Part shown: positions 1 through 47,146 of the stretch, one piece after another | How the letters are laid out: every line of letters begins with the position of its first letter | Position numbering within the stretch: the first letter of the stretch is position 1 | NCBI GenBank assembly: GCA_027056485.1 | Contig: JALUKQ010000167.1 | Location: 1-47,146 of the forward strand | Reading direction: 5' to 3' | From: Campylobacteraceae bacterium | GTDB taxonomy: Bacteria; Campylobacterota; Campylobacteria; Campylobacterales; Sulfurovaceae | DNA: 47,146 nt | Program-made: the position numbers and the translations under genes | Notes under the pieces: generated by a model | Database searches by the model: none | What the model saw: the letters and a program-made list of their open reading frames with translations, nothing else | What the model was told of the DNA's origin: nothing

Positions 1-154
1 CTTCAATGATTTTTGCAGAGAGTCCATCTAGAGTTGCACAAGTCAAATGGTTAACAATAGCTTTTTTCTTACTATCACTCTTTTTATTTATATTTTTTTT
101 ACTTGTAACTTTTTTATTTGGTGGAAGGTTACCACTATGATTATTTTGGCTCAT
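1..154 (-). CDS. ComM/YifB-like Mg-chelatase family ATPase, N-terminus only
   Basis: Runs off the left edge; 51 codons from an ATG at 154 are visible. The first 31 residues are Lys/Asn/Ser-rich and look like a disordered extension. They are followed by LTCATLDGLSAKIIE, which resembles the opening strand of ComM/YifB proteins (CATLxGLxAxxVEVE). ComM is a ring helicase that helps branch migration during natural transformation in other bacteria. The AAA+ core is outside the window, so the call rests on a short motif. The long basic extension is unusual, and a start further inside the gene is possible. Confidence 0.45.
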   Translation of the reverse strand, partial: MSQNNHSGNLPPNKKVTSKKNINKKSDSKKKAIVNHLTCATLDGLSAKIIE

Positions 155-300
155 AGGGTATTATCACATAAAATAATAAAAAGTATTAAAAATATGTCAA
201 ATTGTAATACTTTTTAATTATTAGTACCAAAAAGTTAAAATAAATCTATTTTAATTATAGAACTTAAAAAGTATTTAATACCTATTATCATAATAAATGC

Positions 301-306
301 TATAAT
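301..306 (+). promoter_or_regulatory. -10 box of the gspF/pilC-type gene
   Basis: A perfect TATAAT lies 32 bases before the ATG at 338, in a strongly AT-rich divergent spacer (155-337). No good -35 is visible, as is usual in Campylobacterota. A weak Shine-Dalgarno AAGG follows at about 322-325. Confidence 0.5.
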
Positions 307-337
307 CATAATACTAGAAAATAAGGTTTTTATTAAT

Positions 338-1552
338 ATGCTATACAAATATAAAGGTATCACAAAACAAGGTAAAAGTGCAAAAGGAAGTATAGAAGCT
401 TCTACTATTGATGAGGCAAAACAGAAACTTAAAATACAAGGTATTTTTTACCAAAGCATCAATGAAACATCTCAAATAAATGTAAAAAACTTTTCAAAAA
501 GAGAGATGCCAGGTCCACTACTAAGTTCATTTGCGAAGGAACTCTCATCTTACCTAAACTCAGGTATGGCTGTACTTACTGCCATTAAACTTATAGAGGG
601 GCAACATAAAAAAGAGAAAAAATATGCTTCATTTCTCGGATCTCTACGAACCATGATTGAAGAGGGAAAATCACTCTATCATGCTTTAGGTTCACAGTCG
701 GTATATGGTCTTCCTGACTTCTTTTTGCAAAGCATCAATGTTGCAGGACAGAGTGGGAAAATGGTCTCGGTACTTATCAATATGGGTTCATTCTTTTCAA
801 GTCAAGCCAAAGTTAAAAAACAAGTTGGAAATGCCATGGCATATCCTCTCTTTATTTTCCTTGTTGCTATTGGTATGACTGGGTTTCTTATAGCTTTTGT
901 TGTGCCAAAGATTACAGGTATATTTAAAGATACAGGACAAGAACTTCCTGAAATAACACAGTTTGTTTTAGCTGTTTCAGATTTTTTATCTGCCAACTAT
1001 ATTGTACTTATTCTTGGTTTTGTAGCAATTATTGTAGCATTTAAGTCTGCTTATAAATATAGCTTCAAATTTAAAAAAGCTTATGATGGATTTGTATTAA
1101 AGCTTCCTGTCATCGGTGAACTTATACAGAACCATGAACTAGGTCGTTTCTCATATATACTGGGTCTTATGCTTGACTCTGGTGTCTCTTATGCACACGC
1201 TGTTAAACTTGCTACAACTACCTTTAACAATGCTGCCTTTAGAGAGAGTTTTGAGATAGCATCTGAAAGAGTTATAGAGGGGAATAAGCTCTCACACTCA
1301 CTACAAAGAGGAAAAGGTGTACTTCCAAAAAGAAACTTTATGCAGGCATTAGCTCTAGGTGAAGAGTCCAGTGAAGTTGCCAGTATCCTAAGCAACATTG
1401 CAGAACTATACCAAGAAGAGAACGATGATAAACTCAAACTACTTTTAAGTCTTCTTGAGCCTTTTATGATGCTATTTATTGGTTTAGTTGTTGGGGTTAT
1501 TGTTGCAGCAATGCTACTTCCAATTTTCTCTATGAACTTGGGTGCAACTTAA
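338..1552 (+). CDS. Type II secretion / type IV pilus inner-membrane platform protein (GspF/PilC family)
   Basis: Polytopic platform protein that anchors the assembly ATPase of a type II secretion system or type IV pilus/pseudopilus. The 404 residues have the family layout: an N-terminal YKYKGITKQGKSAKG-type segment, then two T2SSF domains (about 65-190 and 265-390) with three hydrophobic segments near 165-190, 215-235 and 375-398. The length is normal. It stands alone: no gspE, gspG or pilB neighbour lies to its right, and the divergent comM-like gene is to its left. The pairing with ComM is suggestive of DNA uptake, but this is inference. The sequence does not say whether it serves secretion or pili. 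Confidence 0.85.
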   Translation: MLYKYKGITKQGKSAKGSIEASTIDEAKQKLKIQGIFYQSINETSQINVKNFSKREMPGPLLSSFAKELSSYLNSGMAVLTAIKLIEGQHKKEKKYASFLGSLRTMIEEGKSLYHALGSQSVYGLPDFFLQSINVAGQSGKMVSVLINMGSFFSSQAKVKKQVGNAMAYPLFIFLVAIGMTGFLIAFVVPKITGIFKDTGQELPEITQFVLAVSDFLSANYIVLILGFVAIIVAFKSAYKYSFKFKKAYDGFVLKLPVIGELIQNHELGRFSYILGLMLDSGVSYAHAVKLATTTFNNAAFRESFEIASERVIEGNKLSHSLQRGKGVLPKRNFMQALALGEESSEVASILSNIAELYQEENDDKLKLLLSLLEPFMMLFIGLVVGVIVAAMLLPIFSMNLGAT

Positions 1553-1575
1553 GAGGTTGTAGAGGAACAACCTCT
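1552..1575. terminator. Hairpin between convergent genes
   Basis: Perfect 9-bp inverted repeat (AGAGGTTGT / ACAACCTCT, 6-base loop) overlapping the last base of the gspF-type stop codon and lying 28 bases past the exported hsp20 stop on the other strand. It probably serves as a bidirectional terminator, though neither side has a strong T run. Confidence 0.5.
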
Positions 1576-1603
1576 CCATAGGCTTTAAATAATTATACTT
1601 ATC

Positions 1604-2113
1604 TTACTTCTTCTTAGGAATAGTGATGGTTAAAACACCATTTTTATAGTCACTTTTATATTTTTCAACATCAGCATCTTTAGGTAGAGTCATACCTCTT
1701 TGAATAACACCTACGTGACGCTCTTGATGAATAATCTTACCATCTTCTTTTTGCTCTTTATGCTCTTCATTTTTAGCTGTAACACTCAAGTAGTTATCTT
1801 GAACATCTATTTTAATGCTTTTATCTTCCATTCCAGGTAAGTCCATTTTAAGTTCATACTCATCACCTTTATCTTTTAAGTCCGTATCTGGTGAAAAAGA
1901 GAACCCTTTTGTAAAGTTTGGATCAACCTTCAAACCTGAAAATGCATTATGATTAAACTCTTCAAAAATTTTATTCATATCTTCTTGTAACTTTTGAAAG
2001 TGTTTAAACATTGGGTCATTTTCAAAAGGGTTAGCAGAGAAATTACTATCTGCTTGAACAACCACCATAGGTAAGGCAGCTAATAGTAAAGTTTTTAATA
2101 GTTGTTTTTTCAT
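1604..2113 (-). CDS. Exported Hsp20-family small heat-shock protein
   Basis: Small heat-shock protein of 169 residues with an alpha-crystallin domain (about 75-169: DEYELKMDLPGM, DNYLSVTA, GVLTITIPKKK). Unlike its two neighbours it begins with a Sec-type signal peptide: MKKQLLKTL, a hydrophobic run, then an Ala-rich site ending near VVVQA at 17-21. It should therefore act in the periplasm as an ATP-independent holdase. The segment between signal and crystallin domain (FQKLQEDMNKIFEEFN) is a typical amphipathic Hsp20 N-terminal arm. It is last in the leftward three-gene hsp20 block, 21 bases behind the second gene. Export is inferred from the leader, not shown. Confidence 0.85.
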   Translation of the reverse strand: MKKQLLKTLLLAALPMVVVQADSNFSANPFENDPMFKHFQKLQEDMNKIFEEFNHNAFSGLKVDPNFTKGFSFSPDTDLKDKGDEYELKMDLPGMEDKSIKIDVQDNYLSVTAKNEEHKEQKEDGKIIHQERHVGVIQRGMTLPKDADVEKYKSDYKNGVLTITIPKKK

Positions 2114-2134
2114 TTTAAGCTCCTTATTTTTATT

Positions 2135-2575
2135 TTATTTAATTGAAATACTACGTGCTTTTCTTGCCTCTTCTTTCTCTAAAGAGATATAGAGTCGTCC
2201 ATCTTCATAGTTTGCAGATATTTTATCTCTATCTACATCTTTTGGTAAAACAAAACTTCTTGAAATAAGACCATAGCTACTTTCACAAAGGTAGTAGTCA
2301 TCAACATTTACTTCCTCTTTAGTTCTTCTTACAGCATTAACTGTTAAATAATCATCTTCTATTTTCAGTTCTATCTCATCTTTATTTACTCCTGGTAAAT
2401 CTATCTCAATATCATAAGTATCAGGTGAATGTTTTGCAAAGTTTGCCAAAGGAAGATGTCTTGCCACATTTCCTAATGCCTCTTTTGCAATCTCAACACC
2501 TTTTTCTACTTTCTCTTCCACAGCATTTACCAACTCTTTTCCATTTTCAATAATTTTATCTTTTGTTACACTCAT
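2135..2575 (-). CDS. Hsp20-family small heat-shock protein (cytoplasmic)
   Basis: Small heat-shock protein with a full alpha-crystallin domain (TYDIEIDLPGVNKDEIELKIED ... RSFVLPKDVD ... DGRLYISLEKEE) after a short Lys/Glu-rich arm; no export signal. The start is set at the second of two adjacent ATGs (MSVTKDK) because AAGGAG lies 6 bases before it. The open frame reaches up to 2599, but that would overlap the preceding stop and has no ribosome site. Ten bases separate it from the upstream hsp20 gene, so the two are surely co-transcribed. It lacks the canonical C-terminal IxI tail; the end is RSISIK, which has an ISI that could serve. Confidence 0.85.
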   Translation of the reverse strand: MSVTKDKIIENGKELVNAVEEKVEKGVEIAKEALGNVARHLPLANFAKHSPDTYDIEIDLPGVNKDEIELKIEDDYLTVNAVRRTKEEVNVDDYYLCESSYGLISRSFVLPKDVDRDKISANYEDGRLYISLEKEEARKARSISIK

Positions 2576-2585
2576 CATAGGCTCC

Positions 2586-3020
2586 TTATTTAATCTCAAT
2601 TTTTTTACTTGAAGTGTCTACTTTTAATTTAGGAATAGCAACTTCTAAAATCCCATCTTTGAATTTTGCTTCAATATTGGAAACATCTACCTTCTCAGGA
2701 AGTGTAAACGATCGAGAGAATAGACCATAACGACTCTCTACTTTATGATAATCTTCATCCTTTACCTCGTCACGTATATTTCTTTCTCCTGAAATGGTTA
2801 AAACATTTCCATCAACTTGAATATCAACATTCTCTTTTTTTACACCAGGAAGTTCAACCTCTATATGATAGTTCTCTTCTGTCTCACGAGTATTGACTTT
2901 TGGACGAAAATCTACCATCTCTTGCTCGTTTGTCTGCTCTCCCATACTGTTCATAATCGCATTAACAAGGTCAAAACTCTTTCTAATGTCATTAAATGGC
3001 TCATATCTTTTTACTAACAT
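2586..3020 (-). CDS. Hsp20-family small heat-shock protein, first gene of the block
   Basis: Classic bacterial class-A-like Hsp20 of 144 residues: N-terminal arm MLVKRYEPFNDIRKSFDLVN, alpha-crystallin domain about 38-135 (YHIEVELPGVKKENVDIQV, GLFSRSFTLPEKVD, FKDGILEVAIPKL) and a C-terminal IEIK anchor. It binds unfolding proteins in the cytoplasm. AAGGAT stands 7 bases before the ATG. It leads the hsp20 block; a TATAAT box lies at 3075-3080 and a terminator of the upstream crp-like gene just before that. No CIRCE element is visible. Confidence 0.9.
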   Translation of the reverse strand: MLVKRYEPFNDIRKSFDLVNAIMNSMGEQTNEQEMVDFRPKVNTRETEENYHIEVELPGVKKENVDIQVDGNVLTISGERNIRDEVKDEDYHKVESRYGLFSRSFTLPEKVDVSNIEAKFKDGILEVAIPKLKVDTSSKKIEIK

Positions 3021-3074
3021 GTTTTATCCTTAAATCTTTTAGTCATTTAAACCTATTGGCTTAAATATGAACGT

Positions 3075-3080
3075 ATTATA
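3075..3080 (-). promoter_or_regulatory. -10 box of the hsp20 operon
   Basis: Perfect TATAAT (read on the minus strand) 55 bases before the first hsp20 ATG and just after the terminator of the crp-like gene, so the block has its own promoter. No inverted repeat of the CIRCE type (TTAGCACTC-N9-GAGTGCTAA) is present. Confidence 0.5.
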
Positions 3081-3093
3081 AAATAAGAGAATA

Positions 3094-3120
3094 GATAAAA
3101 AATGCCACTTTAGTAGCATT
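3094..3120 (-). terminator. Rho-independent terminator of the crp/fnr-like gene
   Basis: On the minus strand AATGCTAC-TAAA-GTGGCATT forms an 8-bp stem with one G-U pair and a tetraloop, followed directly by a run of T. It sits 31 bases past the regulator's stop codon and separates it from the hsp20 block. Confidence 0.75.
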
Positions 3121-3151
3121 GTAAAAATTTTAAAGAAGAGATAGAGTTTTT

Positions 3152-3829
3152 TTAGTTTAAGAGGAGTTGCTCAGATTGTTCTAAAAGCTTCTTAACATCT
3201 TTTACGTAGATATTTTTACGTTCATTTTTGATGACATTCTCAGCCTCTAACTCTTTTAGATGACGCTCGACCACATTTCTAACGGTTCCTAAGAGTTTAG
3301 CTATTTCTGTTTTTGAGAGATTTTGAAGTAGTTGATAGTAGTGGTCATCATTAGGATTCATGTTTTGAAGTAATAGTTTAGAGAGACGCTCAGAGGTAGA
3401 ATAGAGTGATAAATCTGATGCTAACTCCTCTGCATGACGCATCTGTGATGCAATATAAGGAAAAAAGTGTCGGTTAAACTGCTCATTGGTTCTTAACCAC
3501 TCCCGTACTTTTTCAATAGGAAGTTGAAGGACATCTGCTTTTTCTAAAACCTCATAAAGAACATCATGAGGTTTTCCATCAAGCAGAACTAAAGTGTCAA
3601 ACATATCTCCTGCACGGTAGACAAAAAGGGTTTGTTCTTTTGAGTTTATAAGATTTATTTGAAAACTTTTAATTTTGCCACTTAAAACAATATAAAAAAA
3701 TTTAGAGAGTTCATTATCAAGAAAAGGGGTCTCTTTCTTTTTAAATGAGACTATCTTTCCATACTGTAAAAACTGATCTTCAAAGCTTTGATCTAACTCT
3801 TTAAAAATCTCAATACCATAATGTTTCAT
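3152..3829 (-). CDS. Crp/Fnr-family transcription regulator
   Basis: 225 residues: an N-terminal cyclic-nucleotide-type beta-roll (about 20-130, with LSGKIKSFQINL and YRAGDMFDTLVLLDG), a dimer helix near 130-150, and a C-terminal winged helix (about 160-215) with recognition helix LSKTEIAKLLGTVRNVVERHLKELE. It has no Cys cluster of the Fnr 4Fe-4S type, and the cNMP-binding Arg-Ser motif is not evident, so the signal is unknown. Shine-Dalgarno AAAGGAC precedes the ATG. Lying directly upstream of the hsp20 block in the same direction, it could control it, but its own terminator and the separate hsp20 promoter leave that open. Confidence 0.85.
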   Translation of the reverse strand: MKHYGIEIFKELDQSFEDQFLQYGKIVSFKKKETPFLDNELSKFFYIVLSGKIKSFQINLINSKEQTLFVYRAGDMFDTLVLLDGKPHDVLYEVLEKADVLQLPIEKVREWLRTNEQFNRHFFPYIASQMRHAEELASDLSLYSTSERLSKLLLQNMNPNDDHYYQLLQNLSKTEIAKLLGTVRNVVERHLKELEAENVIKNERKNIYVKDVKKLLEQSEQLLLN

Positions 3830-3956
3830 AAGTTAATTGTCCTTTTATCTATCGAAAAAACATTATAACACAGTTTTATGAATAGATAATAAATGGTTAA
3901 GTACTACTATAGGTACTTACTCTTTTTTGGGTACAATTTCTAAAAAGGAATCATGC

Positions 3957-4451
3957 ATGGCAAAACAACGTTTTAGAGATACGAAAAAAGGTAAAATCAC
4001 CCAACCCTCTCAACACAAAGAAGTAAAAAAACCTACGATACCTTTTGCAAAAAACAGTGTAAAAGCTAAAGCCTTCTTAACTGATATTTTTATGATATTT
4101 ATGCCTATTTTTTACTTTGTTATCTATGTAGTTTTTGGCAACCTTCAAAATGCAGGAGAACATAAACTTGAAGCATGGGGGTATACACTCATTTCATTTC
4201 TTATCATCCAAATCATTTTCATGTTTAAAGACGAAGGTAAAACCCCAGGATTACGTTCTCAAAGTCTAAAGGTTATTGACTTTAGCACACTTGATAAACC
4301 CTCTCTTTTTTCTATTATATTTAGAAACTTTGCCTTTGTTTTAACAGTTTTAACCTTTTTTGGATGGGTTATGATGTTCTTTAGAAAAGACCAGCGTGGA
4401 TTACATGATTTACTAAGTAACACTTGTGTTATACCTACTGTAAAAAAGTAA
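3957..4451 (+). CDS. RDD-family membrane protein
   Basis: 164 residues. A basic, Lys-rich cytoplasmic stretch (1-45) is followed by an RDD domain with three hydrophobic segments (about 46-68, 82-98 and 130-150) and the family tail QRGLHDLLSNTCVI. In the name-giving motif the Arg is not conserved (AFLTDIFMIF keeps one Asp). The start is placed at the ATG at 3957, six bases after AAAAAGGAA; the frame opens earlier at 3927 but has no ribosome site there. Function of the family is unsettled; some members are Na+/H+ antiporter-like. Three bases separate it from the MFS gene, so they form an operon. Confidence 0.8.
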   Translation: MAKQRFRDTKKGKITQPSQHKEVKKPTIPFAKNSVKAKAFLTDIFMIFMPIFYFVIYVVFGNLQNAGEHKLEAWGYTLISFLIIQIIFMFKDEGKTPGLRSQSLKVIDFSTLDKPSLFSIIFRNFAFVLTVLTFFGWVMMFFRKDQRGLHDLLSNTCVIPTVKK

Positions 4452-4454
4452 TTT

Positions 4455-5549
4455 ATGAAAATAAAACTTTCATCTTTTTACTTTTCCTATTTCTCTTTGG
4501 TAGGAATATATGTTATGTTTCTTCCTATTGCTCTTAATGGTTTTGGATACAATAAAGTTGAAATTGGAATTATCTATGCAGCTGCACCTTTTATGCGTTT
4601 TTTGCTTCCTTTTATATTTAAGCACTATATTAAACTGACTAATAAAATCTATATTTATGCTCTATATTTAACTTTTATTAGCTCATTTATATTTATATTT
4701 TCTATTCATAATTTTACAGCTTACTTTATAACAAATCTATTTTTTGGTGCATCAATGGGCGTTACACTACCTTTTGTAGAGACCATTTCACTTCAACAAC
4801 TCTCCAAAAAACTTTATGGAAAGATTCGCATGTGGGGTTCTGTTGGTTTTATTGTCGTAGCCCTATCTTTATGGAAGATTGACCCTTCACCAATATTAAC
4901 CCTATACATTTTAATGCTAACTACTTTTGCTACATTAATAACAGGCTATTTTATTTTAGAGTATGATACAAAAAACAGTGAAAACCAACAGAATAATGAA
5001 GCTGACTTTTCACTTATAAAATATTGGGCTTTTTGGGTAAGCATCTTTTTAATGCAGGTCGCATTTGGTGGATTTTATACCTTTTTTAGCCTCTATGAGA
5101 CAGACCATGGTTTTGGAGATTACTTTCCTCTTTTATGGGTTTTTGCTGTTGTTTGTGAAATTATTATGCTCTACTTTCAAGGTCCACTTTTACAGAGAAA
5201 TCTTTTAACTATTTTAAAAATAGCTACACTTTTCACTGTTATCCGTTGGTTACTTCTTTATCTTTACCCTGACTCTTTAAGCATAACTTTTTTTAGTCAA
5301 TCATTTCATGCTGTCAGTTTTGCACTTTACCATACATCAGCCATTACCTATGTATTCTCTCTCTACAGTCAAAAACGCTTAGCACAACAGTTCTTTTTAG
5401 GTATATCTTTTGGACTTGGTGGCTCTGTGGGTTCTTTTATAGGTGGGTATTTTTATGGTGAATATCTATTTTTATTTGAGTCCATCATTACATTAGGAGC
5501 ATTTATCATGCTTTTGGTTCATGATAGACGAAAAAGTTATATCATATAA
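4455..5549 (+). CDS. MFS transporter (MFS_1-like / HcaT-type)
   Basis: A 364-residue inner-membrane protein with about 11-12 hydrophobic helices. The N-terminal motif (SLVGIYVMFLPIALNGFGYNKVEIGIIYAAAPFMRFLLP) and the loop sequence LYGKIRMWGSVGFIV resemble the MFS_1-like group that includes the E. coli HcaT and LacY-like permeases. Near the end GGSVGSFIGGYFYG matches the group. Substrate cannot be read from the sequence. It follows the RDD gene after 3 bases with no obvious own promoter. Confidence 0.8.
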   Translation: MKIKLSSFYFSYFSLVGIYVMFLPIALNGFGYNKVEIGIIYAAAPFMRFLLPFIFKHYIKLTNKIYIYALYLTFISSFIFIFSIHNFTAYFITNLFFGASMGVTLPFVETISLQQLSKKLYGKIRMWGSVGFIVVALSLWKIDPSPILTLYILMLTTFATLITGYFILEYDTKNSENQQNNEADFSLIKYWAFWVSIFLMQVAFGGFYTFFSLYETDHGFGDYFPLLWVFAVVCEIIMLYFQGPLLQRNLLTILKIATLFTVIRWLLLYLYPDSLSITFFSQSFHAVSFALYHTSAITYVFSLYSQKRLAQQFFLGISFGLGGSVGSFIGGYFYGEYLFLFESIITLGAFIMLLVHDRRKSYII

Positions 5550-5608
5550 AAAATTAATATTCGATTCATTTTGATACAATATAATAACCAAAACAAAGGA
5601 CTCAATCT

Positions 5609-6412
5609 ATGATACTAACTAAACCACTACTTTTAATATCAACACTTTTTGCATTAACCTCTACCATACAAGCAACTCCAACTGGAGAAGAGTTAGTAAA
5701 AGCAAACTGTGCCTCATGTCACTCACTCGGTGTTCCCACACCAGAACAGATACAATCATTTAAAGCACCAGCTATGGAAGCTGTACTTTTTCACGTTAAA
5801 CCTGCACACAATAATGATGATGCAAAAACAAAAGAGTTTATAGTTGATTATGTACAAAATCCTAAGATTAAAAAATCTGTTTGTGAATCAAATAAAGTTG
5901 CAAAATTCGGTGTTATGCCTTCACTTAAAGGAAAAGTTTCTCCTGAAGATTTATCTACCATTGCTGATTATCTTATAAAAACCTACCCTACACCAAAATT
6001 TGTTTCTCTTATTACAGAGATGCAAACCAATGGGAAAATGAACAGTTTAAAAAACTCTCCATTTTTAATGAATCAAGATAAACTACCCCACTTGACAAAG
6101 ATTTTAATGGAAAACTGGGAAAAAGCTTCACTAAACTTAACAGATGAGCAAAAAACTAAACTACTAGTAGTTAGAAAAGAGACTTTAACTGCTGTTAAGA
6201 AAATCAAAAAAGCTTTAAAACCTTTAGAAACAGAAGTTATAGAACTAACTGTTGATGAAGACACTACACTCAAGGATATTAAACCAAAAGTAGATGAAAT
6301 TGCTAGACTTAAAGCAGAAGCAAGCATGATTCAACTTAAATGTTTAAAAGATAGTGTGGCTATTTTAACAGAAGAGCAACTTGAACTTCTTTTACCATTT
6401 TGGGATGCCTAG
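5609..6412 (+). CDS. Periplasmic cytochrome c fused to a CpxP/Spy-like LTxxQ domain
   Basis: 267 residues with a signal peptide (cleavage near Gln-Ala22). Residues 25-127 form a mono-haem cytochrome c domain with CASCH at 34-38 and a likely axial Met103 in GVMPSLKG. Residues 130-267 are helical and carry two LTxEQ motifs (LTDEQ at 177-181, LTEEQ near 253), the mark of CpxP/Spy/ZraP-type periplasmic chaperone-sensors. Proteins of that fold often modulate a neighbouring envelope histidine kinase, and the kinase pair begins 9 bases downstream. The domain fusion suggests redox, haem or gas state is read out by the LTxxQ module. That role is inference; the haem motif and repeats are seen directly. 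Confidence 0.8.
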   Translation: MILTKPLLLISTLFALTSTIQATPTGEELVKANCASCHSLGVPTPEQIQSFKAPAMEAVLFHVKPAHNNDDAKTKEFIVDYVQNPKIKKSVCESNKVAKFGVMPSLKGKVSPEDLSTIADYLIKTYPTPKFVSLITEMQTNGKMNSLKNSPFLMNQDKLPHLTKILMENWEKASLNLTDEQKTKLLVVRKETLTAVKKIKKALKPLETEVIELTVDEDTTLKDIKPKVDEIARLKAEASMIQLKCLKDSVAILTEEQLELLLPFWDA

Positions 6413-6421
6413 GTTAGGTTC

Positions 6422-7090
6422 ATGGTACAACAAAATATCTTACTGCTTGAAGATGATGTTCAGCTCAGTGATACGGTTAAGCAGTTTTTAGAATATTCAG
6501 GATACACTATATATCCTGCATATGATGCTTCATCTGCAAAAGATTTACTCTATGAAAAGAACATAGACCTCATGCTTTTAGATATAAAAGTACCTCATCA
6601 AAATGGTTTTGACTTTTTACAAGAAGTTAGAGATAGTGGCAACTTTACTCCTGCTATTTTTATCACTTCACTTAATTCTGTCGATGACGTAACCAAAGGT
6701 TTTGACATAGGTTGTGATGACTATATACGAAAACCTTTTGCCCTCAAAGAGTTACTAGTCCGTATAGAAGCCATTTCAAAAAGAAATTTTGGAAGCCATG
6801 ATAATCAACTTGATTTAGGAAATGGTTATAGTTTTGATATAAAAGGACTTTTTTTAAGCCATGAAGATAAAAAAGTTCCACTCAAAACAAAAGAGGCTAA
6901 ACTCTTGGCACTATTTTTAAAAAATCCTAACGAACTTTTAACTTATGAAACTATATTTGAAATACTTTGGGAATATAACGAAACAGCAAGCCAAGGAAGT
7001 TTACGAGCTTACATTAACACCCTTCGCAATACTTTAGGGAAAAATAAAATAGAGACTATTAAACATATAGGTTATCGTTATGTTAAGTAG
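6422..7090 (+). CDS. OmpR-family response regulator
   Basis: 222 residues. Receiver domain 1-118 with acidic pair Glu10-Asp11-Asp12, phospho-acceptor Asp54 (LLDIKVP), Thr82 and Lys104 (RKPF); then a winged-helix DNA-binding domain (about 130-222) ending TIKHIGYRYVK. All receiver residues are intact. Its stop overlaps the kinase start by 11 bases, so the pair is translationally coupled. The sequence is close in style to Campylobacterota regulators such as ArsR of Helicobacter. The target genes probably include this operon, but no operator was identified. Confidence 0.92.
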   Translation: MVQQNILLLEDDVQLSDTVKQFLEYSGYTIYPAYDASSAKDLLYEKNIDLMLLDIKVPHQNGFDFLQEVRDSGNFTPAIFITSLNSVDDVTKGFDIGCDDYIRKPFALKELLVRIEAISKRNFGSHDNQLDLGNGYSFDIKGLFLSHEDKKVPLKTKEAKLLALFLKNPNELLTYETIFEILWEYNETASQGSLRAYINTLRNTLGKNKIETIKHIGYRYVK

Positions 7091-8240
7091 TGAGAAACGC
7101 TCCCTTTTTCGCTTTCTTTCCATCTATTTAAGCTCTACTTTATTACTTTTTCTCTTAGCTACATTTATCTTTTATGATTACCATAAACATGAAATTATTG
7201 ACATACAAAACTCTGAACTAGGTATAGAAGCAGAACATATAACTCAAAGACTAAGACAGCTAAATCAAACATTTACAAAAGAGTTAACTTACCCTTATCA
7301 AAAACCTTTTGAATCAGCTATTTACAACTTAGACAAAGAGTATATTTTTGGATCGTTTAAGCCTTCAAATATTTTATGGAATAAAGAGTACTATCAAGAT
7401 GAGAATAGACTTTTTCACATTCACCCTCTTTTCCCTTACTATTTGGGGGCATCACATCTTATAGTAAGTAAAAACATTAACCAAGACCCTATTAACAATT
7501 TAATAAAAATGTCTATTCTATTTTTATTTATTGCAGGTATTTTTTTTACCCTATTAGGGCTCTTTTTAGGTAAACTTTTCATTGCTCCTATGAAAGAGTC
7601 TATAGAAAAAATGAACAAATTTATAGAAGATACCACCCATGAATTTAACACACCTATTAGTACTATTTTGACAAATATAGAGTTGATAGACACGGTTTAT
7701 GACTGTGAAGGGAAACAGGAGTTACAACGTATAGAGATAGCATCTAAAACACTTAGTCGTCTTTATGAGGACTTAACCTATTTAAAACTAAACCATAACT
7801 ATCATAGGGAGATTAAGTCTATTAATATATCAAATCTTTTAAAAGATAGAGTTGAATATTTTAACACACTTATTGAGTCTAAAAAACTAAAAGTAACCCA
7901 ACATATTGACAAAGAGGTAGTTTTTGATATAGATAAAAATGATGCCATTCGTCTAATAGATAATATTTTATCAAATGCTATAAAATATAATAAAAAAGAG
8001 GGCGAAATAGACATTATATTAAATATGAAAAACCTTATAATTAAAAATTCTGGAATTGGGATAAAAAAAGAAGATATTAACCTTATTCAAAACCGTTTCA
8101 AACGTGCTAACTCAAGTGAAGGTGGTTTTGGAATTGGTCTAGATATTATCAGTCAAGTAGTAGAACGTTATGGTTTTAAATTTACCATAGACTCTGTCTA
8201 CAACAAAAGTACAAAGGTATATATTTTATGGAAAAAGTAA
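7080..8240 (+). CDS. Sensor histidine kinase, partner of the upstream response regulator
   Basis: 386 residues. Transmembrane helices near 13-30 and 138-162 bracket a periplasmic sensor domain of roughly 105 residues, without a recognised fold. The cytoplasmic part has a HisKA H-box (DTTHEFNTPIST, near 184), N-box (DNILSNAIKYN) and a G2 box (GGFGIGL). The G1 box reads NSGIG where most kinases have DxGxG; that Asp contacts the adenine of ATP, so the Asn may weaken binding. The small periplasmic domain is the natural contact site for the CpxP-like cytochrome encoded two genes upstream. The stop TAA shares its last A with the next ATG. Confidence 0.9.
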   Translation: MLSSEKRSLFRFLSIYLSSTLLLFLLATFIFYDYHKHEIIDIQNSELGIEAEHITQRLRQLNQTFTKELTYPYQKPFESAIYNLDKEYIFGSFKPSNILWNKEYYQDENRLFHIHPLFPYYLGASHLIVSKNINQDPINNLIKMSILFLFIAGIFFTLLGLFLGKLFIAPMKESIEKMNKFIEDTTHEFNTPISTILTNIELIDTVYDCEGKQELQRIEIASKTLSRLYEDLTYLKLNHNYHREIKSINISNLLKDRVEYFNTLIESKKLKVTQHIDKEVVFDIDKNDAIRLIDNILSNAIKYNKKEGEIDIILNMKNLIIKNSGIGIKKEDINLIQNRFKRANSSEGGFGIGLDIISQVVERYGFKFTIDSVYNKSTKVYILWKK

Positions 8241-8584
8241 TGATAAAAAGTTTATTAATAAGTACTTTTATTATAACAACAGCTACAGCAGAGGTTCCAG
8301 CTATTATACAAAATAACTGTCTAGCTTGTCATACAAAACAAAAAATTCCTAGTGAACTGATTTACAGACGATATTTACTTAAATACAGTACTAATACAAA
8401 GATAAAACAGAGACTTTTTAGCTATCTTAAAAAACCAAATAAGGAGAGCTCGATTATGCCTAAACAGTTCTTTTTAAAGTTTCCAGAAAAAGAGTCTTTA
8501 GATTTAAACGATACTATTTTAAACAAAAGTATAGATGCATATTTGGACTACTTTGATGTTAAGAAGAAGTTGATTTTACCATAG
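8240..8584 (+). CDS. Small exported c-type cytochrome
   Basis: 114 residues from the ATG overlapping the kinase stop (TAATG), which gives a compact signal peptide (MIKSLLISTFIITTATA). An in-frame ATG at 8228 is the alternative. One CLACH haem motif follows close behind the signal (residues 27-31), and a Met in SSIMPKQF may be the axial ligand. The protein is shorter than a normal class I cytochrome c and ends in a Lys-rich tail. As fourth gene of the sensor operon it may deliver electrons or haem status to the fused cytochrome, or be the reporter of the system. Its 3' end overlaps the convergent gene by 26 bases. Confidence 0.7.
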   Translation: MIKSLLISTFIITTATAEVPAIIQNNCLACHTKQKIPSELIYRRYLLKYSTNTKIKQRLFSYLKKPNKESSIMPKQFFLKFPEKESLDLNDTILNKSIDAYLDYFDVKKKLILP

Positions 8585-9056
8585 AGACTTCTAGATTATT
8601 CACTTCTATAAAATTAATATTTGTAATAATATTATCTTTTAGATGAATAATCGTTGCTTTTTTTTCTTCTCTATTTAACTCATTTTCATCATACAGTAGA
8701 GCAACTTTAAAATCAAACTCTTTTAACTTAGGTAGAACAAAAAAATTAACTAAAAATCTAGGAAGTGAACTAATATCTGAAATATACACCATATGATGAT
8801 TTATTAAATAATGATTCTCTTGTTTTTCTAAAAACTTTTGTATATCCGTTGAGATATCTTTTTCAAAAGATAATAACAGAGTAACCTCACCTTTTTTTGA
8901 AATCTCTACAGTTTTATTCTCTGAATCAACTAAAACTAAAGAGGGAAAACTCTCCCCTACTCTTAATTCAGCAGAGAGTAGAGTTAGTAAAAAGAGATGT
9001 ATAACTATTAATCTAATAAATATTTTACCTATATTATTCATTCGATATATTATCAC
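8559..9056 (-). CDS. Exported thioredoxin-fold protein of unknown function
   Basis: 165 residues: hydrophobic leader (FIRLIVIHLFLLTLLSA) followed by ELRVGESFPSLVLVDSENKTVEI, the usual opening of AhpC/TSA or thioredoxin-like domains. No CxxC or peroxidatic Cys is present, in fact no Cys at all, so it is not a standard reductase; YtfJ-like proteins are a possible comparison. The start is GTG with AAGGG 5 bases ahead; an ATG 15 bases further in (9041) lacks a ribosome site. The first Fur-box-like site (9078-9092) lies 22 bases upstream, so the gene may be iron-regulated together with the divergent porin. Confidence 0.6.
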   Translation of the reverse strand: MIIYRMNNIGKIFIRLIVIHLFLLTLLSAELRVGESFPSLVLVDSENKTVEISKKGEVTLLLSFEKDISTDIQKFLEKQENHYLINHHMVYISDISSLPRFLVNFFVLPKLKEFDFKVALLYDENELNREEKKATIIHLKDNIITNINFIEVNNLEVSMVKSTSS

Positions 9057-9077
9057 ATAAACCCTTGAGTATAATTA

Positions 9078-9092
9078 TGATAACAATTCTCA
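9078..9092. promoter_or_regulatory. Fur-box-like operator 1
   Basis: TGATAACAATTCTCA agrees with the 7-1-7 Fur consensus (TGATAATnATTATCA) at 12 of 14 defined positions. It lies in the divergent spacer, nearer the leftward thioredoxin-fold gene. The porin-feoAB neighbours support iron control. Confidence 0.6.
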
Positions 9093-9140
9093 CTTTTATT
9101 ATTCTTTAAGAAAAAAAAGAGTACCATTCAAAATCTAAAA

Positions 9141-9155
9141 CAATAATTGTTATCA
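9141..9155. promoter_or_regulatory. Fur-box-like operator 2
   Basis: CAATAATTGTTATCA matches the 7-1-7 Fur consensus in reverse at 11 of 14 defined positions. It sits 31 bases before the porin GTG start, where it could block transcription of porin-feoA-feoB. Confidence 0.6.
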
Positions 9156-9185
9156 GTTTATGATATAAAATAAGGGAGTTATATA

Positions 9186-10328
9186 GTGAAAAAAATAAGT
9201 TTAATGCTCTTGGCAGTTTTAAGTGCAAATGCAGAAACGTTGAGAGATGCTTTAGAAGAGACAAAAGTAGATGGCTATCTTCGAGGAACGTATCAATCAC
9301 ATAATGTAAAAGATGATAAAACCTATAAAGATGATGCACTAGGTGGAAAAGTTCATATTAAAACAGGTGATTTTTATGGGGTGAGTCTTGGGGCTAGTCT
9401 ATACTCCTCTAATGCTATGTTTAATGATGATAATCATGGATTGGTTCCCCTAAGAGGTGAGAGCCATAAATCTTATACAATTCTAGGTGAAGCCTATATG
9501 CAATTAGATTTTGGCAAGAGTATGTTAAAAATTGGTCGCCAAGAGATAGATACTCCATTTGCACAAGTAGATGATATTGGAATGATTCCAAATACCTTTG
9601 AGTCTGCTATTTTTGAAAATAGAGATATAGAAGATACTACTGTTTTTTTAGGTCAAATTCAGCGTATGGCAGGGGTTGATACTGAGGTGGTTGATAAGTT
9701 TACTAATGTAAATGGTTCTAATGATATGCAAGTACTAGGTATAAATTATGAGGGAGTTAAAGATTTAGCTCTTCAAGGTTGGTACTACAACTTAAAAGAT
9801 GGAGAAATAGATAGTATTGCTTACTTAGAAGCCAATTATGAAAAAGAGCTAGGAGATATGACTTATGGAGTAGGATTACAGTATGCTAAAGAGAGTTATT
9901 TAAATGATGCCGATGCAAAAGTCTATAGTGGAACTTTAAGTGCTACAGAAAACAATATAGGATTGACTCTCTCTACAGCTTACTCAAAAGCTAAAGATAA
10001 TGCTGCGAGTTCTGGTTTTGGTGGTGGACCATTTTTTTCAAACTCTGAATATCTTATTTTAGACAATGCAGGAAAAGATGGAACAGCGTTGTGGTATGGG
10101 GCTGAATATGATGCTTCTAAAGTAGGTATTGAGGGCTTAACTGTTGGATTAGAGTATGTTACTTTAACTAATGAAGCCAAAAAAGAGTCAACTGAAGCTG
10201 ATTTGGTTTTGAGTTATGAGATGAGTGATAATTTTGAAATTCATGCCATTGCTTCAAACTTAAAAGGTCACAATGTAGGTGAAGATGATGCAAAACATTT
10301 AAGAGTGTTTGCTAATTATAACTTTTAG
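9186..10328 (+). CDS. Outer-membrane porin, OprD/Campylobacterota type
   Basis: 380 residues: signal peptide (MKKISLMLLAVLSANA), then alternating beta strands rich in Gly, Tyr and Asp, and a C-terminal Phe (RVFANYNF) as expected for a beta-barrel. The segments VDGYLRGTYQSHN, LKIGRQEIDTPFAQVDDIGMIPNTFESAIFEN and LALQGWYYNL are typical of OprD-like porins in this phylum. It starts with GTG, preceded by a strong AAGGGAG. Downstream of two Fur-box-like sites and 40 bases before feoA, it may pass ferrous iron or an iron chelate across the outer membrane for FeoB; substrate is inference. Confidence 0.82.
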   Translation: MKKISLMLLAVLSANAETLRDALEETKVDGYLRGTYQSHNVKDDKTYKDDALGGKVHIKTGDFYGVSLGASLYSSNAMFNDDNHGLVPLRGESHKSYTILGEAYMQLDFGKSMLKIGRQEIDTPFAQVDDIGMIPNTFESAIFENRDIEDTTVFLGQIQRMAGVDTEVVDKFTNVNGSNDMQVLGINYEGVKDLALQGWYYNLKDGEIDSIAYLEANYEKELGDMTYGVGLQYAKESYLNDADAKVYSGTLSATENNIGLTLSTAYSKAKDNAASSGFGGGPFFSNSEYLILDNAGKDGTALWYGAEYDASKVGIEGLTVGLEYVTLTNEAKKESTEADLVLSYEMSDNFEIHAIASNLKGHNVGEDDAKHLRVFANYNF

Positions 10329-10368
10329 TGGTTATGATTATACAATTATATAGGGAAAAGGTATAAAT

Positions 10369-10593
10369 ATGAAACTTTCAGAGTTACACAAAGGTGACAG
10401 AGCCATGATAAAGAAGATAGAGAGTAGTGAAGATTTAAAGGTACGCCTAGCTTCATTTGGTGTGGTAAGAGGAAGTGAGTTGAGTGTAGAAGCCTGTTCT
10501 ATGGGTAAACAGACCATGGAGATAATGGTCGATGACACCCTCATTGGATTACGTGCCGAAGAGGCAAAAGAGATAGAGGTAGAGAAACTATAA
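10369..10593 (+). CDS. feoA: FeoA ferrous-iron transport accessory protein
   Basis: 74-residue SH3-like cytosolic protein; MKLSELHKGDRAMIKKIE and RLASFGVVRGSELSVEAC match the FeoA pattern (LxxGxxxxIxxI... RLxxlGlxxGxxv). It assists FeoB, possibly through its GTPase domain. Its stop TAA shares one base with the feoB ATG, so the two are translationally coupled. No feoC follows. Confidence 0.92.
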   Translation: MKLSELHKGDRAMIKKIESSEDLKVRLASFGVVRGSELSVEACSMGKQTMEIMVDDTLIGLRAEEAKEIEVEKL

Positions 10594-12692
10594 TGGATAC
10601 AATTAAAATTGTCTTAGCAGGACAACCCAATGTTGGGAAATCAATGCTTATCAATGCTATGAGTGGCTCAAATGGACTAAAGGTGGGTAACTTTTCAGGA
10701 GTAACAGTAGAAAAAACAGAACTATGTTTTGAACACCACTGTCATCTGTTTGAGATGGTTGATTTACCTGGTACTTACTCTATTCGTGGCTTTTCACAAG
10801 AGGAGAAGGTGGCACATAATTATCTGCTTAACGAAGAGTATGATGTTATTATAAATGTCTTAGACTCTACACACTTAAAACGAAATCTGCTACTTACTTT
10901 AGAGCTTTTAAAACTCAACAAAAAGATGGTACTAGCCCTTAATATGGCAGATGAGGCTAAAAAAGAAGGCATAGAGATAGATGTTAAACAGATAGCAAAG
11001 ATTATTGGTGTGCCTGTGGTATTGGTTTCGGCAAATACCAAAGAGGGGGTAGAGGAGCTACTCGAAAAGGTACATGAAGTAGCTGATAGTCATGAGCGAA
11101 TTAAATCAAATATTCTCTATGGTGATACTATGGAAGAAGAAGTTTTAGAAATAGAGACGTTTTTAATACAAAAAGGGTTTTCTTTACGAGATTTATCGAA
11201 CCGAGAGATAGCTCTGCGACTACTTTTTGAAGACAAAGACCTCTATAAAGAGTTGCATGATGAACCTATTATGATGGAGTTGCAACCTCTTGTTTTTAAA
11301 GCACTGCAACATCTCTACACACACCATGACACTAAAAACGTCCAAGAGATAAAAGCCAATGAGTACCATGCTATTGCTCGTGGGATTCACTTAGAAACAG
11401 TAAGGTGTCAACGGAATAAAGGGAAAAAGAGTTTAACCAAACGCATAGATGAAGTATTGATTAATAAATATTTGGGAATTCCTATTTTCCTCTTTTTAAT
11501 GTGGGGACTCTTTCAGCTCACCTTTACCCTTGGAGCAATTCCTATGGATTGGATAGATGGAGCCATAGGTGCTTTTGGTGATTGGGTAGGCTCAAATATT
11601 AGCAATGATTTTATACGAAATGTTATTGTAGATGGAATTATTGCAGGAGTTGGGGCTGTACTACTCTTTTTACCTAATATTATTATTTTATACATAGGAA
11701 TAGCCCTTTTAGAGACTACAGGGTATATGAGTCGTGTTGCCTTTTTGTTGGATGGGTTTTTCCATAAGTTTGGATTGCATGGGAAGAGTTTTATTCCTCT
11801 TGTAACTGGTTTTGGATGTTCCGTTCCTGCCTACATGGCAGCTCGAACGCTTAAGAGTGAAAAAGACAGACTCATTACACTCTTTATTATTGGGTTTATG
11901 TCTTGTGGGGCTAGGCTTCCTATCTATGTACTCTTTACTGGGGCATTCTTTGGAGCTGAACAAGCTGGAAACATCTTGTTTATTATCTACATTTCAGGGG
12001 CAATGCTCGGTCTCGTAATGGCAAAGATTCTACGTGTAGTGGTCTTTAAAGGAGAAGATGAACCATTTGTTATGGAAATGCCAAAGTATCGTTTCCCCTC
12101 ATTTACACTTATTTGGCATACGGTCTATAACAATGCTAAAAGTTATGTGAAAAAAGCAGGTACATTTATTTTGGCTGCATCGGTACTTGTTTGGGTACTA
12201 GCAACCTATCCAAATCAACCTCTTTTAGAACAAGAGTATCAGACCAAAATAGAACAGAGCAGTAAAGAAGATGTAAAAGTCTTAGAAAATGAACTCAAAA
12301 TGAAAAAGCTAGAACAAAGTTACTTAGGTCAAATAGGAAAAGCAAGTGAACCATTTTTTGCACCTTTAGGATTTGACTGGAAGATGACTGTAGCACTAGA
12401 GACAGGACTAGCAGCCAAAGAAGTTGTAGTCTCAACGCTTGGGGTACTCTACTCTATTGGTGATGAGGTAGATGAGAACAGTAATGCTTTAGCACGAGAG
12501 TTAAAGAAAAATATCTCATTTGCTTCAGCAATGGCATTCATTGTCTTTGTTATGATTTATCTGCCTTGTCTAGCTGCATCAATGGTCTTTGCTAAAGAAG
12601 CTGGTGGGTATAAGTATTTGGTTTATCTGTTTGTGTTTACTACAGTGACGGCTTGGGTATTTTCATTTATTACTTATAGGATTTTAGTTTAA
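10593..12692 (+). CDS. feoB: FeoB ferrous-iron transporter
   Basis: 699 residues, normal for the family. The N-terminal G domain has G1 GQPNVGKS (9-16), G3 DLPG and G4 NMAD, then a GDI-like helical domain (about 175-270) and a polytopic membrane part with the two Gate motifs containing conserved Cys (FGCSVPAYMAARTL and MSCGARLPIY) and VALETGLAAKEVVVSTLG. It imports Fe2+ across the inner membrane. Coupled to feoA and part of the porin-feoAB unit, presumably Fur-repressed. Confidence 0.96.
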   Translation: MDTIKIVLAGQPNVGKSMLINAMSGSNGLKVGNFSGVTVEKTELCFEHHCHLFEMVDLPGTYSIRGFSQEEKVAHNYLLNEEYDVIINVLDSTHLKRNLLLTLELLKLNKKMVLALNMADEAKKEGIEIDVKQIAKIIGVPVVLVSANTKEGVEELLEKVHEVADSHERIKSNILYGDTMEEEVLEIETFLIQKGFSLRDLSNREIALRLLFEDKDLYKELHDEPIMMELQPLVFKALQHLYTHHDTKNVQEIKANEYHAIARGIHLETVRCQRNKGKKSLTKRIDEVLINKYLGIPIFLFLMWGLFQLTFTLGAIPMDWIDGAIGAFGDWVGSNISNDFIRNVIVDGIIAGVGAVLLFLPNIIILYIGIALLETTGYMSRVAFLLDGFFHKFGLHGKSFIPLVTGFGCSVPAYMAARTLKSEKDRLITLFIIGFMSCGARLPIYVLFTGAFFGAEQAGNILFIIYISGAMLGLVMAKILRVVVFKGEDEPFVMEMPKYRFPSFTLIWHTVYNNAKSYVKKAGTFILAASVLVWVLATYPNQPLLEQEYQTKIEQSSKEDVKVLENELKMKKLEQSYLGQIGKASEPFFAPLGFDWKMTVALETGLAAKEVVVSTLGVLYSIGDEVDENSNALARELKKNISFASAMAFIVFVMIYLPCLAASMVFAKEAGGYKYLVYLFVFTTVTAWVFSFITYRILV

Positions 12693-12702
12693 AATATTAG
12701 AT

Positions 12703-12719
12703 ACAGCCCGTGTGGCTGT
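12703..12719 (+). terminator. Hairpin after feoB
   Basis: ACAGCC-CGTGT-GGCTGT, a perfect 6-bp stem 11 bases past the feoB stop. It lacks a following T run, so it is only a possible terminator. Confidence 0.35.
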
Positions 12720-12823
12720 GTAAAATAAAACAATACAAAACATAATTTTAAAAAACTCTATTTTTTTCTCTTTGCTCTATGCCATAATATGATAAAATTT
12801 GCAAAATAAATGCCAAGGGGTAG

Positions 12824-14100
<1,277 letters not shown>

Positions 14101-14101
<1 letters not shown>

Positions 14102-14370
14102 TGGGTTTTTCTATTACTAATGATATTGAACCCATTATCAAAAAGTTCGAGGAGCTCCTCGGACTCTCTTTTAAGGTTTTTATCTTAACGGCTATTGTTG
14201 TTAGTCTATTGGGTATCTATGTTGCCAATCTTCTTTTTGGAAATCACTCACTTAGAGTTTTACAAAACCTTAAAAATGAGAAACAACATTTAGAATTCAA
14301 AATAGACCACCTAAAAAAAGAGAATGCTAAACTACATAAACAGTATCTTGAGTGGACAGATGCTCAATAG
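14101..14370 (+). CDS. FtsB/DivIC-like septum formation protein
   Basis: 89 residues: short cytoplasmic N-terminus, one transmembrane helix (about 25-46) and a periplasmic coiled coil (LRVLQNLKNEKQHLEFKIDHLKKENAKL). Size, topology and the gene order eno-ftsB match the FtsB/DivIC family, which links FtsQ and FtsL in the divisome. Translationally coupled to eno. Confidence 0.8.
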
Positions 14371-14375
14371 CTTAA

Positions 14376-15137
14376 CTACTTAGCATTTACATCAATAGAC
14401 TTCAGTCTAATCATCTCCTCTTTTTTTATAAGATGTTTTCCATACTCTTTTGCCTTTTCATACTCATGCATCGTGAAGTAAAGTAGTGTTATATTCTGAT
14501 AATTACTCTGCGTCACATCATGAACCTCTCCATAAATCTCTTTGTTGATATTTAACGCTCTTTTATACCCCTCTAATGCTTTGTTATAGTGACCCATCTC
14601 CTCTTGCAGAACGGCTAAGTTATTATAGGAAATCGCTGTATCTATCTTCTCTTTTCTTATAATAGACTCTTTTATTTTAATGGTCTGCTCGGTTAAGGCT
14701 ATAGCCTTCTCTTTCTCTCCCATTTTAGCATAGAGTGTTCCTAGGTTATTAAAACTCTCTGCTGTTGCAGAGTTTCTGTTTCCAAGAGCTTTTTTTCTAA
14801 TATAGAGTGCTTTGGTAATATATGCCAATGCCTTCTCATAATCACCTTTTTGCTTATAAATTAATCCTATATTATTATAGCTTGTCGCTGTATTTAAATT
14901 TTCTATTCCTAGTACTCGCTCTTTAATTGTTAGAGATTTTTGAAAAAAGTAGATAGCACGTTTATAGTCTCCATTTTTATAAGCATTTACACCTCTATTA
15001 TTTAAAATATTTGCTTCGGTTAACTCTTTATTTTTTTCAGTTTTGCTTATAGTTGTAGCAGAAGGAGTATCGACTTGAGTTGTCGAACAAGCTGTAAAAA
15101 TTCCTAACATCAACAGTAATATACCATTTTTTTTCAA
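14376..15137 (-). CDS. TPR lipoprotein (kinesin-light-chain-like repeats)
   Basis: 253 residues. Lipoprotein signal peptide with Cys17 (LGIFTAC), a Ser/Thr linker to about 45, then four TPR_12-type repeats of 42 residues, each with the phrase YNNIGLIYKQKGDYEKALxYxxKALxIRxxxLG. It probably scaffolds protein contacts on the periplasmic face of a membrane. Similar repeats recur in two soluble proteins at 33.4-35.0 kb. No enzymatic domain is visible. Confidence 0.8.
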   Translation of the reverse strand: MKKNGILLLMLGIFTACSTTQVDTPSATTISKTEKNKELTEANILNNRGVNAYKNGDYKRAIYFFQKSLTIKERVLGIENLNTATSYNNIGLIYKQKGDYEKALAYITKALYIRKKALGNRNSATAESFNNLGTLYAKMGEKEKAIALTEQTIKIKESIIRKEKIDTAISYNNLAVLQEEMGHYNKALEGYKRALNINKEIYGEVHDVTQSNYQNITLLYFTMHEYEKAKEYGKHLIKKEEMIRLKSIDVNAK

Positions 15138-15225
15138 GTGAATATCCTCTTAGTTGTATAATTAGTCCAAATTATACAATAGAATTTAAAAATTGTGTTG
15201 ATGTTTAAAAAAGAAGATGTTTTCA

Positions 15226-15249
15226 CCTACAAAAAAGTCTATTTGTAGG
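15226..15249 (-). terminator. Hairpin after the DUF937 gene
   Basis: Perfect 8-bp inverted repeat (CCTACAAA / TTTGTAGG, 8-base loop) starting 14 bases past the DUF937 stop. The T run in the transcript is delayed, so termination is plausible but not certain. Confidence 0.5.
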
Positions 15250-15262
15250 CAATAAATAACTG

Positions 15263-15814
15263 TTATTTAAAAATAAATTTTGCAGCCATTCCCATAACAT
15301 CATCAATCATTGAACCATCATGGTCTTGATCAATCAAACTTGAAAGAACACTATCTAAGCCAGAGCTTCTTTTTTGTTGATTAAACTCGTTAACAACGGG
15401 AGCCGTTTTCTTTGTTAATGCACCAATAATCATCGGAGCCAACATTGGTAATATACTCTTGATAATTGAAGAACTTACACCTGTCTCTTTTTCAACATGT
15501 CTAGCAACTTCTCTTGAGTTCTCTTTAGAACCTGTAAGTTCGGCAAGAATATCATTTCCCATATCCTTATAGTTTCCTCTGCCTATAGACTCTTCAGGTT
15601 TATCAAACATCTCTGCATAGTTACTGGATTCAAGATGTTTTAACAATCCTCCAGAGTTCTTATCACTCTCAAGATTACTCTTTGCTCCTCCCATTAAAAT
15701 GGGTGCGAGTTTACCAATAATAGAACCTGCATCATCTAAGTTAATTCCTACCTGCTTTGATATCGTTTTTACAATTGCAGGGTTGTTTATAATCATATCT
15801 ATTAATCCAGCCAT
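15263..15814 (-). CDS. DUF937 family protein
   Basis: 183 residues with the DUF937 pattern: N-terminal MAGLIDMIINNPAIVKTISKQVGI, a Gly/Leu-rich LAPILMGGAK segment and a second one, ILPMLAPMIIGALTKK. The C-terminal part holds DQDHDGSMIDDVMGMAAKFIF, an acidic DxDxDG loop that could bind calcium. No signal peptide. Function of the family is unknown. Single gene with its own 3' hairpin, with a 151-base AT-rich spacer to pcm. Confidence 0.7.
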   Translation of the reverse strand: MAGLIDMIINNPAIVKTISKQVGINLDDAGSIIGKLAPILMGGAKSNLESDKNSGGLLKHLESSNYAEMFDKPEESIGRGNYKDMGNDILAELTGSKENSREVARHVEKETGVSSSIIKSILPMLAPMIIGALTKKTAPVVNEFNQQKRSSGLDSVLSSLIDQDHDGSMIDDVMGMAAKFIFK

Positions 15815-15965
15815 TATTATTCCTTATTATTTTATGTGCTTTTATTATATCAAAGCTATTATTGTCCTAAACTTTTTTAATCATATTTTTTTATCCCATA
15901 ATTATGGTTATTAATAGCATTTTAGATAAGATTCTCTTTAGTTTATGAAGTGATGGAAAAAAGTA

Positions 15966-16622
15966 TTGACAACAAACATGAAACAACAACAAATGGTAGA
16001 AGATATAGATGAGAGTTTTAAACTCTACCCTTATGTAAAAGAAGCATTTTTAAAAGTAAATAGAGAACTATTTGTACCCAAAGGTTTTGGTCTGATGGCT
16101 TTTAAACTCGATGCTCTACCCATGCAAAAAGAGCAATGGATATCATCACCACTGACCGTTGCTAAAATGACTCAACACTTAGAACTCCAAGGTGTTGACT
16201 CTGTATTAGAAGTGGGTTGTGGAAGTGGGTACCAAGCAGCCATTTTATCAAAAATATGTCGTAGAGTTTTTACCATAGAGCGTATTGATTCTCTACTAAA
16301 AGATGCTAAAGAGCGTTTTAAAAAAGCTAGATTCAACAACATATTTACACGTTTTGATGATGGTCAAAGAGGCTGGAAAGAGTATGCTCCTTATGAACGT
16401 ATACTCTTCTCTGCCACTGCAAAAAAAATACCAACAGCACTTTTTGACCAGTTAGCAGAAGGTGGCATACTCATAGCACCTATAGAGGCAGATGGTCTTC
16501 AGATTATTACCCGTTTTTACAAAAGAAATGGAAAGATAACCTCTGAGGCCATAGAGCCCTGCCTTTTTGTTCCCATCGTTGATGGTAGAGTCAAATCAGA
16601 TAAGACACTTTTTACATCATAA
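15966..16622 (+). CDS. pcm: Protein-L-isoaspartate O-methyltransferase
   Basis: Repairs isoaspartyl residues in aged proteins with S-adenosylmethionine. 218 residues: family N-terminus (VKEAFLKVNRELFVPKGF), the PIMT segment QWISSPLTVAKMTQHLEL, SAM-binding motif I VLEVGCGSGYQAAILSK, motif II ERIILFSA-like YERILFSATAKKIP, and LAEGGILIAPI. The start taken is TTG, 8 bases after GGAAAA; an ATG 12 bases further (15978) is the alternative but has no ribosome site. The 3' end overlaps the convergent rlu gene by 11 bases. Confidence 0.9.
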   Translation: MTTNMKQQQMVEDIDESFKLYPYVKEAFLKVNRELFVPKGFGLMAFKLDALPMQKEQWISSPLTVAKMTQHLELQGVDSVLEVGCGSGYQAAILSKICRRVFTIERIDSLLKDAKERFKKARFNNIFTRFDDGQRGWKEYAPYERILFSATAKKIPTALFDQLAEGGILIAPIEADGLQIITRFYKRNGKITSEAIEPCLFVPIVDGRVKSDKTLFTS

Positions 16623-17493
16623 GCTCTTGCTTAGAGCAAAATATATATCTGGTTTTCAAAAAAGTAAACTCCAAATAATAAGCATGAAGCATCAATCTCG
16701 AAGCCCCCGTTGTTTTTATGCGTTCACTCTTTTCTATTTTATTATTTAAAAAGTCATCTACAAAGGTCTCATCTAGTCCATAAATGGGGTCACCAACAAT
16801 TCTATGCGATATAGCATCTAAATGTACCCTTATTTGATGTTGTCTCCCCGTGTAAGGTATGGCTTCAACTAAGGTTTGATTTTTCGCTTTGTCATAAGTT
16901 ATAGGTCGTATGAGTGTACTTGAGACTTTCCCCTCTTTGGAGGTTTGCATTTTTAACTTTATTAAGCCAACTGAAGTTCTGATTTTTTTATCAATAAAAA
17001 TCTCATCTTTTAGCTCTTTTTCGACTATGGCTTTATACTTCTTAACAAACTCTTTTTTTACAAACATCTCTTTTAGCAAATACTCAGCATACCCATTTTT
17101 AGAGACAAGAATAAGTCCTGATGTCTCAGCATCTATTCTATGTACCAACTTTGCTTCATCTCCAAACTGATAGCGTATCTCATCTAAAAGTGTATACTCT
17201 TTAGAACGAATAGTAGGATGAACAAGCAGACCTGATGGTTTATCAAAAAGTGCAAAATGTTCAGTTTGAAAAAGTGGTTTTAAACCTTTGGTTATAGGTT
17301 CAAAGACCAAGACTTCTATATACCCTGACTTGAGTACTTTTCCTTTTTGTAAACGCCTCTTCTTATGGTCAACTATACGAGCATTTTTCAAAAGTTTCAG
17401 AGCCAGTGTTTGAGACAACTTCACAACATCTACTAAAAAATCTTCTACTTTCTTACCTTTTATTACATCGTATTTTTTAAGTATGTAAGGCAA
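16612..17493 (-). CDS. RluA-family 23S/tRNA pseudouridine synthase
   Basis: Isomerises uridine in structured RNA. An S4-like N-terminal part (about 15-75) precedes the catalytic domain with FDKPSGLLVHPT, HRIDAETSGLILVSK (catalytic Asp in HRID) and IPYTGRQHQIRVHLDAI. RNA target not readable. Start chosen at TTG 17493 (giving MPYILKKYDVI, as in relatives) because AAGGAAG lies 4 bases before it. The frame also extends to another TTG at 17544, but that stretch is mostly a 7-base repeat with no ribosome site. Confidence 0.88.
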   Translation of the reverse strand: MPYILKKYDVIKGKKVEDFLVDVVKLSQTLALKLLKNARIVDHKKRRLQKGKVLKSGYIEVLVFEPITKGLKPLFQTEHFALFDKPSGLLVHPTIRSKEYTLLDEIRYQFGDEAKLVHRIDAETSGLILVSKNGYAEYLLKEMFVKKEFVKKYKAIVEKELKDEIFIDKKIRTSVGLIKLKMQTSKEGKVSSTLIRPITYDKAKNQTLVEAIPYTGRQHQIRVHLDAISHRIVGDPIYGLDETFVDDFLNNKIEKSERIKTTGASRLMLHAYYLEFTFLKTRYIFCSKQELMM

Positions 17494-17508
17494 TGAACTT
17501 CCTTGCTG

Positions 17509-17533
17509 TGAGATTTGAGATTTGAGATTTGAG
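17509..17533. repeat. 7-base simple sequence repeat (TGAGATT) x 3.6
   Basis: Three full TGAGATT units plus TGAG, directly upstream of the rlu ribosome site. Its unit length is not a multiple of 3. Confidence 0.85.
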
Positions 17534-17570
17534 GCATTATACAACCCAAGAGATTAAACAAGCTTTCGTT

Positions 17571-17587
17571 TTGCTATTTCATAGCAA
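17571..17587. other. Perfect hairpin in non-coding stretch
   Basis: TTGCTAT-TTC-ATAGCAA: 7-bp stem, 3-base loop. First of a series of hairpins in the non-coding stretch 17545-17782, which holds no gene. Confidence 0.6.
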
Positions 17588-17614
17588 TATCATAAATTAT
17601 GTTTTACGATAACT

Positions 17615-17637
17615 CTACTTAGGAGTAGTTTTCTTTT
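17615..17637 (+). terminator. Possible terminator in non-coding stretch
   Basis: CTACT-TAGG-AGTAG followed by TTTTCTTTT on the plus strand looks like a small rho-independent terminator. No annotated gene would use it, so it may end a short non-coding RNA made from about 17545 onward. Confidence 0.4.
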
Positions 17638-17714
17638 AACAGAATGGGCGTGTTATGTTAAGCACATACCAAGATAAACAATAAGATGCTACTACTTAAA
17701 AAATCAACGCTTCA

Positions 17715-17761
17715 CTATTCACTTCATAAAGTGATAGCCTCCGACCGATAGGTAGGGATAC
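17715..17761. repeat. Structured repeat, copy A
   Basis: A hairpin (CTATTCACTT-CATA-AAGTGATAG, one bulge) runs into ATAGCCTCCG and then into an 18-base core ACCGATAGGTAGGGATAC. The core can fold as a second stem with a GATA loop (ACC/GGT, CC/GG). The same layout and the identical core recur at 19878-19919 with a different first stem. It lies 21 bases past the cas2 remnant stop. Confidence 0.7.
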
Positions 17762-17782
17762 TTTCTGTGAAATCGTTTTGGG

Positions 17783-18048
17783 CTAAAAAAAGTAGATTCC
17801 ACTCTCTTCAAATGGGGCTGCCTCTTCTCCTAAACTCCATGATTTTTCTACGCAATTTTGACAAATATGATAAAAACGTAATGAGTCCACTTTTGGTTTA
17901 AGCAATTTTAAAAGTTCTGTTTCTAAGGCATTTTTTTGAGCCTTACTTTTTACCTGAATCTCAAATACCGAATTGTTCACACGCTTTCCAAAAGCCTCTA
18001 AGGCTTCACCTACTTTTCTTATAATAAAGCAAAAGGAGCTATAAGCAC
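17783..18048 (-). pseudogene. cas2: cas2 remnant (CRISPR spacer-acquisition nuclease), 5' end broken
   Basis: From about 18026 down to the stop the frame encodes RKVGEALEAFGKRVNNSVFEI...DSLRFYHICQNCVEKSWSLGEEAAPFEESGIYFF, an evident Cas2 ferredoxin-fold protein from its first helix to its C-terminus. The first beta strand with the conserved Tyr-Asp is not recognisable: the frame upstream has no usable start, and a GTG at 18048 giving MLIAPFALL is in another frame and stops after nine codons. From GTG to stop would be about 88 codons, the normal Cas2 length, so a frameshift plus local decay is the simplest reading. An internal GTG (17980) could still give a 65-residue fragment. No cas1 or array is nearby. 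Confidence 0.75.
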
Positions 18049-18092
18049 TTCTCTTCTGTAAATATAATACAAATATTAAAAATGGGTATTAC

Positions 18093-19778
18093 CTAAACAG
18101 ATAAAAACTCCACTCCATCTTTTGAACCAATCAAGAGAAAACTTCTCAGCTTAGGAATACTTTTTACTTTATCTAGCTCTTTATACTCCTCAACCTGTTT
18201 GAGTCCATCTTTTTTTATAGTCTCATAACTATCTTTATCTTTTTTCCACTTTAACTCAAACAGATAATTATTTGGCACTTTCTCATCGCGACCAATAAGT
18301 AAAATATCAGGATATTTTCTATCAAATTCAGGCTGAGAGTCTATAAAGTAGAAGTCTGCAAAGCTCAAAAGTGCCAAGGTAATCACTTGAAAGTGCTTCT
18401 CTGTAAATCCTTGGTGGTCACGATTTGAAAGCGTTTTTATTGCCTCATTTAGTTGTTTATTGAATGGGTCAAGATTTCCTATGGCTAAGTCTCTTAAAAT
18501 AACTTTGATGTCTTGGTTCATTTGGAGATTGTTTCTCTTTTTTAACTCAATAGCAAAGTAATTAAAATAGAGTATTTTGATGACATAGTTAGGAATTTGA
18601 AAATAGAACTCCCCTCCAAAACTCTCCTCTTTAATAGTAATAAACCCCATAGAGTAGATAAGCGTAATAAAATCATCTCTACTAAACTCTTGGTTTAGGT
18701 CGTATCTGTCTTTTACCTCTCCTACTATTTGATTGTTTTCTATGAGCTCTTCTAAAATTTTATAGTTTCTGTCACTGTCACCTATGTTAAAAAGTTTCAT
18801 AATGGCTTTGTAGTCCGAGGCTACATTACTGTCTAGCATTTTTATGGGCATAGTACAATTATCATAATTGTATTGAGAGATAAAATAATTCACCAAAGTT
18901 GCATTATAAACTCTCTCATTTGCTTCTATATTAAATAAGTAACCGTTGTACCATTTTTGTATTTTTTTTAATAACTCTTCTTTCTCTATCTCTTGACACT
19001 TTTTAAAGATAGAGTTTTCTAAAGAGTAGTTTACCTCCTCCCCCGTAAATCCTGCCATGGCATTAAACTTTTTATTGTTTGAGATATTGGAGACAATATT
19101 AAACCCAGAACTTAGACTATCTAGCGTAATAGGAGTTACCCCTGTAATGAACATCTTTTGAACTACACCACTTTGGGTTGCACCTTTTAAGACTTCGTAA
19201 AAGCTTCTTACAAATCCACCCTTACCGACTATCCCTAAAAAGTCTTTCATGTTGTAGGCTAAAATGGCGTTGGCGAACTGGTCATACTCATCTATGAGCA
19301 GATATATTTTATCATTTTTAGCCACTTCAAAAAAGTATTTTATCAAACCTGTTGGGCTTTTAATATCATCTAATTTAGAAAGATATTCACCGTATCCGTA
19401 CTCACTAAAATATCTATTAATTGCAAATTTAATATTGTCTCTAAACCCATCATAAATAGACTCAACTCCTCCATCTATATTAATTCCAGAAAACTCAAAA
19501 AACAAAATACGAAAGCTACTTTTTAAGGGTGTTGGAGTGTTTTTTATAAAAGTCTCTTGAAATATATCATCAAATTCATGAGCAGAGTTCTCATCATAAT
19601 AGTATTGAAGAGTAGAGAGAAAAAGGGACTTTCCAAATCGTCTTGGGCGTAAAAAGACAACAAAACTCTCATTAAGATTTTCTAATTTTTCTATATATTG
19701 GGTTTTATCAATATAAAAGTAGTCGTTGTTTATTTTTATTTTTCTAAAATTACTTTCACCATAAATTATCTTTTTCAT
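18093..19778 (-). CDS. AAA-ATPase-like protein with PD-(D/E)XK nuclease domain
   Basis: 561 residues. N-terminal AAA-ATPase_like domain (about 5-280) opening with the family phrase YFYIDKTQYIEKL and the P-loop RPRRFGKS, Walker B near YLLIDEYD. C-terminal PDDEXK_9-type nuclease domain with PDILLIGRDE and ELKWKK (about 500-540). The family is large, often mobile and multi-copy (abundant in Bacteroidota); its role is not settled. It stands alone. Its 5' end has a TATAAT box (19805-19810) and a perfect palindrome covering the ribosome site, suggesting tight control. Confidence 0.85.
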   Translation of the reverse strand: MKKIIYGESNFRKIKINNDYFYIDKTQYIEKLENLNESFVVFLRPRRFGKSLFLSTLQYYYDENSAHEFDDIFQETFIKNTPTPLKSSFRILFFEFSGINIDGGVESIYDGFRDNIKFAINRYFSEYGYGEYLSKLDDIKSPTGLIKYFFEVAKNDKIYLLIDEYDQFANAILAYNMKDFLGIVGKGGFVRSFYEVLKGATQSGVVQKMFITGVTPITLDSLSSGFNIVSNISNNKKFNAMAGFTGEEVNYSLENSIFKKCQEIEKEELLKKIQKWYNGYLFNIEANERVYNATLVNYFISQYNYDNCTMPIKMLDSNVASDYKAIMKLFNIGDSDRNYKILEELIENNQIVGEVKDRYDLNQEFSRDDFITLIYSMGFITIKEESFGGEFYFQIPNYVIKILYFNYFAIELKKRNNLQMNQDIKVILRDLAIGNLDPFNKQLNEAIKTLSNRDHQGFTEKHFQVITLALLSFADFYFIDSQPEFDRKYPDILLIGRDEKVPNNYLFELKWKKDKDSYETIKKDGLKQVEEYKELDKVKSIPKLRSFLLIGSKDGVEFLSV

Positions 19779-19784
19779 ACTTGC

Positions 19785-19801
19785 CCTTCAAATCTTGAAG
19801 G
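19785..19801 (-). promoter_or_regulatory. Palindrome over the ribosome site of the AAA-ATPase/nuclease gene
   Basis: CCTTCAA-GAT-TTGAAGG (minus strand), perfect 7-bp arms. It begins 3 bases after the -10 box TATAAT (19805-19810) and its right arm contains the Shine-Dalgarno GAAGG(G) that serves the ATG at 19778. It can act as a DNA operator at the transcription start, or as an mRNA hairpin hiding the ribosome site. Confidence 0.65.
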
Positions 19802-19877
19802 TATATTATAGCATTATCTATTAAAATCAAGGTCTAACGTCAAAACAAACATCAACCACCAAAACATTGGAATCTAC

Positions 19878-19919
19878 GCGACTACGTCGCATAACCTCCC
19901 CACCGATAGGTAGGGATAC
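19878..19919. repeat. Structured repeat, copy B
   Basis: Hairpin GCGAC-TAC-GTCGC followed by ATAACCTCCCC and the 18-base core ACCGATAGGTAGGGATAC, which is identical to copy A (17744-17761). The first stem differs completely in sequence from copy A yet still pairs, and the spacer ATA-R-CCTCC is shared. In this copy the core pairs better (CCC-C-ACC / GGT-A-GGG around GATA). Confidence 0.7.
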
Positions 19920-20190
19920 ACCGTGTTTCTCGCTGTTTAAGAGATAGACTCTATGAAAAATTACAAAAACAGTAAAATTTTATAGAGCCGTAAAGTGTGT
20001 TTTTGTGGGAAAAAGAACCCAAAAATGCGTGAAAATGCCAAAAAAGTGCCTATATTTCGGCATCTTAATGAAAATATTGTCAAAATACCCAAGTTACGCT
20101 ATACTTCAAAAGGTACATTTACGAACTATTTGTACCAAGTTCCATAAAATCTTACTTTGTTAAGTCATTTTTAAATGGAACTTTCTCTCA
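19920..20190. other. Hairpin-rich non-coding stretch
   Basis: No gene is visible between the ATPase start (19778) and the IS element (20247). After repeat B come several inverted repeats: ATAGA-C-TCTAT near 19945, TGGG/CCCA near 20010, TGCC/GGCA near 20050, GGTACA/TGTACC (20112-20117, 20131-20136), and immediately after it AAGTTCCAT/ATGGAACTT (20137-20145, 20175-20183; 9 bp, perfect). The density of stems suggests a structured RNA or a DNA recognition region. Confidence 0.45.
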
Positions 20191-20246
20191 AAGTACACAA
20201 ACCGATATAGGCTTTAGAGTTATATTTATACTTTTTAACTAAACCA

Positions 20247-20785
20247 CTATGGACTCAAAGTCCATAGGTTTCTCTTGGACTGAAAGTCCAATCTATTCCA
20301 ACATCATATTCCCCACATCTTTATTTGAAGGAGTTCGATGATGTTCAAGATATTCTTCCACCATTTCTTGACTAACATTCCCTGTACTCCAAACTCCATA
20401 ACCTATTGCCCAAAAATGCTTTCCCCAATATTGTTTTGATAACTCTTTAAATTCTATTTGTAACTTTCTTGAACTTCGCCCTTTCAATCTTTTCACTATA
20501 TCACTCACTGATTTACTTAGTGCATATTCTATATGCATATGTATGTGGTCTTTACTCACTACTCCACTTAATATTCTTATGTCTTCTGCATCACATACTT
20601 GTATTATTATCTCTCGACATCGCTTTTGTATTTCCCCTTTCAATACTTTATAGCGATATTTTGTTACCCAAACTATATGAACTTGTAATTGACTTATTGT
20701 ATGGTTTCCATTTCTCATTTCTTATTCTAACTCTTAACACATTTGTAGAAGCTAAAGCCTTGCACTGAAAGTGCATAGTTTTAAC
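20247..20785 (-). mobile_element. IS200-type element with end hairpins
   Basis: A single tnpA gene bracketed by subterminal hairpins, as in the IS200/IS605 family: CTATGGACT-CAA-AGTCCATAG (20247-20267, 9 bp) and TTGGACT-GAA-AGTCCAA (20275-20291) beyond the 3' end, and TGCACT-GAA-AGTGCA (20761-20775) before the 5' end. All three share ACT-(C/G)AA-AGT. No tnpB and no target duplication, as expected for this single-strand transposition mechanism. The exact ends are not resolved; the limits given are approximate. Confidence 0.8.
20293..20718 (-). CDS. tnpA: IS200/IS605-family Y1 transposase TnpA
   Basis: 141-residue HUH-type tyrosine transposase that cuts and joins single-stranded DNA. Seen: the family opening VHIVWVTKYRYKVL, the HUH motif His58-Ile-His60 in SKDHIHMH, YWGKHFWAIGYGVWSTG, and the catalytic Tyr123 in VEEYLEHH. 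Length is normal and the frame is intact, so the element may still be active. Encoded leftward between the end hairpins. Confidence 0.92.
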   Translation of the reverse strand: MRNGNHTISQLQVHIVWVTKYRYKVLKGEIQKRCREIIIQVCDAEDIRILSGVVSKDHIHMHIEYALSKSVSDIVKRLKGRSSRKLQIEFKELSKQYWGKHFWAIGYGVWSTGNVSQEMVEEYLEHHRTPSNKDVGNMMLE

Positions 20786-20823
20786 TAGCGTGAGTGGAAC
20801 AATAAATTTCATTCAAATATAAC

Positions 20824-20858
20824 TATCGTTTTGATATTATAATAATCTAAAAACGATA
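20824..20858 (+). promoter_or_regulatory. Promoter framed by an inverted repeat (ATPase_2/DUF234 gene)
   Basis: Perfect 9-bp arms TATCGTTTT (20824-20832) and AAAACGATA (20850-20858) enclose a 17-base spacer that contains the -10 box TATAAT (20838-20843). This is the layout of an autoregulatory operator. The ATG follows at 20871. Confidence 0.65.
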
Positions 20859-20870
20859 AAAGGCTATAAG

Positions 20871-22244
20871 ATGTTTGTCAATCGCCAAAAAGAGCTAACA
20901 CTACTAGAAGAGGAGTACACTAACAGTGACTTTAGATTTACAGTACTCTATGGACGACTACGAGTAGGAAAGACCACACTACTTAAAGAGTATATCTCTT
21001 CTAAACCTTACATCTACTTTTTAGTAACACTTGAAGCACTACCTACTGTCATTGAACGTTTTCAAAATCTGGTGGCTGATTTTTTAGAAGATGAATTTCT
21101 TAGAGAGATTGAGTTAAAGAGTTTTGAACAGATTTTCTCCTATTTGGCTAAACAGCAGCTCTCTAAAAAAGTTGTGGTGGTTATTGATGAGTTTCAATAT
21201 CTTGGAAAGCTTGACAAATCTATCCCCTCTCAGTTTCAATATATTGTCGATGAGATACTCAAAAATAAAAATATTCATTTGGTGCTTTGTGGCTCTATTA
21301 TCTCTATGATGTATGAGCAGACACTATCTTACAATTCACCTCTTTATGGACGGCGAACCAGTAGTATTAAACTTGATGCGTTGAGTTTTGAGTATTTGAG
21401 TGCTTTTTTCCCTAGAAAAAATGAGATTGAGCTTATTGAACTCTATGCTGTTTTATATGGTGTTCCTAAATATCTAGAGCTTTTTAAAGAGAGTGGTGAT
21501 ATTTTTGAAGCCATAGAGAAAAATATTTTAGATAAAAACGCTTTTCTCTATGAAGAGCCTAGATTTATTTTGCAAAATGAGGTCAATGAACCGATGACCT
21601 ACTTTACCATCTTGGAGACCATTGCCAATGGAGAGCATAAGTTAGGAAATATTGCAGGAAAATTAAATAAAAATGTTCAAAATATCACTTCGTTTATTAG
21701 TAAACTAATTGAGTTAGAGGTTGTCTATAAAGAGGTTCCTATTACGGAAAAACTTCCTAACAAAAGTAAAAAGGGACTCTATTTTATTAAAGATAATTTT
21801 TTTCGGTTTTGGTTCTCTTATGTTTTACCCTACAGAAGTCAATTAGAGTTAGGAAATACCAACTATGCTCTAGTCAAAATAAAAGAGAATTTCTCAGGTT
21901 TTGTGGCAAAGGTCTATGAAGATTTATCGGTAGAATATACACTAAAAAATTATCCTCTTTTAAAAGCTGGTCGTTGGTGGAGCAAAGATGAAGAGATAGA
22001 TGTGGTTGGTGTAGGTGAAGCGTTTATTTTAGTGGGTGAGTGCAAATACTCAAACAAAAAAGTAGGCGTAGATATACTTCAAGAGTTAGAGCGAAAAAGT
22101 AAAAAGATAGAGTTAAAGCTACCTATAAAACACTATCTTCTCTTTTCTAAAAGTGGATTTACCAAAGATTTATTGGAAATTAAAAAAGATAGAGATGATG
22201 TCGTTTTAATAGATGGTTTTAATTCTAAAAACACAAGCCCTTAA
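20871..22244 (+). CDS. ATPase_2-type ATPase with DUF234 nuclease-like domain
   Basis: 457 residues. STAND-like ATPase domain (about 1-230) with P-loop GRLRVGKT (28-35) and Walker B VVVVIDEFQYL, a winged-helix part around 250-300 (ETIANGEHKLGNIAGKLNKNVQNITSFISKL), and a C-terminal DUF234 domain with a PD-(D/E)XK-like pattern (EEIDVVGVG ... LVGECKYSNKKV). Widespread in archaea and bacteria as a single-gene unit of unknown role, likely DNA-linked. It starts 85 bases past the IS element and overlaps the next, convergent gene by 4 bases. Confidence 0.85.
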   Translation: MFVNRQKELTLLEEEYTNSDFRFTVLYGRLRVGKTTLLKEYISSKPYIYFLVTLEALPTVIERFQNLVADFLEDEFLREIELKSFEQIFSYLAKQQLSKKVVVVIDEFQYLGKLDKSIPSQFQYIVDEILKNKNIHLVLCGSIISMMYEQTLSYNSPLYGRRTSSIKLDALSFEYLSAFFPRKNEIELIELYAVLYGVPKYLELFKESGDIFEAIEKNILDKNAFLYEEPRFILQNEVNEPMTYFTILETIANGEHKLGNIAGKLNKNVQNITSFISKLIELEVVYKEVPITEKLPNKSKKGLYFIKDNFFRFWFSYVLPYRSQLELGNTNYALVKIKENFSGFVAKVYEDLSVEYTLKNYPLLKAGRWWSKDEEIDVVGVGEAFILVGECKYSNKKVGVDILQELERKSKKIELKLPIKHYLLFSKSGFTKDLLEIKKDRDDVVLIDGFNSKNTSP

Positions 22245-23461
22245 TATAAAAATCCAAACAACCAAAGAGGAATCTTATTACCAAATCCTACCTCTATATC
22301 ATCAGAAGCCACAAAAGAGTTTGGCATATCTTTTATCTGTTTAAAACTCTTATTTTTCCCACCCACTTCAAAGGTATAGCTGTTGTCCACTAAAAAATCT
22401 CCCTTTTTTGCTACATAAATATCTTCATTGATAAAACGATTTTGTAGAGAAAAATAGTTTTTTATTTGATTCACAAAAAAAGCCTCTCTTGCACTTCCTA
22501 TATCTACTTTTTTCGTTAAAGCAGTAGATATATTGGTATTTTGCATAAAAAGTTTTTCAGGTTTGCTCATAATTTTGTAGCCCTTTTCAGGCGTTCGGAT
22601 ACTATTAATAATTTTTGCCTCTTCTAAATAGTTCAAATACTCATAGAGCTTTGGTCGTGAAATATCTGTAGCTTTAGCAAGGTCAGTAATATTTGGAATA
22701 AAGGGAACACTCACAGCCAAAAGATAGAGCAGTTTTTTGAGTTTGCGTATCTGTTGCATCTCTATTTTATTGATGTGTGGTAAGTCAGACTCTAAAATAA
22801 GATTAATAATCTGGATAATTCGTAGATGATAAGAGCCTTTGTCCTCTAAAACAAAAGGGTAACACCCAAACTCTAAATACTCTTTAAAAAATTTAAGAGG
22901 CTTAATCTTTTGGCTAATCTCACTGGCTATCTCAAAATGATTTTCAATTATCTCTTCTAGTGAATGACTCTCAAAAGAGACCTCTTCTTTTAGAAAAAGA
23001 TACTCTCTAAAGGATAGATTTTCAAGATGATAGACAATGGTTCGCCGAGAGAGGTCAACATTTTGTTTATTGATTTGTAAAATAGAAGAGCCTGAAATCA
23101 CCACTCTTAAAGAGAGAAAATCATAAATACTCTTAATATGTCTAGCCCAATCGCTGTATTTATGTACTTCATCAATAAAAAGTACCTCTCCACCATAAGA
23201 AGAAAATTCACTAGCAAACTCATAAAGAGAGATAGATTGAAAATAGGGATTATCTAAAGAGATATAGAGAGCCTTGTCACTCTGATAATAATGCTCTTTA
23301 AGATACTGCAACATCATAGTTGTTTTTCCTAAACCTCTCTGTCCTAAGATGGCAAGAGATTGTAGATTCCAATTAATCTCATTGTAAAGGTATCGTTTTT
23401 TTTCTAAAGATATTTTATCGAGTAGTTGATTTTGTTCGCTAAATAGATTTTGGAAGTTCAT
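22241..23461 (-). CDS. AAA_14 ATPase with DUF4143 domain
   Basis: 406 residues. N-terminal AAA_14 domain with P-loop GQRGLGKT (40-47) and Walker B EVLFIDEVHKY, a winged-helix segment (LAKATDISRPKLYEYLNYLEEAKII) and a C-terminal DUF4143 domain with a nuclease-like FLVDNSYTFEVGGKNK (Asp, Glu-x-Gly-Gly-Lys). Third ATPase-nuclease protein in a row from a third family. Function unknown. The promoter side carries a near-perfect palindrome and a second half-site (23477-23532). Confidence 0.85.
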   Translation of the reverse strand: MNFQNLFSEQNQLLDKISLEKKRYLYNEINWNLQSLAILGQRGLGKTTMMLQYLKEHYYQSDKALYISLDNPYFQSISLYEFASEFSSYGGEVLFIDEVHKYSDWARHIKSIYDFLSLRVVISGSSILQINKQNVDLSRRTIVYHLENLSFREYLFLKEEVSFESHSLEEIIENHFEIASEISQKIKPLKFFKEYLEFGCYPFVLEDKGSYHLRIIQIINLILESDLPHINKIEMQQIRKLKKLLYLLAVSVPFIPNITDLAKATDISRPKLYEYLNYLEEAKIINSIRTPEKGYKIMSKPEKLFMQNTNISTALTKKVDIGSAREAFFVNQIKNYFSLQNRFINEDIYVAKKGDFLVDNSYTFEVGGKNKSFKQIKDMPNSFVASDDIEVGFGNKIPLWLFGFLY

Positions 23462-23508
23462 TAATGAGCCTTTTTTATATGTAAATTTATATTATCATTT
23501 TTTTAGTT

Positions 23509-23532
23509 ATATGTAAATTATAGTTTACATAT
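23509..23532 (-). promoter_or_regulatory. Palindromic operator upstream of the AAA_14/DUF4143 gene
   Basis: Perfect 9-bp arms ATATGTAAA / TTTACATAT around TTATAG. A further copy of the left arm, ATATGTAAA, lies at 23477-23485, between the palindrome and the ATG at 23461. Such a full site plus half site is typical of repressor binding. Confidence 0.6.
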
Positions 23533-23625
23533 TAGAAAAATTATCATACTACTGTAACTAAAATCTCTAATTTAATATTAGCTATTTTAGCTACAATCTC
23601 AAAAAACAAAAAACCAAGGAAGCTC

Positions 23626-24177
23626 ATGCAAGGCTATGTCATACACTTTAACGATGAAAAAGGTTATGGATTTATAAAAACAGGGGAGTATGAAGAGAAT
23701 ATCTTTGTGCATAAATCTGCTCTGACCAATGCTCAGACACTTGAACAGGGGCAAGAGGTTGAGTTTACTGTTAAAAAGACTAAGAGAGGACTATCTGCAA
23801 CCAAAGTAGTGGCAGGGGCTAAACAGCGTTCTCCCTATTTTATCTTTGGGTTGGTATCGTTGGTGATAACCAGTGGTCTCTTTGCTTTTTTCTACTTCTA
23901 CCATCACCTTAACCCTCTGATTAGCTACCTCATCGCCATTAATATGAGTACTTTTTTACTCTATGGCTATGACAAACTTATATCAGCAGGAGAAGCACTT
24001 CGTGTTCCAGAATGGAACTTACATGCTTTAGCCATATTGGGTGGTTCTCCAGCTGGGTTATCTGCTCAAAAGTTTTTTCATCATAAGAGTATTAAAGGGT
24101 CATTTCAGTTGGTATATTGGCTTATTGTAGCTTTACAAGTTGGCTTACTGGTGTGGATTGAAAATATTAAACCATAG
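23626..24177 (+). CDS. Cold-shock domain protein fused to a DUF1294 membrane domain
   Basis: 183 residues. Residues 1-65 form a cold-shock OB fold with the RNP1-like KGYGFIKTG and RNP2-like IFVHKSAL, expected to bind single-stranded nucleic acid. Residues 72-183 contain about four hydrophobic helices and the DUF1294 pattern (LLYGYDKLISAGEALRVPEWNLHALAILGGSPAGLSAQKFFHHKS). The fusion would hold a nucleic-acid-binding head at the inner membrane. Role unknown. ATG follows AAGGAAGCTC. Overlaps the convergent hydrolase by 11 bases. Confidence 0.88.
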   Translation: MQGYVIHFNDEKGYGFIKTGEYEENIFVHKSALTNAQTLEQGQEVEFTVKKTKRGLSATKVVAGAKQRSPYFIFGLVSLVITSGLFAFFYFYHHLNPLISYLIAINMSTFLLYGYDKLISAGEALRVPEWNLHALAILGGSPAGLSAQKFFHHKSIKGSFQLVYWLIVALQVGLLVWIENIKP

Positions 24178-24901
24178 GAATCAAACGTCGAACTTTTTTT
24201 ACCTCTTTTAAATCTATGGTAGCTTCTATAACCTCTGCGTTGTCATCCATAAACACATCACACCATGGAGAGATAAGAGCTGAACTCTTTGCCATGTCAT
24301 CGTTGGCAGAGTTGCATAGACAAACAAAAGATTGGTTCATGGTTGCTAATGCTTGAGAGAGTACCTCTAAGTGTTTTTTTCTAGCTTTTCCCCACATGGC
24401 AGGTATAAGCACCATATCTACACCCTCTATCTGCTTCCATAACGCTTTAAAACGTAACTCAAAACAGATAATAAGTGCATAAGATACACCATTGATTTCA
24501 AAAGAGACAATATCTTCTTTCTCTCCTGCATGGAAATATTTATGCTCATTACCTATCTTAAATAGTTTGTATTTGTTTTGAGAGTAGACAACCTTGTGGT
24601 CATGTATGACAAGAGCTTGGTTGACAATGTTGTCACCCTCTTTTTTTATAATGGTAAACACTAAAATTTGGGTACTTATAAGGGGTAGTATCTCTTCCAT
24701 CGCTCTCTCATAAAAAGCTATAGCTTCATCAATGTTGTCATAATCGTAAGCTGTCAAGTAAACCTCTGGAGCCATTATAAGCTCTTTATCTTGATGAGCT
24801 TTTATATACTCTAAAAGTCTCTCTAAATTTTGCTCATAAGAGCTATTTGATTCTAGTTGAAGAAGAGCAATTCTATACTCTTTTTTGCTTAAGTACGACA
24901 T
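24167..24901 (-). CDS. Carbon-nitrogen (nitrilase-superfamily) hydrolase
   Basis: 244 residues with the nitrilase-superfamily catalytic triad in order: Glu46 (APEVYLT), Lys112 (NKYKLF) and Cys146 (LIICFELRF). It hydrolyses an amide or related C-N bond, probably of a small amide in the cytoplasm; substrate not readable. Three bases separate it from nrdB upstream, so they share a transcript, but a functional link to deoxynucleotide synthesis is not evident. Confidence 0.88.
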   Translation of the reverse strand: MSYLSKKEYRIALLQLESNSSYEQNLERLLEYIKAHQDKELIMAPEVYLTAYDYDNIDEAIAFYERAMEEILPLISTQILVFTIIKKEGDNIVNQALVIHDHKVVYSQNKYKLFKIGNEHKYFHAGEKEDIVSFEINGVSYALIICFELRFKALWKQIEGVDMVLIPAMWGKARKKHLEVLSQALATMNQSFVCLCNSANDDMAKSSALISPWCDVFMDDNAEVIEATIDLKEVKKVRRLIPMV

Positions 24902-24904
24902 CTA

Positions 24905-25924
24905 TTAAAAGTCATCAAAGTCTAAACTACCTTTAGAGTAGTTTGCTACGTTACCTTCAAAAAAGTTTGTTTTTTGGTCATTAAACTTTCCAAAGTCATC
25001 AACCCATTTAATAGGATGTTCAACATTATAGATTTTTTCCATACCTACAGCTTTTAATCTTTCATCTGCTAAGTACTGTATATATTGTTCTATAATATCA
25101 TTGGTTAAACCTAAAATTTGACCTTGAGTAATGTATTTACCCCAATCACTCTCAAGCTTTACAGCTTCTCTAAACATATTGTAAATCTCATTGTTAAACT
25201 CTTTTGTAAAGATATCTGGACGTTCACGTTTTACGGCACGTATCATATTTTGAAAAAGAATCAAGTGTGTTACTTCATCACGTTGAATAAAACGAATCAT
25301 CTGTGCTGAACCCAACATTTTTCCTGAACGTGCAAGGGTATAGAGGTAAGTAAAACCTGAATAGAAGTAGATGCCTTCTAGTATTTGATTGGCAAACATC
25401 GCTTTTACTATGTTTTCATCGGTCGCGTTTACACTTAGCTCTTGATAAATCTTTGCTATGGCATCATTTTTTGTTTTAAGCATCATATCTTGTCGCCAAA
25501 GTTGGTAAATTTCATCTGTATTCGTAGAGATGGTATCTACCATTACAGCATAACTCTGAGCATGAAGTGCCTCTTCAAATGCTTGTCTAACCAACACTAG
25601 GTTAATTTCAGGAGAGGTAATAAATGGATTGACATTATCTATAAGGTTGTTGGTCTGTAAAGAGTCCATAAAAATAAGCTGCGATAAAACTTTGTCATAA
25701 GCTGTTTTTTCTGAATCGGTTAAACGCTTATAGTCTCCTACATCTTGGGTCATGTCTACCTCTTTAGGAAACCATGTATTGTTTAACATCACTTCCCATA
25801 AGTTATATGCCCAATTGTATTTAATATCATTAAGTTCAAAAATACCTGTAGGGTCTCCACCAAATATCTTTCTATCACTTGTTTTCTCTTTTGACTCAGG
25901 GTTATATATCTTCTTTCTATCCAT
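24905..25924 (-). CDS. nrdB: Class I ribonucleotide reductase small subunit
   Basis: Generates the radical used by NrdA to reduce ribonucleotides. 339 residues with the ferritin-like helices and metal ligands: Asp in LIFMDSL, Glu and His in [10 protein letters not shown], later Glu in ILEGIYF and Glu/His in [12 protein letters not shown] Tyr four residues after the first His (HAQSY) is at the radical position, so this is a tyrosyl-radical enzyme. C-terminus SLDFDDF is the NrdA-docking tail. nrdA is not adjacent, which is common in this phylum. Confidence 0.95.
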
Positions 25925-25946
25925 ATTATCTACCTTTATATTCGTA

Positions 25947-26022
25947 TAAAAGATTCTTCTAAAAGATTCTTGATTTTTGTGATTATACTGAAATAACTTT
26001 AGAAGCTTTTACGTAAAAGATT
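25947..26022. repeat. Short iterated motif upstream of nrdB
   Basis: TAAAAGATTCTT occurs twice with a 13-base period (25947-25958, 25960-25971) and TAAAAGATT a third time at 26014-26022, starting 23 bases before the nrdB ATG. It does not resemble an NrdR box and could be another regulator's site. Confidence 0.4.
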
Positions 26023-26152
26023 AAAGATATTAAATCATTTTTTATAAAATTTAAAAATAATATTAAAATTAAAATATAATTTAAGTTTTATAATGTTAAA
26101 ATATATTAGATATTAACAATTAATAGCATATTTTCTAGAATAAGGAGTAAAA

Positions 26153-27079
26153 ATGTATTATAATTCCAATCAAAATAGTAATGAATACTACAGTTCGTAC
26201 AAACAAGAACTCTCTGCTGTAGAGTCAAACAGAAACAAAAAAAATTCTATGTCACTACCACAAAAGACAGGTCTTAGTATTTTATTATTAGGACTTATTG
26301 GTTTTGGTTCTCCTTATTTAGTTAACTATTTTTCAGAAGATAATACAACACTTCATAGTCAAAATAACATAGATGAAATGGTGGCTAAGAAGAATATATC
26401 CCATGAGTCCATGTTAAAGAAAAGTGAAGATACAAATGACATACCTAAGATTGTAATATCTGAAGATCAACTTCCTAAAAGTATTCAAATACAAAATTCT
26501 GAATCAAAAATAATTGCTAATATAAAACAAAATGCTACAGACAGTTTAGAAGATAACTTTCAATTCAAAGATAAAGAACATAATGAGATAAAAAGACAGG
26601 TTATCTCCTTAACAGAAACAGCTAATATGAATTCAGCAGATATTGAAAAGATTGTTAATATTATTCTTGCAAAGAAAAAAGAGAAGAGTGAATCATCTTT
26701 AGAAGAGCAACTCCTCAATGCTGAGATAGAAGAGAGTCCAACTCAAACTCTAAAGGAGAGTAATCACTATAACAAAGTTGTCCTATCTTCCAAAAATGAA
26801 AATGTAAATAATAAAATTATTAATCTGAATGATAACTCTACAGTATCAAATAAAAAGATACAACTATCTAAATATGAAAAATCACTTAAACCTGAAATAG
26901 CTATTCGCTCAAATGAGATGAGAATTATTATTGTAAAAAAAGGTGATTCACTATCTAAACTTGCACTCAAAGCTTATGGTGATAAACTAGCTTACGATAA
27001 AATTTTTAAAGCAAATCCTGAAATTATTAAAAATCCAAATGAGATTTTTATAGGTCAGAAACTACGTATACCACTATAA
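26153..27079 (+). CDS. Single-pass membrane protein with C-terminal LysM domain
   Basis: 308 residues: a 38-residue Asn/Tyr/Ser-rich cytoplasmic tail, one transmembrane helix (about 41-60, TGLSILLLGLIGFGSPYLV), a long low-complexity Lys/Glu/Asn/Ser linker (60-255) and a C-terminal LysM (about 260-308: VKKGDSLSKLALKAYGD ... NPNEIFIGQKLRIPL) for peptidoglycan binding. The layout would tether the inner membrane to the cell wall. ATG follows AATAAGGAG. No enzyme domain seen; function unknown. Confidence 0.8.
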   Translation: MYYNSNQNSNEYYSSYKQELSAVESNRNKKNSMSLPQKTGLSILLLGLIGFGSPYLVNYFSEDNTTLHSQNNIDEMVAKKNISHESMLKKSEDTNDIPKIVISEDQLPKSIQIQNSESKIIANIKQNATDSLEDNFQFKDKEHNEIKRQVISLTETANMNSADIEKIVNIILAKKKEKSESSLEEQLLNAEIEESPTQTLKESNHYNKVVLSSKNENVNNKIINLNDNSTVSNKKIQLSKYEKSLKPEIAIRSNEMRIIIVKKGDSLSKLALKAYGDKLAYDKIFKANPEIIKNPNEIFIGQKLRIPL

Positions 27080-27143
27080 AATTACTCCATGTTAAGATTA
27101 TCCTGATATATTAAAAATCATATTTTAACTATTAGGATAGATT

Positions 27144-27623
27144 ATGAATTATATGTTTGAAACAGGATTTTTAGGTACTAGAGCTCCTTTTTTTATGGAC
27201 TTTGTTACACTTATTGTTGCACTATTACCTCTACTTATTTTCTTTGCCATTAGCTTAGCAAAAAGAAAATCTTATAAAGAGCATGCTATTGTACAAACTC
27301 TTATTTTTATTATCTCTATTATTATTTTTTCTTACTTTGAATATGGTGTTCGTTTAGGTGGAGGTTTTGACTCTTTTATGGAAGGTAGTCATGTTTCACA
27401 TAACTATGCTTTATGGGTGCTTGTTGTTCATATTTTTATATCTGTTATAACCTTAATTATTTGGACTATTACTCTACTATCAGCAAGAAAAAAACAACAC
27501 AAACATAAGTTACCTGGTCAATTTTCAATGCCACATAAAAAAGCTGGTATACGTACTTTTATTGGTATATTTTTAACATCCTTTACAGGTATTTGGGTTT
27601 ATCTTTTGCTTTTTGTTTATTAA
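27144..27623 (+). CDS. DUF420-like membrane protein
   Basis: 159 residues, four hydrophobic helices. The pattern HNYALWVLVVHIFISVITLIIWTITLL then HKKAGIRTFIGIFLTSFTGIWVYLLLF follows the DUF420 family, which includes Bacillus YozB/CtaM, involved in haem-copper oxidase maturation. A similar role here is a guess. Its stop lies one base from the tamB stop on the other strand. Confidence 0.6.
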   Translation: MNYMFETGFLGTRAPFFMDFVTLIVALLPLLIFFAISLAKRKSYKEHAIVQTLIFIISIIIFSYFEYGVRLGGGFDSFMEGSHVSHNYALWVLVVHIFISVITLIIWTITLLSARKKQHKHKLPGQFSMPHKKAGIRTFIGIFLTSFTGIWVYLLLFVY

Positions 27624-27624
27624 C

Positions 27625-30600
27625 CTACTTAAACCTCTTTCTAAAGAAGAGGTCTATACTCTGTGATGGTATAGTTTTTTGGTGTTGCCCAACTTCTACT
27701 TTAATATTTTTGTTGACCTCATATTCCAAAATAAATGAGTTACCCTCTTTAGAGTTTTCTATGATTACCATGGTATCTTTGTTAATTTTTTTACCAGCCT
27801 GTATGGCATACCCTTCACCTGTACTATCATCTTTTATAAAGACTCTATCAAGTTCAACTTCATAGGCAAAATCTCTTGCAGCTTGATTCATAATAAAAAG
27901 TTGAGCTTCTCTTCCTAAAGAGCCTCCTCCCTCTGAAAGATTTGCTGTAGAGACACCCAAAAGTAAATAGGACAAAATATCTTTTTTTGCCATTGCAGGG
28001 TCAGAGCTAAAGTCCAGTTTAGGGCGATTGGCATCACCATGAATATTAATAGTAATCAGTACATCAGGCAATTCATGTTCTACTTTAATATCAAGTAGAG
28101 GGTTTATATCTTTTAGTCCTCTAAAAACAATATTGGAATCTACAACAGTAAAAAGTTTTGGAGCTTGTTCTACACGACCATTGATATCACGTATTTTTCC
28201 CAACATTCCCAAATTTTTACCAAAAGCTTTTTTAGCTTTCACATCAACCATAAATTTCAACTCAATATCTCTGGTTTTATACTGAGCATCAGGAGCATAA
28301 ATAGAGAGGTCTATGTAGGTATCTTCTAAAAAATTATCACTCTCTTTTTTCTTATTTTTATCTTTTTTAGTAATAACTATCACATCGGGGTCATGTGCAG
28401 CATCTAAAAACTTGGCTTCATAAAAAACTTTTAGCTTATCGAGAGAAACTCCACCTACAATTTTTCTCTTTTTCCCTATTTGACTATAGTTTATATGGGT
28501 ACTAAGAATCATACTTCCATAATTTGGGTGACCCAAAGGTAGTTTCTCTATAGATGCATCAACACTCATATTTTCTACAGTACCTTTTCCCTTGACCAAT
28601 ATATTTGGATGCATGTCTATAAGAACATCTCTCTTCTCTCCAAAATAAATCTTTCCTTTTTGGTTCAAATAGAAATCTCTGTTCAGATTTTTATCTTTAA
28701 ACCCTGTGGTTTTAAAACTTAAGGTATTAAGTGTGAGTAACTCTTTAGCATAGTGAGCATCTACATCTAAACTCTCAATGTTAAACCCTTCCATCTTTAG
28801 CTTAGGAGAGTTTATTTTTCCAAAAATCTCTTCACCTCTCATCTTAACTTTGGCATGGAGTGGTCCATTAACAGGAGTAACAGTAAATGGATAAAGAGCT
28901 GAAAACTCTTTTTCTAGCTTCGTAACAGAGTCAATATCTAAAGTTGCTTCTAACTGCTTCTTCGCTATGTCTCCAGTGGCAAGGAGTTTAAGGTGTGCTG
29001 TTGTAAGTTTTACATTTAGACCAGAAGCATCATTTTTAGCATCAATATAAGCTTTAAAGCCTTTATTCGCCTCAATTAGTCCTTTAACCCTAAAGTAGTT
29101 CTTAGAAAGAGTCACCTCACCTTCTATATCTGCTTTAACAAAAGTATCTTTCAACTCACGAGGAAGTTCTACTATTTTTGCAGGGTATATACCTTCACTC
29201 TTTAGTTTAAAGGTGAAGTGGTCATTGTCCGAACTTTCAGCTTTGAGTTGAAGTTTAGGAGAGTCTATAGTTACAAGTAGTTTTCCTTGCTCATTTTTCA
29301 TATCTATCTTAACTGGTTTTAGCGATTTTAAATTGACTCCAAAAGCATCAAGATTATCAACTTCTAGCTTGTTTTTTAGTTTCATAGATTTTGGGTTAGT
29401 ATAATCACCAGAGAAACTACTTTTTAAATTAAGACCTAAAGCACCACCTGTTGATTGAATAGCTACAGAGCCTTTAGCCTGATGAGCTAACAGATTTAAC
29501 GCTATAGGTGAACCTTTTATAGTTACATTAGAGATTTTTTTATCTTTAAGCACTTTAGTATCTGCATTCAAATCAAGCTGTAAATCTTTAAGCCCACCTT
29601 TGGCTTTTAATACTAAGTGGGTATCACCTTTTAGTTTAAACTCCTGCTCTTTTAAGAAAGTGTTTATGTATTTAGCATGAGTATTTACCTTAGCTACAAC
29701 ATTTTTTAAGAGTAGCGTACTGTTTATATCATTGCTATTTAAGCTCACACCAGCACTTAGCTTACCATCTGCAACAGTAGAGTCAAATAGTGTCATAAAC
29801 GCTGCATCTACATCTCCCTTTAAAGGTTTAGCTGTTCCTTTTATATCCACATTTTTCACATCAAAATCTATACTATTTTGCTTCCCTTTAAGATTTTTAA
29901 GAGAGCTTGAGAACGTGACATTTTTCATATCACCTTTTGCTTTTAGATTTATGTGACTATCACTAGAGATAGTTACATTTGAATCTTTTAGCATCCTACT
30001 TAAGCCATCTTTATGACTGTTTAAATCAGAGTTTAGAGTAAAACTTAGACTGTTGTTTATATCTTTATAGTTTAGAGATGTTTTTACATCAAGCACTCCA
30101 CTCGCTAACGATGAGTCAAAGTGAGTTAAGAGTGTTGCCTTTACATCACCATCTAAAGGTTTGGCTTTCCCGTTTAACTCTAAATCTTTTAGATTTAAAG
30201 CTATATTATTCTGTTTAGCTTTTAAGCCTTTTATGGTTGTTCTGTACTCTACATTTTTCATATCACCTTTTGCAAAAAGTGTTAAAGTTGGAAGAGCCTC
30301 TATGGTAATATTTTGCTCTTTCAAATTAGTTACTATAGAAGATTTTTTAGCTTTAAAAGTAGAGTCAACATTAAAAACTAGTGTGTTATTTATATCATCC
30401 AAATTTAATGTGGCATGACTATCAAGTTTTAAATCTCCTACATTACTGTCAACTCTTGTCTTTACACTATTGACAACATCTTTTTTCTCTATACTATAAC
30501 TACCAAAAGTATGCAAAGCTCGGCTATGTACCTCATAATTATTCTGCTTTAAATCTAAACGATGAACTGTTAAGTCATAATCAATTTTTTGTAAATCACC

Positions 30601-31296
30601 ATCTGCTTTTAAAGTCAGTTTTGGATTACTGAAAAAGGTCAAATTCTGCTCTGCTACAAAAGGCTCTATAAAGCTCTTTTCACCCTCTATAACTCCTGCT
30701 AAATGGTAGTGTTCGTTTTTAAAAGTAGCATTAACATCAGCTTGTGCCATATTGCTGTCGAGCCATAGAGTCACATCACCCTCATGTTTGGTTTTCATAT
30801 CTGTTTCAAGATTATAAACATGAAGTTTAAAAGCATGTACATCATACTCTTCATAAGCTATATCTTTTAATGATATAGCTGCACGGTTCACAACTACTCT
30901 ATCAAAAGGAAGTGTGGTATTGCTTTTTGTTTTATTCTCTTCTGTAGCGTTACTATCTATAAGTGAAGATAAAAAATCTTTATCAATCTCTGCATTTTTT
31001 AAAACCAAATTATCAATATATAAAACTCTATTTTTTAACTGCTCAAAGTCAACTTTTAGACTAAGCTCTTTTACTTTTACTTGGTTGTTGTAGTTTACAT
31101 CTTTTAGTTTAAAGCCAGAGAGTAGCCCACCCTCTATACTACCATAGCTAACGCCATTCTCTTTCAATACTGACTTAAATGGCTCTAATGCCATAGATGG
31201 AGACTCTAAAACAAAATATAAAAGAATAGCCAAAAGTATGAGTAGTAAAATCAACCATTTTATAATACTATGAGATATTAGGAGTAGCTTTTTCAA
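27625..31296 (-). CDS. tamB: TamB translocation and assembly module subunit
   Basis: 1223 residues, anchored by an N-terminal helix (about 12-30), then a periplasm-spanning beta-taco of AsmA-like repeats, and the conserved DUF490/TamB C-terminal domain (about 900-1223, with DILSYLLLGVSTANL, ALDYA-like QAARDFAYEVELDRVFIKDD and a terminal FFRKRFK). With TamA it inserts outer-membrane proteins or moves phospholipids outward. Residues about 215-630 contain four copies of a repeat of about 112 residues (see findings). The ATG overlaps the tamA stop by 4 bases. Confidence 0.92.
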   Translation of the reverse strand: MKKLLLISHSIIKWLILLLILLAILLYFVLESPSMALEPFKSVLKENGVSYGSIEGGLLSGFKLKDVNYNNQVKVKELSLKVDFEQLKNRVLYIDNLVLKNAEIDKDFLSSLIDSNATEENKTKSNTTLPFDRVVVNRAAISLKDIAYEEYDVHAFKLHVYNLETDMKTKHEGDVTLWLDSNMAQADVNATFKNEHYHLAGVIEGEKSFIEPFVAEQNLTFFSNPKLTLKADGDLQKIDYDLTVHRLDLKQNNYEVHSRALHTFGSYSIEKKDVVNSVKTRVDSNVGDLKLDSHATLNLDDINNTLVFNVDSTFKAKKSSIVTNLKEQNITIEALPTLTLFAKGDMKNVEYRTTIKGLKAKQNNIALNLKDLELNGKAKPLDGDVKATLLTHFDSSLASGVLDVKTSLNYKDINNSLSFTLNSDLNSHKDGLSRMLKDSNVTISSDSHINLKAKGDMKNVTFSSSLKNLKGKQNSIDFDVKNVDIKGTAKPLKGDVDAAFMTLFDSTVADGKLSAGVSLNSNDINSTLLLKNVVAKVNTHAKYINTFLKEQEFKLKGDTHLVLKAKGGLKDLQLDLNADTKVLKDKKISNVTIKGSPIALNLLAHQAKGSVAIQSTGGALGLNLKSSFSGDYTNPKSMKLKNKLEVDNLDAFGVNLKSLKPVKIDMKNEQGKLLVTIDSPKLQLKAESSDNDHFTFKLKSEGIYPAKIVELPRELKDTFVKADIEGEVTLSKNYFRVKGLIEANKGFKAYIDAKNDASGLNVKLTTAHLKLLATGDIAKKQLEATLDIDSVTKLEKEFSALYPFTVTPVNGPLHAKVKMRGEEIFGKINSPKLKMEGFNIESLDVDAHYAKELLTLNTLSFKTTGFKDKNLNRDFYLNQKGKIYFGEKRDVLIDMHPNILVKGKGTVENMSVDASIEKLPLGHPNYGSMILSTHINYSQIGKKRKIVGGVSLDKLKVFYEAKFLDAAHDPDVIVITKKDKNKKKESDNFLEDTYIDLSIYAPDAQYKTRDIELKFMVDVKAKKAFGKNLGMLGKIRDINGRVEQAPKLFTVVDSNIVFRGLKDINPLLDIKVEHELPDVLITINIHGDANRPKLDFSSDPAMAKKDILSYLLLGVSTANLSEGGGSLGREAQLFIMNQAARDFAYEVELDRVFIKDDSTGEGYAIQAGKKINKDTMVIIENSKEGNSFILEYEVNKNIKVEVGQHQKTIPSQSIDLFFRKRFK

Positions 31297-33014
31297 AATA
31301 CCTGTCCTATCCCTAAATGCAAGGCAAAACCACCATCAGTAGGAAAACCAACATCAAGACGAAGAGGACCAATAACTGACAGATAACGTAGACCCGTTCC
31401 AAAGCTTGTGTACCACTCTTCATCAAACCTGTTAACATCAAAAGAGAGTTTTGAACTATCAACAAAACCAACAACAGAGAAATTTTCAGTCAGATAATAG
31501 CGACTCTCAAGAGAAGCATCTATCATACTCAATCCACCCAAAGGATACTTACCACTATGTTTACCTAAATCTCTATACTCATACCCTCTATTGCTCATAG
31601 CTCCACCTAAAAAGAAATGTTTAAAGGGTGGAGTCTCTTCCGATATAGTTCCTGCCTTTACTTTAAATGCCATGATGAGAGGATCAAACTCTTTGATGTA
31701 TCTAGCTTCACCCAAAACTTTAAGATAGTCTATCTCTGAACCTATCTGCTTCATCGACTTCTCCACATACAGTGAAGTATAGTATCCATTCTTAGCATCC
31801 ATCTTGTCATCACGAGCATCAAGTATAAAACGATAAAAAAATGAATTGATAAGATAATTTCCACTAAAAAAAGCAGGAATACCAGATTCTATCTCTGAGT
31901 GTTCCATCTGAAACCCAAAAAAGTGGTCAAAACGTCGTCGTTCTCCTAAAATTTCCTGATTATAGTACTTACCAAAGGTCACACGTTCCGTAAAAAGTTT
32001 CTCTATATAGGAGTCATAATCCCATCTACTATAACCAAGCTCATTTCTAAAGCTCAACTTTCCAATCAAGTCATTCTTTATAATCTCTGGGTCATAAAAA
32101 GAGGTATATGCATTATAACCTCGCTGGGAAAGTTTCAACCCTGTTCTAAACTCACGAAGGTTTCCAAAGAAGTTGTGGTCAATATACTCAATCCCACCTC
32201 TTGCTCCTTCTTCAGTATCATAACCTATATTTGAAGCAAACTCTTTGGTTTTTCCCTCTTCTAAAGTAATGCTCATAGGTGTTTTTCCATCACTGGTATT
32301 AAAGTCAGCTTCCATCTTTATCTTCTCAAAAACACCCAGTCTATAGATATTATCATAACTCTCTTCTAGTTTAAGAACATTATAAAGCTCACCATTTTCA
32401 TAAACAATCTCTTCTTTTATTAACTTATTATCAACTTTAGCAGAGTTATTTATATCGGTAGTAGAAAAGTATCTTTTCTTACCTTTATCAACATTCATTT
32501 TAATATCAACTTTATATAAGTCTAAGTCAACTAAAGCTTTTGCCTTCATGCTATGTGTAGGATAACCTGTCTCTTCAAGATGGCGAACTATCTTCTTTTT
32601 AGATTCGGTAAAATCTGTAGTTCTAAACCGTTTTCCTTGTTTAAATAGAGCAAAACGTTTAAACTCATCATCTATAACAATTGAAGCTATTTTAATGGCT
32701 TCATTTTTTTTAATATTTAAATAAATCGTATCATCATCAGTACGAGAATAGACCTCTACTTTATAGTACCCCATGCTTTTACTATAGTCTAAAAGGCTCT
32801 CTTCAAAACCTTTTATATCCTTTTCATCAAAAATAGGGTCAGACTTCCACACCTTATAAATAGCTGGGTATTCTATATGACAAATCTTAAGCAAGGTAGC
32901 TCTATCAAACTCTCCAGTAAGTAAATCTATATCACCTGTGAACTTTATATTATTAAAGATTTTACCATACATAACAGTAGTTATAAGAAGAAGTATAATT
33001 ATATATTTTTTCAT
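31293..33014 (-). CDS. tamA: TamA, BamA/Omp85-family outer-membrane protein
   Basis: 573 residues: signal peptide (MKKYIIILLLITTVMYG), three POTRA-like domains (about 20-240), then a 16-strand barrel with the Omp85 loop motif NRGYEYRDLG and a C-terminal Phe (LHLGIGQVF). It forms the TAM complex with the TamB encoded next, sharing 4 bases with it. Size and order are normal for tamA-tamB. Confidence 0.92.
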   Translation of the reverse strand: MKKYIIILLLITTVMYGKIFNNIKFTGDIDLLTGEFDRATLLKICHIEYPAIYKVWKSDPIFDEKDIKGFEESLLDYSKSMGYYKVEVYSRTDDDTIYLNIKKNEAIKIASIVIDDEFKRFALFKQGKRFRTTDFTESKKKIVRHLEETGYPTHSMKAKALVDLDLYKVDIKMNVDKGKKRYFSTTDINNSAKVDNKLIKEEIVYENGELYNVLKLEESYDNIYRLGVFEKIKMEADFNTSDGKTPMSITLEEGKTKEFASNIGYDTEEGARGGIEYIDHNFFGNLREFRTGLKLSQRGYNAYTSFYDPEIIKNDLIGKLSFRNELGYSRWDYDSYIEKLFTERVTFGKYYNQEILGERRRFDHFFGFQMEHSEIESGIPAFFSGNYLINSFFYRFILDARDDKMDAKNGYYTSLYVEKSMKQIGSEIDYLKVLGEARYIKEFDPLIMAFKVKAGTISEETPPFKHFFLGGAMSNRGYEYRDLGKHSGKYPLGGLSMIDASLESRYYLTENFSVVGFVDSSKLSFDVNRFDEEWYTSFGTGLRYLSVIGPLRLDVGFPTDGGFALHLGIGQVF

Positions 33015-33134
33015 TGTTTCTATTCTAACATAGAAGTGTGAAGAAATAAATTGTTGCTTTATGATTTAAATAAAAAAAGAGAAAGATAGAAGCACAATAA
33101 GACAAAATAAAATAATTAAACATAAAGTAAAAAA

Positions 33135-33306
33135 TTTTTTGTTGCAATTTTTTCTTTAGTCTAGGCACAAACGAGGAAGCATACCAATAACGAGTTTTAG
33201 AAAATGTTTTTTTGTAGCAATTTTTTCTTTAATCTAGGAGTGTGTAAGGAGGTATACTTCTGTATCCGACGAAGCACAACGACAACGAGTAAAGGAAAAA
33301 GAGTGA
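33135..33306. repeat. Two imperfect repeat units beside tRNA-Val
   Basis: Unit 1 (33135-33206) and unit 2 (33207-33306) both begin TTTTTTGT(T/A)GCAATTTTTTCTTTA(G/A)TCTAGG and both end with AACGAGT followed by an A/G-rich tail. In unit 2 the end (GAGTAAAGGAAAAA) is close to the reverse complement of its beginning, so each unit is a diverged inverted-repeat element. No gene is visible here. A small non-autonomous repeat is possible. Confidence 0.6.
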
Positions 33307-33313
33307 CAAAAAA

Positions 33314-33388
33314 TGGTGATCACGATTGGACTTGAACCAACGACTTCTTCCATGTCAAGGAAGTACTCTACCACTGAGTTACGCGATC
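33314..33388 (-). tRNA. tRNA-Val(GAC), CCA encoded
   Basis: Folds into a full cloverleaf: acceptor GATCGCG / CGTGATC with one G-U pair, discriminator A and encoded CCA; D arm ACTC-AGTGGTA-GAGT; anticodon stem CTTCC / GGAAG with loop TTGACAT, giving anticodon GAC (valine, GUC/GUU codons); T arm GTTGG-TTCAAGT-CCAAT. A run of T follows the CCA. Confidence 0.93.
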
Positions 33389-33409
33389 ACTATCATAAAG
33401 GAGAGTGGG

Positions 33410-33415
33410 ATTATA
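33410..33415 (-). promoter_or_regulatory. -10 box of tRNA-Val
   Basis: TATAAT on the minus strand, 22 bases before the tRNA 5' end, preceded by an A run. The distance allows a short 5' leader for RNase P removal. Confidence 0.55.
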
Positions 33416-33453
33416 TTTTTTTTTGACTTAAATGGAGATTACAAAACCTATAT

Positions 33454-34185
33454 TTAACCTACCAAACGGTTTAATATAGCTCCTGTGATTTGTCGTACAG
33501 GATTCAAGATAATAGTTAAGTAATCTTTTTTAGGCTCTGTTGCTTTTTTAATAATTTTATAATTGTAATAACTATTTTCTAAAAGTACATGTTCAGGAAC
33601 CAAAAGCTTTTCTCTAATACGAACAGTTCGCTCAATATAATCAAAAGCTAAATTATAATATTCTAAATAATAGTATGCTAATGCTATTCTGCTATAACTC
33701 TCTGCTACAAGCAGATTATTTTCCACATAGGAGAGTTCTTTTCTTATAGATAAAGATTTTTTATAATAACTTAAAGCTTTATCAAAAGAGCCAATTTGCT
33801 CATATACTGCACCTATACTTTGGTAATTCTCAGCTGTAGCCAAACTTCTTAATTCTAAATAATTTTCTCTAATTTTAATAGATTCATTATAAAAGTATAG
33901 ACTATTTTCTATCATCATTGATGATGCATACATATGTGCTATATGAGTTAAAAAAAAGGCTATCTCTTCAGAAGGAGTACTTTTTACTACTTCATCTTCT
34001 AAAGATATAATATTTTCTAAAAAATAGACCAGCTCTTTTTTATCTATAGTATCTCTATTATCACTATAATTTACCTCTTTATTTGAAAGTTGATAGAATC
34101 CTATAGTAAATTTTTTTAAAATATCCCTATCTACAGTATCAATAAAGAAATTTAATTTAGCATTTAAACTTTTCATAAATATCAT
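33454..34185 (-). CDS. TPR protein, second of a tandem pair
   Basis: 243 residues, no signal peptide. Two clear 42-residue TPR_12 repeats at about 100-185 (YQSIGAVYEQIGSFDKALSYYKKSLSIRKEL and YSRIALAYYYLEYYNLAFDYIERTVRIREKL) flanked by degenerate ones. The unique N-terminus (1-75) and a C-terminal hydrophobic-basic tail (LTIILNPVRQITGAILNRLVG) are without known homologues to me. A second ATG lies at codon 4. Seven bases behind the longer TPR gene, so co-transcribed. Confidence 0.7.
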   Translation of the reverse strand: MIFMKSLNAKLNFFIDTVDRDILKKFTIGFYQLSNKEVNYSDNRDTIDKKELVYFLENIISLEDEVVKSTPSEEIAFFLTHIAHMYASSMMIENSLYFYNESIKIRENYLELRSLATAENYQSIGAVYEQIGSFDKALSYYKKSLSIRKELSYVENNLLVAESYSRIALAYYYLEYYNLAFDYIERTVRIREKLLVPEHVLLENSYYNYKIIKKATEPKKDYLTIILNPVRQITGAILNRLVG

Positions 34186-34192
34186 TTTCTTC

Positions 34193-35026
34193 TTATACTT
34201 TTAACGTTACTAGCTTTTTAAAATAGTCAACAAAAGAGCCGTGATAGTCTAGTTTTTTATACTTCTTAATTTTTCTAGAAATCTCTACTAAGTTTTTCTT
34301 GGCACCTATTAATGCCTTATCCTCTTCATCTAAAATTAATTCTCTTATTTTAATTGCTTCTATAATATTGATATATGCTTTATCATACTCTTCAAGGTAA
34401 TACTGACAGATAGCTAGATTGTGATAACTGTTTGCTGTCTCTGGATGAGAACCTTTAAATAAATCTTTACGAATTTCTAATGCCTTTTCAAACAGTGGAC
34501 ATGCTAACGTATACTCTTCAGACTCTGCATAAAAATGACCTAAATCATGATAAGATGTTGCCGTATTAGGATACTCTTTACCTAAAACTTCAACTCTTAT
34601 ATTAAGTGCCTTCTGATAAAATTCTAATGCTTTTGAAAAAACATTATTATAAAAATAAATATGTGCTAATGCACTATATGATGATGCTGTGTCTCTATGT
34701 TTGTCACCAAAAAGTTCTTTTCTAATACTTAAAGCTTTTTCATGTAAACTTAACGCTTTTTCAAAATTACTATCTTCATAGTAAGCATTTGCTAGATTAG
34801 CATAACTATCAGCAGTCTTTTTGTGCATAAAACCTAAAGATTTCTCTCTTAATTCTAAAGATTTATTATAAAAATAAATTACTTTTTTATTTAATTTTAT
34901 ATTTCTATAGATACCTGCTAGTATATTATACTCTTCAGCCGTTGGTTTTTTTAATTTTTTAGAAGTATGTTGGTAACTACCATTGTATTGTTTTACATAG
35001 TTAATTGCATCAATAGTACCAATCAT
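34193..35026 (-). CDS. Kinesin-light-chain-like TPR protein, first of a tandem pair
   Basis: 277 residues, cytoplasmic. After a 25-residue lead come five regular 42-residue repeats (about 30-245) with the phrase TAxSYxxLAxxYxxxxxFxKALxxxxKALxIRxELxGxxHPxT, as in kinesin light chain/NphP3-type TPR_12 proteins. Such repeats bind peptides or partner proteins. The gene leads a two-gene unit and has a 386-base AT-rich spacer upstream, shared with nifS. Confidence 0.78.
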   Translation of the reverse strand: MIGTIDAINYVKQYNGSYQHTSKKLKKPTAEEYNILAGIYRNIKLNKKVIYFYNKSLELREKSLGFMHKKTADSYANLANAYYEDSNFEKALSLHEKALSIRKELFGDKHRDTASSYSALAHIYFYNNVFSKALEFYQKALNIRVEVLGKEYPNTATSYHDLGHFYAESEEYTLACPLFEKALEIRKDLFKGSHPETANSYHNLAICQYYLEEYDKAYINIIEAIKIRELILDEEDKALIGAKKNLVEISRKIKKYKKLDYHGSFVDYFKKLVTLKV

Positions 35027-36615
<1,589 letters not shown>

Positions 36616-36697
36616 TAGCTCATAAGTAGCTGATTATAAAGAAAATAAAAATTAAGGTCGAGTTATCGACCAATGATAAAGATACAAAGGAAAAATC

Positions 36698-37669
36698 ATG
36701 GGAATGGATAGTTTAATAGGTGGTACCATCTGGGATGAGTACAGCAATAAAGTAGCAGATTTAATGAATAACCCACAAAATATGGGTGAAATAACTGAAG
36801 AGCAAGCCCAAGAGATGGGTGGCAAACTTATCGTTGCAGACTTTGGTGCAGAGAGTTGTGGAGATGCTGTTCGTCTTTACTGGGTAGTAGACCCTGTAAG
36901 TGATGTTATTATCTCATCTAAGTTTAAAAGTTTTGGTTGTGGTACGGCTATTGCTAGTTCTGATACTATGGCAGAACTTTGTAAAGGAAAAACAGTTCAA
37001 GAGGCTGTTAAAATTACCAATATTGATGTTGAAATGGCAATGCGTGATACACCAGATGTACCATCAGTTCCACCTCAAAAAATGCACTGTTCAGTAATGG
37101 CTTATGATGTTATTAAAAAAGCAGCTGGTCAATACCTAAATGTTGACATGGAAAGTTTCGAAGAAGAAATTATTGTTTGTGAATGTGCAAGGGTAACACT
37201 TGGAACACTTCAAGAGGTTATTAGGCTCAATGACCTTACAACAGTTGAACAGATAGCAGACTACACCAAAGCTGGTGCATTTTGTAAGTCATGTATTCGC
37301 CCTGGTGGACATGAAGAGAAAGATATCTATCTTGTTGATTTACTTGAAGAGTACGAAAAAGAAAAAATGGCTAAAACAGCTGACAGTTTATCTCAAGGTG
37401 GACCAGTTGATTTTGCAGATATGACTATTGTTCAAAAGCTTAAAGCTGTCGACAAAGTTATAGATGACAACATTCGTCAAATGTTAATTATGGATGGTGG
37501 AGACATGGAGATTCTTGATATTAAAGAGAACGGTGAACACTTTGACATCTACATCAGATATTTAGGTGCATGTAATGGCTGTGCTAGTTCTAGTACAGGA
37601 ACACTTTTTGCTATTGAAAATATACTTAAAGAGAAACTTAATAATAATATTAGAGTTTTACCTATCTAA
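36698..37669 (+). CDS. nifU: NifU Fe-S cluster scaffold protein
   Basis: 323 residues with three modules in order: IscU-like scaffold (1-135) whose cluster Cys lie in AESCGDAV, KSFGCGTAIASSDT and KMHCSVMA; a central BFD-like 2Fe-2S module (CECARVTLG ... CKSCIRPGGHE); and the C-terminal Nfu domain with CNGCASSSTG. Works with the NifS encoded upstream to build and hand over Fe-S clusters. The ribosome site is AAAGGAAAAA. Confidence 0.95.
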   Translation: MGMDSLIGGTIWDEYSNKVADLMNNPQNMGEITEEQAQEMGGKLIVADFGAESCGDAVRLYWVVDPVSDVIISSKFKSFGCGTAIASSDTMAELCKGKTVQEAVKITNIDVEMAMRDTPDVPSVPPQKMHCSVMAYDVIKKAAGQYLNVDMESFEEEIIVCECARVTLGTLQEVIRLNDLTTVEQIADYTKAGAFCKSCIRPGGHEEKDIYLVDLLEEYEKEKMAKTADSLSQGGPVDFADMTIVQKLKAVDKVIDDNIRQMLIMDGGDMEILDIKENGEHFDIYIRYLGACNGCASSSTGTLFAIENILKEKLNNNIRVLPI

Positions 37670-37686
37670 ACATATTTGTAATTCAT

Positions 37687-37708
37687 GGGTAGACACATTG
37701 GTCTACCC
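37687..37708 (+). terminator. Hairpin after nifU
   Basis: GGGTAGAC-ACATTG-GTCTACCC, perfect 8-bp stem, 17 bases past the nifU stop. A partial T run follows only after some bases. Confidence 0.55.
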
Positions 37709-37754
37709 CTACATATTTTATATAAGATTGCTATAATTAAAAAAAGGATTTTTT

Positions 37755-38213
37755 ATGAAATATCTTCTTTATACTTTTATTCTCTTCTCTTTTTTAGCAT
37801 GTTCAAAAAGTACTCCTATACCAAAAGAATCAACAACAACCTATACCTCTTCTGTAGATAGTGCTTATCTTAAAAGCTTAGACTTTAAAGGTAAGGAGCT
37901 TATGACAGTAGAGATTGATGGTAAGTTTTACTATGTGAATAAGTCTGGAAAAAAGATGCCAACTCTAACCTATGATGAAGAAGCAGATGAGTTTTCAGAT
38001 GGTCTTGCACGAACCAAGTTTAATGGCAAAATAGGTTTCTTTAACAAGAACCTAGAGATGGTACTCAAACCTATTTATGATTTTGCCTTTCCTTTTCATA
38101 ATGGTATAGCTGAAATTTGTATAGGCTGTAAAGAGAAAGATGCTGATGGCACACCCATGTTAGATGGGGGTACATGGAAAAAAATAGACCGAGATGGGTT
38201 GGTTATAGAGTAG
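37755..38213 (+). CDS. WG-repeat-like lipoprotein
   Basis: 152 residues. Lipoprotein signal with Cys16 (FSFLAC). The mature part has two to three WG-like units (YYVNKSGKKMP, RTKFNGKIGFFNKNLEMVLKPIYDFAFPFHNGIAEI, WKKIDRDGLVIE), which in longer proteins form a beta-propeller-like fold. Two Cys near IGCKE and ICIG could form a disulfide. Role unknown. It lies 19 bases before mutY, so the two may share a transcript. Confidence 0.7.
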   Translation: MKYLLYTFILFSFLACSKSTPIPKESTTTYTSSVDSAYLKSLDFKGKELMTVEIDGKFYYVNKSGKKMPTLTYDEEADEFSDGLARTKFNGKIGFFNKNLEMVLKPIYDFAFPFHNGIAEICIGCKEKDADGTPMLDGGTWKKIDRDGLVIE

Positions 38214-38232
38214 ATTTATCCTATAATACTCT

Positions 38233-39207
38233 ATGAAAAAAAAGAGTTATAAAACCATACATCAAAATATTCTGACATGGTACAAACAACATGGTAGAGT
38301 TACCCTACCATGGCGTAATACCACCTCAGCTTATGAAATATATCTATCAGAAATTATGCTTCAACAAACCCAAGTTAAAACAGTTTTAGAGCGATTTTAC
38401 TTCCCCTTTTTAAAACGTTTTCCTACCTTTAAAGATGTTGCTTCAGCCCCTATTGATGATGTACTCAAAGCATGGGAGGGACTAGGTTACTACACCCGTG
38501 CAAGAAACCTCCACAAAACTGCCCAAGTCACCCAAGGAATACTTCCCTCTTCTGCAGAAAAATTAGAAGAACTATCTGGAATAGGTAAGTCTACAGCCCA
38601 TGCTGTTGCCTGTTTCGCCTTTAACGAAGCTCTTCCTATTTTAGATGCCAATGTAAAACGTATCTTGTATCGTTTTTTTTCTCTAAAAAAATGTACTACC
38701 AAAGAGTTATGGGCATATGCTTACAAGCTTTTTGACAAAGATAATGCCTACATCTATAACCAGACCATGATGGATATTGGCTCTATTATCTGTACCCATA
38801 AAAATCCTAACTGTACAGTCTGCCCTTTTGAGTCAGGCTGTCAAGGAAAAAGTAATCCTCTACTTTACCCTGAAAAGAAAGCCAAAAAAACCAAACCAAC
38901 ACGAAAACACTACATGGTCATCTATCACCAAAATAAAAAATATGCACTGCGTCAAAATGAAAGCAAATTACTAGGTGGACTTTGGGGATTTGAACAGCAT
39001 GAAACATTTGATATAACATCTAAAAATATCACTCAGCTCGGAGTATTTACCCACCACTATACTCATTTTAGACTCGATGCAAACGTACTACTGATCCCCA
39101 AAGAATCCGTACATAAAAGTTATTTTACTTTAGACGAGATTGAAGAGTTAGCACTAAGTGGAGCTGATAGAAAAGCATTATCTATACTTAAAACCTATTT
39201 ACGATAG
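38233..39207 (+). CDS. mutY: A/G-specific adenine DNA glycosylase MutY
   Basis: Removes adenine mispaired with 8-oxoguanine. 324 residues: catalytic Glu in SEIMLQQTQV, helix-hairpin-helix LSGIGKSTAHAVACFAF with the catalytic Asp in PILDANVKRI, the 4Fe-4S cluster ligands in CTHKNPNCTVCPFESGC, and a C-terminal NUDIX-like domain recognising 8-oxoG (GGLWGFE ... FTHHYTHFRLD). Overlaps the convergent ABC gene by 9 bases. Confidence 0.95.
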   Translation: MKKKSYKTIHQNILTWYKQHGRVTLPWRNTTSAYEIYLSEIMLQQTQVKTVLERFYFPFLKRFPTFKDVASAPIDDVLKAWEGLGYYTRARNLHKTAQVTQGILPSSAEKLEELSGIGKSTAHAVACFAFNEALPILDANVKRILYRFFSLKKCTTKELWAYAYKLFDKDNAYIYNQTMMDIGSIICTHKNPNCTVCPFESGCQGKSNPLLYPEKKAKKTKPTRKHYMVIYHQNKKYALRQNESKLLGGLWGFEQHETFDITSKNITQLGVFTHHYTHFRLDANVLLIPKESVHKSYFTLDEIEELALSGADRKALSILKTYLR

Positions 39208-40887
39208 CTGACTTAGATCAATAATTCTATCAGCTTTCTCAATACTGTTACGTCGATGAGCAATGGTAATGATTGTTTTATCTTTAACATAACACTCTAA
39301 TGCTTCCAACAGTCTATCTTCTGTATCGTTATCTAGTGACGAGGTAGACTCATCGAAAATGATTACTTTAGGATTATCTAACAATACACGGGCGATGGAA
39401 AGTCGCTGTTTTTGACCTCCTGAAAGTTTTGTTCCATTTTTTCCTACAATTGTCTCTAGCTTCTGCTCTAAACCATCTACAAACTCATAGAGTTGTGCTA
39501 CCTTTAATATCTCATAAATCTGAGTATCATCATACTCTCTACCTAATGTTAGGTTAAAACGTAACGTACTGTTAAACATCAGAGGTGACTGTAAAACAAA
39601 ACCAACATTTTCACGAACTTTTTCATAACCTATCTCACGTATCTCATGTTCATTATAAAAAATCTTACCATCACTAATGGGGTAGAGTCCTATGAGTATC
39701 TGAGCTAAAGTACTTTTACCACTTCCTGTCTCACCAATAATCGCTACTTTTTCACCTACTTCTATAGTTAGATTTATCTTATCAAGAACTGTTACCTTGC
39801 CATCATAAGAAAAAGAGAGATTTTCCAAACGTATAGAGGCTGTCTTTTTCCCTTGAAAAGGATCTATTTTTGCCTCATATTTAGGTTCTAATTTTAACTC
39901 TAAAATCTCATTGAGACGCTCGATGGAAGATTGAGCATTGTAGTAAAGATGAACATAGCTCATTAACTTATCAACAGGACGCATAATAATCCATGCATAT
40001 GCAAAAATAGCCAACATCTTTCCAATAGTCAACAAGCCTAACAGCACCATCAAAATACCTGTAGCTCTAAAGATATCATGTGAATACATAATAAGCATAC
40101 GTGAAAACTCTAATGCCATCTCACTCTTAAAACCAAACTGATACCCTCGGTCACGTATCTCTTTTGCCTTCTTATCTATATCATTTAAGAAGTATTGTTC
40201 TCTATTTTGAACCCGTATCTGGTTGTAAAGTTCCAAACTCTCCGTTAGGCTATTTTGAAATTCCTCTATAGCTTTATTTTCTTGTTTCTTTATCTTGGCA
40301 ACAGCACGAAAAATTCTGAGATAAAAACTTAGAGCCAAAGGATTTAATATAAGAATTACTAGAGCCAACTGCCAGTTTAAGTAGAGAATAACCACAGCAA
40401 TACTTAAAAGTGTCAATGTCTCAACAATCACTTCTCCCACAGTCGATGAGACAAATTTGTCAACCGTATCAACATCTGTAATCACTTTTGCAGAAACAGC
40501 CCCTGAACCCAACATATCATACTCACTCATGGAGACACATTGAAGGTGGTTCAGAAGCCTCTTTCTAATACTATAAGTTACCTCTTTGGAGATTTTGGAA
40601 AAGAGCCTAATATGTAAAAGATTAAGTAGAAGACTTAAAGCTTTTAGACAAAGGGTGACAATTAAAACTACTAAAATATAGTATTCAGGTGAACCAATGG
40701 TCAAGTAGTTGTCTATGGTTTTCGTTATTTCTCCACCTTTACCCAAAATAATTTCGTCTATAAGTAAAGGAATCAATAGAGGAACAGGTATGGTCAACAT
40801 GGTAGATAGTATAGCAACCAAATTGGCAGATATGAGTACCTTCTTATGTTTAGATATCTCATGAAAAATTGTTTTTATGCTAATCAT
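39199..40887 (-). CDS. ABC exporter, fused membrane and ATPase domains (MsbA/LapB-like)
   Basis: 562-residue half-transporter that should act as a homodimer. Six helices in residues 1-310, then the ATPase with Walker A GETGSGKST, Q-loop FVLQSP, signature LSGGQKQR, Walker B VIIFDESTSSLD and H-loop IAHR, all intact. No peptidase or other extra domain, so substrate (lipid, peptide, drug) is not readable. Monocistronic. Confidence 0.9.
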   Translation of the reverse strand: MISIKTIFHEISKHKKVLISANLVAILSTMLTIPVPLLIPLLIDEIILGKGGEITKTIDNYLTIGSPEYYILVVLIVTLCLKALSLLLNLLHIRLFSKISKEVTYSIRKRLLNHLQCVSMSEYDMLGSGAVSAKVITDVDTVDKFVSSTVGEVIVETLTLLSIAVVILYLNWQLALVILILNPLALSFYLRIFRAVAKIKKQENKAIEEFQNSLTESLELYNQIRVQNREQYFLNDIDKKAKEIRDRGYQFGFKSEMALEFSRMLIMYSHDIFRATGILMVLLGLLTIGKMLAIFAYAWIIMRPVDKLMSYVHLYYNAQSSIERLNEILELKLEPKYEAKIDPFQGKKTASIRLENLSFSYDGKVTVLDKINLTIEVGEKVAIIGETGSGKSTLAQILIGLYPISDGKIFYNEHEIREIGYEKVRENVGFVLQSPLMFNSTLRFNLTLGREYDDTQIYEILKVAQLYEFVDGLEQKLETIVGKNGTKLSGGQKQRLSIARVLLDNPKVIIFDESTSSLDNDTEDRLLEALECYVKDKTIITIAHRRNSIEKADRIIDLSQLS

Positions 40888-40953
40888 TGCTTGACTCTTT
40901 TTTAGTGAAATATAGCATAAGTAGGTTATAATGCAATAAAAAAGAGATGCATA

Positions 40954-41601
40954 ATGTTCAAAATAGCAAATACCCTACTACTTGTTGTTTTCCTTACAGC
41001 TTGTTCTTCACAAGAAAATAAAGAAAATATTGAAACAAACAGTACAAAAGCTCAAGAGAGTATAAAAAAAGTAACGGTTAAAAAAACAGAACCTCAAACT
41101 TCCAAAGAAAATGTTATTCTACAAGAGAGAGTAACAACCAAAGAGAAAACATCCCTCTTTACACTGACAACACTAGAAGGAAAAACTATACATATAAATG
41201 AAACAGAAGGTGGATTAGAATTTAAGGAGTACAAAGATAAAGTAGTACTTGTACTCTTTTTTGGTCACCGATGTCCTCCATGTCTACATGAAATTCCAGT
41301 ATTAAAAGCTTTAATAGATAAAGGTCATAAAGATTTGGAAATTATAGCTATTGAAGTTCAAGGTTATACAGAAGAGCAACTTAAAGCTTTTAAAGAGAGT
41401 AAAGGTATCAACTATAATCTTGTTGCAAATACAGCTAACGCTAACTTTGTCAACTATATTGCACAACAAACACAATGGAGTGGAGCAATTCCATTTTTAA
41501 TTGGATTTAATAAACAATCAGTTGTCAAAGTAGTTCATGCTGGTGGACTGGGTGCAGCAGATTTTGATAATATATACAATACCTTAGCTAAAAAAGAGTA
41601 A
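40954..41601 (+). CDS. TlpA/ResA-like thioredoxin lipoprotein
   Basis: 215 residues. Lipoprotein signal with Cys17 (VFLTAC), a Lys/Glu/Thr-rich linker (18-60), then a thioredoxin-fold domain with the CPPC motif (GHRCPPCLHEIPVL, about 108-115) and cis-Pro (GAIPFLIG). It probably handles disulfides in the periplasm, for instance apocytochrome c or envelope proteins. Single gene, tail to tail with the CHASE2 kinase. Confidence 0.85.
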   Translation: MFKIANTLLLVVFLTACSSQENKENIETNSTKAQESIKKVTVKKTEPQTSKENVILQERVTTKEKTSLFTLTTLEGKTIHINETEGGLEFKEYKDKVVLVLFFGHRCPPCLHEIPVLKALIDKGHKDLEIIAIEVQGYTEEQLKAFKESKGINYNLVANTANANFVNYIAQQTQWSGAIPFLIGFNKQSVVKVVHAGGLGAADFDNIYNTLAKKE

Positions 41602-41607
41602 TCTTCT

Positions 41608-43548
41608 TTAGTTTTTACTTGGTATCTGTATGGTAAAAATTGCTCCATCTTTCCCATTGTGCACAAAAATTTTACCATACATACTATCTTCTACAATAAG
41701 TTTTAAAATATAGAGTCCTAAACCTGTACCATTCTCTTTATCTTTAGTTGTAAAATATGGGTCAAATATCTTTTTTACATTTTTCTTATCAATACCTCCA
41801 CCATTATCTTCAACTGATATAAATACATTATTTTTCTCTTGATAAGCATGAATCATAATTTTTCCTTGATTAACATGCTCTAGATTTTTTTGACAAGCGT
41901 AAATAGCATTATTAAGAAGAATCAAAAGTGATTGAATAAGTTCAGAACTATATCCTATAATCATAATCTCTTCTCTCTCATTATATGTTATCTCAATATT
42001 TTTATGACTTGAAATAACAGTTAAATCTTCAGTTTGTCTAATAATGTCTCTCAAGTAAAAAGCTTCACTTTTTTTATTTTTTGAGAAAAAATCTGTAAAA
42101 TCATTAATTGTTTTAGATAAGTAAGCTGTAGTATTCTCTATCTGATTGAGGTGTTTGTCAAGTAACTCATCGTTAAGAATTTTTTTTCTATTATCAACAT
42201 CAATATTGATAACCACACCATTAATAGATGATAATGGCTGTCTCCACTGGTGAGCTATTAATGCGATCATCTCTCCCATAGAGGCTAATTTACTCTGAAT
42301 AATTAAAATCTTTTCCTGTTCTTGTTTCTCTCTATTTATTTTAACCGTATAGTAAATTACTAGTAAGGTAAAAACATATAAAGTTGGTGTCCAAAAATAA
42401 CCAATTGAGATGTAAACTCCATTTAAATATGAATAAATCAAACTTAAAATACTGATAACACCAGCAATAAGAAAAAGTATGTAAATTTGAATATATAATC
42501 TCTTCATAAATAATATCATAATGATTATAGAGAAGAGTAAAGATAATAATATATTAATCCTTTTATATTTTTCAGGTTGACTTAGTATAGTATTACTCAA
42601 AATACTATCTGCCACTAAAGCGTGTATCATACTGTTTGAAATAGATTTACCATCTGAGGTAGTATATGTAGGATTTAAGCCAACAACCGAAGAGCCAATA
42701 ATGACAATTTTACCTTGAATCTCCTCCTTAGAAACTTCTCCATTTAAAATATCAATAGCAGAAAAGACTTTAGGAGTTTTATTGAAAGAATCTATCAAAA
42801 CACTATTATTTGTAGTATCTATATTTATATCTCTATCAAAACTTAAAAGTGTAGCTAAAGCAAAAGAAGGAAATATATGCTCCTCATACTCCATAAAAAG
42901 AGGTACTCTTCTAAGCCTTCCATCACTATCTTCCCAAGCATTGATAAAACCAAAATTATCGACACTACTTTGTATGGTTTTATAATTACAAAGAAGTGCT
43001 GGTGCAGTAAACTCTGTTTTTATTTTAGAAAATATATTATCTTGGTAGGAAAGCTCTTTACAGTGAGAAGATGTATAAGAACTATTATAAAAAGAGATAG
43101 AAAGAGTAGAACCTGATTTTATTATACTATCAGTCAAAAATTTATCATTATCTTTAAGCTCATTAGGAAAATCATCTAGTTGAAGCTCCAGATTAAAGAA
43201 CTTTTTATAAAAATCTTTAATTGCTATAGGAGAGACCCTATCTCTCTCTGCAAAAAGAATATTTATACCTATTGCAGAGGGGTTTAACTCATATACACTA
43301 TCAATAAGTTTAGCATCAAGTACCCTAGACCAAGGCCATTGACCAAGCTGCTGCAGACTTTTTTCATCAATATCTACAAACACCGAATAGGAAGCACTTT
43401 TTTTCTCATCTTTTTGATTAAAAAACATACTTGAAATATCATAAAATTTATAGTCAACTCTTTTTGTATACTCACTACTATAAAAAAAGAGATGCATAAA
43501 TATTAATAATACAATAGCAAAAGTATATTTAATAAAATTTAAGCTCAT
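41608..43548 (-). CDS. CHASE2-domain sensor histidine kinase
   Basis: 646 residues. One N-terminal helix, a periplasmic CHASE2 domain (about 35-320: VDIDEKSLQQLGQWPWSR, GINILFAERD, IVIIGSSVVGLNP), three further helices (about 330-400), then HisKA with the phylum-typical H-box IAHQWRQPLSSING and a HATPase with N-box LLNNAIYAC, G1 DNGGGI and G2 GTGLGL. No receiver is encoded next to it. Last gene of the wzc-fecR-ompA-CHASE2 operon; its ATG directly abuts the ompA stop (TAGATG). FecR and CHASE2 neighbours are a recurrent envelope-sensing set. Confidence 0.9.
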   Translation of the reverse strand: MSLNFIKYTFAIVLLIFMHLFFYSSEYTKRVDYKFYDISSMFFNQKDEKKSASYSVFVDIDEKSLQQLGQWPWSRVLDAKLIDSVYELNPSAIGINILFAERDRVSPIAIKDFYKKFFNLELQLDDFPNELKDNDKFLTDSIIKSGSTLSISFYNSSYTSSHCKELSYQDNIFSKIKTEFTAPALLCNYKTIQSSVDNFGFINAWEDSDGRLRRVPLFMEYEEHIFPSFALATLLSFDRDINIDTTNNSVLIDSFNKTPKVFSAIDILNGEVSKEEIQGKIVIIGSSVVGLNPTYTTSDGKSISNSMIHALVADSILSNTILSQPEKYKRINILLSLLFSIIIMILFMKRLYIQIYILFLIAGVISILSLIYSYLNGVYISIGYFWTPTLYVFTLLVIYYTVKINREKQEQEKILIIQSKLASMGEMIALIAHQWRQPLSSINGVVINIDVDNRKKILNDELLDKHLNQIENTTAYLSKTINDFTDFFSKNKKSEAFYLRDIIRQTEDLTVISSHKNIEITYNEREEIMIIGYSSELIQSLLILLNNAIYACQKNLEHVNQGKIMIHAYQEKNNVFISVEDNGGGIDKKNVKKIFDPYFTTKDKENGTGLGLYILKLIVEDSMYGKIFVHNGKDGAIFTIQIPSKN

Positions 43549-44133
43549 CTATTTTATAAATATCTCAACGTTTCTATTTTTTGCTTCAGCTACATTATCT
43601 GCCGTTTTAACCTCTAAATCCTCTTCTCCATAGCCTTTAGTTCTCATAGAGACTACTTTAACACCTCTCTTTTTTATCATAGATTCTATTAATTTTGCTC
43701 GTTTTAGTGAAACTTTAATATTGAGTTTATTAGAACCTGTAGTATCAGTATGACCTATAATATCAACTACACAGGGTGAACGTTTTCCTATCATCTCAAT
43801 AGCCTTATCTAGAGTAGCCTTAGACTCTTGTGTCAACTCTTTAGAGTTTGGCTTAAAATAGACCATATACTTTACAGGCTTAGGAGGTGTCGCAGCTAAA
43901 ACTTTAGAGAAACGACTCTCAATCTCTTTTTTGGACATGCTTTTAACTTTACTTGCTGCTGATTCTTTATCTTTTAAATCAACATAGTTTCCTACTTTAT
44001 CAAGTTTGCTACTTCCTTTATCTGTAGAGACTATAACAGCATTTTCAACTTTTCCATTATCTAGCAAAACAACTGTAGTTTGAGAACAACCTATAAAAAA
44101 TAAACTCATCATAAAAATAATTTGAATTTTCAT
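43549..44133 (-). CDS. OmpA-family peptidoglycan-binding lipoprotein
   Basis: 194 residues. Lipoprotein signal with Cys16 (LFFIGC); residues 85-194 are an OmpA_C domain (VYFKPNSKELTQES, DIIGHTDTTGSNKLNIKVSLKRAKLIES, GYGEED, NRNVEIFIK) with the Asp and Arg that hold meso-DAP peptidoglycan. The N-terminal 65 residues are unique. Sits between and abuts the FecR-domain and CHASE2 genes. Confidence 0.88.
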   Translation of the reverse strand: MKIQIIFMMSLFFIGCSQTTVVLLDNGKVENAVIVSTDKGSSKLDKVGNYVDLKDKESAASKVKSMSKKEIESRFSKVLAATPPKPVKYMVYFKPNSKELTQESKATLDKAIEMIGKRSPCVVDIIGHTDTTGSNKLNIKVSLKRAKLIESMIKKRGVKVVSMRTKGYGEEDLEVKTADNVAEAKNRNVEIFIK

Positions 44134-44556
44134 CTACTTCACCTCCACAGCAAATTTGGTACCACGAATACCGATAATACCTTCAGGTATACGGAACTTA
44201 ACTGATTTAGGAGCTAGTTTTCCAACTCTTCCTGAACTAAAAACAGCTTTACCTTTTTTTAAAAATAGATCAACATCAAACTCTTTTTTTTCTGGTTCTA
44301 CTTTGAATTGATTTATAACAAAAATAGCTTTCTCATCTAATGACAAAACTGTTCCATCATCAAAAGTAATACCTATGGAGCTTTTTGACTTAGTCATAAT
44401 AATATCACCATTCTCTAAACTAAACCCAGGCTTTATCTTAACCACCTTTCCATCTCGTTTAACCTCTACTTCACCTGTTGTATTTTTAACTATTCCAACA
44501 CTTCCGAAGAGCAGAGTGTTCATAATCAACAATCCTAATATAACCATTTTTTTCAT
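44134..44556 (-). CDS. Exported FecR-domain protein
   Basis: 140 residues: signal peptide (MKKMVILGLLIMNTLLFGS), then a FecR fold (GEVEVKRDGKVVKIKPGFSLENGDIIMTKSKSSIGITFDDGTVLSLDEKAIFVI ... GIIGIRGTKFAVEV). Here it is not next to an ECF sigma factor; rather it joins an OmpA-like lipoprotein and a CHASE2 kinase, a set found in other bacteria as an envelope-sensing cassette. Start 30 bases after the Wzc-like stop. Confidence 0.88.
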   Translation of the reverse strand: MKKMVILGLLIMNTLLFGSVGIVKNTTGEVEVKRDGKVVKIKPGFSLENGDIIMTKSKSSIGITFDDGTVLSLDEKAIFVINQFKVEPEKKEFDVDLFLKKGKAVFSSGRVGKLAPKSVKFRIPEGIIGIRGTKFAVEVK

Positions 44557-44586
44557 ATATCTTTCCTTTTTTAACTAAATTAAAAA

Positions 44587-46875
44587 CTAGAGAAGAACCT
44601 TAACATCTTTTTGTTTTGTTATCACTTGTGGTACAGGTGTTGGCTTCTTCTTTTGTTTTATAGGTATTGTCTTTAGTACTAACCCCACACTCTTAAGGTC
44701 TTTTTCTCGTATAATATTTTCTAAATCAGCTATAGATGATTTTTTACTAAAATCCTCTCTCAACACGACTAAGCTAATATCACTATATTTCATAAGATAG
44801 AAAGTTTCTAAGGCAACATCAAAAGAACCTGTATCGATAAAAATATAATCATATTCTCTCTTTAATGTAGTGAATAAATCATCAAGCTTAGGTGAAAGCA
44901 TTAACTCCATAGGGTTAGGAGGCGTAGGACCAGAAGGTATTATATTTAAATTGGGGTGATTGGTAGTAAAAATAATATTACCTAAATTATCTCGTTCACT
45001 CAAGTAGGTACTAACTCCACTATATTGTTGTTGCATTCCAAAATGTTCATGAAGAGATGGATTATGCATATCTAAGTCTATAATGATAGATTTATATCGT
45101 GTATTTTGCAAGACAGCACTTAAATTTACTATGGTCGTTGTTTTTCCTTCTCCTTGCATAGGTGATGTAACTAAGACAATATTACCTTCATCCTCTTTCT
45201 TAGAAAACTGAATATTCATTGCTAATTTTCTATATGACTCTTCTAAATTAACATTCATTAGCATATCATCTTTATAGAGAGGAATATTACCATAAATAGG
45301 TAATCTTGTTAGGAGTTCTACATCTTTTTGGGTCTTTACCTTATCAATTGTAAATGAACGTAAAAGTGCTATAAAAATACCCAAGCCTAACCCTATCATA
45401 GCAGCCATTATCAATATCATTGATTTTTTAGGACTCACAGGAGTAGATGGGGTATAAGCTTTATCGACTGTTTCATAGTCTGATACAGCAGAAACTTCTA
45501 TCAGCTCATTTTCTGACTTCTTTTCTAAAAGATAAGTATACATCTTTGAGTTAACTTCATAACTACGCTGAAAAGAGATAAGCTTTTTCTCTTTTTTGGG
45601 TAATGTTGTTAAAATAGACTCATATTTACTTTTTTGTTTTAAAAGATTTTTACGTTTAATCTCAAGAACATCTCCTAAATTTCTAACATTTAAAGTAATC
45701 TTTTTCTTAATATCATCTATTCGTTTACGTACCTGTATTAAACGTGGATAACTATCGGTAAACTCTATCTTTAATTCATCCTCTTCAACATATAACGTAT
45801 TTAATGAGTCAATCAAACGTATGGTACTTTGATCATTAAACTCTAGCAATGTAGGTGCAATAGCATCAAAGTTTCTATTATTTTTAATATATTTTTTTAG
45901 ATTATCAATCAACTGTTCTTTCAATATTACTTCAGACAATCTAAGATCAAGATTCCCTAACTTTTCAAAAAGATTTGTTGATTTAATCTCTGGATCTATA
46001 CTCTTGTTTTTAGATTGATAGCCTAAAAGTTCTTGTTCAGAAATCTCTAATTTTTCTCTTGTTTTTTCAAGCTCCTCATCTAAAAATTTTAAAATCTTAT
46101 TATTAATATTCTCTTTCTTCTGTAAACTTTGATTAATATAAGCTTCAATCAAGGCATTTACATAATTATTTGCTCGTTTTGGTATAGTATCTTTGAAAGC
46201 TATTACAAGTAAATTGGACTCTTCATCAAGTCTATTCACAGATAAATGACTTTTTATAATATTTTCATATATACTACGATTATCCCCATTGATTTTAATA
46301 TAAATAGTATTTTCAAAATCTTTATTTTTATGAATAATGGCTGAGAAATATGTTGTCTTTATGGCTTCATCATAGTGGTAAAATTCAGATTCTCCATATT
46401 TTTTCGATGACAAAATAAATCCATTTTCTTTAGGAATAAGTGCTATATAGGGTTCATTAAAAGTTCTTGAAGTATCACTAAGTTCTCTTATCTCTATAGG
46501 TTTATTTTCGTAAATTTCAACTTTTTTATAGGCATCTTCTAAAAAATACTGTACTTGAAAATCGATATTCTTTAAAGCTTGATAATTAACTTGATAAGTC
46601 TGAAGAATAGACATCTCTTGTGTAATTCCAGCTGCATTAGTTTTAAAAAGACTCTCTCTTAAAAGATCCTCTTTATCCCCAACCTCTTTATCACTCTTTA
46701 CTTTAATAATGGCATAGGATTGATAAACAGGAGGAGTAAAATAGAGATAGAGTTTACCCAAAAGAATAGATATTACCATCATAGTTAAAATTAACCATTT
46801 ATAAGGTAATAACAATTTAAAAAGTTCAATTATATAGTTTTCCTCTTTTATAGAGTTTGATGGAAGAGATTTCAT
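44587..46875 (-). CDS. Polysaccharide co-polymerase / Wzc-type ATPase without tyrosine tail
   Basis: 762 residues. Wzz domain with helix about 32-52 (WLILTMMVISILLGKLYLY), long periplasmic coiled coil (about 255-440), GNVR-type segment and second helix near 488-505, then a BY-kinase-like ATPase domain (from about 530): Walker A SPMQGEGKTT, Walker A' IIDLDMHNPSL, Walker B FIDTGS. It should control chain length and export of a surface polysaccharide. The C-terminus is Lys/Pro-rich (KKKPTPVPQVITKQKD) with no Tyr cluster, so normal autophosphorylation is unlikely. First gene of the four-gene operon. Confidence 0.87.
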   Translation of the reverse strand: MKSLPSNSIKEENYIIELFKLLLPYKWLILTMMVISILLGKLYLYFTPPVYQSYAIIKVKSDKEVGDKEDLLRESLFKTNAAGITQEMSILQTYQVNYQALKNIDFQVQYFLEDAYKKVEIYENKPIEIRELSDTSRTFNEPYIALIPKENGFILSSKKYGESEFYHYDEAIKTTYFSAIIHKNKDFENTIYIKINGDNRSIYENIIKSHLSVNRLDEESNLLVIAFKDTIPKRANNYVNALIEAYINQSLQKKENINNKILKFLDEELEKTREKLEISEQELLGYQSKNKSIDPEIKSTNLFEKLGNLDLRLSEVILKEQLIDNLKKYIKNNRNFDAIAPTLLEFNDQSTIRLIDSLNTLYVEEDELKIEFTDSYPRLIQVRKRIDDIKKKITLNVRNLGDVLEIKRKNLLKQKSKYESILTTLPKKEKKLISFQRSYEVNSKMYTYLLEKKSENELIEVSAVSDYETVDKAYTPSTPVSPKKSMILIMAAMIGLGLGIFIALLRSFTIDKVKTQKDVELLTRLPIYGNIPLYKDDMLMNVNLEESYRKLAMNIQFSKKEDEGNIVLVTSPMQGEGKTTTIVNLSAVLQNTRYKSIIIDLDMHNPSLHEHFGMQQQYSGVSTYLSERDNLGNIIFTTNHPNLNIIPSGPTPPNPMELMLSPKLDDLFTTLKREYDYIFIDTGSFDVALETFYLMKYSDISLVVLREDFSKKSSIADLENIIREKDLKSVGLVLKTIPIKQKKKPTPVPQVITKQKDVKVLL

Positions 46876-47027
46876 AATTATTTATATACCAATATTATAT
46901 TTTTATTTTTAAAATAAATATTAACAATTTAAAACTTATGTATTGCTTACAATATCTTTATATTATATATAAATAATCTAAATATTATATATAGAGTATT
47001 TTAAACGATTTAAAACATTTAATGTGA

Positions 47028-47033
47028 TATAAT
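47028..47033 (+). promoter_or_regulatory. -10 box of the right-edge gene
   Basis: TATAAT preceded by TGTGA, 32 bases before the ATG at 47065. It lies between two copies of AATGTGAT (47021-47028, 47031-47038). The rest of the spacer 46876-47064 is A/T-rich with no gene. Confidence 0.5.
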
Positions 47034-47064
47034 GTGATTATATTTAAAATTAGGAGAAAAATTA

Positions 47065-47146
47065 ATGAAAAAAATTATATTCTTTATATTATTTGTAAAT
47101 GTTCTTTTTGCAGATGTTACGATAATAACATCTGCAAATACTGTAT
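47065..47146 (+). CDS. Exported protein, N-terminus only
   Basis: 27 codons before the window ends. ATG follows TAGGAGAAAAATTA. Encodes a signal peptide (MKKIIFFILFVNVLFA) and the start of a mature chain (DVTIITSANTV). Divergent from the Wzc-like gene, so it may belong to the same polysaccharide region. Nothing more can be said. Confidence 0.65.
   Translation, partial: MKKIIFFILFVNVLFADVTIITSANTV

Follow-up and report, generated by a model that had tools for sequence, protein, structure and literature searches.

The four-gene locus

The window (the whole stretch analysed, 47,146 nucleotides) comes from a Sulfurovum relative and carries a set of four genes at 5609..8584. The reading frames were located by an ORF check, and the products were assigned on the evidence given in brackets.

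5609..6412, + strand: CytSpy gene, 267 aa, a mono-haem cytochrome c joined to a Spy/CpxP/ZraP-like helical domain (ORF, Pfam, 25-row family A4, AlphaFold2)
6422..7090, + strand: OmpR-type response regulator, 222 aa (Pfam Response_reg 1.4e-22 and Trans_reg_C 7.6e-16; D54 and K104 present)
7080..8240, + strand: membrane histidine kinase, 386 aa (Pfam HisKA and HATPase_c; H187 in HEFNTP)
7179..7499, + strand: periplasmic part of the kinase between two presumed membrane helices (AlphaFold2; membrane limits inferred)
8228..8584, + strand: tiny mono-haem cytochrome c, 118 aa (ORF; conserved family A2)

CytSpy is followed after 9 bases by the regulator gene, which overlaps the kinase gene by 11 bases, and the kinase gene in turn overlaps the tiny cytochrome gene by 13 bases. 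The four frames with this gap and these overlaps, as well as the cytochrome-LTxxQ fusion and the operon arrangement, were found as the first-pass annotation of this DNA had described them. The overlapping genes imply that the kinase and the tiny cytochrome are probably made together.

The two signalling proteins displayed the hallmarks of an OmpR-type two-component system in Pfam, namely the receiver Asp (D54), a winged helix, the HisKA His (H187) and an ATPase domain. The G1 box of the kinase reads NSGIG, with Asn in place of the usual Asp. Its N-terminal part was modeled by AlphaFold2 (mean pLDDT 88.4) as a helix (residues 3-63), five strands (78-132) and a further helix (136-186). A sequence search of solved structures with this part returned three unrelated matches and no relative. 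The kinase sequence contains no CxxCH motif, and none of the four proteins matched DUF3365 (Pfam, E 1).

CytSpy and the tiny cytochrome

The following features were distinguished within the two haem proteins.

5708..5722, + strand: haem-binding motif CASCH of CytSpy, residues 34-38 (C34, C37 and H38 invariant in 25 rows)
5882..5884, + strand: spare cysteine C92 in the cytochrome half (invariant in 25 rows)
5915..5917, + strand: M103, presumed distal haem ligand by analogy with other cytochromes c (invariant in 25 rows)
6056..6391, + strand: Spy/CpxP/ZraP-like helical domain, about residues 150-261 (AlphaFold2 helices 162-171, 179-215, 221-252 and 255-261; Foldseek)
6137..6151, + strand: first LTxxQ motif, LTDEQ, 177-181 (L177 and Q181 invariant)
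6341..6343, + strand: spare cysteine C245 in the helical half (invariant in 25 fusions and across 19 Spy-region rows that include 5 solo proteins)
6365..6379, + strand: second LTxxQ motif, LTEEQ, 253-257 (L253 and Q257 invariant)
8318..8332, + strand: haem-binding motif CLACH of the tiny cytochrome, 31-35 (C31, C34 and H35 invariant in 8 rows)
8456..8458, + strand: M77 in S-I-M-P, presumed distal ligand (invariant in 8 rows; role inferred)

The N-terminus of CytSpy resembled a signal peptide, secretion being judged by eye. The cytochrome half scored above the Pfam cut-offs of Cytochrome_CBB3 (30.7 vs 27 bits) and Cytochrom_C (25.4 vs 21.3). With its CxxCH motif and presumed distal Met, it can be assigned at the sequence level to the class I cytochromes c. 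SoxX, SorB and other cytochrome labels were rejected, as their scores lay far under the NCBIfam cut-offs. Exactly four Cys residues beyond residue 20 were present in 45 of 49 distinct fusion sequences. The tiny cytochrome showed the same class I signs, CxxCH and Met being invariant in 8 rows, yet no Pfam family exceeded its cut-off for the copy in the window (Cytochrome_CBB3, 13.5 vs 27 bits). The invariant CxxCH and Met in both proteins would fit a role in electron transfer.

In the helical tail, the Leu and Gln of both LTxxQ motifs were invariant among 25 aligned homologues while the Thr varied, and H161 was also invariant. The LTXXQ Pfam match of CytSpy was below the cut-off (19.3 vs 24.3 bits, E 0.0019; 21.3 for the tail alone). 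At E 0.1, 13 of the 25 homologues matched LTXXQ and 11 matched Metal_resist, and some relatives matched more strongly (best E 5.6e-6 and 2e-7, respectively). Since these matches were accompanied by the invariant Leu and Gln and the haem motif, the match of CytSpy is more than chance.

The AlphaFold2 model of CytSpy (mean pLDDT 81.4, pTM 0.53) predicted a long helical hairpin for the tail. Foldseek aligned it with ZraP (3lay_A) at a probability of 1.00, a TM-score to the target of 0.82 and an rmsd of 1.8 over 76 columns, but with E 1.4 and at rank 4 by E. CnrX (3zg1_D) followed at a probability of 0.85. No Foldseek match of the tail was obtained at E 0.001, the ZraP, CnrX and CpxP-like matches all having E > 1, and a Spy-profile sequence search of solved structures returned no Spy, CpxP or ZraP among 35 matches at E 10. 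The two motifs and their conservation support placing the tail in the Spy/CpxP superfamily, as had been proposed. Its predicted fold is nearer to ZraP and CnrX, with CpxP coming after them (Foldseek E > 1).

Gene order and neighbours in Campylobacterales

In the Sulfurovum-type family, a tiny cytochrome lay within 6.5 kb of 72 of 77 such kinases, and four of the five remaining loci had a contig edge beside the kinase. The sister lineage had one at that distance from 24 of 25 kinases, with one locus (L251) sharing the copy of the neighbouring kinase. Among 106 pairs from both lineages, the two genes overlapped by 13 bases in 49 and by 7 bases in 42. A small CxxCH gene stood directly 3' of 98 of the 106 kinases, compared with 5 of 39 other kinase-like ORFs, and in these five it was the solo cytochrome heading this same cluster. 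A second small CxxCH gene came next in 20 of the 25 sister-lineage loci; the single one tested was a cytochrome c553.

The remaining components were less regular. A solo cytochrome, a CytSpy fusion or a solo Spy-like gene was found within 6.5 kb of 36 of the 77 family kinases, the other 41 having no second cytochrome or Spy gene at that distance, and a Spy part was absent within 6.5 kb of 60 of the 77 kinases. The full four-gene order occurred in 6 loci only, window included, one of them truncated after the kinase, and was rejected as a conserved unit. The conserved core consists of the regulator, the kinase and the tiny cytochrome. The first-pass annotation had made its reading depend on conserved gene order and had cast the fusion as the tuner of the kinase. 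The order was kept for these three genes but not for all four, and a haem-containing input stays plausible with the tiny cytochrome, not the fusion, as the steady partner.

Of 44 distinct CytSpy loci (near copies and the duplicate L114 = L177 left out), 17 lay close to this kinase set, with the fusion gene upstream of, downstream of or divergent from the kinase. Eleven of the 27 kinase-distant loci had less than 4.5 kb of sequence on one side. Thirteen of 43 fusion-bearing genomes yielded no match to a kinase of this lineage, among them G087, which has a tiny cytochrome at a contig edge (L181). With statistics that ignore descent, fusion and kinase co-occurred strongly family-wide (30/43, P 1.9e-5) and not significantly inside the largest genus (23/34, P 0.13). 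Given the 27 separate loci and the 13 genomes, dedication of CytSpy to this kinase was rejected. On the cytochrome tree, the "fusion near kinase" label changed 11 times, about equal to the 12.3 with shuffled labels. This pattern, the variable position of CytSpy and its frequent separation from the kinase would agree with the cytochromes being outputs: carriers of electrons or factors for repair, produced together with their controlling system. We regard this as quite unlikely, because the overlap of the tiny cytochrome gene with the kinase gene has persisted across two lineages and many genera, as is more readily expected of a stoichiometric partner than of a target.

The main fusion clade on the cytochrome tree comprised 41 fusions and one broken copy (support 95/87). 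Two fusions (L060 and L188) and a reversed Spy-cytochrome (L072) fell outside it among solo cytochromes, and L060 and L188 grouped with solo Spy proteins on the Spy tree. Support for the inner forks behind these placements was not strong in either tree. The topologies suggest more than one cytochrome-Spy fusion event.

The genes around the kinase set were exporters and metal-related genes, not respiratory genes. Within 7 kb of the 77 family kinases we found RND permeases in 17 loci, DUF2202 in 23, and TonB receptors and ABC exporter permeases in 9 each; FeoB lay nearby in 3. For DUF2202, no paper using that word was found among the literature matches listed. These surroundings recall a metal-stress system, in which the tail would bind metal as CnrX or ZraP does and the kinase would drive efflux. 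The haem part would then not be the sensor but would serve as anchor, as metal-sensitive target or for electron transport. The closest predicted folds, the Metal_resist matches, the invariant H161 and C245 and the Met- and Cys-rich ends of seven solo relatives (L065-L071) would all agree with it. However, most kinases lack a nearby Spy part while nearly all keep the tiny cytochrome, and no complete known metal site could be made out in the tail. In addition, the one nearby RND permease tested (a fragment) fitted the multidrug type better (388.8 bits, cut-off 1250) than CusA/CzcA (239.0, cut-off 701.45), with neither score reaching its cut-off. A metal-stress system seems to us unlikely.

The first-pass annotation had named NO or CO among the possible signals. 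In such a gas sensor, either gas would be bound by the haem of CytSpy or of the tiny cytochrome, and the kinase would respond to nitrosative stress. One paper reports NO binding by haem-c Cache domains fused to signalling proteins (PMC12889525). One orphan CytSpy clade (L051, L053, L054, L062 and L186) has relatives of a Crp/Fnr-type regulator, a globin, a weakly FmdE-like gene (below cut-off) and an HPP membrane protein nearby, labeled by Pfam for L054 and by similarity to L054 for the rest. Globin relatives, however, were found within 5 kb of none of the 17 kinase-linked fusions and within 7 kb of none of 87 kinases of this lineage; the corresponding counts for Crp/Fnr relatives were 0/17 and 2/87. 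Both cytochromes moreover have an invariant Met where the distal ligand usually sits, which points to six-coordinate haem. These observations weaken NO or CO as a ligand and make a gas sensor very improbable.

Proposed sensing and relation to known systems

The reading we prefer, with a probability of roughly 45%, is that of a two-component system for envelope stress. Its kinase would sense the redox state of the periplasm by means of a dedicated cytochrome, and metal or protein damage would enter as a further input by way of the Spy-like tail. Counting against this reading are the lack of respiratory genes among the neighbours, the family kinases that have no second cytochrome or Spy gene close by, and the fusions that lie apart from the kinase set or in genomes with no match to it. 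The tiny cytochrome would most likely sit on the small periplasmic domain of the kinase, and the oxidation state of its haem would change kinase output. Its electron exchange would be with another cytochrome of the periplasm, which in the sister lineage is c553-like and in the Sulfurovum-type lineage is a solo cytochrome or CytSpy. The tail would probably provide the second input (metal or misfolded protein) by docking or through its spare cysteine. The regulator could then control the exporters and metal-related genes often encoded alongside. More tentatively, in many Campylobacterales the kinase may read how oxidised the cytochrome c pool is by using a mono-haem cytochrome of its own, made from an overlapping gene. 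The Sulfurovum group would then have joined a Spy/ZraP-like domain to this arrangement more than once, giving a single protein that signals electron state as well as metal or protein damage.

The recurrence of a sensor together with a tiny haem protein across a bacterial order implies that these cells may use haem proteins to monitor conditions in their outer compartment. A 2019 review states that Campylobacter jejuni had no identified oxygen-responsive regulator and that what its RacS kinase senses was unknown (PMC6682613). Here, a kinase and a cytochrome come as a nearly one-to-one pair in many relatives, which makes the pair a concrete candidate, open to testing, for how the periplasmic electron chain provides input. 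The cytochrome-Spy fusions in turn suggest that electron flow and envelope stress are linked. If true, such a reading of the cytochrome pool by a kinase would be a new way of periplasmic redox sensing. As the first-pass annotation had supposed, no description of such a system was found among the literature matches listed.

CpxP-CpxA-CpxR of Escherichia coli combines a periplasmic LTxxQ protein with an OmpR-type regulator and a membrane kinase. The present locus shares these parts, including an LTxxQ protein able in principle to tune the kinase, but differs in the haem cytochrome fused to that protein and in the second cytochrome gene overlapping the kinase gene. Direct CpxPAR membership was rejected on NCBIfam scores (CpxR 89.9 vs a cut-off of 341 bits; CpxA 53.7 vs 486). 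ZraP-ZraSR and CnrXYH-CnrCBA, in the latter of which CnrX works with an ECF sigma factor, offer the closest predicted tail folds and an analogy for the nearby RND permeases; unlike theirs, the tail here is fused with a cytochrome. A two-component system, a Spy-like protein and an RND exporter likewise come together in BaeSR with Spy and MdtABC, but BaeSR is not known to include haem proteins, and the kinase here is only distantly similar (68.4 bits vs a BaeS cut-off of 603). Geobacter GSU0582 and GSU0935 are reportedly haem-c sensor domains. Haem c-bearing sensor domains of the DUF3365/sCache_heme type in periplasmic signalling are described in PMC12889525. Both resemble the present system in the use of covalently bound haem c in periplasmic signalling; in them, the haem lies within the receptor's own sensor domain, whereas here it is carried by separate cytochromes.

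The kinase and its small cytochrome

The locus encodes a two-component system whose cytochrome partners are unusual, and it is conserved well past the window. It lies on contig C167 of a 2.48-Mb genome. ORF calling and a motif check reproduced the four ORFs, their spacings and their motifs, so the first-pass annotation had the four-gene anatomy right:

5609-6412 (+): CytSpy, a 267-aa fusion of a mono-haem cytochrome c half and a Spy/CpxP/ZraP-like helical tail with LTxxQ motifs
6422-7090: OmpR-type response regulator
7080-8240: histidine kinase
8228-8584: small mono-haem cytochrome

In Pfam searches the regulator was of the OmpR type and the kinase of the HisKA type, and the cytochrome half of CytSpy scored over the cut-off and its LTXXQ half under it. 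No Pfam or NCBIfam family reached its cut-off with the small cytochrome of the window. The periplasmic domain of the kinase was predicted to consist of a long helix and five strands. The G1 box of the kinase reads NSGIG (window 8046-8060, residues 323-327), with Asn where Asp is usual; among 90 entries of the same kinase lineage, 6 had Asn, 51 had Asp and 33 did not match the pattern. On the - strand, the gene of a 165-aa secreted-looking protein (8559-9056), with no Pfam family above cut-off, converges on the small cytochrome gene and overlaps its end.

Four profiles, for the kinase N-terminus, the small cytochrome, and the cytochrome and Spy halves of CytSpy, were run against every ORF in the fetched loci. 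The kinases were deduplicated by sequence, and L024, L029 and L031, entered twice from cut contigs, were removed. The kinase N-terminal profile matched 166 of the 175 Sulfurovaceae genomes, and the match strengths split in two, a high lineage that includes the window's kinase and a low sister lineage, divided at E 1e-38. A high-lineage kinase at E 6.2e-53 or better occurred in 73/175 genomes. The small-cytochrome profile matched 159/175 family genomes, 96/199 genomes of the order at E 1e-8, and, at E 1e-6, 51/249 of a draw from the phylum in which all listed genomes, matched or not, belong to the same order.

The small cytochrome was found within 6.5 kb of 72 of the 77 high-lineage kinases in the family. 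Four of the other five abut a contig edge, and one (L257) lacks it. In the low lineage it was near 24 of 25 kinases, with L251 counted through the small cytochrome of a neighboring high-lineage kinase. Across 106 pairs from both lineages, the two genes overlapped by 13 bases in 49, by 7 in 42 and by 16 in 5; the remaining 10 had other spacings, including a 3177-base gap in L239. A small CxxCH gene came next after the kinase in 98/106 cases of this type, versus 5/39 for the remaining kinase-like ORFs of these loci, and in those five cases it was the solo cytochrome (the cytochrome half of CytSpy as a separate protein) heading the same kinase cluster. The order level added 28 new small-cytochrome loci (L200-L227), and in 27 of them this kinase adjoined the small cytochrome, the exception being L206 at a contig edge. 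Among the matches listed from the open-licence literature, none described a fusion of a cytochrome to a Spy domain or a kinase gene that overlaps a cytochrome gene, which does not imply absence in print.

The variable second partner

About half of the family loci had a further periplasmic partner nearby, either a haem protein or a Spy-like one. Within 6.5 kb of the 77 high-lineage kinases we found only a solo cytochrome in 19 cases (2 without the small cytochrome), a fusion in 15 (one of these had a solo cytochrome too, and one lacked the small cytochrome), a solo Spy-like gene in 2 and none in 41, counts that are lower bounds because many contigs stop inside this range. The gene order of the window recurred in L036, L038, L060, L188/L061 and L232, whose sequence ends after the kinase. 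Elsewhere the fusion lay 17-59 bases downstream of the small cytochrome (L170, L263, L178, L183, L131) or ran in the opposite direction (L175, L177, L179, L262). Of 44 distinct fusions, 17 had the kinase set or its small cytochrome within 4.5 kb; the other 27 lay apart, 11 of them with less than 4.5 kb of sequence on one side.

Fusions were present in 43/175 family genomes, two of these as pieces at contig ends. Thirty of the 43 carried a high-lineage kinase (P 1.9e-5 over 175 genomes, descent ignored); within the largest genus alone the co-occurrence was not significant (23/34, P 0.13, descent ignored). Thirteen fusion genomes had no kinase match, and one of them, G087, had a small cytochrome at a contig edge.

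In 20 of 25 low-lineage loci a second CxxCH gene (95-129 aa) followed the small cytochrome within 1.1 kb; in L220, one of the other five, just 187 bases remain. The one such protein tested was a cytochrome c553 (PDB 1dvh, E 2e-13). Several of these loci also encode, between the two cytochromes, small proteins (about 104-120 aa) that have Cys residues and no CxxCH (e.g. L150:9248-9559, cluster 27), and the one tested had no Pfam match. In several family loci a thioredoxin-like WCxPC gene, its motif recognized by eye, stands upstream of the regulator.

Structure and origin of the cytochrome-Spy fusion

The proposed joining of a cytochrome to an LTxxQ domain was borne out by residues invariant in 25 aligned fusions (CxxCH, M103, C92, H161, C245, and in each LTxxQ motif the L and the Q) and by Pfam matches to both halves, which at E 0.1 were Cytochrome_CBB3 in 25/25, LTXXQ in 13/25 and Metal_resist in 11/25. 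AlphaFold2 modeled CytSpy (mean pLDDT 81.4) as a cytochrome part connected by a linker to a long helical hairpin, with residues 150-160 below pLDDT 50; at the low pTM of 0.53, the model does not predict how the two halves are placed relative to each other. Foldseek matched the tail to ZraP (3lay_A, probability 1.00, TM to target 0.82 over 76 columns), CnrX (3zg1_D, 0.85) and CpxP (3itf_A, 0.63), at E 1.4 to 4. No match reached E 0.001, and unrelated helical proteins were interspersed with these three, two of them at the top of the list; a sequence search with a profile of the tail found none of the three. We read the tail as a probable member of the Spy/ZraP/CnrX/CpxP superfamily in fold. Exactly four Cys residues follow residue 20 in 45/49 fusion sequences, leaving one spare Cys per half, and this pair could link the halves or serve as a thiol switch.

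In the mechanism that we favor, the small cytochrome would dock onto the periplasmic domain of the kinase, and its redox state would then set kinase activity. The second cytochrome might supply electrons, and the Spy-like tail might contribute a metal or misfolding input. The first-pass annotation had proposed that a haem-bearing CpxP-type tuner could let the kinase read redox state, NO/CO or a metal. This interpretation was half right. The presumed Met ligands of the cytochromes make gas sensing less likely.

Among 37 named CytSpy relatives, nearly all were labelled Sulfurovum or other Campylobacterota metagenome genomes, with one Flavobacteriales and one only "bacterium". CytSpy matched in 147 of 175 family genomes, many times to one half only. 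Among the matches listed from 298 order genomes, full-length relatives outside the family came from two genomes, G213 (two matches) and G379 (one), both belonging to a single further family.

In a cytochrome tree of 76 rows and 107 columns, with many unresolved forks, 41 fusions formed a single clade (95/87), in which the broken copy L168 was the sole solo row. A mostly-solo cytochrome clade (80/89; inner-fork support of 83 to 90 and 85 to 98) took in fusions L060 and L188 together with L072, a protein with the halves reversed; fusion L279 had a long branch and an unsure place. A quick Spy tree placed L060, L188 and L279 with solo Spy proteins (SH-aLRT 92), the first two on long branches, and L072 alone. 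In L061 the fusion occupies the slot that a solo cytochrome fills in L120, L123, L124, L129 and L131. Given these placements and this slot, we take the parts to have been joined more than once, short of proof.

The reversed 302-aa protein (L072:8161-9069, contig C88 of the window's genome) has its Spy-like domain before the cytochrome. Also encoded on this stretch are an RND-size 1021-aa protein, a further regulator and a protein with nine CxxCH motifs and MtrC/F-like domains. Solo Spy-like proteins of L065-L071 have ends rich in Met and Cys (e.g. MKCxxGKCG) that are possibly metal-binding; none of their genes adjoins this kinase within the fetched stretches.

Genomic neighborhood

Neighbor families were called within 7 kb by blastp to up to three representatives. 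Near the 77 high-lineage family kinases we found an RND permease in 17 cases, its adaptor in 20, an outer membrane channel in 21, a DUF2202 protein in 23, a TonB-dependent receptor in 9, a MacAB-like ABC permease in 9, and FeoB in 3, the window among them. The one TonB-dependent receptor tested scored best as a copper receptor, below the cut-off (188.8 vs 472.45). Ten order-level high-lineage kinases gave RND in 5 and DUF2202 in 4. Low-lineage loci had RND in 2/10 family and 0/15 order loci and DUF2202 in 1/10, several order loci offering only 1.5 kb per side. DUF2202 proteins occur, for example, near L120, L129 and L135, and adjoin the orphan fusion (one apart from the kinase set) of L039.

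One clade of orphan fusions (L051, L053, L054, L062, L186) neighbors a Crp/Fnr-type regulator, a globin, a weakly FmdE-like gene and an HPP membrane protein, as called by Pfam on L054 and by similarity to L054 in the others. These surroundings suggest a possible nitrosative-stress setting. Relatives of the globin were near 0/17 kinase-linked fusions and 0/87 kinases. The window's own Crp-family gene (3152-3829) is too dissimilar to be captured by the Crp/Fnr comparison.

Elsewhere in the window, three distinct AAA-ATPase proteins (AAA-ATPase_like/PDDEXK_9, ATPase_2/DUF234 and AAA_14) flank an IS200-type transposase at 18093-23461, and a CHASE2 histidine kinase lies next to OmpA-family and FecR-domain proteins at 41608-44556 (- strand).
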